Source of the DNA: an uncultured Clostridia bacterium
Lineage (GTDB): Bacteria; Bacillota; Clostridia; Oscillospirales; Ruminococcaceae
Reading direction: 5' to 3'
DNA length: 39,334 nucleotides
Assembly: GCA_947600065.1 (NCBI GenBank)
Contig: CANQFZ010000017.1
Location: 1 to 39,334 of the forward strand
The notes under the pieces were generated by a model that was not told the DNA's origin, did no database searches, and saw only the letters and a list, made by a program, of their open reading frames with translations. Both the position numbers and the translations under genes were made by a program. Numbering within the stretch: position 1 is the stretch's first letter; every line of letters begins with the position of its first letter. This document shows, piece after piece, positions 1 to 39,334 of this stretch.

Positions 1-76
1 TGGTGGAAGTTATAGGGCTCGAACCTATGACCCTCTGCTTGTAAGGCAGATGCTCTCCCAGCTGAGCTAAACTTCC
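1..76 (-). tRNA. tRNA-Val (anticodon TAC)
   Basis: Read on the minus strand this folds as a full cloverleaf. The acceptor GGAAGTT pairs with AACTTCC, the D stem is GCTC/GAGC, the anticodon stem TCTGC/GCAGA holds loop CTTACAA (anticodon TAC, valine), and the T arm is ATAGG-TTCGAGC-CCTAT. The discriminator is A and the CCA end is encoded (bases 1-3). It has its own consensus promoter just upstream. Confidence 0.96.
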
Positions 77-87
77 ATAGCCTAATT

Positions 88-116
88 ATTGTACAACTTT
101 TTTCACGATTTGTCAA
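88..116 (-). promoter_or_regulatory. Sigma-A promoter of tRNA-Val
   Basis: On the minus strand there is TTGACA (111-116), a 17-base spacer and TACAAT (88-93), ending about 11 bases before the tRNA. Both hexamers are close to consensus. Confidence 0.85.
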
Positions 117-280
117 GGGCTTTTTTAATGCTGTAAAAAATTACATAATTCTCTCTATTTTGCTCAAATTTAACTTGCAATATTCGTACAATTCTAACAA
201 AAATTTGTTAAATCTTACCGTACATAAAAAAATGAAAATGTCGAAAAATAAATGCGAAAAGTTCGGAAGGAGGGAAATTT

Positions 281-496
281 ATGATGATTATGGACAAAAT
301 CGCGCTTACGCTGCTTATAATAGGCGGTCTTAACTGGGGTCTTGTAGGAATTTTCGAGTTCGACCTTGTCGCTTGGCTTTTTGGCGGGCAAACCTCGATA
401 TTAAGCAGAATAGTATATGTCCTGGTCGCCCTTGCTGCGATCTGGGCTATTCCGATGCTTTTCAGAAGCAGAAACAGTTCAACTGCCGAAGCATAA
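281..496 (+). CDS. DUF378-family small membrane protein
   Basis: This 71-residue protein matches the DUF378 (YuzA-like) family. The family hallmark is an N-terminal helix with the segment GGLNWGLVG, followed by F-DLVAWLFG and a second hydrophobic helix ending in a short polar tail. Two transmembrane helices are visible, at about residues 6-32 and 40-61, so it should sit in the cytoplasmic membrane. The function of the family is unknown. The start is the first ATG of MMIMDK, chosen because GGAAGGAGG ends about 7 bases upstream; the second and third ATG codons lie too far from it. It stands alone between a tRNA and metA, and a strong hairpin terminator follows directly. Confidence 0.9.
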   Translation: MMIMDKIALTLLIIGGLNWGLVGIFEFDLVAWLFGGQTSILSRIVYVLVALAAIWAIPMLFRSRNSSTAEA

Positions 497-500
497 AACT

Positions 501-536
501 ATTCGGAGCAAAAGTTCTTTGCTCCGAATTTTATTT
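501..536 (+). terminator. Rho-independent terminator after the DUF378 gene
   Basis: ATTCGGAGCAAA (501-512) pairs perfectly with TTTGCTCCGAAT (518-529) around a 5-base loop. The hairpin is followed by a T-rich tail (TTTATTTT). Confidence 0.88.
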
Positions 537-633
537 TGGGGCAAATGCTGACAAGAAACCGAAAGGAACGCGCTCTCACGCTCAAAGGTTTTTCTTACTC
601 AAAGAACTAACCCCTCAAAAATTCTTTGTTGGA

Positions 634-739
634 TTGCCTTTTCAAAGTACGGCTTTGAAAAGGCAATGCGGGGAAAACTCCTTTTAGAGGTTAGAGATTA
701 GAGGTAAGAGGTTAGAATTTTAGTTCTAACCTCTTTTTT
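634..739 (+). repeat. Partial copy of the composite intergenic repeat
   Basis: The first palindrome of the composite repeat is present: TTGCCTTTTCAAAG (634-647) pairs with CTTTGAAAAGGCAA (653-666). GCGGGGAAAACTC follows, which is a truncated second palindrome, then a 7-base-unit array (AGAGGTT-like). The array folds back on itself: AAGAGGTTAGAA (706-717) pairs with TTCTAACCTCTT (724-735), followed by a T run, so this end also looks like a plus-strand intrinsic terminator. No gene is visible between 497 and 762 apart from this and the terminator. Confidence 0.8.
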
Positions 740-762
740 CCTGCTCCAAACTTATTCTTATT

Positions 763-1680
763 TTAAACGCTTTTAGAGATATCAAACGGCGTTGTTTGAT
801 AAACAAAATAATTCAGCCAATTTGTAAACAGCAGCGTTGAATGTGCCCGCCATCTGAGTTCGGGCTCTTTTGAGGGGTCGTCGTCGGGATAATAATGCTT
901 CGGTATCTGCGGGTCCATTCCCTTTTCAAGGTCGCGGCGATACTCGCTGTCTAGCGTTTTCGCGTCATACTCCGAATGCCCCGTTATGAAAAACCGCGAG
1001 CCGCTTTCGTTTCCAACGGCATAAACTCCCGCTTCATCGGAAATTGCCATAAGCCTTAGGTCGGGGTGCTTTAGGATATCCTCGGCGCGCGTTTCGGTGT
1101 GGCGCGAATGAGGCGCACAAAAAACACTGTCAAACCCGTGGAAAAGGCGCGACTTGGGCGTGAGGAGCTTATGCATAAACACTCCCGAACATTTTTCTTT
1201 GAGCGGGTATTTTTGAATACCGTAATGGTAGAACAACGCCGCCTGCGCTCCCCAGCAGATGTGGAGAGTAGAATGGACGTGGGTCGTTGTCCAGTCCATA
1301 ATTTCACAAAGCTCCTGCCAATAGTCAACTTCTTCAAATTCAAGATGTTCAACGGGCGCGCCTGTTATAATAAACCCATCGAAATTCCTGTCCTTTATAT
1401 CGGAAAAGGTCTTGTAAAATTCAAGAAGATGTTCCTGGGGAGTGTTTTTGTTTTCATGAGTGGACATTCCCACAAGCTCAACTTCTATCTGGAGCGGAGT
1501 ATTCGACAGACATCTGAGTATCTGCGTTTCGGTAGTAATTTTTGTGGGCATAAGGTTTAAAAGACCTATTTTAAGAGGTCTGATGTCCTGGTGGAGCGCG
1601 CGGTATTCGGTCATTACGAATATGTGTTCATCTTCGAGCACGCTCTGCGCGGGCAGTCCGTCCGCTATCTTTATCGGCAT
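763..1680 (-). CDS. metA: Homoserine O-acetyltransferase (MetA family)
   Basis: This 305-residue protein covers the MetA family at full length. It acylates homoserine on its hydroxyl, the first committed step of methionine synthesis, in the cytoplasm. The nucleophile Cys142 lies in HICWGAQ, and the catalytic His235 and Glu237 lie in TGHSEYDA. The residue known to set acyl-donor choice is Glu111 (segment GAPVEHLEF). In characterised MetA proteins Glu here goes with acetyl-CoA and Gly with succinyl-CoA, so I call it an acetyltransferase. The start ATG has AAAGGAA upstream and follows a perfect TTGACA-17-TATAAT promoter. It is monocistronic. I see no SAM riboswitch or T-box in its short leader (about 30 bases between promoter and start). 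Confidence 0.95.
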
Positions 1681-1715
1681 TTCACATCGTTCCTTTCATT
1701 TGTCGTACAATATAG

Positions 1716-1744
1716 ATTATATAAAATAATTTGGATTTTGTCAA
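1716..1744 (-). promoter_or_regulatory. Sigma-A promoter of metA
   Basis: On the minus strand there is TTGACA (1739-1744), a 17-base spacer and TATAAT (1716-1721), which is a full consensus promoter. The -35 box touches the edge of the adjacent repeat region. Confidence 0.88.
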
Positions 1745-1754
1745 GTAGAAGTAA

Positions 1755-2185
1755 GCATTTAGAGGTTAGAGGTAAGAATGTAAGCGCGTTATCCGCCTTA
1801 CGGCGGATAACGCTGTAAGAATTTCGGGGAACTTTTGAGAGATAAGGTTATTTGGCTTTCAGAGAAAGAGGCTAGAGGCTAGAGCTTTAACCGAAATGTT
1901 ATTTGCTGAATATAACGTTTATTCGCCCTAACCTTCTAGAGGTTAGATGTAAGAAGTAAGAGGTAAGAAATTCGGGGAGCTTTTAAGAGATAAAGTTCTT
2001 TGGTTTTCAGAGAAAGAGGCTAGAGGCTAGAATACTTACGAAAATCGAACAACCTCTCCTTTAAAACTCTAACCTCTTACCTCTAACCTCTAACTTCTAG
2101 AAGGGCGAATAAAGGTCATTTAGAAAAATAGCGTTTGAAAAGAAATAAGAGGTAAGGGTTTAAACTCTTACCTCTTACTTCTAAC
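1755..2185. repeat. Dense cluster of 7-base-unit (AGAGGTT-like) arrays and hairpins
   Basis: No gene is visible here. The stretch holds several arrays built on 7-base units of the form TAGAGGT/AAGAGGT in both orientations. It also has a 12-bp perfect hairpin, GCGTTATCCGCC (1786-1797) pairing with GGCGGATAACGC (1802-1813), and two copies of a roughly 45-base module containing TTTCAGAGAAAGAGGCTAGA (near 1860 and 2010). A TTCGCCCTAACCTTCTAGAGG-like end near 1921 is answered by its inverse near 2096. At the right end AAGAGGTAAG (2147-2156) pairs perfectly with CTTACCTCTT (2167-2176). The same modules recur at 14.6, 33.1 and 38.9 kb. Confidence 0.8.
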
Positions 2186-2247
2186 TGTATAACCTTTACA
2201 AAAAAGATTTTGGCAAACTATAAATTAAAACCACGTTTCGGGAAGTG

Positions 2248-2355
2248 GCATATTTTTACGGTTTTGCGAGCGAAGCGAGCAAAATTGAATTGCCAATAGG
2301 GCAATTCAAAGTAAAAATATGCAGTGTTGAACCCCGCTGTAAAACAGCGGGGTTC
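2248..2355. repeat. Multi-stem palindromic element (three-way-junction type)
   Basis: An outer 12-bp stem, GCATATTTTTAC (2248-2259) with GTAAAAATATGC (2311-2322), encloses two hairpins. One is TTTTGC...GCAAAA (2262-2284) with an inner GCGAAGC mini-hairpin; the other is TTGAATTGCC pairing with GGCAATTCAA. A further 14-bp hairpin follows (TTGAACCCCGCTGT pairing with ACAGCGGGGTTCAA, about 2326-2356). Placed downstream of the minus-strand tRNA-Ser, the last hairpin could end its transcript. There is no coding potential. Confidence 0.75.
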
Positions 2356-2362
2356 AATGCGT

Positions 2363-2452
2363 TGGCGGAGAACGAGGGATTTGAACCCTCGCGCCGGTTA
2401 CCCGACCTACTCCCTTAGCAGGGGAGCCCCTTCACCACTTGGGTAGTTCTCC
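2363..2452 (-). tRNA. tRNA-Ser (anticodon GCT)
   Basis: Read on the minus strand the acceptor GGAGAAC pairs with GTTCTCC, and the anticodon stem CTCCC/GGGAG holds loop CTGCTAA (anticodon GCT, reading AGC/AGU serine). It has the long variable arm typical of serine tRNAs, a G discriminator and an encoded CCA (bases 2363-2365). The 90-base length fits. Confidence 0.95.
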
Positions 2453-2486
2453 GAATGATGACCATTTATATTCAATCACAAATGAT

Positions 2487-2515
2487 ATTATACCATAACC
2501 GTTTTGATTTGTCAA
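2487..2515 (-). promoter_or_regulatory. Sigma-A promoter of tRNA-Ser
   Basis: On the minus strand there is TTGACA (2510-2515), a 17-base spacer and TATAAT (2487-2492), with the tRNA beginning about 35 bases downstream. Confidence 0.87.
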
Positions 2516-2568
2516 GAGTTTTTTTAAAATTCACATATGTGCAGAAAATGATTGTTGTAATATACAGA

Positions 2569-2605
2569 AAACCGCCACATCTTAAATTCAAGGTGTAACG
2601 GCTTT
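2569..2605 (-). terminator. Terminator-like hairpin after the XRE regulator gene
   Basis: On the minus strand AAAGCCGTTACACCTT folds onto AAGATGTGGCGGTTT with one bulged base, one mismatch and two G-U pairs. It lies directly after the stop codon of the 2613-2921 gene and is followed by TTTTCTG. Confidence 0.6.
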
Positions 2606-2612
2606 TACTTGT

Positions 2613-2921
2613 CTATTTTTTCAGCACATCACTTAAATTGAGCAGTGCATCAGCTTTTTCTTCGGACAACGTGCGGAAATTTTCTAAAAGACTGCGTTCT
2701 CTTTCGTTCAGATAGGTACATTCGGTATCATCGTTGAATATTTCGGACAGTGAAGACCCAAGTGCCGAAACAAGCCTGTTAAGCGTTTCAATGGTCGGCT
2801 GCCGTGTACCGTTTTCAATGCCTTTGATATGATGTCCCGACACGCCTGTGATCTGTGTCAGGCGATACATTGACATCTTCTTTTCTTCTCTGAGCTTTTG
2901 CAGCTTTTTTCCAACTTCCAT
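2613..2921 (-). CDS. XRE-family helix-turn-helix regulator
   Basis: This 102-residue protein has a classical Cro/CI helix-turn-helix in its first 62 residues. The recognition region reads MSMYRLTQITGVSGHHIKGI, followed by ENGTRQPTIETLNRLVSALG. The C-terminal 40 residues are charged and helical (LNERERSLLENFRTLSEEKA), a typical dimerisation tail. It should be a cytoplasmic DNA-binding repressor. GAGGGG lies 9 bases upstream of the ATG. It is divergent from the SLOG-type gene at 3057, and the 135-base shared gap contains both promoters, so it may regulate that gene and itself. The pair looks AT-richer than the genes around it. The targets are unknown. Confidence 0.88.
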   Translation of the reverse strand: MEVGKKLQKLREEKKMSMYRLTQITGVSGHHIKGIENGTRQPTIETLNRLVSALGSSLSEIFNDDTECTYLNERERSLLENFRTLSEEKADALLNLSDVLKK

Positions 2922-2952
2922 AACTATCTGCCCCTCAATGTGTATTTACTTC

Positions 2953-2958
2953 ATTATA
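2953..2958 (-). promoter_or_regulatory. Likely -10 box of the XRE regulator gene
   Basis: TATAAT on the minus strand lies 31 bases before the start codon, with TG two bases further upstream. No good -35 box is seen at the right distance, so the assignment is tentative. Confidence 0.5.
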
Positions 2959-2994
2959 TACATTTTCGGGCAATAAAATAATGTCCGTTTGGGC

Positions 2995-3023
2995 TTGAAA
3001 ATATGGATATTTAGGTGTATAAT
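2995..3023 (+). promoter_or_regulatory. Sigma-A promoter of the SLOG-type gene
   Basis: TTGAAA (2995-3000), a 17-base spacer and TATAAT (3018-3023), followed by a roughly 30-base leader with AGGAG ahead of the ATG at 3057. Confidence 0.85.
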
Positions 3024-3056
3024 ATATAGCAATATAGGTGAATAGGAGTTATTGCT

Positions 3057-3542
3057 ATGGATACATACACAATATGTTTTTTCGGACATAGAGTGATAAA
3101 CAGGCATATTGATGCTGCAGAACGTCTTGAAAACATTATAGAAAAATTTGTAAAAAGCAAGGAATATGTGGAGCTCCTCGTTGGGCGTGAGGGTGATTTT
3201 GACATTCTCGTTTCATCTGTTATCTGCCGCATAACCAAAAAATACAATTACGGAAATACCGCTCACGTTCTTGTTCTTCCGTATATGAGAACAGAGTATA
3301 GAGATAACGAGGAAGGTTTTCTGAAATACTATGATGAGGTGGAAATATGTGAAAAGTCCTGCAAAGCGCACTATAAATCGGCAATTCAGATACGGAACAG
3401 AGATATGGTTGATCGCTCGGAGCTTGTGGTTTGCTATGTAGAAAACCAACAGGGCGGTGCGTATACCACAATGCAATATGCTCTCAAACAGTGTAAGAAA
3501 GTAATCAACGTTGCTGATGAGCTGTATGATAAGCTGATATAA
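3057..3542 (+). CDS. SLOG-superfamily (DUF1273/YpsA-like) protein
   Basis: This 161-residue protein starts with a beta strand ending in FFGHR, as in DUF1273/SLOG Rossmann-like proteins. It carries RNRDMVDRSELVVCYVE and QGGAYTTMQYALKQCKKVINV near its C-terminus, the conserved strand-loop-helix of that group. SLOG domains are thought to bind nucleotide-type ligands, and some sit in stress or phage-conflict systems. No catalytic function can be assigned here. There is no signal peptide or membrane helix, so it should be cytoplasmic. The start has AGGAG 8 bases upstream. It is divergent from an XRE repressor and ends in a clear terminator, so the two form an isolated unit beside tRNA-Ser. Confidence 0.75.
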   Translation: MDTYTICFFGHRVINRHIDAAERLENIIEKFVKSKEYVELLVGREGDFDILVSSVICRITKKYNYGNTAHVLVLPYMRTEYRDNEEGFLKYYDEVEICEKSCKAHYKSAIQIRNRDMVDRSELVVCYVENQQGGAYTTMQYALKQCKKVINVADELYDKLI

Positions 3543-3584
3543 ACAAGTCTATTATGTTGGTTCTCCCTTTTTATGTAAAAATCG

Positions 3585-3621
3585 TCACACCTAAAACAAA
3601 GGTGTGAAGGTTTTTCTTTTT
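3585..3621 (+). terminator. Rho-independent terminator of the SLOG-type gene
   Basis: TCACACC (3585-3591) pairs with GGTGTGA (3601-3607), followed within two bases by a run rich in T (GGTTTTTCTTTTTC). Confidence 0.85.
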
Positions 3622-3639
3622 CAGAATAACGTAAAATCG

Positions 3640-3820
3640 CCTTTTTCTTGTCGGCTCCTTTTGTTTTACTGGGTTTGCCGTTTCAAAACAAGGTTTTGAA
3701 ACGGCAATGCGGGGAAAACTCTTGTTCTCCCCAAACCCTTTAGCGCCTAGCTTCGCTATTTCGCGGCTTTGCCGCTCGAAACAAATTCCAGCCTCTTGCT
3801 TCTAATCTCTAGCCTCTATC
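3640..3820 (+). repeat. Internally deleted copy of the composite repeat
   Basis: The first palindrome is TTGCCGTTTCAAAAC pairing with GTTTTGAAACGGCAA (3675-3707). It is followed by GGGGAAAACTCTTGTTCTCCCC-type sequence, CAAACCCTTTAGCGC, a short CGCGGC/GCCGC-like segment, and a 7-base-unit array (GCCTCTTGCTTCTAATCTC). The long AAACTTTTTT palindrome of full copies is missing, as if deleted between short GC repeats. No gene is visible between 3543 and 3880. Confidence 0.75.
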
Positions 3821-3849
3821 TTGACAGGAAAACCGATAAGTGTTATAAT
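3821..3849 (+). promoter_or_regulatory. Consensus sigma-A promoter of the kinase gene
   Basis: TTGACA (3821-3826), exactly 17 bases, then TATAAT (3844-3849), which is a perfect consensus. It begins immediately at the end of the repeat array, and the leader is about 37 bases long. Confidence 0.9.
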
Positions 3850-3892
3850 ATTTTCAGTAATGTTGTGAAGTGTCGGAGCGTTGGAGTGGGAA

Positions 3893-5809
3893 ATGGAACT
3901 GACCGAAATTAAAACGCTGTATTCTTCGGACAGAACCAAAATAGTTCTCGGAGAGTACAAGGACAAACAATTTTTAAAAAAGACGGGCGAATTCTCCCAA
4001 GAAGCCGCCCTTGCTATTTCGTCTCTTAATTCACCTTACGTCGCCAAAATATTTGAGGTCTGCGAAAATTATATCATAACCGAATATGCCGAGGGCTTTC
4101 CATTGTCCGAACGCAAAATTACGAAAAAAGACGTCCTCAGCACGGCTCTAGAACTTTGCGACGCAATATCTGCGCTCCATGAAAAAAACATTATCCACCG
4201 CGACATAAAGCCCTCTAATATCATTATGTGCGAAAACGGGCATATAAAGCTCATCGACTTTGACGCGGCAAGGCTCAAAAAAACCGCCGAAAACAAGGAC
4301 ACCCGCTTTATCGGCACCGACGGCTTTGCCCCGCCCGAGCAATACGGCTTTATGCAGACCGACGAAAGAAGCGACATATATTCGTTCGGCGTTACATTAA
4401 AAATGCTGCTCGGCGAGGATTTTGGACATATCCCTTATAGACGCGTTATTGAAAAATGCACTCGGTTCAATCCCGACGAGCGCTATCCTTCCATAAAAGC
4501 CGTAAAGTTCGCGTTATTGCAAAGCAGAATAATGCCGTTTATAATTGCGGGCGCGGCTGTCGCTGTGTGCATTGCGGCGGCGGTATTGTTTGCAAAGCTT
4601 CTGCCCTCGGCTGACGACAATGATTTGTATTCATCATTTTCTTCGGAATACAGCGCCGTTCCTTCTCATTCTTCATCTGCCCCCGCTCAAAGCTCTTATT
4701 CAAGTTTATCTGTTGAAGAAAGCTCTATCTCTTCGGACATTTCATCAAGTTCATTTTCAAGCTCACCAAAATCATCAAGCAATTCAAATTCATCTAAATC
4801 ATCAAGCAGTTCAAGTTCATCAAGATTTTCCAGCAGTTCAAGCTCGTCAAAATCATCAAGCAGTTCAAGTTCATCTAGAACATCAAGCAATTCAAGTTCA
4901 TCTAGATTTTCCAGCAGTTCAAGTTCATCTAGATCATCAAGCAATTCAAGCTCATCAAGATCATCAAGCAGTTCAAGTTCATCTAGATCTTCCAGCAGTT
5001 CAAGTTCATCAAGATTATCAAGCAGTTCAAGTTCATCATCTTCATCTAATAAAAACCCAAGTGAAATTGTACAGGCGTCCGAGGCTTTTCCCATATTCTG
5101 GGAAGCGCTTACATTGCCGAACGGATTTCCGAAGCTTTCGGATACGGTGTTGTTTTATGATTTCACACCTTTTGAAACCGAGGCGGATATGACCTACAGA
5201 ATTGAGATAGACCGGAAAGAGCTCAGCACGTCCGAAATAAATGCAATTGACGAAAAATTAAAAAAGTGGTTCGGCTCAAATGCCGAGTTTACGGCAAATA
5301 CAGACGACCAAGGAAGACCAAGCCTGTACTATAATAATTCCGATTATTCCGCTAATCTTTATTATTACAGCCTTACAGACCCCCGCTGGATGCTTGAGCT
5401 TTACGGGAAAAAGAGCGTGCAACTGCCCGAGCTTAATCTTAAATTTGCCAACCCTACCATAACGCCAAACAGCGAGCGACCGATAAAATGGGAAGACAAA
5501 GAAGTTCCCGACGAGCTGCCAAAGCTCACGGACTATGTTTCCGAGGCGACTGTTTATCACGGTGATTATGAAATACACTGGTATGATATGAGCTTCAGCG
5601 AGGCACAAGCCGTTTGCAAAAAGCTGGTGAACGCCCTTGACGGATATAGTTATCAGCTTCAGTTCAGCAATGAAACAACGCATAGTCATTACTCCTTTAA
5701 TTTTATTGGGAAATTAAACGGTAAAGAAAGATCCGTATACTTTGATTTCAGCAAAAAAGGTAAAGACGGCTCGTATACGCTGGTAGGCGTGAGGGAGGAT
5801 GGCAGTTGA
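3893..5809 (+). CDS. Membrane-anchored eukaryotic-like Ser/Thr protein kinase with serine-rich linker and duplicated extracellular domain
   Basis: This 638-residue protein should phosphorylate Ser/Thr in the cytoplasm in response to an outside cue. Residues 1-205 form the kinase. They include a likely ATP-binding Lys29 or Lys30, HRDIKPSN (102-109, catalytic Asp104), IDFD (121-124, Mg-binding Asp122, with DFD in place of DFG), GTDGFAPPEQYG (141-152) and SDIYSFG (160-166). The glycine-rich loop is degenerate. A transmembrane helix spans about 213-236. A serine-rich linker with eleven 9-residue repeats follows (285-383). The C-terminus holds two related domains of about 100 residues, each opening with LPxGFPKLSD or VPDELPKLTD. 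The ATG at 3893 is preferred because GGAG lies 6 bases upstream; an in-frame TTG at 3881 is the alternative. No PASTA repeats are present. Confidence 0.9.
   Translation: MELTEIKTLYSSDRTKIVLGEYKDKQFLKKTGEFSQEAALAISSLNSPYVAKIFEVCENYIITEYAEGFPLSERKITKKDVLSTALELCDAISALHEKNIIHRDIKPSNIIMCENGHIKLIDFDAARLKKTAENKDTRFIGTDGFAPPEQYGFMQTDERSDIYSFGVTLKMLLGEDFGHIPYRRVIEKCTRFNPDERYPSIKAVKFALLQSRIMPFIIAGAAVAVCIAAAVLFAKLLPSADDNDLYSSFSSEYSAVPSHSSSAPAQSSYSSLSVEESSISSDISSSSFSSSPKSSSNSNSSKSSSSSSSSRFSSSSSSSKSSSSSSSSRTSSNSSSSRFSSSSSSSRSSSNSSSSRSSSSSSSSRSSSSSSSSRLSSSSSSSSSSNKNPSEIVQASEAFPIFWEALTLPNGFPKLSDTVLFYDFTPFETEADMTYRIEIDRKELSTSEINAIDEKLKKWFGSNAEFTANTDDQGRPSLYYNNSDYSANLYYYSLTDPRWMLELYGKKSVQLPELNLKFANPTITPNSERPIKWEDKEVPDELPKLTDYVSEATVYHGDYEIHWYDMSFSEAQAVCKKLVNALDGYSYQLQFSNETTHSHYSFNFIGKLNGKERSVYFDFSKKGKDGSYTLVGVREDGS
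4745..5041 (+). repeat. 27-bp in-frame minisatellite encoding the serine-rich linker
   Basis: Eleven consecutive 27-base units each encode nine residues of the form x-S-S-S/N-S-S-S-S-R/K, where x is Ser, Phe, Thr or Leu. The first two and last units are most diverged. Units alternate between TCATCAAGC and TTTTCCAGC openings. Copy number is likely to vary between strains by slippage or recombination without shifting the frame. Confidence 0.9.
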
Positions 5810-5811
5810 CA

Positions 5812-5870
5812 GGATACAGTGTACAGTATGCAGTAATTGCCAATAGGCTGTTTGCCGAATATAACATATA
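5812..5870. repeat. CTGTACA-type 7-base array, short copy
   Basis: Just after the kinase stop codon there is ACAGTGTACAGTATGCAGT, an array of 7-base units (reverse reading ACTGTAC), followed by a degenerate GCC...GGC hairpin region and GAATATAACATAT. The same arrangement is found at 14.5 and 19.9 kb. Confidence 0.65.
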
Positions 5871-5880
5871 ATAAGGAAAA

Positions 5881-5917
5881 AGAGACTAGGTGTTAAACTC
5901 TAGTCTCTTAATTTTTA
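5881..5917. terminator. Bidirectional terminator made from an inverted 7-base-unit pair
   Basis: AGAGACTAG (5881-5889) pairs perfectly with CTAGTCTCT (5900-5908). T-rich sequence follows on the plus strand (TTAATTTTT) and on the minus strand (TTTTTCC). It lies between the convergent kinase and lipoprotein genes. Confidence 0.75.
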
Positions 5918-5943
5918 GCCTCTATTCGGTTATGTTTCTACCT

Positions 5944-6561
5944 TTAATTCAGAAACTGCACCTTAGCCGTAGCAAGCGTTGGCAGGGTCTCTAGCGCTCC
6001 CGATGCCATTTCAAACGTATCAAAGCCGTCGCATATTCCCCAAAGCGTAGCTTTATCGCCTACGACGGGTCTTGTGCTTACAGCTTCAACAGGTATCATA
6101 AAATAAACAGGGTCGTCATAATATTGATAATACCCGTCGTTTACATATGTGATATTTATCAAGCCCACAATACAATTCAACCCGTCTACATTCTGAGAAA
6201 GGACCTGCGAAAATTCTCCCGTAACTTTTGCACATTCGCCCTCCATACCGTCAATTGAGCGCATAAGCTGCTGATATGTAACAGTTTCACATTCACTTAC
6301 AATAAGGTCGGTATACTTCAGCAGAAAATCATAGTACGTCATACCTTCCTCATTAGCCATAGCCTCCGCAACGGTGCTATAGTGCTTGTTGGTGTTTGTG
6401 TCTGCGTTATTGTTATTGCCGTTATTGTTGTTGCCGTAATCGTTGTTGTAATTATTGTTGTTGCCCGTGTCGTAGATGATATCTTGAATTTCATTTTTCG
6501 TAGACCAACACCCCGAGCACAAAAGCGCCGCGCACAATGCCGATAAAATAATCTTTTTCAT
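5944..6561 (-). CDS. Putative lipoprotein with Asn-rich linker
   Basis: This 205-residue protein starts with a lipoprotein signal peptide: MKKIILSALCAALL, then CSGC with the modified Cys at residue 18, so it should be anchored to the outer face of the membrane. Residues about 28-58 are an Asn-rich spacer (repeats of NNNN with G, Y, D). The rest (about 60-205) is a globular domain with a likely OB-type beta barrel (segments CAKVTGEFSQVL, VYFMIPVEA and VGDKATLWGICDGF). No enzyme motif is seen. It is translated 19 bases after the XRE-like gene in the same operon and converges on the kinase gene. It might be a partner or sensor for that system, but this rests on position only. Confidence 0.75.
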   Translation of the reverse strand: MKKIILSALCAALLCSGCWSTKNEIQDIIYDTGNNNNYNNDYGNNNNGNNNNADTNTNKHYSTVAEAMANEEGMTYYDFLLKYTDLIVSECETVTYQQLMRSIDGMEGECAKVTGEFSQVLSQNVDGLNCIVGLINITYVNDGYYQYYDDPVYFMIPVEAVSTRPVVGDKATLWGICDGFDTFEMASGALETLPTLATAKVQFLN

Positions 6562-6580
6562 AATAAATTACCTCCATAAT

Positions 6581-7021
6581 TTAAGCTGTCAGTATATTCA
6601 TACCGTTTTCAAACAATATCTCATCAACCGCAAAAATACTTTTCCCCGAGCTTATCCCGAAGATAATGACCGAGTCGCGCTTGTTCTTGGCGTACAGCTC
6701 CGCAAAGCCGCCGCTTTTCAAAAGCCTGTTTGTCTGCCCTAAGTCAAGCTGAAATCCGAAACAAAGCGCCAAAAGCTTGTCCCGCGAGGGAAGCCTTTTC
6801 CCCGCAAAAATCTGATAGCCGTAAATTCTGTTAAGTCCGCTTCGGGCTACAACATCTGCCTTTTTTAGACCCTTTTCTTTTAAGATGTTGTTTAGGACAA
6901 TATAAAGCGGCTCGCTCTGAAATTCATCGGCGTTTTTCTCTATAAACTTTTCTATCTCGTGTGTGTTCTTTATTTCATTTAAAAGCTCGTCAGTTGTCTT
7001 TTCCTTGTTAGCCATAGACAT
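6581..7021 (-). CDS. XRE-like helix-turn-helix protein of the kinase-associated type
   Basis: This 146-residue protein has a central helix-turn-helix: LNNILKEKGLKKADVVARSG, then LNRIYGYQIFAGKRLPSRDK and a long helical tail (LALCFGFQLDLGQTNRLLKS). The GYQIFAGKR-PSRDK signature is one I recognise from clostridial HTH proteins often found beside Ser/Thr kinases, where the tail resembles a small receptor for phosphorylated partners. That association is from memory and its mechanism is unknown. It is the first gene of a two-gene operon with the lipoprotein, behind a strong promoter. AAAGGGGTGG precedes the first ATG, and a second in-frame ATG two codons later is possible. Confidence 0.8.
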   Translation of the reverse strand: MSMANKEKTTDELLNEIKNTHEIEKFIEKNADEFQSEPLYIVLNNILKEKGLKKADVVARSGLNRIYGYQIFAGKRLPSRDKLLALCFGFQLDLGQTNRLLKSGGFAELYAKNKRDSVIIFGISSGKSIFAVDEILFENGMNILTA

Positions 7022-7038
7022 ATTACCACCCCTTTCTG

Positions 7039-7067
7039 ATTATACAATATTTTTTTGCAATTGACAA
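7039..7067 (-). promoter_or_regulatory. Sigma-A promoter of the XRE-like/lipoprotein operon
   Basis: On the minus strand there is TTGTCA (7062-7067), 17 bases, then TATAAT (7039-7044), about 18 bases ahead of the ATG. Confidence 0.82.
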
Positions 7068-7072
7068 GAGCT

Positions 7073-7200
7073 TGCAGAGGCTAGATGTTAACGCTAACGC
7101 TCAAAAACGTTTAAGTCCGATAACAATCCAAAATTATCCGCGAAGCGGATACCATAACTGACTACTGTACACTGTACACTGTCAACTGTTTCTAACCTCT
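7073..7200. repeat. CTGTACA-type array with CCGCGAAGCGG hairpin
   Basis: The module reads CAAAAACGTTTAAGTCCGAT, then ACAATCCAAAATTATC-CGCGAAGCGGATA (a hairpin with GAA loop), then ACTGACTACTGTACACTGTA and further 7-base units. A near-identical module lies at 20.03-20.13 kb, where the hairpin is TGTCCGC/GCGGACA in place of TATCCGC/GCGGATA. It sits at the 3' end of the zinc-ribbon operon, where the hairpin followed by ATTTT (minus strand) may help terminate transcription. Confidence 0.75.
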
Positions 7201-7202
7201 AG

Positions 7203-7934
7203 CTAATACCACTCTTGTATCTTATGTCCCAGATAGGCGAAAGCGATCAAGCCGAAAATAATAAACGCCGTCATCATATTATTTACCAGCGCGCCTATCA
7301 AAAGCGTTATGCCGACACCTACGCCTATAAAAATTCCTACTCCCGCAAACTCTCCCTTTGCCGCGGCAAGGATAATTGCACAAATAAGACGTATAAAGTC
7401 GCAGATACAGAAGACAACGAAAAAGATGTTGCTGATTATAACGACCGAGTTATAAGAGTTCACCTTCTCGTTGTATTCGTTTAACTGCGTGCTTGTCCAA
7501 TAATAATAATCCTGTGGCAGCGTGGGCTTCATACCTTCGGCGATAAATCCTACAATAAAGCAAATGACAATAGAAGCTATCGCGCCTATCCTTGTAAACA
7601 AGATTATGTTGAGGTAGACATTCTGAGTGTTATTGTTCATTTGCTGATTATTGGGCTGAGTAGGTTGAGCGGGTTGAGTGGGTTGAGTGGGTTGAGTGGG
7701 TTGAACAGGTCGGGCAGGCTGTGAGGGCTGATTGTTATAAGGCTGAGGGGTATTTGTCGTCTGAGGGCGCGGAGCATTATAGGTGTTTGCAGAGGTTGTT
7801 GTCCTTTCGGGGGTTTTGTTGAGCTCGACTTTTTTAGAGGGCTCGGAGTTCAGTTTTATCTCGCAGTTTGCTCCGCATTTCGGACAGAAAATGCTGTCGT
7901 CGGGGATTTGCTTTCCGCATTTTTTACAGAACAT
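7203..7934 (-). CDS. Zinc-ribbon membrane protein 1 of 6 (four predicted helices)
   Basis: This 243-residue protein begins with the zinc ribbon shared by this gene array, MFCKKCGKQIPDDS then FCPKCG, giving four metal-binding Cys within the first 20 residues. Residues about 22-105 are a Pro/Gln/Thr/Asn-rich linker with PTQ repeats coded by a 9-base DNA repeat. The C-terminal 140 residues contain about four membrane helices (from YLNIILFTRIGA, SVVIISNIFFVV, GVGIFIGVGVGI and AFIIFGLIAFAY). The ribbon is probably cytoplasmic. It is the last gene of the operon, 15 bases after its neighbour. Function unknown; no enzyme motif is seen. Confidence 0.8.
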   Translation of the reverse strand: MFCKKCGKQIPDDSIFCPKCGANCEIKLNSEPSKKVELNKTPERTTTSANTYNAPRPQTTNTPQPYNNQPSQPARPVQPTQPTQPTQPAQPTQPNNQQMNNNTQNVYLNIILFTRIGAIASIVICFIVGFIAEGMKPTLPQDYYYWTSTQLNEYNEKVNSYNSVVIISNIFFVVFCICDFIRLICAIILAAAKGEFAGVGIFIGVGVGITLLIGALVNNMMTAFIIFGLIAFAYLGHKIQEWY

Positions 7935-7949
7935 ATGTATTCCTCCTTA

Positions 7950-9338
7950 TCATTTAATTTCCGCGCCGCAAAACCTGCAAAACCGCGTATCACTGTCCGC
8001 AATAGATCTGTTTCCGCATTTTCGGCAGAACACTTCATTGTTGCTTGATTTGCCGTCGGGCTTTACATTCGGGCTCGGAGATTTTGAGAGGCGGTTTGGC
8101 TTGTCGTAAACGTCAATTTTTTTAAGCTCCAGCTTTGAAACCGAAAGGTCGGCTTTGGCGGCGGAAGCTACCCACACCTTTGAAGTAAACTGTTCGCCTC
8201 TTTGTATACATTCTACCTTCCGCTGACATTCATCTGCTATCGCTGCGGCGTTTCCTATATGCTTTATATCGCGCGCTTTTCTTGCGGTTTCTTTCAGAGT
8301 GTCAATGTCGTTTGAACACAGCAGAGCCGTTACAAGCTTTTTCAGTTCGTCCAGGCGCGAAATGCTCTTTGCCTGCCTTTCACATTCCTTCGCCATTCTT
8401 TCCGCTTCTTCAAAATCCTTTATTTCAAGAAAATCAAGCCTGCAGTCCTCTATCTGATATTCGTCCTTTGCGACCTCAAGCTTGTTTATAACCAGATTGA
8501 ACTTTATTGCCTTTGCGTTATATTCGCACAATTCGGCATATTCAACGCTGTTTTTCTTTTCGGGAACGGCTCTGAAAAGCTTCGCCGCCTCAAAATATTC
8601 CTCGGCAGAAGTACTGTGCCGCAAGGCTTTAACCTTTTCAATGGCGCAGTTGTAGATCTTATCCGAAAACCAACCCTTTATTTCTTCGACCGTTTTTGTC
8701 ATTTCTTCGCTGTCGACCAGTGGTTTCAGCGTTGTCAAAAACTCTCCGAGCTCCTCGGGAGAACCGCTTTTTCTCAGGCTCTCCGCTTCCTCGCGAATAA
8801 GCCGTATGTATTTTTCCTCACATTCGGCGACAAGCTGGGGGCAGTCCTCAAAATCCCCGAACGCGGCGAGCGTATCCCGCGCTTCTATACATTCTTCGGG
8901 CGTTTCGGCTCCTTCAAGCTTTTTATAGGCGTCGTTGTATTCAAACAGCTTTAAATCAAACTCGCACTTTTCCAGCAGCTCTTTTGAATTTTTATAATCT
9001 CCCAGATACTTCAGATTTTTAACGGCTGTTTGTATATCGGTTATATCCTGCGCCGTGTCTATTATCTTTATTGTTCTTGAATAAAGAACGGATATGTTCT
9101 TTTCGCGGCATTGCTTTAATTTCTCGGCGGAGTCTTTATAGTCTCCCAGCCTTTCAAATGTCTTTTCAAGATTTTCGAGCTCTTCGGCTGTCCTCGCCGT
9201 GTCCATTTTTCTGACGGCGTTTGTATACTCCCAGAGCTTAGAATCGCCCACCTTCTTTTCCTCCGTGATCGGCGCTCCGCATTTAAAACAGAACGCGCTG
9301 TCGTTGGGGATCTCATTTCCGCATTTTCTGCAAAACAT
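7950..9338 (-). CDS. Zinc-ribbon protein 2 of 6, helical repeats, ribbons at both ends
   Basis: This 462-residue protein has a zinc ribbon at the N-terminus (MFCRKCGNEIPNDS, FCFKCG) and another at the C-terminus (VFCRKCGN, RFCRFCG). Between them lie helical repeats of TPR/Sel1-like character with the recurring segment LGDYKDSAEKLKQC, repeated as LGDYKNSKELLEKC and FGDFEDCPQLVAEC. This YKDS motif is common in clostridial zinc-ribbon proteins. No membrane helix or signal peptide is seen, so it should be cytoplasmic. The ATG at 9338 is chosen because GAGAGGTG ends 6 bases upstream; the in-frame GTG 9 bases earlier is part of that site. A scaffold or adaptor role is possible, but the function is unknown. 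Confidence 0.82.
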   Translation of the reverse strand: MFCRKCGNEIPNDSAFCFKCGAPITEEKKVGDSKLWEYTNAVRKMDTARTAEELENLEKTFERLGDYKDSAEKLKQCREKNISVLYSRTIKIIDTAQDITDIQTAVKNLKYLGDYKNSKELLEKCEFDLKLFEYNDAYKKLEGAETPEECIEARDTLAAFGDFEDCPQLVAECEEKYIRLIREEAESLRKSGSPEELGEFLTTLKPLVDSEEMTKTVEEIKGWFSDKIYNCAIEKVKALRHSTSAEEYFEAAKLFRAVPEKKNSVEYAELCEYNAKAIKFNLVINKLEVAKDEYQIEDCRLDFLEIKDFEEAERMAKECERQAKSISRLDELKKLVTALLCSNDIDTLKETARKARDIKHIGNAAAIADECQRKVECIQRGEQFTSKVWVASAAKADLSVSKLELKKIDVYDKPNRLSKSPSPNVKPDGKSSNNEVFCRKCGNRSIADSDTRFCRFCGAEIK

Positions 9339-9362
9339 TTTTGTCACCTCTCTGTAAAGATT

Positions 9363-10805
9363 TTAATAACCTACATATTCTACTTTAACGGCATAGCTGT
9401 ATAGATCATCGGCTGTAAATTCTATAGTCGCATAATAGTCGGTAACGCCGTTATTATTGTGCCGATAGCCGAGCTCATACCAGCTTGCTCCGTGGTCTCC
9501 CGCGCCCATTTCTAAAGCGTCATATACATCAAAGCTCATATAGTTGGAGTAATAATCAAGGTTCTCTCCGAGATGCATATTCCCCATATTACTGTCAATA
9601 ATTGTGCTCTTGTCGCCGTATAAAATAATATATTCAACTCTTGAGTTGTTGCTTTTAATAAAGCATTTTGAGCCGTCATTATAAGAATAAGTTCGGTTGG
9701 AAAAGCCTACGGTCAGATTATATTTATCATAATAGGCATTGTATCCTACATAATACTCGGGCATTCCGTATTTTTCCACTATCTGGCTATATGTCAGTTT
9801 AGCAAGGTCTACGGCGGTTTTTGCTGTAACCTGCGGTTTTGGCTGTTCAACAGGGGTTTCGGGCTCTGCGGGCTTTGCGGGGTTTTTAAAATACTGACAA
9901 TCTTTAAAAGCCTGGTCGTTGAATGTAATTTGCTTTGCGCCAATGCTTTCGTATTTCTTGATAATTTCGCTTATTTGCCTAGGGTATGTAGCAGTTTCGC
10001 CCGCTACAACTATTTGCCGAAGCGACGTGCAGCCCGCAAAGGCGTCCTGCGAAATACTGTGCATAGTGTAAATGTCGCAGTTCCAGTATACGGTTTCAAG
10101 TTGGGTGCATTGTTCAAAAATATGAGGAGATAGGTCGGCGGATAGTGTTATGGTTTTTAATGTAGAATATGAAAACGCCCCGTCTCCTATTGTTTCTACA
10201 TTATCCCCCAGGGTCAAGCTTTCAATATTCGTATACAAAAACGCACAATCTCCTATTTCTTTTATATTATTCCCCAAGGTCACGCTTTCAGCTTTTAAAC
10301 CCCAAAACGCATTATCATAGATCTTTGTGACAGGCTTTCCGTACATTTCATCGGGAATGACAACATTCGGGTCGCTTCCCTTATACCCGCCGATCGTGTA
10401 TGTGCCGTCCTTTGAGAGATAATATTTAAAATCGGGGTATTGGTCTCTGTTGACGTAGGCTATGAATATTATCAAGCCCGCCACAAGCAGAACGCCTGTT
10501 ATTGACAGTATGATTATAAGCGCTTTCTTTGAGATCTTGGGCTTTGCCTTGACAGCTACAACAGAAGGCGAAGTTATAACATTCTCTCCGCTCTGCGGTG
10601 CTTCACGATCGGAAGAATATGATGAGGTTTTGTTGTCATCAGTTGAATTATAAGAACTCTTATACTCATAAGACGAAGCGAAAGCGTTTTTGTCAACCTC
10701 GCGGGTCTCGGCGGGCGGGGTTTGGTTTTCACCCACCGCCACTCCGCATTTCGGACAGAACTCGCTGTCGTCGGGGATTTGATTTCCGCATTTTCTGCAA
10801 AACAT
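9363..10805 (-). CDS. Zinc-ribbon protein 3 of 6, with transmembrane helix and BspA-like leucine-rich repeats
   Basis: This 480-residue protein has a zinc ribbon at residues 1-21 (MFCRKCGNQIPDDS, FCPKCG), a Ser/Thr/Asn-rich linker, a transmembrane helix at about 93-117, and BspA-type (LRR_5) leucine-rich repeats at about 125-300 (IKEIGDCAFLYTNIESLTLG, VETIGDGAF). A proline-rich joint leads to a C-terminal domain (about 330-480) of beta-rich, Tyr-rich character. With the ribbon inside, the repeats should face outward. BspA-like repeats often mediate binding at cell surfaces. The ATG at 10805 follows AAAGGAGTG with 6 bases between. It is 23 bases downstream of the next paralog, and the same fold order is found there. 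Confidence 0.85.
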   Translation of the reverse strand: MFCRKCGNQIPDDSEFCPKCGVAVGENQTPPAETREVDKNAFASSYEYKSSYNSTDDNKTSSYSSDREAPQSGENVITSPSVVAVKAKPKISKKALIIILSITGVLLVAGLIIFIAYVNRDQYPDFKYYLSKDGTYTIGGYKGSDPNVVIPDEMYGKPVTKIYDNAFWGLKAESVTLGNNIKEIGDCAFLYTNIESLTLGDNVETIGDGAFSYSTLKTITLSADLSPHIFEQCTQLETVYWNCDIYTMHSISQDAFAGCTSLRQIVVAGETATYPRQISEIIKKYESIGAKQITFNDQAFKDCQYFKNPAKPAEPETPVEQPKPQVTAKTAVDLAKLTYSQIVEKYGMPEYYVGYNAYYDKYNLTVGFSNRTYSYNDGSKCFIKSNNSRVEYIILYGDKSTIIDSNMGNMHLGENLDYYSNYMSFDVYDALEMGAGDHGASWYELGYRHNNNGVTDYYATIEFTADDLYSYAVKVEYVGY

Positions 10806-10828
10806 TTTTGTCACTCCTTTATAACAAA

Positions 10829-12436
10829 TCAATCACTGCTTTTCTGAATAGATATAACTTCAATTATCTCGTTTCCATTTCGCCAATTTGTGATCATAGT
10901 TATCCAATATCCATCAACATCATAATCTATTTCGCGAGTTTCAAAAACGCCACCATCAGGTTCTCCCAATATTTCCTCCACTTCTTCAACGGTCATACCG
11001 GGGTGTATAAAATCTGTTTTTCCGTGATTGCTTGAAATATAGCGGTCTTCATCGGAAAAAACTATCTCTTTTACAGGTACATAATAATCGTTGTCAATAT
11101 CATAATAGTCGTTTAAAGAAAACATTCCTACTTCGTCATAAAACATCAAATAGTTTCCTTCCCATAATAAAGGTATGTCCCTATAGCCATACTCCCAGTG
11201 ATAGACGCTGTTGATTATTTCCCTGAGAGTTTTACCTAAATAATCAGCCGCAGGGAACTCGTGATATTGCTTTGTGGTGTCTTTAAAATACTCACAGCCG
11301 CTGAAAGCATTATCGTTAAAAATTATGTATTTTGATATTTCTTTTATCTGGTCGGGACAGTTGGCTGTTTTGCCCGAAATAACAATTTGACGAAGCGAAG
11401 AACAGCCGTTGAAAGTGTCCTGGGGAATACTACCGTTGTATACGTTAATGTTACAGTTCCAGTATACCGTTTCGAGAGATGTGCAGTTTGCAAAAAGCTG
11501 GGGAGCAAATCTTGTATTTTCATTTTTTAAAGTAAATTCCTTTAAACTTTTACAGTCCGAAAAAGCCGCTCGTGAGAGATTTCCTCCGATAGCCGCCACC
11601 TCAATGCCCGACGTTTCAAATGCCCTTTCGCCCATTTGAGTTACATGCGACAGGGTCAATCCCTTAAGCGAGCGAGTTCCGCGAAAGGCAAGCTCTCCGA
11701 CGGATATATAACCGTTATAGGGAAAATTGAATTGGCTTAAGCTTTCGCAGTCATAAAACGCCCTGTTTCCTATTACGACTGTAAGATCGTTAATTGTTTC
11801 TTCAAAGCTTACGGTTTCTACTGTAGAACCTTCAAATGCGCTCTCTCCTATTTCTTTCATATTCGAGCCGAAAGAGACTTCCGCCAGTTCCATGCCGAAA
11901 AAAGCCTTTTCCGCTATCTTTACAACGGGCATGTTGTTTATTGTATTCGGAATGTCAACAAAAACGAGCCCTCCCGTATACCCGTCTATTATATAACCCG
12001 TGCCGTCATCATTAAGATGATATTTAAAGTAGGGGTATTCGTCTACGACGGTACTTTCCGCATTTTGCTCATCTCTCGGCATAAACGACCTAATATAAAA
12101 CGCCGCGCATATTACAATCAGAACGCCCAAAATTGACAGCAAAAATATAAGCATCGGCTTAGGAGTTTTGGGCTTGTCCTTTACGGTTGCAAGAGTGGCA
12201 GTGTCGCTTTTATCAGCCTCGAGGCTTTCGGCGGGCGGGGTTTCAACCTTCGGGGGTTCGGCTTTCGGGGTTTCCGCCTTCGGGGTTTCTGCCTTCGGGG
12301 TTTCTGCCTTCGGGATTTCAACCTTCGGAGAATTAACTTCGCCCGCAGGCGTTATGTTTTCACCCGTTGCCGCCCCGCACCTCGGGCAGAACTCGCTGTC
12401 GTCGGGGATTTGATTTCCGCATTTTCTGCAAAACAT
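10829..12436 (-). CDS. Zinc-ribbon protein 4 of 6, with transmembrane helix and BspA-like leucine-rich repeats
   Basis: This 535-residue protein is a close paralog of the gene at 9363. It has a ribbon (MFCRKCGNQIPDDS, FCPRCG), a linker made of PKAET repeats at about residues 38-68, a transmembrane helix at about 94-115, and then longer BspA-like repeats (about 130-370: MKEIGESAFEGSTVETVSF, LFANCTSLETVYW, TFNGCSSLRQIVISG). The C-terminal domain (about 385-535) ends with a segment like those that follow small-protein folds (HPGMTVEEVEEILGEPDGG), reminiscent of the SmpA/BamE-like or lipoprotein 'EEVxxxLGxPD' motif. The ATG at 12436 has AAGGAGTG upstream. The ribbon should be cytoplasmic and the repeats external (inferred). 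Confidence 0.85.
   Translation of the reverse strand: MFCRKCGNQIPDDSEFCPRCGAATGENITPAGEVNSPKVEIPKAETPKAETPKAETPKAEPPKVETPPAESLEADKSDTATLATVKDKPKTPKPMLIFLLSILGVLIVICAAFYIRSFMPRDEQNAESTVVDEYPYFKYHLNDDGTGYIIDGYTGGLVFVDIPNTINNMPVVKIAEKAFFGMELAEVSFGSNMKEIGESAFEGSTVETVSFEETINDLTVVIGNRAFYDCESLSQFNFPYNGYISVGELAFRGTRSLKGLTLSHVTQMGERAFETSGIEVAAIGGNLSRAAFSDCKSLKEFTLKNENTRFAPQLFANCTSLETVYWNCNINVYNGSIPQDTFNGCSSLRQIVISGKTANCPDQIKEISKYIIFNDNAFSGCEYFKDTTKQYHEFPAADYLGKTLREIINSVYHWEYGYRDIPLLWEGNYLMFYDEVGMFSLNDYYDIDNDYYVPVKEIVFSDEDRYISSNHGKTDFIHPGMTVEEVEEILGEPDGGVFETREIDYDVDGYWITMITNWRNGNEIIEVISIQKSSD
12241..12330. repeat. 15-bp tandem repeat coding PKAET linker
   Basis: Six consecutive 15-base units (plus-strand forms TTTCAACCTTCGGGG, TTTCTGCCTTCGGGG) code the PKVET/PKAET linker of the paralog at 10829. 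The frame is kept whatever the copy number. Confidence 0.85.
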
Positions 12437-12448
12437 TTTTATCACTCC

Positions 12449-12493
12449 TTATTTAAAATACTTACAGTCTTCAGACAAAATCATACTTTCCCA
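12449..12493 (-). pseudogene. In-frame coding remnant after the stop of zinc-ribbon protein 5
   Basis: Directly after the TAA of the 12494-13495 gene the same frame reads WESMILSEDCKYFK and then stops again. The end DCKYFK matches DCQYFK and GCEYFK in the two longer paralogs, at the place where their leucine-rich domain ends. This suggests the gene once ran on and was cut by a stop codon plus small deletions. Confidence 0.6.
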
Positions 12494-13495
12494 TTACAAT
12501 AAATCTTTTAATTTGCCGGGAATTCGACCGCAACCCCTGAATGCATCACGCTCAATGCTTAAAGATATGTCATCGGGGAAATCGAATTCGGATAAATTAT
12601 AACAGCCTGCAAATGCTCTTTCGCCTATATAGAAGCTGTCGGGCATATTCTGATTAAAATATACGGCTTCTATCGAAGATCCTGCAAATGTTTCTGCACC
12701 TATTCCTTCTACATTAGCCCCCAAAGTCACGCTTTTGATCTTTGAATCTTCAAAAGCTCTACCTCCGATCCATGTAACGGGAATACCCATTATTCTGTCA
12801 GGTATGACTACATTAACATCGCTTCCCGTATACTCGTAAATATAAAATGTACCATCCATAGAACGAGAACGTTTAAATTCGGGGTGGATTGAAAAAATAA
12901 AACAAATTATAAAAACAACAAGTCCGATTAAGACTAATATCTTGATTGCTTTAACAATTGCTTCCTTTGCCTTGTTCGGCTTTCTGACTGTGAGGGGAGT
13001 GGTGAGCCTGTCAAGCGCGTCGTAGCTCTGCTGTGAGGTAGCGGATAAATTCAGCTCGACAGAGTTTGTTTCCGATTTGTAGTTTCTCGCGGAGGGGGCG
13101 GAGAAGATATTATAATTCTTCCTTACGGGAGGAGTTGAAGCAATATTGCCGGTGTTGTCACGGCTATAAGAAGCATCATTGTAAAATTCAAGATCAACCG
13201 ACCTCGGAGCAGCGCTGTCTACCTCGTTTTGTATTGTGAAAGCTTCCTTCTTTAGTAATACGAGCGTTCCGTCGTCCTGCTTAGATGGAGAAGATGTTTT
13301 CTGCGCGGTAGATGAGGCGGGAGCTTTGTCGTCCTGTTCAAGTGAAGACTTTATTTTTATAGGTCGAGGAGTTTTCGTCGGGCGGGGCTGCGCTTTTGTC
13401 GGTAAAGGCTCGGTCAATGTCGGTACATCCGCCCCGCACCTCGGGCAGAACACGCTGTCGTCGGGAATTTGATTTCCGCATTTTCTGCAAAACAT
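12494..13495 (-). CDS. Zinc-ribbon protein 5 of 6, C-terminally truncated leucine-rich paralog
   Basis: This 333-residue protein has the shared ribbon (MFCRKCGNQIPDDS, FCPRCG), a long polar linker of about 150 residues rich in Ser, Pro and Lys, a transmembrane helix at about 184-203 (IKILVLIGLVVFIICFIF) and only about 110 residues of BspA-like repeats (VEGIGAETFAGSSIEAVYF, ERAFAGCYNLSEFDF). It stops in the middle of the segment that continues in both longer paralogs, and the post-domain region they carry is absent. AAGGAGAT lies 7 bases ahead of the ATG. It may still be made as a short surface protein, or may be decaying. It is 57 bases upstream of the next paralog. Confidence 0.8.
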   Translation of the reverse strand: MFCRKCGNQIPDDSVFCPRCGADVPTLTEPLPTKAQPRPTKTPRPIKIKSSLEQDDKAPASSTAQKTSSPSKQDDGTLVLLKKEAFTIQNEVDSAAPRSVDLEFYNDASYSRDNTGNIASTPPVRKNYNIFSAPSARNYKSETNSVELNLSATSQQSYDALDRLTTPLTVRKPNKAKEAIVKAIKILVLIGLVVFIICFIFSIHPEFKRSRSMDGTFYIYEYTGSDVNVVIPDRIMGIPVTWIGGRAFEDSKIKSVTLGANVEGIGAETFAGSSIEAVYFNQNMPDSFYIGERAFAGCYNLSEFDFPDDISLSIERDAFRGCGRIPGKLKDLL

Positions 13496-13580
13496 TTTAT
13501 ATCTCCTTTTTCATAGATAAGCCTTTGAAAGCCTTGATAAGCATAATCTCGTTTTAAATTGCCAATTAAAAAAATCGGAC

Positions 13581-14405
13581 TTAAATGCCCTTGCGCTGTG
13601 CATATTCGGGATAGTTCTTTTTAAGCTCATTATTATACAAATTTTCAAACCAAGTCTCCTTTGTAAGCTGCGACTTTATCCAGACGCTCACTTGATGAGA
13701 ATCGCCTGTCCTATAGCAACCAAGTATTGCTTTTGTCATTTTGTCAAGAAATCTTTCCGAGAGACAAGGTATTCTCGGAAGCTTTGTTAATGACAGATAG
13801 ACTGCCGCATCGCGGTCGGCGTTTTCTCTCAGATAGTCCTTGCGCATTGTGTCTTTAATAAAGCCTCTGCCAACCGTTTCATAATAATAGTTTCTGAGAT
13901 TTTCGATAACCTTTTCGGCAGAAGCAAGTAATTTTATAAAATAATATTCCTCGGCATATTTCTGCCTTTGGTCGGGCGGGCAGCGCTTCAGAGCAAGCTG
14001 CATACATTCAATTGCACTGTCAAAATAATCTGCGAAATAATCATTTGCGCCGAGATTGTTGATGTAATAATCAGCCAGACAATCGTTTGCGATAAAGTCG
14101 CCGTTGTCATAACTTTTGATTTTTTTACAGTCGTCTTCTGCGGCATTGAGCCCGTATATGTCAATCAAATTATAGCCGCTTTTCTTTACGACCGCCGACA
14201 CCTTTCTGTGAAGCGTATCAAGAATATCCAGAGTATCACTGTCAAAATCAGGCACGTTGTCTTTGGGCTCGGCAGGTTTCGCCGCCTCGGGCTCGGCGAT
14301 TTTAACATTCACTATCGTTTTGGGTTTAGTCGCTATGGGCGCACCGCAATACGGACAAAACACGCTGTCCACAGGGATTGTATTTCCGCATTTTCTGCAA
14401 AACAT
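13581..14405 (-). CDS. Zinc-ribbon protein 6 of 6, soluble helical C-terminus (first gene of the array)
   Basis: This 274-residue protein has the shared ribbon (MFCRKCGNTIPVDS, FCPYCG). After a short linker (about 25-50) comes a mostly helical domain with no membrane helix or signal, probably cytoplasmic. Segments such as YFDSAIECMQLALKRCPPDQ, KYAEEYYFIKLLASAEKVIE and VSVWIKSQLTKETWFENLY look like irregular helical repeats. I do not recognise a named family. The ATG at 14405 is used because GGAGG lies 8 bases upstream; an ATG 15 bases earlier would overlap that site. As the promoter-proximal member, it starts the minus-strand array that ends at 7203. Confidence 0.78.
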   Translation of the reverse strand: MFCRKCGNTIPVDSVFCPYCGAPIATKPKTIVNVKIAEPEAAKPAEPKDNVPDFDSDTLDILDTLHRKVSAVVKKSGYNLIDIYGLNAAEDDCKKIKSYDNGDFIANDCLADYYINNLGANDYFADYFDSAIECMQLALKRCPPDQRQKYAEEYYFIKLLASAEKVIENLRNYYYETVGRGFIKDTMRKDYLRENADRDAAVYLSLTKLPRIPCLSERFLDKMTKAILGCYRTGDSHQVSVWIKSQLTKETWFENLYNNELKKNYPEYAQRKGI

Positions 14406-14436
14406 GACATTTACCTCCATAAACTTTGTTATTCTT

Positions 14437-14445
14437 ATTGTAGCA
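14437..14445 (-). promoter_or_regulatory. Extended -10 promoter of the zinc-ribbon array
   Basis: On the minus strand TGCTACAAT (extended -10) lies 31 bases ahead of the first array gene. No good -35 box is present, which is usual for extended -10 promoters. Confidence 0.55.
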
Positions 14446-14504
14446 TTTTTGCACTGATAATTGTTTAGCAGCGTGCTTACAAATGGAAAAAAGATTGTTC
14501 AATT

Positions 14505-14705
14505 GGAAACTGGTTGGCAGTATACAATATACAGTGTACAGTATTCAGTAACAGCCGAAAGGCTGTTCGCTTAAGATAACGCATAAAAAAAGAGGTTAGG
14601 GTTAAAACTCTAGCCTCTAGCTTCTATCTCTGTAAGCCAAACAACTTTATCTCCAAAACAACCTTTGACTTCTTACCTCTTACCTCTAACATCTTACCTC
14701 TAAAA
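14505..14705. repeat. CTGTACA-type and AGAGGTT-type arrays side by side
   Basis: There is no gene between 14406 and 14750. Left part: TATACAGTGTACAGTATTC array followed by the hairpin AACAGCC/GGCTGTT (GAAA loop). Right part: AGAGGTTAG (14591-14599) pairs with CTAGCCTCT (14610-14618) with one G-U pair. Then comes an inverted copy of the TATCTC...CAAACAACTTTATCTCC module and TTACCTCTTACCTCTAACAT units. It ends a few bases before the rnpB -35 box. Confidence 0.78.
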
Positions 14706-14709
14706 GCTC

Positions 14710-14738
14710 TTGCAATTTTCGGAGAAATATGTTATAAT
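14710..14738 (+). promoter_or_regulatory. Sigma-A promoter of rnpB
   Basis: TTGCAA (14710-14715), 17 bases, TATAAT (14733-14738), with the RNA beginning about 13 bases later. Confidence 0.85.
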
Positions 14739-14750
14739 GCAAATTGACAG

Positions 14751-15096
14751 TCAAAGCGGCCCGTCGCACGATCGCGGGGCGCGAGAGCGTCATGAGGAAA
14801 GTCCGGGCATCACAGAGCAGGATAACCGATAACGTCGGCCGAGGGCAACCTTAGGGCTAGTGCAACAGAGATATACCGCAGCGTTTGCTGTAAGGGTGGA
14901 AAGGCGAGGTAAGAGCTCACCGGGATATGCGAGAGCATATCGCCATGTAAACCCTATCCGATGCAACGCCGATTGGTGTGGGGAACAAAGCGTCTGCTCG
15001 GCGCTCCCCGCTTAAGGCGGCTAGACCTTTTCGGCAACGAAAAGGGTAGATAGATGACCGTGCACGACAGAACCCGGCTTATAGACGCACCGCTTT
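14751..15096 (+). ncRNA. rnpB: RNase P RNA, class A-like
   Basis: The conserved blocks are all present in order: GAGGAAAGTCCGGGC near the 5' end, GGGTGGAAAGGCGAGGTAAG then GAGCTCACC in the middle, and ACAGAACCCGGCTTATAGA near the 3' end. The ends pair as P1 (AAAGCGG with CCGCTTT). The length of about 346 bases and the middle block fit class A (ancestral) RNase P RNA rather than the Bacillus class B. It is the catalytic RNA for 5' maturation of tRNAs. Confidence 0.95.
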
Positions 15097-15115
15097 GCTG
15101 TCACGCAAAAAAACA

Positions 15116-15139
15116 GGGAAGGCTCTTTGGAGCCTTCCC
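15116..15139 (+). terminator. Hairpin terminator after rnpB
   Basis: GGGAAGGCTC (15116-15125) pairs perfectly with GAGCCTTCCC (15130-15139) around TTTG. The T tract that follows is weak (GTTGTTACATATTTG), so termination may be partial. Confidence 0.7.
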
Positions 15140-15171
15140 GTTGTTACATATTTGTGATTATATTCAAACGA

Positions 15172-15530
15172 TTTTTCTTTCCCGCTCAAAGGCAAATCCA
15201 TTTTCGAGGTTGTTCTCCGCTTTATACCTCTCTTAGGATTGCCGTTTCAAAGCACGGCTTTGAAACGGCAATGCGGGGAAAACTTTTGTTTTCCCCGCAC
15301 CCCAGGTTCAATGCCGCAGGCATTGAACCTGATGCGCTAATAAGTGGATTGCGGTGGCTTCGCCCCCGCGCCCCCACCGGAGAGGAAACTTTTTTGTAAA
15401 AAAGTTTCCTCTCTGGACTCTCCTTCAAAAAACTTAAATGCGCCGCCCGTTAGGTGGTGGTAATTTGAAAAGTGCTTCGCCGCCCAAAACAAATTCTAGT
15501 CTCTAACCTATAATTCCTAGCTTTTAGCCG
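15172..15530 (+). repeat. Near full-length copy of the composite intergenic repeat
   Basis: This is the best reference copy, and no gene is visible in it. The order is: lead-in (TTTCTTTCCCGCTCAAAGGC); palindrome A, TTGCCGTTTCAAAGC with GCTTTGAAACGGCAA (15239-15271); palindrome B, GGGGAAAAC with GTTTTCCCC; palindrome C, CAGGTTCAATGCC with GGCATTGAACCTG; a GC-rich stretch; palindrome D, GAGAGGAAACTTTTTT with AAAAAAGTTTCCTCTC; then CTTCAAAAAACTT, GCGCCGCCCG, and a short 7-base-unit array (CTAGTCTCTAACC). It also resembles the copies at 17.4 kb (inverted), 18.1, 38.5 (inverted) and 39.2 kb. Confidence 0.85.
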
Positions 15531-15767
15531 TCACAATCTATACGCCTTCGCCCCGTTTTCAAACGCAGTGAATATCTTTTCAAGCGTGTCCAGCGCGGTC
15601 TTTTCGTCGGGGAATGAAGCAAGTATTCTGTTTCCGTTAAGCTCGGTCGCTATTCCTGCCGAACCTACTATAGCAAACTTATCTTCTTTTTTTCCACCGT
15701 AATTCTTCGTGACAGAAAGCGTTTTGCAATCCATTATCTGATTTTTGTCCTGCGAAAAGATCAACAT
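15531..15767 (-). CDS. Small conserved protein of unknown function downstream of flotillin
   Basis: This 78-residue protein starts MLIFSQDKNQIMDCKTLSVT. I associate this opening with a widespread family of small Firmicute proteins of unknown role, with a beta-rich first half and a helix near the end (DEKTALDTLEKIFTAFENG). There is no signal or membrane helix. The ATG at 15767 is used because AAGGAG lies 8 bases upstream; the in-frame GTG 9 bases earlier is inside that site. It begins 12 bases after the flotillin stop codon, so it is almost certainly co-transcribed and may act with the flotillin. Confidence 0.75.
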   Translation of the reverse strand: MLIFSQDKNQIMDCKTLSVTKNYGGKKEDKFAIVGSAGIATELNGNRILASFPDEKTALDTLEKIFTAFENGAKAYRL

Positions 15768-15779
15768 TGTTGTCACTCC

Positions 15780-17300
15780 TTAAACATTCTGTTTCGGTTT
15801 CTCGCTGTCCGAGCGTACTTTCTTTTCAACAAATGAACTGAGCATATCTTTAATGTCAATTCCCAGACCGTCCAGAAGTCCCGAAGAAGCCTGCGTTGTT
15901 GCTTCGGTTATGTCCTTTACAAGCTTTGCGGTGTTTCCGTCGCCGTACATCGTTATCTTGTCAATGTTTTCAAGCGGCTTTGCTATCGCCTGCGCTATAG
16001 CGGGCATTTGCTCGAAATACATCTGCAACACCGCCGCTTCTTCCATTTTGCGCATTGCCTCGGCTTTTTTGTCAAGACCCTCGGCTTCTGCAAGCGCCTT
16101 TGCCCTAACCGCTTCCGCTTCTGCAAGACCTTTCGCGCGGATACCCTCGGCTTCCTGCTCCGCCGCAAAGCGCGCCGCTTCTGCCTTTGCCTTTGCCGCG
16201 GCGGCTTCGTTTTCAGCCGTCACGAGAATTGCCGCGGCTTCGTTCTTTTTAATTTCAAGCTCCGCTTCGGCGTTTCTGATGTCCTCATACTTCTTCGCGT
16301 CGGCATTTTTGGAAATAGTGTACAATTCCGCGTCAGCCTTTTGCTGTGCGGCATATTTCTGCGCTTCGGCGGTCTTTTTTACTTCGGCTTCAAGAGCACG
16401 CTCTTTTATCTCGGCTTCTTTCGCCTTTATTTCAACTTCTTTTTCCTGGCGCGCAAGGTTTGCGTTGGCAGTGGTTATCTCAATGGTCTTGCGCTGTTCT
16501 TCTTCTTGAATTTTATACGCGGCGTCGGCTTCCGCCTGCTTTATATCGGCGGCACGTTTAAGCTCGGCTTGTTTAATTTCAAGCTCGTTCTGACGCACGG
16601 CGATAGCAGTTTCACTGTCAACTTTCGCGTCGTTAGCCTTGCGGTTAGCTTCGGCTTGTGCAATTCTGATATCGCGCTCGGCTTCCGCCTTGGAGATAGC
16701 GGCTTTTTTGCGTATCTGCATGGTATTGTCGATACCCATGTCGTTTATGACGCCGTTGTCGTCTACGAAGTTCTGGACATTGAACGAAACGATTTCCAGA
16801 CCCATAGCCTTTAAGTCGGGGTCGGCGTTCTGGCGTACTTTATCGGCGAAAGCCTGGCGGTTGGAGATCATTTCCTCAAGCCGCATTTGTCCGACAATTT
16901 CACGCATATTGCCCTCGAGAACCTCGCGCGCAACGCTTGTTATGTACTGAACATTTTTGTTTAAGAAGTTCTGCTGGGCTTTTTCAATTGTCTCGGGAGC
17001 AGGGGAAATTTTAACGTTTACTACCGCGTCTATCATGATGTTGATATAATCGGCGGTAGGAACGGCCTGGGCGGTCTTTACGTCAACGGACATAAGGGCA
17101 AGCTCAAGCGTATCGCATCTTTCAAAAAACGGCAGTTTAACTGCTGCTTTACCAATAACGACCTTTGCTTTTCTGCGCAGACCGCTTATGATGAAAGCCT
17201 TATCGGGCGGGGCTTTGCGATAACCCGCCGCGAACATGATGATAATTATTACGAGCACGATCGCCGCAATAACTATCGGTGCAACAAGATTTTCGGGCAT
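15780..17300 (-). CDS. floT: Flotillin (SPFH-domain membrane scaffold protein)
   Basis: This 506-residue protein is the full length for bacterial flotillins of the YuaG/FloT type. A transmembrane helix at about 7-26 (APIVIAAIVLVIIIIMFAAG) is followed by an SPFH/PHB domain at about 28-195 (PPDKAFIISGLRRKAKVVIG; REVLEGNMREIVGQM). A long Ala/Glu/Lys-rich coiled coil spans about 200-430, and the C-terminal tail is Gly-containing. Flotillins organise ordered membrane regions and protein complexes. The start ATG has AAAGGAG 5 bases upstream and a strong promoter. Unlike Bacillus, no NfeD/YuaF-type gene is adjacent; only the small protein at 15531 follows. The symbol follows the Bacillus name and the assignment to that subtype is by resemblance. 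Confidence 0.93.
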   Translation of the reverse strand: MPENLVAPIVIAAIVLVIIIIMFAAGYRKAPPDKAFIISGLRRKAKVVIGKAAVKLPFFERCDTLELALMSVDVKTAQAVPTADYINIMIDAVVNVKISPAPETIEKAQQNFLNKNVQYITSVAREVLEGNMREIVGQMRLEEMISNRQAFADKVRQNADPDLKAMGLEIVSFNVQNFVDDNGVINDMGIDNTMQIRKKAAISKAEAERDIRIAQAEANRKANDAKVDSETAIAVRQNELEIKQAELKRAADIKQAEADAAYKIQEEEQRKTIEITTANANLARQEKEVEIKAKEAEIKERALEAEVKKTAEAQKYAAQQKADAELYTISKNADAKKYEDIRNAEAELEIKKNEAAAILVTAENEAAAAKAKAEAARFAAEQEAEGIRAKGLAEAEAVRAKALAEAEGLDKKAEAMRKMEEAAVLQMYFEQMPAIAQAIAKPLENIDKITMYGDGNTAKLVKDITEATTQASSGLLDGLGIDIKDMLSSFVEKKVRSDSEKPKQNV

Positions 17301-17363
17301 AAAAAACTCCTTTCAAAATACAGTGCATACAGGCTCAACCAATAAACCGACTGCACTATATAT

Positions 17364-17393
17364 ATTATACAACAAGTGATAGTGTCTTGTCAA
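17364..17393 (-). promoter_or_regulatory. Sigma-A promoter of the flotillin operon
   Basis: On the minus strand there is TTGACA (17388-17393), an 18-base spacer and TATAAT (17364-17369), about 64 bases ahead of the ATG. Confidence 0.82.
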
Positions 17394-17399
17394 TAGAGC

Positions 17400-17720
17400 G
17401 GTAAAATTTTTTCGAGCGGCAAAGCGCTTTCAATTTCCAAACCGCCAAACGGGCGGCGCACGAAAGTTTTTTGAAAAGGGTGTCCAGAGGGAAAAACTTT
17501 TTTGTCAAAAAAGTTTTTCCCTTTGGTCGCGGCGATAGCCGCGAAATTGCGCTAGCTAGGCGCATCAGGTTAAATGCCTGCGGCATTGAACCTGGGGTGC
17601 GGGGAAAACAAGAGTTTTCCCCAATTTCCCGTTTCAAATGCAAGCATTTGAAACGGGAAACCGCTGGAGGGGAGCGGGGGAACCGGCAGGTGCCACCGCC
17701 GTTTGGTTTATCGACAGTTA
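17400..17720 (-). repeat. Inverted copy of the composite intergenic repeat
   Basis: Reading the minus strand gives the same module order as at 15172: palindrome A with its changed form TTTCCCGTTTCAAATGC/GCATTTGAAACGGGAAA (17625-17660), B (GGGGAAAACTC/GAGTTTTCCCC region), C (CAGGTTCAATGCC / GGCATTTAACCTG with one change), GC-rich CGCGGC, D (AGGGAAAAACTTTTTT with AAAAAAGTTTTTCCCT) and the CTTTCGTGCGCCGCCCG end. The left end meets the flotillin promoter. No gene is present in 17301-18569. Confidence 0.82.
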
Positions 17721-17843
17721 TAAATGAGCGAAGCACAAAACGGGTGTGCGCGTTTAAACCAAATCAACAGATTGAAAAGCGGAAAACTTTATAATTATGC
17801 TCCTATATACTAAAGCAAGTTTATTCAAGGAAGACAACGTTAA

Positions 17844-17933
17844 GGGCGCCGCGATTTTTGCTGAGCAGAGCGAAGTGAAAATCGCGAACGGAGCGTTAGC
17901 GGAGTGAGCAGCCGTGTAAGCGGCGCGGCGCCC
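17844..17933. repeat. GC-rich cruciform-like element
   Basis: GGGCGCCGCG (17844-17853) pairs perfectly with CGCGGCGCCC (17924-17933). Inside, CGATTTT pairs with AAAATCG. The downstream 17930-17995 stretch is G-rich (GGGCGGGGGAG, TCGGGGGCG). There is no coding signal. It is unlike the other repeat modules and I cannot name it. Confidence 0.6.
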
Positions 17934-18099
17934 GTCCCCTCGGAGCGGAACGCGTTTCGGGCGGGGGAGTTAGTTTCGGGGGCGTGCGTTTGAATTGCAG
18001 CAACGAAAGAACACCGACCTACTTTTCGGAAATGCGCCTATGGGCTAACGGAAAAGACGTTAATAGAGCCTAACGCATTTGTTTCCCCGCTCTGAGGTT

Positions 18100-18430
18100 T
18101 TTCTCTACTAAAGCTCATTACCGCTCAACACTTATTTTAGGATTGCCGTTTCAAAGCACGGCTTTGAAACGGCAATCCGGGGAAAACTCTTGTTTTCCCC
18201 GCACCCCAGGTTCAATGCCGCAGGCATTTAACCTGATGCGCTAAACTGGCGTTATTTCGCGGCTTCGCCGCGACCAGAGAGGAAACTTTTTTGAAAAAAG
18301 TTTCCTCTCTGGACTCTCCTTCAAAAAACTTTCGTGCGCCCGCTCGTTTTGTGGTTTGGAAATCAAACGCTGTCCGCCGCTCAAAACAACTTTTACTGAC
18401 TACTGTACACTGCCACCCGCCGACAGGTCG
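18100..18430 (+). repeat. Composite intergenic repeat, plus-strand copy
   Basis: The order matches the 15172 copy: palindrome A (18143-18175), B, C with one mismatch (GGCATTTAACCTG), CGCGGCTTCGCCGCG, D (GAGAGGAAACTTTTTT with AAAAAAGTTTCCTCTC), the CTTTCGTGCGCCCG end, then TGACTACTGTACACTG, a fragment of the other array type. It faces the inverted copy at 17.4 kb, so the two form a large inverted pair around the 17.84 kb element. Confidence 0.82.
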
Positions 18431-18470
18431 AAAAATTTCCAAATAATTTCGATTTATACAAAAATACCTA

Positions 18471-18499
18471 TTGACGTGAGCGATTTTTTGTTATATTAT
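18471..18499 (+). promoter_or_regulatory. Sigma-A promoter of the V-ATPase operon
   Basis: TTGACG (18471-18476), 17 bases, TATTAT (18494-18499), about 70 bases ahead of the first gene. Confidence 0.75.
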
Positions 18500-18569
18500 A
18501 TAAAGTGTATAAGTGTATAAACATCAATTGGCAAAAAATTACATCCGTCATAAGAAAAGCGAGGTCGGA

Positions 18570-18878
18570 ATGAATATATTAAACGAAATAATCGCGCTCG
18601 ATAAAAAAGCCGCCGCATATGCCGAAGCCGAAATAAATTCCGAGAAAATGCGTTCGGAACAGCTGGACGGCGATCTGGCAAAAGCGCGCCGCGAAAAGAT
18701 AGATAGTGAACGCGAGAAAATTGCACAGCAAAGACAACAACAGCTGTCGACCCTTTCCGAAAAACTTTCGGGCGCGGAAAAAGAACAAAACCGCCTTAAA
18801 AAAGAGGTTTCGGATATCTTTTCCGCAAATAAGGAAAAATGGAAGAACGAGATAATTTCACGAATAACGGAGGGATAA
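18570..18878 (+). CDS. V/A-type ATPase peripheral stalk subunit G/H
   Basis: This 102-residue protein is almost entirely one charged helix (SEQLDGDLAKARREKIDSER; KIAQQRQQQLSTLSEKLSGA), as expected for the G/H (NtpF/AhpH-like) stalk subunit that pairs with subunit E to hold the catalytic head against the membrane part. Identification rests on the coiled-coil character and its place as first gene of the operon, since such stalks diverge fast. The start ATG at 18570 (MNILNEII) follows GAGGTCGGA; upstream in-frame codons have no ribosome binding site. The stop overlaps the ribosome binding site of the next gene, only 1 base before its ATG, suggesting translational coupling. Confidence 0.8.
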   Translation: MNILNEIIALDKKAAAYAEAEINSEKMRSEQLDGDLAKARREKIDSEREKIAQQRQQQLSTLSEKLSGAEKEQNRLKKEVSDIFSANKEKWKNEIISRITEG

Positions 18879-18879
18879 T

Positions 18880-19908
18880 ATGTCGTTCTCTTCAAACGCG
18901 ATACTTGCCAAATCCCGCGCTGTCTACGGGCGAAGACTGACGCATGATGATTATGCAAAATTAGCGTCAATGACGAGCGTTCCCGACGTGTGCGAATATC
19001 TAAAGCAAACGCCGAGATATGAAAAGGCGCTTTCCGACATAAATCCGAGAATGATACACCGCGGGCGGCTGGAAGCAAGGCTTAGACGCGCAATGTACAA
19101 CGTCTTTGAGAGCTTTCATATCTTCGACAGCAGAAACGGCTATTTTAGATTTATCGTGGCAAGGCTCGAAATTGAACAGATGATTTCCGCAGTAAGCGCG
19201 GTTATTTCCAAAAGCTCGGATTATTATATCGCGGCTCTGCCCGCGTTTATAAACGAACATTCCGAGGTCGACCTTCCCGCTCTGGCGAGCGCAGACAGCG
19301 TTTCCGAAGCGGCAAAAATTCTCGCAAAGTCGCAATATTGCTCGGGGAAAAAGCTTAGGAAAATGCTCCGCGAGGCTGAATCTACGGGAAAATTAAGCAT
19401 TCCCGAATTTGAAAGCGCGCTTTATTCGGAATATTATTTTGATCTCCTCGAAGCTATCGAAAAGGAATATCACGGGCGCGAGAAGAAAGAGTTTAAAACC
19501 GTTGTCCTTAAAACCATAGATATGGAAAACGTCGTGTCTTTCTGCCGCGAGGCAAGGTTTTCGGGAATGAGCGCCGAGGAATGCCGCGAAATGCTTGTGC
19601 CTTTTAAATACAGGCTCTCCGCAGACGAGATAGAGGAGCTTGCAAAAGAAAAGGACATAGAAAAGATCGCGCGGTATCTGGAGAAAAAAGGCTGTCACGG
19701 CGGCAATTCCAAGAACATTGAGCTTCTGACGGATTCGATAAATCTCAAAAGCCTTGAAAAATCAATGCGCCTGTCGCAGAGCCCCGCAGTCGTTTATTTC
19801 GCGCTGACGCAGTGCCTGTCAATTGAACTGAAAAACATCAGAACGCTTATAGAAGGCGTGCGCTACGGCTTAAGCGGTGAAGAAATAATGAAGATGCTCG
19901 TGCAATGA
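18880..19908 (+). CDS. ntpC: V/A-type ATPase subunit C (central stalk/d-type)
   Basis: This 342-residue protein fits subunit C (NtpC/AtpC), the funnel that sits on the membrane rotor ring and couples the central stalk to it. Features include YGRRLTHDDYAKLASM near the start, repeated helical segments, KEFKTVVLKTIDMENVVSFC and the C-terminal NIRTLIEGVRYGLSGEEIMK. The family is all-helical and this protein has no membrane segment. GGAGG lies 6 bases before the ATG. In the common gene order C follows E; here it precedes the I gene and is separated from it by 319 bases of repeats. Confidence 0.92.
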   Translation: MSFSSNAILAKSRAVYGRRLTHDDYAKLASMTSVPDVCEYLKQTPRYEKALSDINPRMIHRGRLEARLRRAMYNVFESFHIFDSRNGYFRFIVARLEIEQMISAVSAVISKSSDYYIAALPAFINEHSEVDLPALASADSVSEAAKILAKSQYCSGKKLRKMLREAESTGKLSIPEFESALYSEYYFDLLEAIEKEYHGREKKEFKTVVLKTIDMENVVSFCREARFSGMSAEECREMLVPFKYRLSADEIEELAKEKDIEKIARYLEKKGCHGGNSKNIELLTDSINLKSLEKSMRLSQSPAVVYFALTQCLSIELKNIRTLIEGVRYGLSGEEIMKMLVQ

Positions 19909-20135
19909 CAGTGTACAGTGTACGCATTATGCCCTTCAGGCAAAACGCTGTGTACAGTGTACAGCAAAGGTATCCGCTTTCGCGGATGAGATTTAGATTG
20001 TTTTTAGCTGGGAGGCACACGAGCAAAACTTTTACGGTTACTCTCAATAACGTTTCAGTCCGATAACAATCCAATAATGTCCGCGAAGCGGACACATTTT
20101 ACTGAATACTGTCCACTGTCCACTGTATACTGTGG
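19909..20135. repeat. Inverted CTGTACA-type arrays inside the V-ATPase operon
   Basis: The C and I genes are separated by 319 bases with no gene. The left arm is ACAGTGTACAGTGTAC (about 19909-19924), with a second array GCTGTGTAC/GTACAGC about 35 bases on and a TATCCGC/GCGGAT hairpin. The right arm is a copy of the 7.1 kb module: CGTTTCAGTCCGATAACAAT, then TGTCCGC-GAA-GCGGACA, then ATACTGTCCACTGTCCACTG. The arms are in opposite orientation. A weak TTGAAA-17-TTAAAT pair follows at 20152-20180 and might restart transcription. Confidence 0.75.
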
Positions 20136-20227
20136 TCGGCAGCAACCACTGTTGAAAGAGAATGATGTTCAAATTTAAATACAACTATTGATAGTTGATC
20201 CACACAACCAAAGGCGGTGATATAACA

Positions 20228-22183
20228 ATGGCGATCGAAAAAATGTCGCTGTGGTCTGTCGACGGCACGGAGGATAAACTCGACAAGGCTCTGGCGGCGT
20301 GCTGTGAAAGCGGGTCGTTCCAGTTTTCCTCGGGCGCGAAACAGCGCTCTGTAAACGAACAAGATCCCTATAGAGAAACGCTTTCAAAACTAATGGATCT
20401 TGTTTCAAACCTGAAACTTTCCGCAAAGAATTGCCCGTTCGACGAAGTTACGCTTGAAACGCCGGAAGAGTTCACGAAGTATTCGGACGAGCTTGTCGGG
20501 CGGTATGGAGAGCTGTCCGAGGCGCTGGCGGATATAAGCGGCAAACTCGACGAGCATAAGCGGACGGACGAATATGTAAAGCACCTTATGGGGCTTGACG
20601 TTTCGTTTAAAGAGCTTTTCTCGATGAAATACGTTAAAACACGGATAGGCAGACTTCCCGCAGACAGCGAAAAAAAGCTCGGATATTACACGAAAAAGTG
20701 CTTTGTGTTTCAGCCGTTTGAGCGAAACGGAGAGTTTGTCTACGGGGTGTATCTTGTGCCGAACGACCTCGCGGAATTTTCCGACGAGATAATGGACGCG
20801 CTGGGCTTTGAAAGAGCAAGACTGCCCGACTATATCGAGGATAACGCCGAGGACGCGGATAAAAAGCTCGGCGAGCTTATAGCGGCAGAGGAAGCGCAGA
20901 AAAAGAAGCTTGAGGAGGAGTTTTCGTATTTTATTGACAATACGAAAAAAGAGCTTCCGCCGATAATGTCAAAGCTGAAATTCAAGAGCGAATGTTTTGA
21001 GCTTAGGCAAAAGGCGATCATCTCAGCGGGAAGATTTTCCTTTTCGGGATATGCTCCGACCGCCGAAAGCAAAAGACTTTCCGAGCTTCTGAAAGAAGCG
21101 GGCGTTAGCTGCGACGAGATACCGATAGAACACAAAAACGCCTCGGACGAAGTTCCCGTGAAACTTAAAAACAACATCATAACGCGCCCGTTCGAGATGT
21201 TTATAAAAATGTACGGTCTGCCGTGTTACAGCGGATTTGACCCTACGCCGTATGTCGCGGTGACATATATGCTGATGTTCGGGATAATGTTCGGAGACGT
21301 CGGACAGGGACTTCTGATATCGCTTTTGGGGCTGATACTGACGAGGGTAACGAAAAATCCCCTGCCGCCGATTATGACAAGGCTCGGGATATTCTCCGCG
21401 TTGTTCGGCTGTGTATACGGCTCGGTATTCGGCATTGAAACGATAATAACGCCCATATACCACCGTGAAAACATCTGGCACGGAGTATGCAAACTGCTCG
21501 GTGGACTGGGAATACCCGAACACCCCGAAAACATTTTCCAGGCGGCAATGGTCGTGCTTATCTTCGCGCTGATCGTCGGAGCGATACTTATACTGATTTC
21601 GATTATTTTAAACACCGCAAAGAACTTCGGCAAGAAGAAAATAGGCGAGGCGCTTTTCTCCGTAAACGGCGTGTGCGGAGCGGTAGTATACGCCGCGCTG
21701 TTAGGCGGAGCGGGAGGCACGCTTCTGGGCGGACTGGATATGTTTAGCGTTCCGTATGTTATATGTCTTATTATCCTTCCTGCGGTATTGATTTTCCTGA
21801 AAGCTCCGCTGACTTCCCTCATTGAACACAGGAAAACGGAGTTCAGCATAGCCGAGGCGTTTATTGACATCTTAGAAGGAGCAATTACGTTTTTGTCAAA
21901 TACCATGAGCTATCTGAGAATAGGCGGGTTCGTCCTTTCGCATGCGGGATTTATGCTCGTCGTTTCACAGCTCGCGGGAACGGCAGACCCGAACGCGCCC
22001 GTTACTGTCGGAACGGTAATAACCTATATCATCGGAAATCTTCTGGTTATGGGAATAGAAGGTCTGCTTTCGGGGATACAAGTCCTCAGACTTGAATTTT
22101 ACGAGGTTTTCAGCCGTTTCTACGACGGAAACGGAAAAGTTTTCGAGCCTGTGTCGCTTGACGTTAATTTAGAACAAATTTAA
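20228..22183 (+). CDS. ntpI: V/A-type ATPase membrane subunit I (a-type)
   Basis: This 651-residue protein is the stator membrane subunit forming the ion half-channels. It has a long N-terminal cytoplasmic part with coiled coils (to about residue 330), then about seven or eight membrane helices, with the conserved FGIMFGDVGQG and FGCVYGSVFG segments. Near the end are NTMSYLRIGGFVLSHAG and LRLEFYEVFSRFYDGNGKVF, carrying the arginine-containing helix needed for ion transfer. The ATG at 20228 has AGGCGGTGA upstream. It is followed after 17 bases by the K subunit. Confidence 0.95.
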   Translation: MAIEKMSLWSVDGTEDKLDKALAACCESGSFQFSSGAKQRSVNEQDPYRETLSKLMDLVSNLKLSAKNCPFDEVTLETPEEFTKYSDELVGRYGELSEALADISGKLDEHKRTDEYVKHLMGLDVSFKELFSMKYVKTRIGRLPADSEKKLGYYTKKCFVFQPFERNGEFVYGVYLVPNDLAEFSDEIMDALGFERARLPDYIEDNAEDADKKLGELIAAEEAQKKKLEEEFSYFIDNTKKELPPIMSKLKFKSECFELRQKAIISAGRFSFSGYAPTAESKRLSELLKEAGVSCDEIPIEHKNASDEVPVKLKNNIITRPFEMFIKMYGLPCYSGFDPTPYVAVTYMLMFGIMFGDVGQGLLISLLGLILTRVTKNPLPPIMTRLGIFSALFGCVYGSVFGIETIITPIYHRENIWHGVCKLLGGLGIPEHPENIFQAAMVVLIFALIVGAILILISIILNTAKNFGKKKIGEALFSVNGVCGAVVYAALLGGAGGTLLGGLDMFSVPYVICLIILPAVLIFLKAPLTSLIEHRKTEFSIAEAFIDILEGAITFLSNTMSYLRIGGFVLSHAGFMLVVSQLAGTADPNAPVTVGTVITYIIGNLLVMGIEGLLSGIQVLRLEFYEVFSRFYDGNGKVFEPVSLDVNLEQI

Positions 22184-22200
22184 TTTCGGAGGAATTTATT

Positions 22201-22644
22201 ATGAACCAGATAATGTTTTTCGTTTTGCCGCTTATAGCCGTGGCGCTCGTTATGTCGCCCGTATTCGTTGCGCTCTACAGAAAGAGCAAGGGCAAAAAGG
22301 TAAACGCAAAGCGCGCCGTTATAACAAACATCGCTTCGTTTTTCGGAGTTTTGCTTATGACAACGCTCCTGCCCTTTACGGGAGCGTTCGCCGCGACCGC
22401 TGACGCAGCCGCAAACGCCGCGGGAGCCTTTACCGATTCGGGAATTAAATACCTCGCCGCAGCTCTTTCTACGGGCGTAGGCTCGATCGCCGCAGGAATA
22501 GCCGTAGGCGCGGCAGCTCCCGCCGCTATCGGAGCAATTTCCGAAAACGAAAAGGTGTTCTCAAAGGCGCTTATTTTCGTTGCGCTCGGCGAGGGCGTAG
22601 CTATCTACGGTCTGCTTATTTCGATACTTATTCTGTTCGGCTGA
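22201..22644 (+). CDS. ntpK: V/A-type ATPase rotor ring subunit K (c-type)
   Basis: This 147-residue membrane protein has four predicted helices. The second hairpin has the Gly/Ala-rich rotor sequence (AAALSTGVGSIAAGIAVGAA) and the ion-binding Glu131 in LGEGVAIYGLLI. The first hairpin (residues about 4-65) lacks the Gly pattern and has no acidic residue; its loop is basic (YRKSKGKKVNAKR). So each polypeptide would carry one ion site. No Gln is seen in helix 3 at the place where sodium-type rings have one, which mildly favours protons; this is uncertain. A GGAGG site precedes the ATG. Confidence 0.93.
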   Translation: MNQIMFFVLPLIAVALVMSPVFVALYRKSKGKKVNAKRAVITNIASFFGVLLMTTLLPFTGAFAATADAAANAAGAFTDSGIKYLAAALSTGVGSIAAGIAVGAAAPAAIGAISENEKVFSKALIFVALGEGVAIYGLLISILILFG

Positions 22645-22674
22645 TAAACTGAAAACGGAGATAAGTAAAAGGCT

Positions 22675-22983
22675 ATGAAGTTTTTTCTTATAAGCGACAA
22701 CATCGACACGCGAATGGGAATGAGGATAGCGGGCATTGAGGGCGTTGTGGTGCATACGACGGAGGACGTTTCAAAGGCTCTCGACGACGCAATAAACGAC
22801 AGCGAAATTGCGGTCGTTCTGATAACGGAGATATGCTCGAAGCTGTGCCATGACAAAATTTATGACATAAAGCTCAATCTTCGCCGTCCGCTTATTGTCG
22901 AAATTCCCGACAGACACGGCTCAAAGGGGATAACCGAATCTTTGAGCCGTTATGTAGAGGAATCGATCGGTATAAAACTTTAA
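22675..22983 (+). CDS. ntpF: V/A-type ATPase subunit F
   Basis: This 102-residue protein is the small Rossmann-like central-stalk subunit (ATP-synt_F family; named NtpG in Enterococcus). It starts MKFFLISDNIDTRMGMRIAG, the usual conserved opening with strand 1 and a glycine turn, followed by IAVVLITEIC and PLIVEIPDRHGSKG, the conserved P-x-I/V-E-I-P. It binds subunit D and regulates ATP hydrolysis in characterised enzymes. The ribosome site is weak (AAAAGG close to the ATG, GGAG further up), so translation may be coupled to the K gene. Confidence 0.93.
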   Translation: MKFFLISDNIDTRMGMRIAGIEGVVVHTTEDVSKALDDAINDSEIAVVLITEICSKLCHDKIYDIKLNLRRPLIVEIPDRHGSKGITESLSRYVEESIGIKL

Positions 22984-23007
22984 ATTATTTTCTATAGGAG
23001 ATTTTCT

Positions 23008-23592
23008 ATGGATTTAGACGAAATAAACCGCTCGAAAATGAAAATGTTTTCGGACAGCATAAACGAGCAAGCCGAAAGAGAAATAGCCGAAACTGCCGAG
23101 ATAATACGCGAGCGGAAAAACGCCACGGGCATTGAAAAAGAAGAAGCCGCCGCACGGCTTGAACTTTCACAGCTCCGCCACGAACAAGCCGTATTTGAAC
23201 AGCGCTATAAAAAGGAAATGTCAAGGTGCGACTTTGAAACGGTAAAGGCAGTAAGGATTTACAGAAAAGAGCTTGTCGACGGATTTTTCGACGAGATAAA
23301 ACAGGAGCTTTCGGCTTTTGCAAAGAGCGAAAAATACGCCGATTATCTCAGACGTTCGCTTGAAAAAGCGAAAAACGCCCTCGGCGAAAACTGCGTTATT
23401 GTCTGCGCGCCGAAGGACGTTGAAAAGGTGGAAAAGCTCTGTAAAAACGAGGTGCGCTCGGACAACTCGATATTGCTCGGCGGGATAAGCGCGGCAAACG
23501 AGGAAAACGGTCTGTTCTGCGACTTTACGCTCGACAAGGCGCTCACCGACGAAAAGAGCGCGTTTTCCGACAAAAAAGAATTAAGATTGTGA
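23008..23592 (+). CDS. ntpE: V/A-type ATPase peripheral stalk subunit E
   Basis: This 194-residue protein has a long N-terminal coiled coil (residues about 1-100, rich in Glu/Arg/Lys) and a C-terminal alpha/beta head (DYLRRSLEKAKNALGENCVI; VCAPKDVEKVEKL; GGISAANEENGLFCDFTLDK). The GGI.....G....D.T motif is the family hallmark. It pairs with the G/H subunit to form the outer stalk that attaches to subunit B. AGGAG lies 8 bases upstream of the ATG. Confidence 0.92.
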   Translation: MDLDEINRSKMKMFSDSINEQAEREIAETAEIIRERKNATGIEKEEAAARLELSQLRHEQAVFEQRYKKEMSRCDFETVKAVRIYRKELVDGFFDEIKQELSAFAKSEKYADYLRRSLEKAKNALGENCVIVCAPKDVEKVEKLCKNEVRSDNSILLGGISAANEENGLFCDFTLDKALTDEKSAFSDKKELRL

Positions 23593-23596
23593 GCGG

Positions 23597-25354
23597 GTGA
23601 ATTTTTTGAACACGATTTATTCAATAAACGGACCTGTCGTAAAGTCCGCCTGCACAAAGGATTTTTCGATGCTCGAAATGGTGCTTGTGGGGGATAGGCG
23701 GCTTATCGGCGAGGTCATAGGCATAACCGATGAGCTTACGACCATTCAGGTCTACGAGGAAACGGCGGGGCTTAAAGTCGGAGAGCCTATTATAGGCACG
23801 GGCGCGCCCGTCTGCGCGAACTTAGGACCCGGGATAATCTCAAACATCTTTGACGGCATTGAGCGCCCGCTTAGGGATATGACAAAGCTGACGGGGGCGT
23901 TTGTAACCGAGGGGAGCGGGCTTTTCTCGCTCGACACCGAGCGGGAATTTGACGTTGCTATAACCGTAAAGGTCGGCGACAAATTAAAAGGCGGCGACAT
24001 CTATTGTACTGCGCCCGAAACTCCGCTTATTACTCACAAATGCATGATACCGCCCGACATGAGCGGCGAGGTCGTATATGCCGCAAGAAACGGGAAGTAT
24101 AAGGTAAACGACATTGTACTTAAACTGAAGCTTGAAAACGGCGATATAAAACAGCTTTCGCTCGTGCAGAAGTGGCCGATAAAAAGACCTCGTCCGATTA
24201 AGAAACATCTCCGCGCGACAGTGCCGCTGATAACGGGACAGCGCGTTATCGACACCATAATCCCCATAGCAAAGGGCGGAACGGCGGCTATTCCCGGCGG
24301 ATTCGGCACGGGAAAGACCATGACCCAGCACCAGCTCGCGAAATGGTGCGACGCGGACATTATCGTTTATATCGGCTGCGGAGAGCGCGGAAACGAGATG
24401 ACGCAGGTTCTCGAAGAATTTGCGGAGCTTACCGACCCGAAATCGGGCAGACCGCTCACCGACAGAACGGTCCTTATCGCAAACACCTCGAATATGCCCG
24501 TTGCGGCGCGCGAAGCGTCTATTTATACGGGAATAACCCTAGCCGAGTATTATCGCGATATGGGTTATCACATAGCGATAATGGCGGACTCAACCTCGCG
24601 CTGGGCTGAGGCGCTGCGCGAAATATCGGGCAGACTTGAAGAAATGCCCGCGGAAGAGGGCTTTCCCGCTTATCTCCCGTCTAGGCTCGCGGAGTTTTAC
24701 GAGCGCGCGGGTTATGTCGAAACATTAAACGGCAAAGAAGGCTCGGTTACGATTATAGGCGCGGTATCTCCCCAAGGGTCGGACTTTTCGGAGCCCGTAA
24801 CGCAGAACACAAAGCGCTTTGTAAGGTGCTTCTGGGCGCTGGATAAGTCGCTCGCTTATGCCAGACACTACCCCGCAATCGACTGGAACAGCAGTTATTC
24901 GGAATATGCCGAGGAGCTGGCGGATTATTTCAATTCCGTAAGTCCCGATTTTACGGAATTAAGGCACGAGCTTTCGTATATACTCAGCGAAGAAAACAAG
25001 CTAATGGAGATAGTAAAGCTCATTGGCGCGGACGTTCTCCCCGACGACCAGAAATTGACAATTGAAACAGCAAGAATTGTGCGTGTGGGTTTTTTACAGC
25101 AGAATGCCTATCACAAGGACGACACCTATGTTCCGCTTGAAAAGCAAAGACTGATGATGAAAGTAATCGTTGACCTTTACAAAAAGGCGCTTTCGGCGAT
25201 AAGGGCGGGAGTTCCGCTTTCGGACATAAAAGCGCTCGGGCTTTTTGATAAGGCGGTAAAGATGAAATACGATATCCCGAACGATAAGCTGTCGATGTTT
25301 GACGATTATTTCAAAGAAATAGAAGAAAAAATTGACGCTCTTTCAATTTCTTAA
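23597..25354 (+). CDS. ntpA: V/A-type ATPase catalytic subunit A
   Basis: This protein of about 585 residues is the catalytic ATP-hydrolysing (or synthesising) subunit. The P-loop is [17 protein letters not shown], followed by [11 protein letters not shown] with the catalytic Glu, and [20 protein letters not shown]. It has the usual N-terminal barrel ([39 protein letters not shown]) and the A-subunit insertion. Start choice: GTG at 23597 lacks a good ribosome site, while TTG at 23606 has GGGTGA 5 bases upstream and gives a N-terminus ([10 protein letters not shown]) nearer in length to known A subunits, so the true start may be 23606. The next gene follows after 11 bases. Confidence 0.96.
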
Positions 25355-25365
25355 ACGAGGTAGAT

Positions 25366-26766
25366 ATGAATGATATTCAACATATAGGTCTTACGGACAT
25401 AAACGGTCCGCTCATTGCGCTGGAGGGAGTAAAGGGCGCGGCATTTGACGAGATAGCAAGAATACGCCTTGAGGACGGCTCGGAGCGTATAGGGAGAGTT
25501 GTCGAGCTTGAGGGCGACAAGGTAATGCTCCAGGTCTTTGAGGGCACGCGCGGCATCTCGCTTAAAAACACGCGCACTACCTTTACGGGAAAGCCCCTCG
25601 AAATCCCGCTCTCTACCGAGATACTCGGAAGAATTTTCAGCGGCGCGGGAAAGCCTATTGACGGTCTTGGCGACGTGTTCCCCGAAAAAATGGGAAATAT
25701 AAACGGGCGGGCGTTAAATCCCGTTGCGCGGCAATATCCGCGAAATTATATCCATACGGGAATTTCGTCCATAGACGCGCTTATGACGCTTATCAGAGGG
25801 CAAAAGCTCCCGATATTCTCGGGTTCGGGTCTGTCGCACAACAAGCTCGCCGTTCAAATAGCGCGCCAGGCGAAGATAACGGGCGAGGAAAACGCCGACT
25901 TTGCTATTGTTTTTGCGGCAATGGGCGTTCAGAACGACGTTGCGGATTATTTCCGACGTTCGTTTGAGGATACAGGCGCAATTGAAAGAGTGTGCATGTT
26001 TTTAAACCTGTCGAACGATCCTATTATTGAAAGGCTTTTAACGCCGCTTTGCGCGCTGACTGCGGCGGAATATCTGGCGTTTGAAAAGAATATGCATATA
26101 CTTGTAATAATGACCGATATGACGAGCTATGCCGAGGCACTGCGCGAATTTTCTTCTTCAAAGGGCGAGATACCGGGAAGAAAAGGTTATCCCGGCTATC
26201 TTTATTCAAATCTTGCGTCAATTTACGAGCGCGCGGGGATAATAGAGGGAAGCACGGGAAGCGTAACGCAGATACCTATTCTAACCATGCCAAACGACGA
26301 CATAACCCACCCCATCCCCGACCTCACGGCATATATAACCGAAGGGCAGATCGTTTTTGACCGAGAGCTTGACCAGATGGGAATTTACCCCGGAGTTTCG
26401 GTATTGCTCTCGCTTTCGAGACTTATGAAAGACGGCATAGGAGAGGGCTTTACGCGCGCCGACCATTCGGCGGTATCAAACCAGCTTTTTGCTTCATATG
26501 CGAAAGTTCAGGAAGCGAGAAGCCTTGCGTCGGTTATAGGCGAAGAAGAGCTGTCAAAGACGGATCGTGCATACATGGCGTTCGGCGAGCTTTTTGAAAG
26601 GCACTTTTTAAACCAAGGATTTGACGAAAACAGGTCAATTGACGAAACGCTTGATTTGGGCTGGGATCTGCTTTGCACGCTCCCTAGGTCGGAGCTTGAC
26701 AGAATAGACGAGAAATTGCTTGACGAGCAGTATAACGAACAGCGCGGAAATAAATTCAGACTGTAG
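25366..26766 (+). CDS. ntpB: V/A-type ATPase regulatory subunit B
   Basis: This 466-residue protein is homologous to A but lacks a P-loop. At the corresponding site it reads [19 protein letters not shown]. Other hallmarks are [20 protein letters not shown] and [20 protein letters not shown]. It alternates with A in the hexameric head and contributes to the nucleotide sites. The last codons and stop lie within a 13-base inverted repeat arm (26755-26767) matched at 26875-26887. GAGG precedes the ATG. Confidence 0.96.
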
Positions 26767-26887
26767 ATAAAACCGCATCTACGTCGTCAACACCCCTGCG
26801 GCAGGCACAAAGCCTAGCCGCAGGGATGTTTCAGCGTTTTGCGCGAAACGCATAATGCGGTATCTGCGGCTTTCTCTACAGTCTGAA
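26755..26887 (+). repeat. Multi-stem palindromic element between ntpB and ntpD
   Basis: The outer arms TTCAGACTGTAGA (26755-26767) and TCTACAGTCTGAA (26875-26887) match over 13 bases. Within them ACCGCAT (26772-26778) pairs with ATGCGGT (26855-26861), enclosing two hairpins: CCCTGCGGC..GCCGCAGGG with an inner AGGC/GCCT, and GCGTTT..AAACGC. The left arm includes the end of ntpB and its stop codon. It is not recognised as a known riboswitch or as one of the other repeats in this window. Confidence 0.75.
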
Positions 26888-26928
26888 GATTGATTATCTG
26901 ATATTTAAATATAACAGGGGGTGAGCTT

Positions 26929-27543
26929 GTGGCGGAGCAATTGTTTGCGACAAAGGGAAATCTTATAAAAGTAAGGCGCTCGCTAAAGCAAGCGCAGCTG
27001 GGATACGACCTTATGGACAGGAAACGGAGCGTGCTTGTCCGCGAAATGATGTCGCACATAGACGAAGCGAGGGAGCTGCGCGATGAGATAGACACGACGT
27101 ATTCCGAAGCCTACCGCGCTCTTGAATACGCTAATATGACGCTCGGAGTTGTAAGCACGATAGCGAAGACGTTTCCTATAGAAAACTCGCTGAAGCTGTC
27201 GGTGCGCTCGGTTATGAGCGTTGAACTTCCGAAGCTTACCGCTGAACTTTCGCCGTCCGACAGACCGACATATCCCATGACGCTGACAAGCTCGGCGTTT
27301 GACGAGGCGTATATAAAATTCAATCGAGCGAAGGAGATAACCGTTCGGCTTGCCGAAACGGAGAACAGCATTTACCGCCTTGCGGAAGCGATAAAGAAAA
27401 CGCAGAAGCGTGCGAACGCTCTTAAAAACATAATGATCCCGCGCTTTCAGCAGCAGTTGAAGTTTATTTCAAGCGCGCTGGACGAAAAGGAGCGCGAGGA
27501 GTTTTCACGGCAGAAAGTCATAAAACGAAGGAAAATGAAGTAA
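26929..27543 (+). CDS. ntpD: V/A-type ATPase central stalk subunit D
   Basis: This 204-residue protein is the rotor shaft, with two long helices and a shorter middle. Typical segments are FATKGNLIKVRRSLKQAQLG near the start and RRVNALEN-like KRANALKNIMIPRFQQQLKF near the end, the subunit D signature. The start is GTG at 26929, with GGGGGTGA 5 bases upstream. It is separated from ntpB by 162 bases of structured non-coding sequence, where V-ATPase operons usually have little or no gap, and it closes the operon. Confidence 0.94.
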   Translation: MAEQLFATKGNLIKVRRSLKQAQLGYDLMDRKRSVLVREMMSHIDEARELRDEIDTTYSEAYRALEYANMTLGVVSTIAKTFPIENSLKLSVRSVMSVELPKLTAELSPSDRPTYPMTLTSSAFDEAYIKFNRAKEITVRLAETENSIYRLAEAIKKTQKRANALKNIMIPRFQQQLKFISSALDEKEREEFSRQKVIKRRKMK

Positions 27544-27545
27544 GC

Positions 27546-27745
27546 AAGGGGGAAAACCTTTTGAAAAAGGTTTTCCCCCTTGAACCCTCTTTCCAAAACT
27601 TTTATGCGCCGCCGCTGACGCGGCGAACGAAAACCGAACAGCTTTTCTTTACAACTCTAACCATCTTTTTACGTCATATTCAGCGAACAACCATTCCACC
27701 TTTACTGAATACTGTACCCTGTTTACTGTCAACTGCCAACAGCGG
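27546..27745 (+). repeat. Terminator and repeat fragments after the V-ATPase operon
   Basis: AAGGGGGAAAACCTTTT (from 27546) pairs with AAAAAGGTTTTCCCCCTT just after the ntpD stop; this is palindrome D of the composite repeat in another compensated form, and should end the operon transcript. It is followed by CTTTCCAAAACTTTTATGCG, GCGCCGCCGCTG, and a CTGTACA-type fragment (ACTGAATACTGTACC, CTGTTTACTGTCAACTG) at about 27705-27740. Confidence 0.75.
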
Positions 27746-27752
27746 GTGCAGG

Positions 27753-27910
27753 GCGCGCAGCGCCCTGCAATTTTCCCCCTTCCCCATCGGGGAAGGGGGT
27801 CAGGGGGTTAGGGCGAGTGAGCGTTTATTTAGAGAAATAATGTTTGAAAAGAACCACAAATAGGTTTTTATACAAGCTGAGGCTAGAGTTTAAAACCCTA
27901 GCCTCCAAGT
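27753..27910. repeat. G-rich tract with quadruplex potential and flanking repeat modules
   Basis: GCAGGGCGC/GCGCCCTGC hairpin first, then CCCCCTTCCCC pairing with GGGGAAGGGGG (27776-27797). The G-rich arm continues as four G runs (4, 5, 5, 3) spaced by AA, TCA and TTA (27789-27813). The module AGGGCGAGTGAGCGTTTATT follows, then GAGGCTAG (27879-27886) pairing with CTAGCCTC (27898-27905). The same order recurs at 2.1, 33.05 (inverted) and 39.1 kb. It lies between convergent genes. Confidence 0.75.
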
Positions 27911-27912
27911 CT

Positions 27913-28857
27913 CTAGATGTGCATTCTTTTTACTATCTTAAACGCGAGTTCGCGTTCGGCAATAAGCGGCTTATTATGCGCAAAGAACACTATCCCGTCT
28001 ACGGGCGCGGTTATCTCGCCGATAAGCTCTCCGTCATAAGGGTGGTATATCTGCGCTAAAACATCGCCCTTTGCCGCTTCTGCTCCTATCTCGCAGACTA
28101 TTCGATATATCCCCGCCGACGGGCTGCGAACGTTCATCATATCGTCCTCGTTTATCGTTATACCCATTGAACCGCCGAGACATTTGTACTTTATCATTCC
28201 CATTCTCGACAAAAATCTTAAAACCGAGGACACACCTACACTCGCCGATTCTTCATCTATCTGCTCTTTGGTTTCGGTGTATACGGAAAATGCACTCGTT
28301 CCCGAGAGCTGGAGATTGTAATTAAGCGTTGTTCTGTCGAGCGGCGTGGGATTTCTGAGTATAACAAACGGAAGCCCGAAAAGGTTTGCGAGAGAGGTGT
28401 TTTCTTTTCCCGTTTCCATCATTCTCACATGCGGCACAAACAACCCCGAAATGTAAAACGACGCAAACTGAACGCAATATTTATAATTCTTTATCTCACG
28501 GAAAACTCCCGCGGCAATACGCTCGGTCGTTTCGCCGTTTTCATCTCCGGGAAACATTCGGTTTATGTCGGTATTGTCAAGACACCAGAAACGGCGGTTT
28601 GCGTTTATGCCGTAGTTATTTACACAGGGGATTATCAAAATCTCCCTGTCGTGGGCAATATCGCCCTGCTTTTCAAGCCTTGTGAGTATCTTCACAAGCT
28701 TTCCGCACATATACAGCTGCTGAATTTCATCTCCGCGGAGCGCGCCGATTATACAGCAGCTTTTTTCGCCCTTTCCGAATTTATAGCCCTTTACGCAAAA
28801 ATCGCCGCGGTATAATCCCGTAAGGCTGTATATTATCTCTTCTTTCAATGACTTCAC
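27913..28857 (-). CDS. AstE/aspartoacylase-like (M14-related) protein with altered metal site
   Basis: This protein of about 314 residues resembles succinylglutamate desuccinylase/aspartoacylase proteins, zinc amidohydrolases of the M14 group. Conserved parts include FGKGEKSCCIIGALRGDEIQ, NTDINRMFPGD, GETTERIA and QFASFYISGLFVPHVRMMET. The usual zinc motif GxHGDE reads ALRGDE here (His to Arg), and the second His region reads QFASF, so a normal zinc site looks lost. I recall a clostridial subfamily with the same change. The C-terminus (about 230-314) has a barrel-like domain (SPSAGIYRIVCEIGAEAAKG). The GTG start at 28857 avoids overlap; a TTG at 28914 would overlap the upstream gene by 14 bases. 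Confidence 0.78.
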   Translation of the reverse strand: MKSLKEEIIYSLTGLYRGDFCVKGYKFGKGEKSCCIIGALRGDEIQQLYMCGKLVKILTRLEKQGDIAHDREILIIPCVNNYGINANRRFWCLDNTDINRMFPGDENGETTERIAAGVFREIKNYKYCVQFASFYISGLFVPHVRMMETGKENTSLANLFGLPFVILRNPTPLDRTTLNYNLQLSGTSAFSVYTETKEQIDEESASVGVSSVLRFLSRMGMIKYKCLGGSMGITINEDDMMNVRSPSAGIYRIVCEIGAEAAKGDVLAQIYHPYDGELIGEITAPVDGIVFFAHNKPLIAERELAFKIVKRMHI

Positions 28858-28900
28858 ATTCTTTCCGAAAACATCAGAGTTAAAAACTTTTAGGCTGTAT

Positions 28901-30652
28901 TTACAGCTTGTCAATTATTTGTTCTACATAGTATCCGTCTGCCCTTACGCCGTCAATTGCGTTTATAAAATCGGAAAAGCGCGAATATCCGTAGTCCGTA
29001 AAATCAAAGCCCTCGAACTTCTTTTTAATCTGCGTGGACAATGATTTAATGCTCGGCTTTCCGCTTTTAGCGACAAAGTCGCGGACAAACTGTTCTATTT
29101 CTTCCGTGCGCGCAAGGAAAGCGTCTTCTATCCTGATATAGCTTCCGTCTATATCTATCCCCGCAACGGCGGTAACAAGCTGTTTGAGAGTAATTGCGCC
29201 GATGTCTTTGAGATAATTATCGCCGTATTTCTTTCTTAAAATCTTTCCCAGAACAGGCAGAGAAATGGTGTTTCCATGTCTTACGGTCTGAATTTGAATT
29301 TCGCGCTTCACGGTATTCAGATCCGTTTTTTCCGAAGCGTCTTTCTTTTCATACTTCTTATTATACTTCTTTTCGGGTTTTTCTTCCTGCTTGTCATTAA
29401 CAACACTTTCCGAAAGCGCAACGGAAGTATTCGTCCTGCAAAGTGCGCTCTGCTTGTCGAGGAATTTCGCAAAGGTTTTCGCTCCGAACCGCGTATAATC
29501 CACTTTTCCAAAAGAGCTTTCGACCTGCTTTTCGACAGCCGAGAGATTTTCCGAACCGTTTTTAACGGTTTTAAGATATGTTACGATTTTATCCGTTATC
29601 TCGCTTTCGTCAGGCAATCTTACTTCGGCATAAGCGGGCTTTGTTTCGGATTTTTGCTCTTGTTTTATCTCGGGATTTTGTTCTTGTTTTTGTTCAAGCT
29701 TTTGCTCGGGCTTCTGCTCTTGTTTTACTTCGGGCTTTTTTACGGGCTTCGGAGCATTTTCCGCAAGATAAACGGCAGTACTTTTGCGATATAGCGCGCT
29801 TTGTTTATCAAGGAACTTTGCGAAGCGCTTTGAGCCGAACCGCGAATAATCTATCTTTCCCAAAGTCGCGGTTACATATTGTTCGATCTTTGAGATGTCC
29901 TCGTGTCCGCCGTCCTTGCGTTTTAAGTAGCCGACAATAACGTCCGTTATCTCGCGGTCTGTCGGAAGGTTTTCGTTCTGCTTTATGGGCTTTTTCGGGG
30001 AATTTTTAAGCGTTACAAAAGTGTTGTTTCGGCGAAGCTCGGGGAAACTGTCTATAAAGTTTGAAAAACGATTAAAACCTATAGTGTCATAGTTTATGCT
30101 GCCGTATTTCGACGTAAGAAAAGCCTGTATTTTTAAAAGGTCGAGCCTTCCGTCATCGTTTTCGGAAACATAATCCAAAACGGCTTTTCTGAGCGTCTTT
30201 TCGTCATAGGTCATTGTCTGCTCAAATTCCTGATTAAGATATATAAACTTATGACAGCTCGATGTAAACGGAAGCGGAGTTTTAACTTCGCCTATCCCGA
30301 CGACAAACTTTCCCGCTTCGCGCAGTCTTATTGCAAGGCGCGTGAAATCGCTGTCGCTCGTAACAAGCACAAATCCCTCTACATTTCCCGTATAGAGGAT
30401 ATCCATAGCGTCGATTATCATAGAAAAGTCGGTAGCGTTTTTTCCCGTGATATACGTCGTCTGCTGTACGGGCATTATTGAGTTGTTGAGCGCGGGATAG
30501 TGCCAGCCGTTCGAGCCTTTTTCCCAGTCGCCGTAGATACGCTTATAGGTAAGCTCGCCGAATTTTGCCGCTTCGGAAAGGATAAACGGCGCGTATTTTG
30601 CCGAAACATTGTCGCTGTCGATAAGAAGCGCGAGCCTTTTCTGTTCTGTCAT
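28901..30652 (-). CDS. NYN-domain nuclease with about five LOTUS (OST-HTH) domains
   Basis: This 583-residue protein opens with a NYN/PIN-like nuclease domain (about 1-143): LALLIDSDN (Asp12), TDFSMIIDAMDIL (Asp81), LVTSDSDFTRLAIRLREAG (Asp100/102). Next come about five LOTUS/OST-HTH domains, each ending in a pattern like YSRFGSKRFAKFLDKQSALYR. They lie near 150-212, 230-300, 350-415, 440-510 and 510-580. A Gln/Glu/Lys-rich spacer separates the second and third. LOTUS domains bind RNA; some are reported to prefer G-rich or quadruplex RNA. It is probably a cytoplasmic RNase. It lies 9 bases downstream of thyA. AAGGAG precedes the ATG. Confidence 0.88.
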   Translation of the reverse strand: MTEQKRLALLIDSDNVSAKYAPFILSEAAKFGELTYKRIYGDWEKGSNGWHYPALNNSIMPVQQTTYITGKNATDFSMIIDAMDILYTGNVEGFVLVTSDSDFTRLAIRLREAGKFVVGIGEVKTPLPFTSSCHKFIYLNQEFEQTMTYDEKTLRKAVLDYVSENDDGRLDLLKIQAFLTSKYGSINYDTIGFNRFSNFIDSFPELRRNNTFVTLKNSPKKPIKQNENLPTDREITDVIVGYLKRKDGGHEDISKIEQYVTATLGKIDYSRFGSKRFAKFLDKQSALYRKSTAVYLAENAPKPVKKPEVKQEQKPEQKLEQKQEQNPEIKQEQKSETKPAYAEVRLPDESEITDKIVTYLKTVKNGSENLSAVEKQVESSFGKVDYTRFGAKTFAKFLDKQSALCRTNTSVALSESVVNDKQEEKPEKKYNKKYEKKDASEKTDLNTVKREIQIQTVRHGNTISLPVLGKILRKKYGDNYLKDIGAITLKQLVTAVAGIDIDGSYIRIEDAFLARTEEIEQFVRDFVAKSGKPSIKSLSTQIKKKFEGFDFTDYGYSRFSDFINAIDGVRADGYYVEQIIDKL

Positions 30653-30661
30653 AATTTCTCC

Positions 30662-31489
30662 TTAGATAGCCACGGGTATCTTTTCCGTAAACTCATGATA
30701 TTTATAATCTTCGGCGGTAAAGCTGGTCTTTGTAAATTTATAGAAATCCGTTATATCCTCGACGTTCATTTTCGGCGCGGGATAGGGCTTTTTTTCTATA
30801 AGCCGCTTTACGGTCTCGATATGCCTGTCGTATATGTGCGCGTCGGCTATGACATGAACAAGCTCTCCCGCTTCAAGCCCGCTCGCCTTTGCGAGCATTA
30901 TCACAAGCGCCGAATACTGGCACACGTTCCAGTTAGAAGCGGTGAGCATATCCTGTGAGCGCTGGTTTAAAATGGCGTTGAGCTTGCCTTTTGCCACGTT
31001 CAGCGTGAGCGAATAAGCGCACGGCGCAAGAGCCATTTCGTGGAGATCTTCGGGAATGAACATAGTGAGCAGTATTCTTCTTGACGAGGGATTATGCTTT
31101 AAGTCGTAAAGCGCTTTATCTACCTGGTCCATTTCCCCTTCGGGATATTTATGCTTTACGCTCATCTGATAGCCGTAGGCTTTTCCGATAGTTCCGTTTT
31201 TGTCCGCCCAGGCGTCCCATATTCTTGTGGAAAGCTCGTTTACGTTGTTTGACTTTTTCTGATAGATCCACAAAATTTCTTCTATCGCCGAGCGGTAGAA
31301 CGTTCTGCGAAGGGTCAGCAGAGGAAATTCTTCGGAAAGGTCATAGCGGTTTACAAGCGCAAAGCGCTTTATGGTGTGCGCGGGAGTTCCGTCGTCCCAG
31401 CGCGGACGGACGGGATATTCCTCGTCCGAAACGCCGTTTTCAATTATATCGCGGCAATTTTGTATAAAGATCTCGTCGGCTCTGCTCAT
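30662..31489 (-). CDS. thyA: Thymidylate synthase (ThyA family, divergent active site)
   Basis: This 275-residue protein matches ThyA, which makes dTMP from dUMP with methylene-tetrahydrofolate. The arginine pair is SSRRILL (137-138), the catalytic cysteine is Cys157 in ALAPCAYS, the phosphate-binding region is NQRSQD (Arg177) and the end is the typical PVAI. The residue after the catalytic cysteine is Ala where ThyA proteins usually have His (PCH), and the usual GLPFN loop reads TASNWN. The fold should be intact, and the changes may mark a clostridial subgroup. GGAG lies ahead of the ATG. It is in an operon with aspartate kinase and the nuclease gene. Confidence 0.9.
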   Translation of the reverse strand: MSRADEIFIQNCRDIIENGVSDEEYPVRPRWDDGTPAHTIKRFALVNRYDLSEEFPLLTLRRTFYRSAIEEILWIYQKKSNNVNELSTRIWDAWADKNGTIGKAYGYQMSVKHKYPEGEMDQVDKALYDLKHNPSSRRILLTMFIPEDLHEMALAPCAYSLTLNVAKGKLNAILNQRSQDMLTASNWNVCQYSALVIMLAKASGLEAGELVHVIADAHIYDRHIETVKRLIEKKPYPAPKMNVEDITDFYKFTKTSFTAEDYKYHEFTEKIPVAI

Positions 31490-31533
31490 GGTAACTCCAT
31501 TCTATAAATCACTTACGGTCGGTCTAATACTCA

Positions 31534-32856
31534 TTATTGTTCACTTAAAATAAACATATCATAAATTACTTGTATCGCCTTTTCAAAATCAGCCTCGTTT
31601 ATTGCAACGATTATATTAAGCTCGGACGACCCCTGGTCTATCATACGAATGTTTATGTCCGCATGTGAAAGCGCGGCAAATACGCGGGTAGCTATTCCCT
31701 TTACGGACTTCATTCCGCGTCCTACTACTGCGATAAGCGCAAGCCCGTCTATAATTTCAAAATGGTCGGGGCGCACCGTTTCGCGTATTCTCTCGGACAA
31801 TTTCTCGCGCTGTCCGTCGAGCTCCTTTGAGTTTACGACAACACTTACGGTATCAATTCCCGTGGGGATATGCTCGGGGAATATCTCGTGATTTTCAAGC
31901 ACCTGCAAAAGCCTTCTCATAAAGCCCTTGCTCGTGTTCATTCTGTCTTTTTCGATTGAGATAGCCGAAAAGTCCTTTTTGCCCGCGATACCCGTGATGA
32001 CATATTTCGAGGGGATATTCTCCGCAGAGGGAACAATAAGCGTTCCTTTATCCTCGGGGGCGTTTGTGTTTTTGATGTTTATGGGGATATTCGCGCTTCT
32101 TACGGGGAAGATAGCGTCCTCGTGCAGAACGCCCGCGCCCATATACGAAAGCTCGCGAAGTTCGGAATAGGTTATTACTTCAATACCCTTGGGATCTTTT
32201 ACTATCCTCGGGTCTGCGACAAGAAATCCCGAAACGTCGGTCCAGTTTTCATAGAGAGAAGCGTTCGCGGCTTTTGCAACGACAGAACCCGTAAAGTCCG
32301 AGCCGCCGCGTGAAAACGTTTTTATCGAGCCGTCGGGCATTGCTCCGTAAAAGCCCGGGATTACCGCGCGCGGCGTTCTGTCGAGGATTGCGCCTAGGCA
32401 GGCGTTTGTAACGTCCGCGTCAAATTTCCCGTCGCGGTCGAAGAAAATGCCCCTTGCCGCGTCTACAAACTCGTATCCGAGATAATTTGCGAGAATGATA
32501 CCGTTCAGATATTCCCCGCGCGAAGCGGCATAATCGCGGTTTGTGCCGTTTCTGAACTGTGTTCCTATCTTAACATATTCGTCCTCAAGCGAAAGAGAAA
32601 GACCGAGTTCGGAAATTATTCCGTCATAGCGCTCTCTTATCGGCGCGAAAGCCTTTGCAAAATCCTCGCCCGAAACTACCATTTCATAACAGCGGTATAA
32701 AAGGTCAGTTACCTTAGTGTCGTCCTTAAAGCGCTTTCCGGGAGCGCTCGGAACGACATAACAGCGCTCGCTGTCCGCGCGGATTATGTCCGCTACCTTT
32801 TTGAACTGTTTTGCGTCAGCCAGCGAGCTGCCGCCGAATTTTACAACTTTGCTCAT
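31534..32856 (-). CDS. lysC: Aspartate kinase
   Basis: This 440-residue protein phosphorylates aspartate, the first step to lysine, threonine and methionine, linking it metabolically with metA upstream. The N-terminus has VVKFGGSSLADAKQFKKVAD, with EYLNGIILANYLGYEFVDA and FSRGGSDFTGSVVAKA in the catalytic core. Two ACT domains follow (about 300-440), the second with IAVVGRGMKSVKGIATRVF and INIRMIDQGSSELNI, which typically bind an amino acid end product. It is a single-function kinase with no fused dehydrogenase. AAGGAGAT precedes the ATG. As first gene of a four-gene minus-strand operon it sits behind a consensus promoter. Confidence 0.93.
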   Translation of the reverse strand: MSKVVKFGGSSLADAKQFKKVADIIRADSERCYVVPSAPGKRFKDDTKVTDLLYRCYEMVVSGEDFAKAFAPIRERYDGIISELGLSLSLEDEYVKIGTQFRNGTNRDYAASRGEYLNGIILANYLGYEFVDAARGIFFDRDGKFDADVTNACLGAILDRTPRAVIPGFYGAMPDGSIKTFSRGGSDFTGSVVAKAANASLYENWTDVSGFLVADPRIVKDPKGIEVITYSELRELSYMGAGVLHEDAIFPVRSANIPINIKNTNAPEDKGTLIVPSAENIPSKYVITGIAGKKDFSAISIEKDRMNTSKGFMRRLLQVLENHEIFPEHIPTGIDTVSVVVNSKELDGQREKLSERIRETVRPDHFEIIDGLALIAVVGRGMKSVKGIATRVFAALSHADINIRMIDQGSSELNIIVAINEADFEKAIQVIYDMFILSEQ

Positions 32857-32904
32857 AACATTATCTCCTTAATATTATATTTATATATAAAAACATTATA
32901 TTTT

Positions 32905-32933
32905 ATTATAGCATATTCTGCGCGAAATTTCAA
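32905..32933 (-). promoter_or_regulatory. Sigma-A promoter of the aspartate kinase operon
   Basis: On the minus strand there is TTGAAA (32928-32933), 17 bases, TATAAT (32905-32910), with TGC just before the -10 box. It lies about 50 bases ahead of the ATG. Confidence 0.85.
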
Positions 32934-32959
32934 TATGTATTTTGGAAAAAGAGCGCGGG

Positions 32960-33220
32960 GCGCTTTTAGAAGTAAAAGATAAGAGGCAAGATGTAAGAGT
33001 TTTAGCTGAAAGTCTGTTTGCTGATATGATGTACAAAAGCCCACTCGTGGTTCTATTCAAAAGTTGTTTCCCTCAATAACGCTCACTCGCCCCAACCCCC
33101 TGACCCCCTTCCCCTTCTAGAGGTTAGAATTTAGAGGTAAGAGGTAAGAAGTCAAAGGTAGTTTTGGAGATAAAGTTATTTGTTTTTCAGAGAAAGAGGC
33201 TGGAGGATAGAGTTTAAATC
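32960..33220. repeat. Mixed repeat modules between aspartate kinase and SRP RNA
   Basis: No gene is present in 32857-33335. AGAGGTT-type 7-base units flank inverted copies of the GGGCGAATGAGCG module. C-rich runs (4, 5, 5, 4) at 33090-33114 are the reverse of the quadruplex tract at 27789. Then come TTCTAGAGGTTAGAATTTAG and the GATAAAGTTATTTGTTTTTC module followed by AGAGAAAGAGGCTGGAGGAT, as at 1.86, 2.0 and 38.9 kb. Confidence 0.75.
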
Positions 33221-33285
33221 CTGGCGTTTTTCTTTAATATCAATTGCGACAAAAAACATATCACAAAAGTTTTTTCAAAAAGTAC

Positions 33286-33314
33286 TTGATTTTTATGGGA
33301 AAATGGTGTATAAT
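33286..33314 (+). promoter_or_regulatory. Sigma-A promoter of the SRP RNA gene
   Basis: TTGATT (33286-33291), 17 bases, TATAAT (33309-33314), about 20 bases ahead of the RNA stem. Confidence 0.82.
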
Positions 33315-33335
33315 ACAATGTGTATTTGTATAGAG

Positions 33336-33460
33336 TGTTCTCGATTATGGGCGCAGGCCCCGACAGCATTGCGCCGTGAACCATGTCAGGCGGGGAACCG
33401 AGCAGCATTAAGCGGAACGCCGTGTGTGTACGGCAAGCCTGCTCTCATAATCGAGAACAT
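33336..33460 (+). ncRNA. ffs: Signal recognition particle RNA (small type, with extended closing stem)
   Basis: The conserved SRP core is present: ATGTCAGG, a GGAA-type bulge (GGGGAACCG), AGCAGC and AAGCGG. The flanking stems are GGGCGCAGGCC and GCAAGCCTGCTC. The ends form a 14-base closing stem, TGTTCTCGATTATG (33336-33349) pairing with CATAATCGAGAACA (33446-33459), followed by TTTTT, which may double as terminator. It lies just upstream of dnaX, as in many bacteria. Confidence 0.9.
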
Positions 33461-33548
33461 TTTTGGATTTATCTTGGGCTTTAAATTTTGTCGGCTCTCA
33501 GGCTGTAGAGAAAGCCCGTTATCTTGAATGAAACGGCGGTGTTAGCCG

Positions 33549-35402
33549 ATGTATCTTGCTCTTTATCGTAAATATCGCCCGAAAACGTTTGACGATGTTA
33601 TCTCGCAGGAGCATATAACTACTACCCTTAAAAACCAGATAAAAAACGGTTCGGCGGCTCACGCATATTTGTTTACGGGTTCGAGAGGAACGGGAAAGAC
33701 CACCTGCGCAAAGATACTTGCGGCGGCGGTAAATTGTCTTTCGCCGAAAGACGGAAACCCTTGTCTTGAATGTGAAAGCTGCAGAGAGATCCTAAACGGC
33801 TCGGCGACGGATATTGTCGAAATGGACGCGGCTTCTAACAGAGGCGTTGACGACGTCAGACAGCTCCGCGACGAGGTTTCGTATTCGCCCGTTAGCTGTA
33901 AATACCGCGTTTATATCATAGACGAGGTGCATATGCTCACGCCCGAGGCGTTCAATGCGCTTTTGAAAACGCTTGAAGAACCGCCCGAACACGTAAAGTT
34001 CATTCTCGCGACAACGGAGCTTCATAAAGTTCCCGCGACAATTGTTTCAAGATGTCAGAGATTTGAGTTTCGCAGGATAGACGCGGCACAGAGCGCAGAG
34101 AGACTGCTCGAGGTCGCAAAAAAAGAGGGCGCTCAGCTTGACGAAGATGCGGCGCTCCTTATCTCGCGGCTTTCCGACGGAGGAATGAGAGACGCGCTGT
34201 CGCTTTTGGACAGGTGCGTTTCGTCGGATAAGCGTGTTACGGCTGAGACCGTGCGCGACTGCGCGGGCGTTGCGGACGACAAGTATCTGTTTGATTTTTC
34301 AGCAATGATAGCAAACGGCGACGTTGGCGGCTGTATAAGGCTTCTGTCGGAGCTTCACAAGGCTTCAAAGGATATGGCGCTTATAGTGGACGAGCTTTCG
34401 CTCCACTTCCGCGACCTTATGCTGTGCAAGACTGCGCCCGAGGACAAGTCGCTGCTTTCATGCATGCCGAACGAATATGAAGACGCCGCAAAGTGCGCGG
34501 AAATGTTTACGCTAGGCGATATACTCAGATGCTTAACGCTTCTTAGAGAATGTGCCGACGGAATGGGAAAAACCAGACAGCGCAAAACGTTTGCCGAGAT
34601 GTGCTTTGTGAAAATGTGTACGGGAGCGTCGGTTGACAGCGGCGAAAGGACTGTTTCAAAGCGCGCCGAATACCGCGCGGTACAACCCCAAAAAGAAGAG
34701 TTTATACCTACTCCTCCCGAAAAGATGTCGCGCGAAAGTCGCTATAATCTGAGCCGCTTGCGCGAGGTCACAAAAGAGGTTATAAATCTTAATTCCGCGG
34801 AGAACAATGTAACTCCGAGCGATGAAAAAAACGAGCGCCCCGCAGAGAAAGTTTCCGATGAGGGTGCGCCTTTTGAAGAACCGCCTATTCCCGAAGAGCC
34901 TCCGAGCTCTGACGAGGGCGGGAGCGAGCATTTAACTGCCGAAAATAAAAATAAGCAGAATAAATCGGAAGTTGAAAACGCCTCAAAGGAAACAAAAATT
35001 GCCGAAAGCAAAGCTGATGTAAAGGCAATTTCCGAAACGGACGGCGCAAATCCCGAAGCTTCAGCCGAGGACAATGCTCCGAAACGTTCGGGAGATATTC
35101 CGAATGACGAATGGAAAGGGATAATCGAAAAGTGCGATTTTTTATCACAGACGCTTCTTAAAGATTCACAAGCGGAGTTTCGCGAAGGAACGCTTGTTGT
35201 TAAAACAAAAAGGACGTTTCTTTTGAACAATGCCGAAGCGGAAAACCTCAAAGAGCTTCAGAAGGCTATCTCCGAGGCGCTGGGATATAACGTAAAAATA
35301 AGGGTTGAAAAAATGAATGACAATTTCTCCGAAAGCCTGAGCGAAGCGGAAAAGCTTCTGCAAAGGGCGGGGAATATGGGAATAGACGTCAGGATAGGTT
35401 GA
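33549..35402 (+). CDS. dnaX: DNA polymerase III subunits gamma and tau
   Basis: This 617-residue protein is the clamp-loader ATPase. Walker A is GSRGTGKT (44-51), the zinc-binding cysteines are 63, 72, 75 and 78, Walker B is IIDE (123-126) and the sensor region is TIVSRCQRFEFRR. The N-terminal 360 residues are conserved. The middle (about 370-500) is a long acidic low-complexity linker. The C-terminal 110 residues (KGIIEKCDFLSQTLLKDSQA) are the tau-like part, weakly conserved. The ATG follows GGCGGTG. No obvious slippery site for programmed frameshifting was noticed. It is followed by ybaB after 46 bases. Confidence 0.96.
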   Translation: MYLALYRKYRPKTFDDVISQEHITTTLKNQIKNGSAAHAYLFTGSRGTGKTTCAKILAAAVNCLSPKDGNPCLECESCREILNGSATDIVEMDAASNRGVDDVRQLRDEVSYSPVSCKYRVYIIDEVHMLTPEAFNALLKTLEEPPEHVKFILATTELHKVPATIVSRCQRFEFRRIDAAQSAERLLEVAKKEGAQLDEDAALLISRLSDGGMRDALSLLDRCVSSDKRVTAETVRDCAGVADDKYLFDFSAMIANGDVGGCIRLLSELHKASKDMALIVDELSLHFRDLMLCKTAPEDKSLLSCMPNEYEDAAKCAEMFTLGDILRCLTLLRECADGMGKTRQRKTFAEMCFVKMCTGASVDSGERTVSKRAEYRAVQPQKEEFIPTPPEKMSRESRYNLSRLREVTKEVINLNSAENNVTPSDEKNERPAEKVSDEGAPFEEPPIPEEPPSSDEGGSEHLTAENKNKQNKSEVENASKETKIAESKADVKAISETDGANPEASAEDNAPKRSGDIPNDEWKGIIEKCDFLSQTLLKDSQAEFREGTLVVKTKRTFLLNNAEAENLKELQKAISEALGYNVKIRVEKMNDNFSESLSEAEKLLQRAGNMGIDVRIG

Positions 35403-35448
35403 GCTGAAAAAGCCCCTGCTCCCGAAAAAAGATCGAAAGGACATTATT

Positions 35449-35796
35449 ATGAAATCAAGACTTCCCGAAGAATATCGCAATTCAAACGCGAATATGAACC
35501 AGATGGTGAGAAAAGCTCAGAAGATGCAGGAAGAAATAACCCGCGTCCAGGAGGAGCTTCAGCAGAGAGAATTTAAAAAGCAGGTCGGCGGTGGCGCTCT
35601 TGAGCTTGTAATGACAGGCGACAAGAAGCTGAGGTCGGTTACTTTAAAGCCCGAAGTGGTAGATCCCGATGACATAGAAATGCTCCAGGATCTTATCATA
35701 AGCGGAGTGAATGAGATAATCGCTGAGATAGAAGAATACAGCGAAACGGAAATGGAAAAAATAACGGGCGGAGTTTCAATGCCCGGGTTGTTCTGA
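35449..35796 (+). CDS. ybaB: YbaB/EbfC nucleoid-associated protein
   Basis: This 115-residue protein matches YbaB/EbfC, a small dimeric DNA-binding protein. It has NMNQMVRKAQKMQEEITRVQ near the start, the conserved GGGALELVMTGDKKLRSVTL in the middle, and MEKITGGVSMPGLF at the end. AAAGGA lies 7 bases ahead of the ATG. Its position after dnaX fits the conserved dnaX-ybaB-recR cluster; here comEC is inserted before recR. Confidence 0.95.
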   Translation: MKSRLPEEYRNSNANMNQMVRKAQKMQEEITRVQEELQQREFKKQVGGGALELVMTGDKKLRSVTLKPEVVDPDDIEMLQDLIISGVNEIIAEIEEYSETEMEKITGGVSMPGLF

Positions 35797-35802
35797 CAGC
35801 AA

Positions 35803-37809
35803 TTGGATAAAGAGGAGCTGTTAAAACTCCCGCCTGTTTTGTTTGCGCCGTTTCTGGCAGCAGGGGCGCTGATTGCATACTTTGGCGGCAGCTTTGCGGG
35901 CGGATTGACATTCGCCGCGGCTGCCGCTTTTTCCATTATATTTGCAAAAAAGCTGAAAAATGCGGTGATATGTTCGGCGGGAACGGCTATAGGCTCGGCG
36001 GCTATGCTGGTGTATATGATGTCTTACAGTATTCCCGTTACGGGATATGCGGGGCAAACCGTCACCACAACCGTAAAAGTAACGGACATAACCGACAATT
36101 CGGGAGATACCCAGCAGTTTGTAGGAGAGATGATGCTCGGAGCTATATCGGCAAGAGTAGATCTTTCGAGCGAATGCAGCGTTGAGGTCGGAGACGTTGC
36201 AACGGCGGTCGTTGATTTAGAGCAGACCGACAAAGAAAACGAGGTAAGAGACCTTGCAAACGGGATATTTCTTTCGGGGAATGTTGCCGTATTTTTAGAT
36301 ATTGAAAAACAAACCGACGAGATATCATATTTCTTTCAACAAATACGAAACGGCATGATAAGCCGACTTTCCGAAGAACTTTTCGGCGAGGAAAGGCAGC
36401 TTGCGCTGTCGATGTTTTTCGGAGAGGACAGCGAACTTTCTCAGACGCTTTCCGAGAGAATAAGAATAAGCGGAGTTTCGCATTTTACCGCTGTTTCGGG
36501 AGCACATTTCGCTGTTCTTGCTTCGGTCATTCTACGCTTCTTTCCGAACAAAAACCGCAGGGCGAGAGCGCTGTTTTCGTTTTTTATAACGCCGTGCGCG
36601 GTATTTTTCTTCGGGTTTACGCTTTCGGTTATGCGCTCGTCGCTTATGTTTCTGATAATGAGCGTCGCTCCGCTTTTCAAAAGAGAATCCGACCCGCTAA
36701 ACTCGCTTTGCATTGCGGTTTGCATTATACTTATAACAATGCCGCAGGCTGTCCTCGACATTGGCTTTGCAATGTCGGTATTGGGAGTTTTCGGCGCGGG
36801 AATAGCAGGACCCGCCATAGCGGAAAAGCTGTGCGAGCTGCTGCCCGAAAAGGCTAAATTTGTTTCGGCGGCAATAACTGCCTTTATGTCATCGTTTTGC
36901 GCGGTCATTTGTACTGCGCCCATAAGCGCTGCGGCTTTTAAAGGGCTGTCGCTGAACGCGGTTGTGGCGTCGATATTGATAATGCCGCTGCTGACGATAG
37001 GAATGACGTTTATGCTGCTGCTCGGTCTGACGGGCGCGGGAATTTTTGCTATACCGATAGAGCTTTCGGTAAAGCTGATTATTATGATAGTAAACCTTTT
37101 CGGAAGCGAGCGCAGGGCGTTTATGGGGCTTAATTTCTTCGGAGCATGGGTATTGGCGGCGATATGCGCGATACTTGCGGCAATGGCGGCGCTTGGGAAT
37201 ATGAAAATGCTGTGGAGAAGCTGTGCAATAACGGCGGTTGTCGCAGTTTTATGCACGGCAGTTTCTTTCGGCATAAACGAAAACCGCAAAGAGATACGCT
37301 TTGTCGGAAACAGCACGACAAGCGCGGCGGTAGTATTATGCGGAGAAAAAGCGGACGTTTATATTGCGGGGAGCGGCGTTGGAATTGCCGACGACATTTC
37401 GCGATGTATGCGGGAAAACGGAGCGTATGAGATAAATATGCTGGCGGCGCTCGATTCGGATTTCAGCGGGGAACTTGCGCTCACAGAGCTTTTGCAGCTC
37501 ACCGATATAGAGAGCGTTGTTCTGAGCGAAAACATTTCGGGAATACCCGCGCGGCTTGTAAGTGAAAATTCAACATTCTGCGTAAACGGCATGACAATTG
37601 CTTCGGCAAAGGCTTCGGACAGTGAAACGAGCGCTGACATTGTTCTGTATCACGGGACAATTACAAAGCCGCCGCAGACAAGCGCGGAGCTTGCAATTTA
37701 CTTTACGAACACAAGTTATGAGCTGCCGAAAAACAGCGTAAATATATACAGGAACAGGGATCATTGTATAAAGCTTAATGGCAATGCAATAGTTGAACTA
37801 AGACCGTAG
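35803..37809 (+). CDS. comEC: ComEC/Rec2-type DNA uptake channel protein with degenerate C-terminal domain
   Basis: This 668-residue membrane protein resembles ComEC, which moves single-stranded DNA across the membrane. The N-terminus has a few helices and a beta OB-like domain (about 75-165). The competence domain starts near 210 with ISGVSHFTAVSGAHFAVLAS, followed by about nine helices. The C-terminal 170 residues have the shape of the metallo-beta-lactamase-like domain, but the HxHxDH motif region reads LAALDSDFSGELAL, so the metal site seems lost. The start is TTG at 35803, only 6 bases after the ybaB stop with no clear ribosome site, so translation may be coupled. It lies between ybaB and recR. 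Confidence 0.85.
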   Translation: MDKEELLKLPPVLFAPFLAAGALIAYFGGSFAGGLTFAAAAAFSIIFAKKLKNAVICSAGTAIGSAAMLVYMMSYSIPVTGYAGQTVTTTVKVTDITDNSGDTQQFVGEMMLGAISARVDLSSECSVEVGDVATAVVDLEQTDKENEVRDLANGIFLSGNVAVFLDIEKQTDEISYFFQQIRNGMISRLSEELFGEERQLALSMFFGEDSELSQTLSERIRISGVSHFTAVSGAHFAVLASVILRFFPNKNRRARALFSFFITPCAVFFFGFTLSVMRSSLMFLIMSVAPLFKRESDPLNSLCIAVCIILITMPQAVLDIGFAMSVLGVFGAGIAGPAIAEKLCELLPEKAKFVSAAITAFMSSFCAVICTAPISAAAFKGLSLNAVVASILIMPLLTIGMTFMLLLGLTGAGIFAIPIELSVKLIIMIVNLFGSERRAFMGLNFFGAWVLAAICAILAAMAALGNMKMLWRSCAITAVVAVLCTAVSFGINENRKEIRFVGNSTTSAAVVLCGEKADVYIAGSGVGIADDISRCMRENGAYEINMLAALDSDFSGELALTELLQLTDIESVVLSENISGIPARLVSENSTFCVNGMTIASAKASDSETSADIVLYHGTITKPPQTSAELAIYFTNTSYELPKNSVNIYRNRDHCIKLNGNAIVELRP

Positions 37810-37848
37810 TTAAAAATATTCAACGACCAAAGTGAGGTTTAAAATTAT

Positions 37849-38445
37849 ATGTCGGATCATGTATCAATGCCGCTGGCGCTTGCGGCGGAACAGTTTGCGA
37901 AGCTTCCGGGGATAGGAATGAAGACGGCTCAAAGGCTGGCTTATTATATACTTAATCTTCCCGAAAACGAAGTTAAGGTTTTTGCGGAGAGTATAGTAAA
38001 GGCGCGGGAGAGCGTTCATCTTTGCTCGTGCTGTCAGAATTTTACGGAGCGGGAGATATGCTCGGTTTGCTCGGACAATGAGCGCGACAGGAGCGTTATA
38101 TGCGTTGTGGAATCTCCGAAGGACGTTTCGGCGTTTGAGCGCGCGGGGGGATATAACGGGCTTTATCATGTTCTTCACGGGCTTTTGTCGCCTATGGACG
38201 GCATAACGGCGGAGAATTTGAAAATAAAGGAGCTTATTTCAAGGCTTGCCGACGTAAAGGAAGTAATAATGGCGACAAACCCGACGGTCGAGGGAGAAGC
38301 AACGGCGATGTACATCGGGCGGCTGATAAAGCCTATGGGGATAAAAGTAACGAGGCTGGCATACGGGCTTCCTGCGGGTTCGGCGCTGGAGTTTGCGGAC
38401 GATGTAACGCTGTCAAAGGCGCTGGAGAATAGGAACGAAATTTAA
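37849..38445 (+). CDS. recR: Recombination mediator protein RecR
   Basis: This 198-residue protein is RecR, a ring-forming partner of RecF/RecO in DNA repair. It has a helix-hairpin-helix ([20 protein letters not shown]), a four-cysteine zinc finger (CSCC..., CSVC), and a Toprim domain ([38 protein letters not shown]). A GAGG site lies about 12 bases upstream of the ATG, so the ribosome site is weak. It closes the ffs-dnaX-ybaB-comEC-recR block. Confidence 0.96.
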
Positions 38446-38459
38446 ACAAGGCACAAAGA

Positions 38460-38815
38460 ACGCAAGGGGGACCCCATCTAGAAGCTAGAGTTTTAGAGGC
38501 TAGAGACTAGAAGATGTATTGAGCGGCGAAGCGCTTTTCTGTTCAAGTAACTTCACGGGCGGCGGCACGAAAGTTTTTTGAAAAGGGAGTCCAGAGGGGA
38601 AAAATTTTTTACAAAAAATTTTTCCCCTTTGGTCGCGGCGTAAGCCGCGAAATTTCGCAAATTAGCGCTAAAGGGTGCGGGGAAAACAAGAGTTTTCCCC
38701 GCATTGCCTTTCCAAATGCAAGCATTTGGAAAGGCAATCCAACAAAGATGTTTTGGGCGGGAAACAACCTCGAAAATGGATTTGCCTTAAAGCGGGAAAG
38801 AAATTCGCTCCCTTG
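38460..38815 (-). repeat. Composite intergenic repeat, inverted copy after recR
   Basis: Read on the minus strand the order is: lead-in with TTTCCCGCTTTAAGGC; palindrome A, TTGCCTTTCCAAATGC with GCATTTGGAAAGGCAA (38704-38736); palindrome B; CACCCTTTAGCGC; CGCGGCTTACGCCGCG; palindrome D, AGGGGAAAAATTTTTT with AAAAAATTTTTCCCCT; CTTTCGTGCCGCCGCCCG; then an AGAGGTT-type array next to recR. Palindrome C is missing. Confidence 0.82.
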
Positions 38816-39200
38816 TATAAAAGTTGTTCTTTTCAAACGCAATTTCTCTAAATAACGTTAATTCGCCTCAACCTGCTAGAGGTAAGAGGTTAGAAATAAG
38901 AGGTAAGAAGTCAAAGGTTGTTTTAAGGGTAAAGTTATTTGTTTTTCAGAGAAAGAGGCTGGAGGCTAGAGTTTAAGAGGAAAAGTTGTTTTCCACTCAA
39001 AACAAATTCTAACCTCCGGCCTCTTCCTTTAATAATCAAAAAACTTTTCCTCTCAAATGCTCCCGAATTTCTTACCTCTTATTTCTAACCTCTAACCTCT
39101 AGAAGGGGAAGGGGGTTAGGGCGAATGAGGGTTATTTAGGAAAACGACTTTTGAAGAGAACAACAAATAAAGGGTTTTATACAAGTGGAACGAAATTTCT
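38815..39200. repeat. Arrays, G-rich tract and shared modules near the window end
   Basis: No gene is visible. The stretch holds inverted halves: TTCTCTAAATAACGTTAATT then AGAGGTAAGAGGTTAGAAAT, a copy of the GTAAAGTTATTTGTTTTTC module, an opposite-facing array (CTTACCTCTTATTTCTAACC), then GGGGAAGGGGGTTAGGG (39105-39121) and GCGAATGAGGGTTATTTAGG, matching 27.8 and 2.1 kb. Confidence 0.75.
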
Positions 39201-39334
39201 TTCCCGCTTTAAGGCAAATCCATTTTCAAGGTTGTTTCCCGCTCAAAACCTCTCTTAGGTTTCCCGTTTCAAATGCTTGCATTTGAAACGGGAAATTGGG
39301 GAAAACTCTTGTTTTCCCCAAACCCTTTAGCGCT
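39195..39334 (+). repeat. Composite intergenic repeat, plus-strand copy cut by the window end
   Basis: The lead-in (TTTCTTTCCCGCTTTAAGGC), palindrome A in the form TTTCCCGTTTCAAATGC/GCATTTGAAACGGGAAA (39260-39295), palindrome B (GGGGAAAAC/GTTTTCCCC) and CAAACCCTTTAGCGC are present; the rest lies beyond the window. Confidence 0.8.

Follow-up and report, generated by a model that had tools for sequence, protein, structure and literature searches.

Hairpins of one family recur between the genes of this contig, and their arms change in sequence while they stay paired. What kind of element is this, how does it spread, and what keeps the arms matched? The window, the whole stretch of 39,334 nucleotides analysed here, is contig C17 of a host MAG (G000; 2.2 Mb, 80 contigs, 98.6% complete), probably an uncultured Clostridia species of gut origin. 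The relatives of a window protein come from uncultured Clostridia/Oscillospiraceae MAGs, several of the nearest being labelled 'Lapin'. The original prediction proposed a structured RNA/DNA element or a mobile repeat of REP or MITE type, and it left selection and a mutational cause of the pairing unseparated.

Architecture, copy number and gene context

The chain opens with a leader of about 65 nt, followed by hairpins A and B. Hairpin C may come next; then there is a spacer such as TTTAGCGC, in some copies a GC-rich hairpin, and lastly hairpin D and a tail. Degenerate heptamer arrays often border the chain. The order claimed originally was constant, with the correction that C and the GC hairpin are optional modules. 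The repeat was present at all seven places named earlier (634, 3675, 15239, 17625, 18143, 38704 and 39260) and in both orientations, as had been claimed: A+B lies on the + strand at five of them (631-683, 3672-3737, 15236-15301, 18140-18205 and 39258-39324) and on the − strand at two (17596-17662 and 38674-38740). Three copies in the window carry the full A-B-C-GC-D-tail (15172-15530, 17369-17726 and 18077-18427). The modules of the first, which serves as the reference copy, and the other pieces in the window are as follows.

15172..15235, + strand: leader of the reference copy; two TTTCCCGCTC-like boxes, unpaired
15238..15272, + strand: hairpin A of the reference copy; perfect 16-bp stem, loop ACG
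15273..15298, + strand: hairpin B of the reference copy; core at 15275-15296, one loop change, CTTTTG
15304..15330, + strand: hairpin C of the reference copy; optional module, perfectly paired here
15351..15369, + strand: GC-rich hairpin of the reference copy; optional module
15377..15416, + strand: hairpin D of the reference copy; GAGAGGAAAC version
15417..15530, + strand: tail of the reference copy; CTCTCCTTCAAAAAACTT..., next GCTTCGCCGCCCAAAACA, running into degenerate CYTCTWR-like heptamers
17369..17726, − strand: second copy; full A-B-C-GC-D-tail, with a different sequence where the leader is expected
18077..18427, + strand: third copy; full chain, inverted relative to the second copy
38475..38805, − strand: fourth copy; GC hairpin and D present, no C module
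39194..39334, + strand: fifth copy; leader-A-B, ended by the contig end
3668..3738, + strand: A-B fragment; A and B hairpins only
573..717, + strand: leader, A and first arm of B, fused to a TTAGAGG heptamer array at ~684
27543..27609, + strand: D' hairpin with a related tail, at the end of a V-ATPase D gene; no A, B or C
14512..14708, + strand: heptamer arrays of both types, CAGTNNN and next CYTCTWR, around a short hairpin; no A-D chain

As a single DNA strand, 15236-15420 folds into a row of hairpins at -71.8 kcal/mol (z = -14.5), compared with -26.6 ± 3.1 kcal/mol for its shuffles, of which 0 of 200 were as good. Elsewhere in the window, copies of a tandem 27-nt unit lie at 4729-5079 within a protein-kinase ORF (3881-5809), and a row of minus-strand ORFs at 7203-14420 shares a 112-nt block six times; two scanned ORFs of that row have zinc-ribbon domains, one of them also a BspA-type LRR.

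The family is abundant in the host and confined largely to its genus. The 22-nt B core, searched with a pattern that allows C or T at one loop base, occurs 85 times in the host genome (43 forward, 42 reverse; reversed-pattern control, 0) and 0 times in 390 other genomes of the class, five of them from other genera of the same family. The further copies expected by the original prediction are thus there, and the outcome of no further copies did not occur. A covariance model of A+B gave at least 106 matches in the host, at least 95 places of them at E<=2.3e-5 among the best 150 of 3185 candidates; ten of the other 11 matches overlap such a place. With the best 84 candidates scored per genome, the model was positive in at least 21 of 37 genus genomes, host included, where a count of 84 is to be read as at least 84 and zero matches among the 84 candidates is no proof of absence. 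Counts were high in G000, G002, G006 and G009; among the scored candidates of G004, G008, G010 and G016 none matched. Outside the genus, one of 24 genomes had one marginal match among its best 84 candidates. Viral contigs had no match to one tail pattern of the element.

The claim that the repeats always lie between genes held with a single exception when ORFs of at least 150 aa were considered (1 of 83 host copies, 0 of 36 G009 copies). At a threshold of 90 aa, 13 of the 83 host copies lay inside ORFs of 273-579 nt, which we take for chance ORFs. The element sits preferentially, above all, in the gaps of converging genes: 28 of the 74 copies placed between two genes in G000 and G009 were in convergent gaps (39 codirectional, 7 divergent), compared with 60 of 509 sampled G009 gene pairs (396 codirectional, 53 divergent). 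This placement count leaves out 40 copies at stretch edges, four far from genes and one inside an ORF. In codirectional gaps, the element was on the strand of the genes in 16 cases and on the opposite strand in 23 (14/13 in G000, 2/10 in G009). Downstream of RNase P, the element is found in G000 and G009 and a distant version at the same spot in G031; G006 has only heptamers there. The RNase P RNA match of G033 is split between C30:16708-16930 and C186:4323-4474 with an overlap of ~40 nt, probably by an assembly break.

Covarying arms, a fixed core and lasting mismatches

Pairing was analysed in 131 B cores with a preceding hairpin (83 from G000, 36 from G009 and 12 from other relatives). When A was anchored at its 3' end, 12 of the 131 A hairpins had a mismatch, amounting to 16 mismatched pairs, two of which were T.G. 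Since MAFFT placed the 5' arm of long A variants wrongly (alignments A1 and A2), pair counts were taken from two sets of equal length, A3 and A4. In A3 (22 distinct 37-nt hairpins, 374 cells), 99.5% of the cells pair; 61 cells were two-sided, differing on both sides from the commonest pair, one was one-sided and two were unpaired; a wobble was seen in one of the 374 cells. Shuffling gave 17.9 ± 3.1 two-sided cells and none of 500 shuffles reached 61, and with the partner column shifted by one the score was 0.11 instead of 0.474. The number of pairs with a two-sided change (9, reached by 74 of 500 shuffles) and the number of pair types (reached by 273 of 500) were not clearly beyond the shuffles. 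A4 (15 distinct 35-nt hairpins) agreed, with nine two-sided cells against 2.6 in shuffles. Furthermore, among 21 distinct perfect A arms, 13 arm pairs differ by exactly one base pair with both sides changed, and the changes are therefore scattered over several positions. The original claims that the A arms covary, and that pairing is kept while the sequence changes, are borne out by these counts. The significance test proposed with them is positive on copies that are related to one another, and the shuffles take no account of this relatedness. The copies are not independent, because many two-sided changes may be a few old events spread by copying. Mean pairwise identity among the host copies was 0.64 for leaders (n=76), 0.65 for tails (n=59) and 0.78 for A hairpins (n=82). 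One A hairpin near a contig end (L242, G000:C62:84-149) has five mismatches and arms that resemble two A types, as if by recombination inside A or an assembly chimera.

Loops are found inverted on unchanged arms. Identical arms carry loops in both orientations in A (TT/AA, TTT/AAA, GTA/TAC, ATA/TAT) and in the GC hairpin (TCC/GGA), and the TAT loop is found in the G009 orthologue of the reference copy. With hairpins oriented by B, 5 of the 52 pairs of equally long loops on identical arms were reverse complements, compared with a mean of 0.87 under a crude null of uniform random loops (17 of 20000 simulations as high); without L100 the figure was 4 of 48 (84 of 20000 as high). According to PMC8604942, template switching between short inverted repeats leaves homogenised arms and inverted spacers as its signature. 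The loop inversions, together with the scarcity of wobble, suggest that template switching at the DNA level is a part-cause of the matched arms.

Hairpin B is the part of the element with the highest sequence conservation. Its inner core was identical in 129 of 131 hairpins, most of that core having been fixed by the collecting pattern itself. The outer pairs covary (TGC/GCA in 84, TGT/ACA in 30 and ATT/AAA in 4 of 131, the rest rare or mismatched). In 10 further congeners, 15 of 17 B-like hairpins had the exact core, a sameness that is partly selected because the loci were fetched by similarity and the pattern fixes the outline. In ten of the 17, a palindromic stretch of 12 bp or longer, with no more than one mismatch, lies within 4 nt. 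These palindromes in A's place were not subject to the similarity selection that acts on B, and their sequence is mostly unlike the host A, that of G033 being similar.

Mismatches persist in C and D. After the 131 B cores, 48 sequences continue C-like; a complete C hairpin could be parsed in 43, with a C.T mismatch in 37, perfect pairing in two ways in 5 and T.T in 1. A mismatch was present in 33 of 112 D hairpins, a set in which one is plainly a different hairpin; the 35 mismatches among 2149 pairs were A.C 21, C.T 7, G.T 5, A.A 1 and T.T 1, and most A.C cases are one shared state intermediate between two perfect states. These lasting mismatches indicate that arm matching is strong, not automatic. 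Three versions of D had been said to keep matching partners; D is indeed mostly paired, and the third version, GGGGGAAAACC, belongs to D' at 27543-27609, a relative of D that comes without A, B or C.

Turnover at orthologous sites

The flanks of 60 host sites were compared with stretches of relatives. Fifteen matched (in G009 and G002), and the flotillin/V-ATPase gap was added by comparison with L071. At the matched sites, 28 of 30 flanks were 87-96% identical, L015 and L204 each having one flank at only 72-73%. Among the 16 orthologous sites, one had the same module string (L016/L057), one differed in C only (L019/L043), one was empty (L071) and 13 were different. These calls were made by fuzzy patterns that miss some pieces (the reference copy gave D only, window_15380_15413); 10 of the 16 sites were also read in sequence, and L015, L204, L212, L220, L230 and L231 rest on the fuzzy calls. 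At the empty site, L071 lacks the block 17440-18410 and has just a short CAGTNNN-like remnant in its place, with no clear target duplication at this one site, the other compared sites not being clean.

The differing sites were of several kinds. At L015, L219 and L240, three of the 13, G009 has heptamer arrays without the chain. The element lies in opposite orientation between species at L020/L179. At L040/L182, D', heptamers, tail, D, C and almost the whole of B are common to the two species; their GC hairpins differ, and the sequences diverge past B. At L228/L173 and L240/L172, the change-over comes after GGGGAAAAC in B or D', at the start of a heptamer unit. Fusions of heptamers to stems recur, at least nine with B cut after its first arm and at least 17 at the end of B minus its last 1-2 bases. 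The chain can also be kept while the type of hairpin A differs, as in L016/L057 and both L019/L043 copies. It is rare for close relatives to share one version of the element at a given site. The search for occupied and empty sites suggested by the original prediction thus found one empty site of 16 and copies that come, go and change between close relatives, which supports the view that they behave like a non-autonomous mobile repeat. L016 also has a separate insertion of ~150 bp at ~520-679 (G000:C60), with inverted ends like TTTCARACTGTATA, which is absent in L057 (G002) and has the appearance of an ordinary MITE. G036 carries a similar sequence close to its RNase P slot (L252).

The heptamers that border the chain are also found on their own. 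The tail often runs into CYTCTWR heptamers and the leader side often has CAGTNNN, an uncounted impression from a scan that misses modules. A strict scan of 640 kb of G009, with contigs chosen by number, found 19 arrays of at least three CYTCTWR units and 10 of CAGTNNN (reversed patterns, 0 and 1); a looser list of 229 starts includes coding false positives. Degenerate arrays without a chain lie in the window at 680-2200, 14512-14708, 32962-33236 and 38872-39107 and at many other loci, and may be elements of their own. Some form inverted pairs ~100-200 nt apart, with ends like CCTGCTAGAGG...CCTCTAGCAGG. In L248 (G022), 3' of RNase P, ~25 nt of the RNase P RNA 3' end are repeated ~150 nt on with TTAGAGG-type heptamers between, as if a duplication had accompanied the heptamer array. 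Cyanobacterial STRR are further heptamer repeats.

Origin of the spread and of the matched arms

The original prediction expected a REP-associated transposase. None was found: the host and its three best-matching relatives (G002, G006, G009), all element-rich, had no match to Y1_Tnp/RAYT, RVT_1, DDE_Tnp_1 or DDE_3, and PF01797 (RAYT/Y1), present in 19 of 61 genomes searched, gave 0 in G000, G001, G002, G006, G009 and G033. RAYT-type genes can be lost, so that absence today is not absence in the past, as the part of PMC3733652 used here notes. Tyrosine recombinase matches numbered 24 (G000 8, G002 4, G006 5, G009 7). Eight of these loci were inspected and had no element modules in their 1-1.5 kb flanks; two matches outside the inspected loci (G000:C49:2512-3069 and G009:C39:11873-12430) have copies within ~2 kb. 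Three tyrosine recombinases were scanned, none over its curated cut-off and all far below the NCBIfam integron cut-offs. These scores and the eight inspected loci bear on a comparison with integron attC sites, whose mark is a dedicated integron integrase next to a cassette array. Of ten ORFs beside copies, nine matched ordinary Pfam families and one had no match; none was a transposase by Pfam.

Neither of the two mobile types proposed originally is supported. As in REPs, there are high-copy intergenic palindromes (85 B cores, at least 95 A+B places). In most REP families, GTAG is found in >90%, some being degenerate (PMC3733652); the five letters before A in 130 copies were GTAGG 19, GTAAG 21, TTAGG 32, ATAAG 10, CTAGG 8 and others, with GTAG directly before A in only 19 of 130. 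The family fails REP membership because RAYT is absent and the GTAG tag is not conserved. As expected of a MITE, there is insertion polymorphism (17440-18410 against L071, and the orthologous-site comparison). By eye, however, no terminal inverted repeats were seen in the chain, the ends of leader and tail do not form an inverted repeat, the one empty site (L071) showed no clear target-site duplication, and the searched families (Y1_Tnp, RVT_1, DDE_Tnp_1, DDE_3) supplied no partner IS.

With a confidence slightly better than even, we lean towards a genus-restricted, non-autonomous, modular interspersed repeat, BOX- or REP/BIME-like, whose modules are exchanged at the DNA level and whose arms are matched partly by template switching and partly by selection. 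Spread and module swaps would proceed by recombination or replication-fork template switching among copies, with swap breakpoints placed in hairpin stems and heptamer arrays; the breakpoints inside B or D' stems at orthologous sites support such exchange. The arms would stay matched to a fair extent because one arm templates the other, which would also invert loops, and selection or the loss of poorly paired copies may aid the matching. Hairpin B would be the putative site recognised by whatever copies or tolerates the element, because its sequence, not only its pairing, is conserved across the genus. Template switching alone cannot produce the fixed sequence of B. What counts against this explanation is that automatic arm correction should leave no mismatch, whereas 37 of 43 C, 33 of 112 D and 12 of 131 A hairpins have one. 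No copying enzyme or intermediate was seen in the families and loci searched. It is also conceivable, though rather unlikely, that the family is a transposase-free selfish repeat whose palindromes and heptamer arrays multiply and recombine via fork template switching; its pairing would be renewed by arm copying while A and D drift, and B would be fixed as a start site for the fork or for a genus-specific hairpin enzyme.

A classical non-autonomous mobile element of the MITE/REP type has a real but minor chance of being the answer. Its dedicated transposase or recombinase would belong to a family beyond those searched (IS110, IS256, IS3, IS21, IS66, serine recombinases and others) or have been lost since, and selection on enzyme-recognised hairpins would keep the pairing. 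The empty/occupied difference at 17440-18410 and the lineage-specific amplification fit such an element, the B core conserved across congeners is what an enzyme binding site would look like, Watson-Crick stems with little wobble suit recognition of single-stranded DNA, and the two tyrosine recombinase matches within ~2 kb of copies are at hand. However, the four families searched were absent from all four genomes, the eight inspected recombinase loci lacked element modules in their flanks, no terminal inverted repeats or target duplication were seen, and the blocks are composite, not unit insertions. That assembly or binning collapsed or mixed repeats in metagenome contigs is very improbable. 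The relatives named here come from MAGs, the draft host assembly is fragmented with many copies at contig ends, and hairpin A of L242 sits near such an end with ill-fitting arms; nevertheless, separate genomes have the same module order together with matching flanking genes, copies also lie inside long contigs such as G000:C1, and misassembly would not yield covariation.

A cis-acting RNA element (a terminator, mRNA stabiliser, attenuator or RNA-binding site) under selection at the transcript level is improbable. It would account for the covariation of hairpin A (A3, A4), for the enrichment in convergent gaps, that is, at the 3' ends of genes, and for the position of D' close after stop codons where examined (window 27543, L040, L240); the A.C mismatches of D (21 of 35) would become G.U if the opposite strand were transcribed. 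Most of those A.C cells are one shared state, however, the codirectional copies are of mixed orientation (16 same, 23 opposite), and the module content of a site changes between close species. RNA-type covariation with tolerated G.U intermediates fails on the wobble counts (1 of 374 cells in A3, T.G in 2 of 16 mismatched A pairs, G.T in 5 of 35 in D). No Rfam family matched the element at the gathering threshold, and the hits at E<=1 were all sub-threshold, most of them to microRNA-like hairpins. The structured RNA of the original prediction is therefore disfavoured, since G.T is not preferred, gene orientation is mixed and Rfam has no match at threshold; RNA-level selection on the element is not supported.

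The preferred reading, DNA-level exchange with partial template switching, bears on a wider matter. 'Compensatory' change is usually read as RNA selection, and around a hundred copies per genome in several species make this family a natural experiment to separate two causes of it. Template switching, if true, would call for caution when covariation is used to discover RNAs in repeats. How BOX-like repeats spread is an old question that the family poses anew, here in genomes without four common kinds of mobiliser.

In open-access papers, a coverage that makes the result weak, we found no fitting description in Clostridia or Oscillospiraceae and nothing relevant that joins interspersed repeats with template switching. 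BOX elements have a high copy number. As far as the source covers it, BOX of Streptococcus pneumoniae (PMC3049150) resembles our family in being a composite intergenic repeat with a fixed module order, a variable-number inner module, strong predicted hairpins and between-strain module variation at one locus, in a ~2-Mb Bacillota genome. The modular order with variable inner modules is found here in the C-like continuation after 48 of 131 B cores and in the module strings. The likeness is one of organisation; what sets our family apart is its covarying arms, its inverted loops and the heptamer arrays that often flank the chain. The same paper (PMC3049150) has a proposal, based on similar ends, that ISSpn2 mobilises BOX, whereas no such partner was found here. 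REP/BIME and REPIN with RAYT, as partly covered by PMC3733652, share intergenic palindromes, subfamilies with complementary stem changes and a preference for the 3' side of genes. They differ in having RAYT, which the host lacks, and a GTAG that is not conserved here, in stems of mostly 6-9 bp compared with 16-20 bp, and in G.T pairs, often observed in REPs (PMC3733652) and rare in our A hairpins. TAACTGA repeats (PMC4679880, in the excerpt used) are 7-nt tandem units in bacterial intergenic DNA; these and STRR, from unrelated bacteria, resemble our arrays, which are built of degenerate units (CYTCTWR; CAGTNNN) and are often found next to a hairpin chain. Organellar double hairpin elements, GC clusters and the sponge RHE are likewise described, within the portion of PMC2800124 consulted, as putatively mobile intergenic families with no known adaptive function; they are mitochondrial and mostly single or double hairpins, whereas here the module chain is conserved. 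Quasipalindrome correction, in what PMC8604942 sets out of it, shares arm homogenisation and spacer inversion in short inverted repeats, and there it is described for individual inverted repeats, whereas here it would concern a dispersed modular family.
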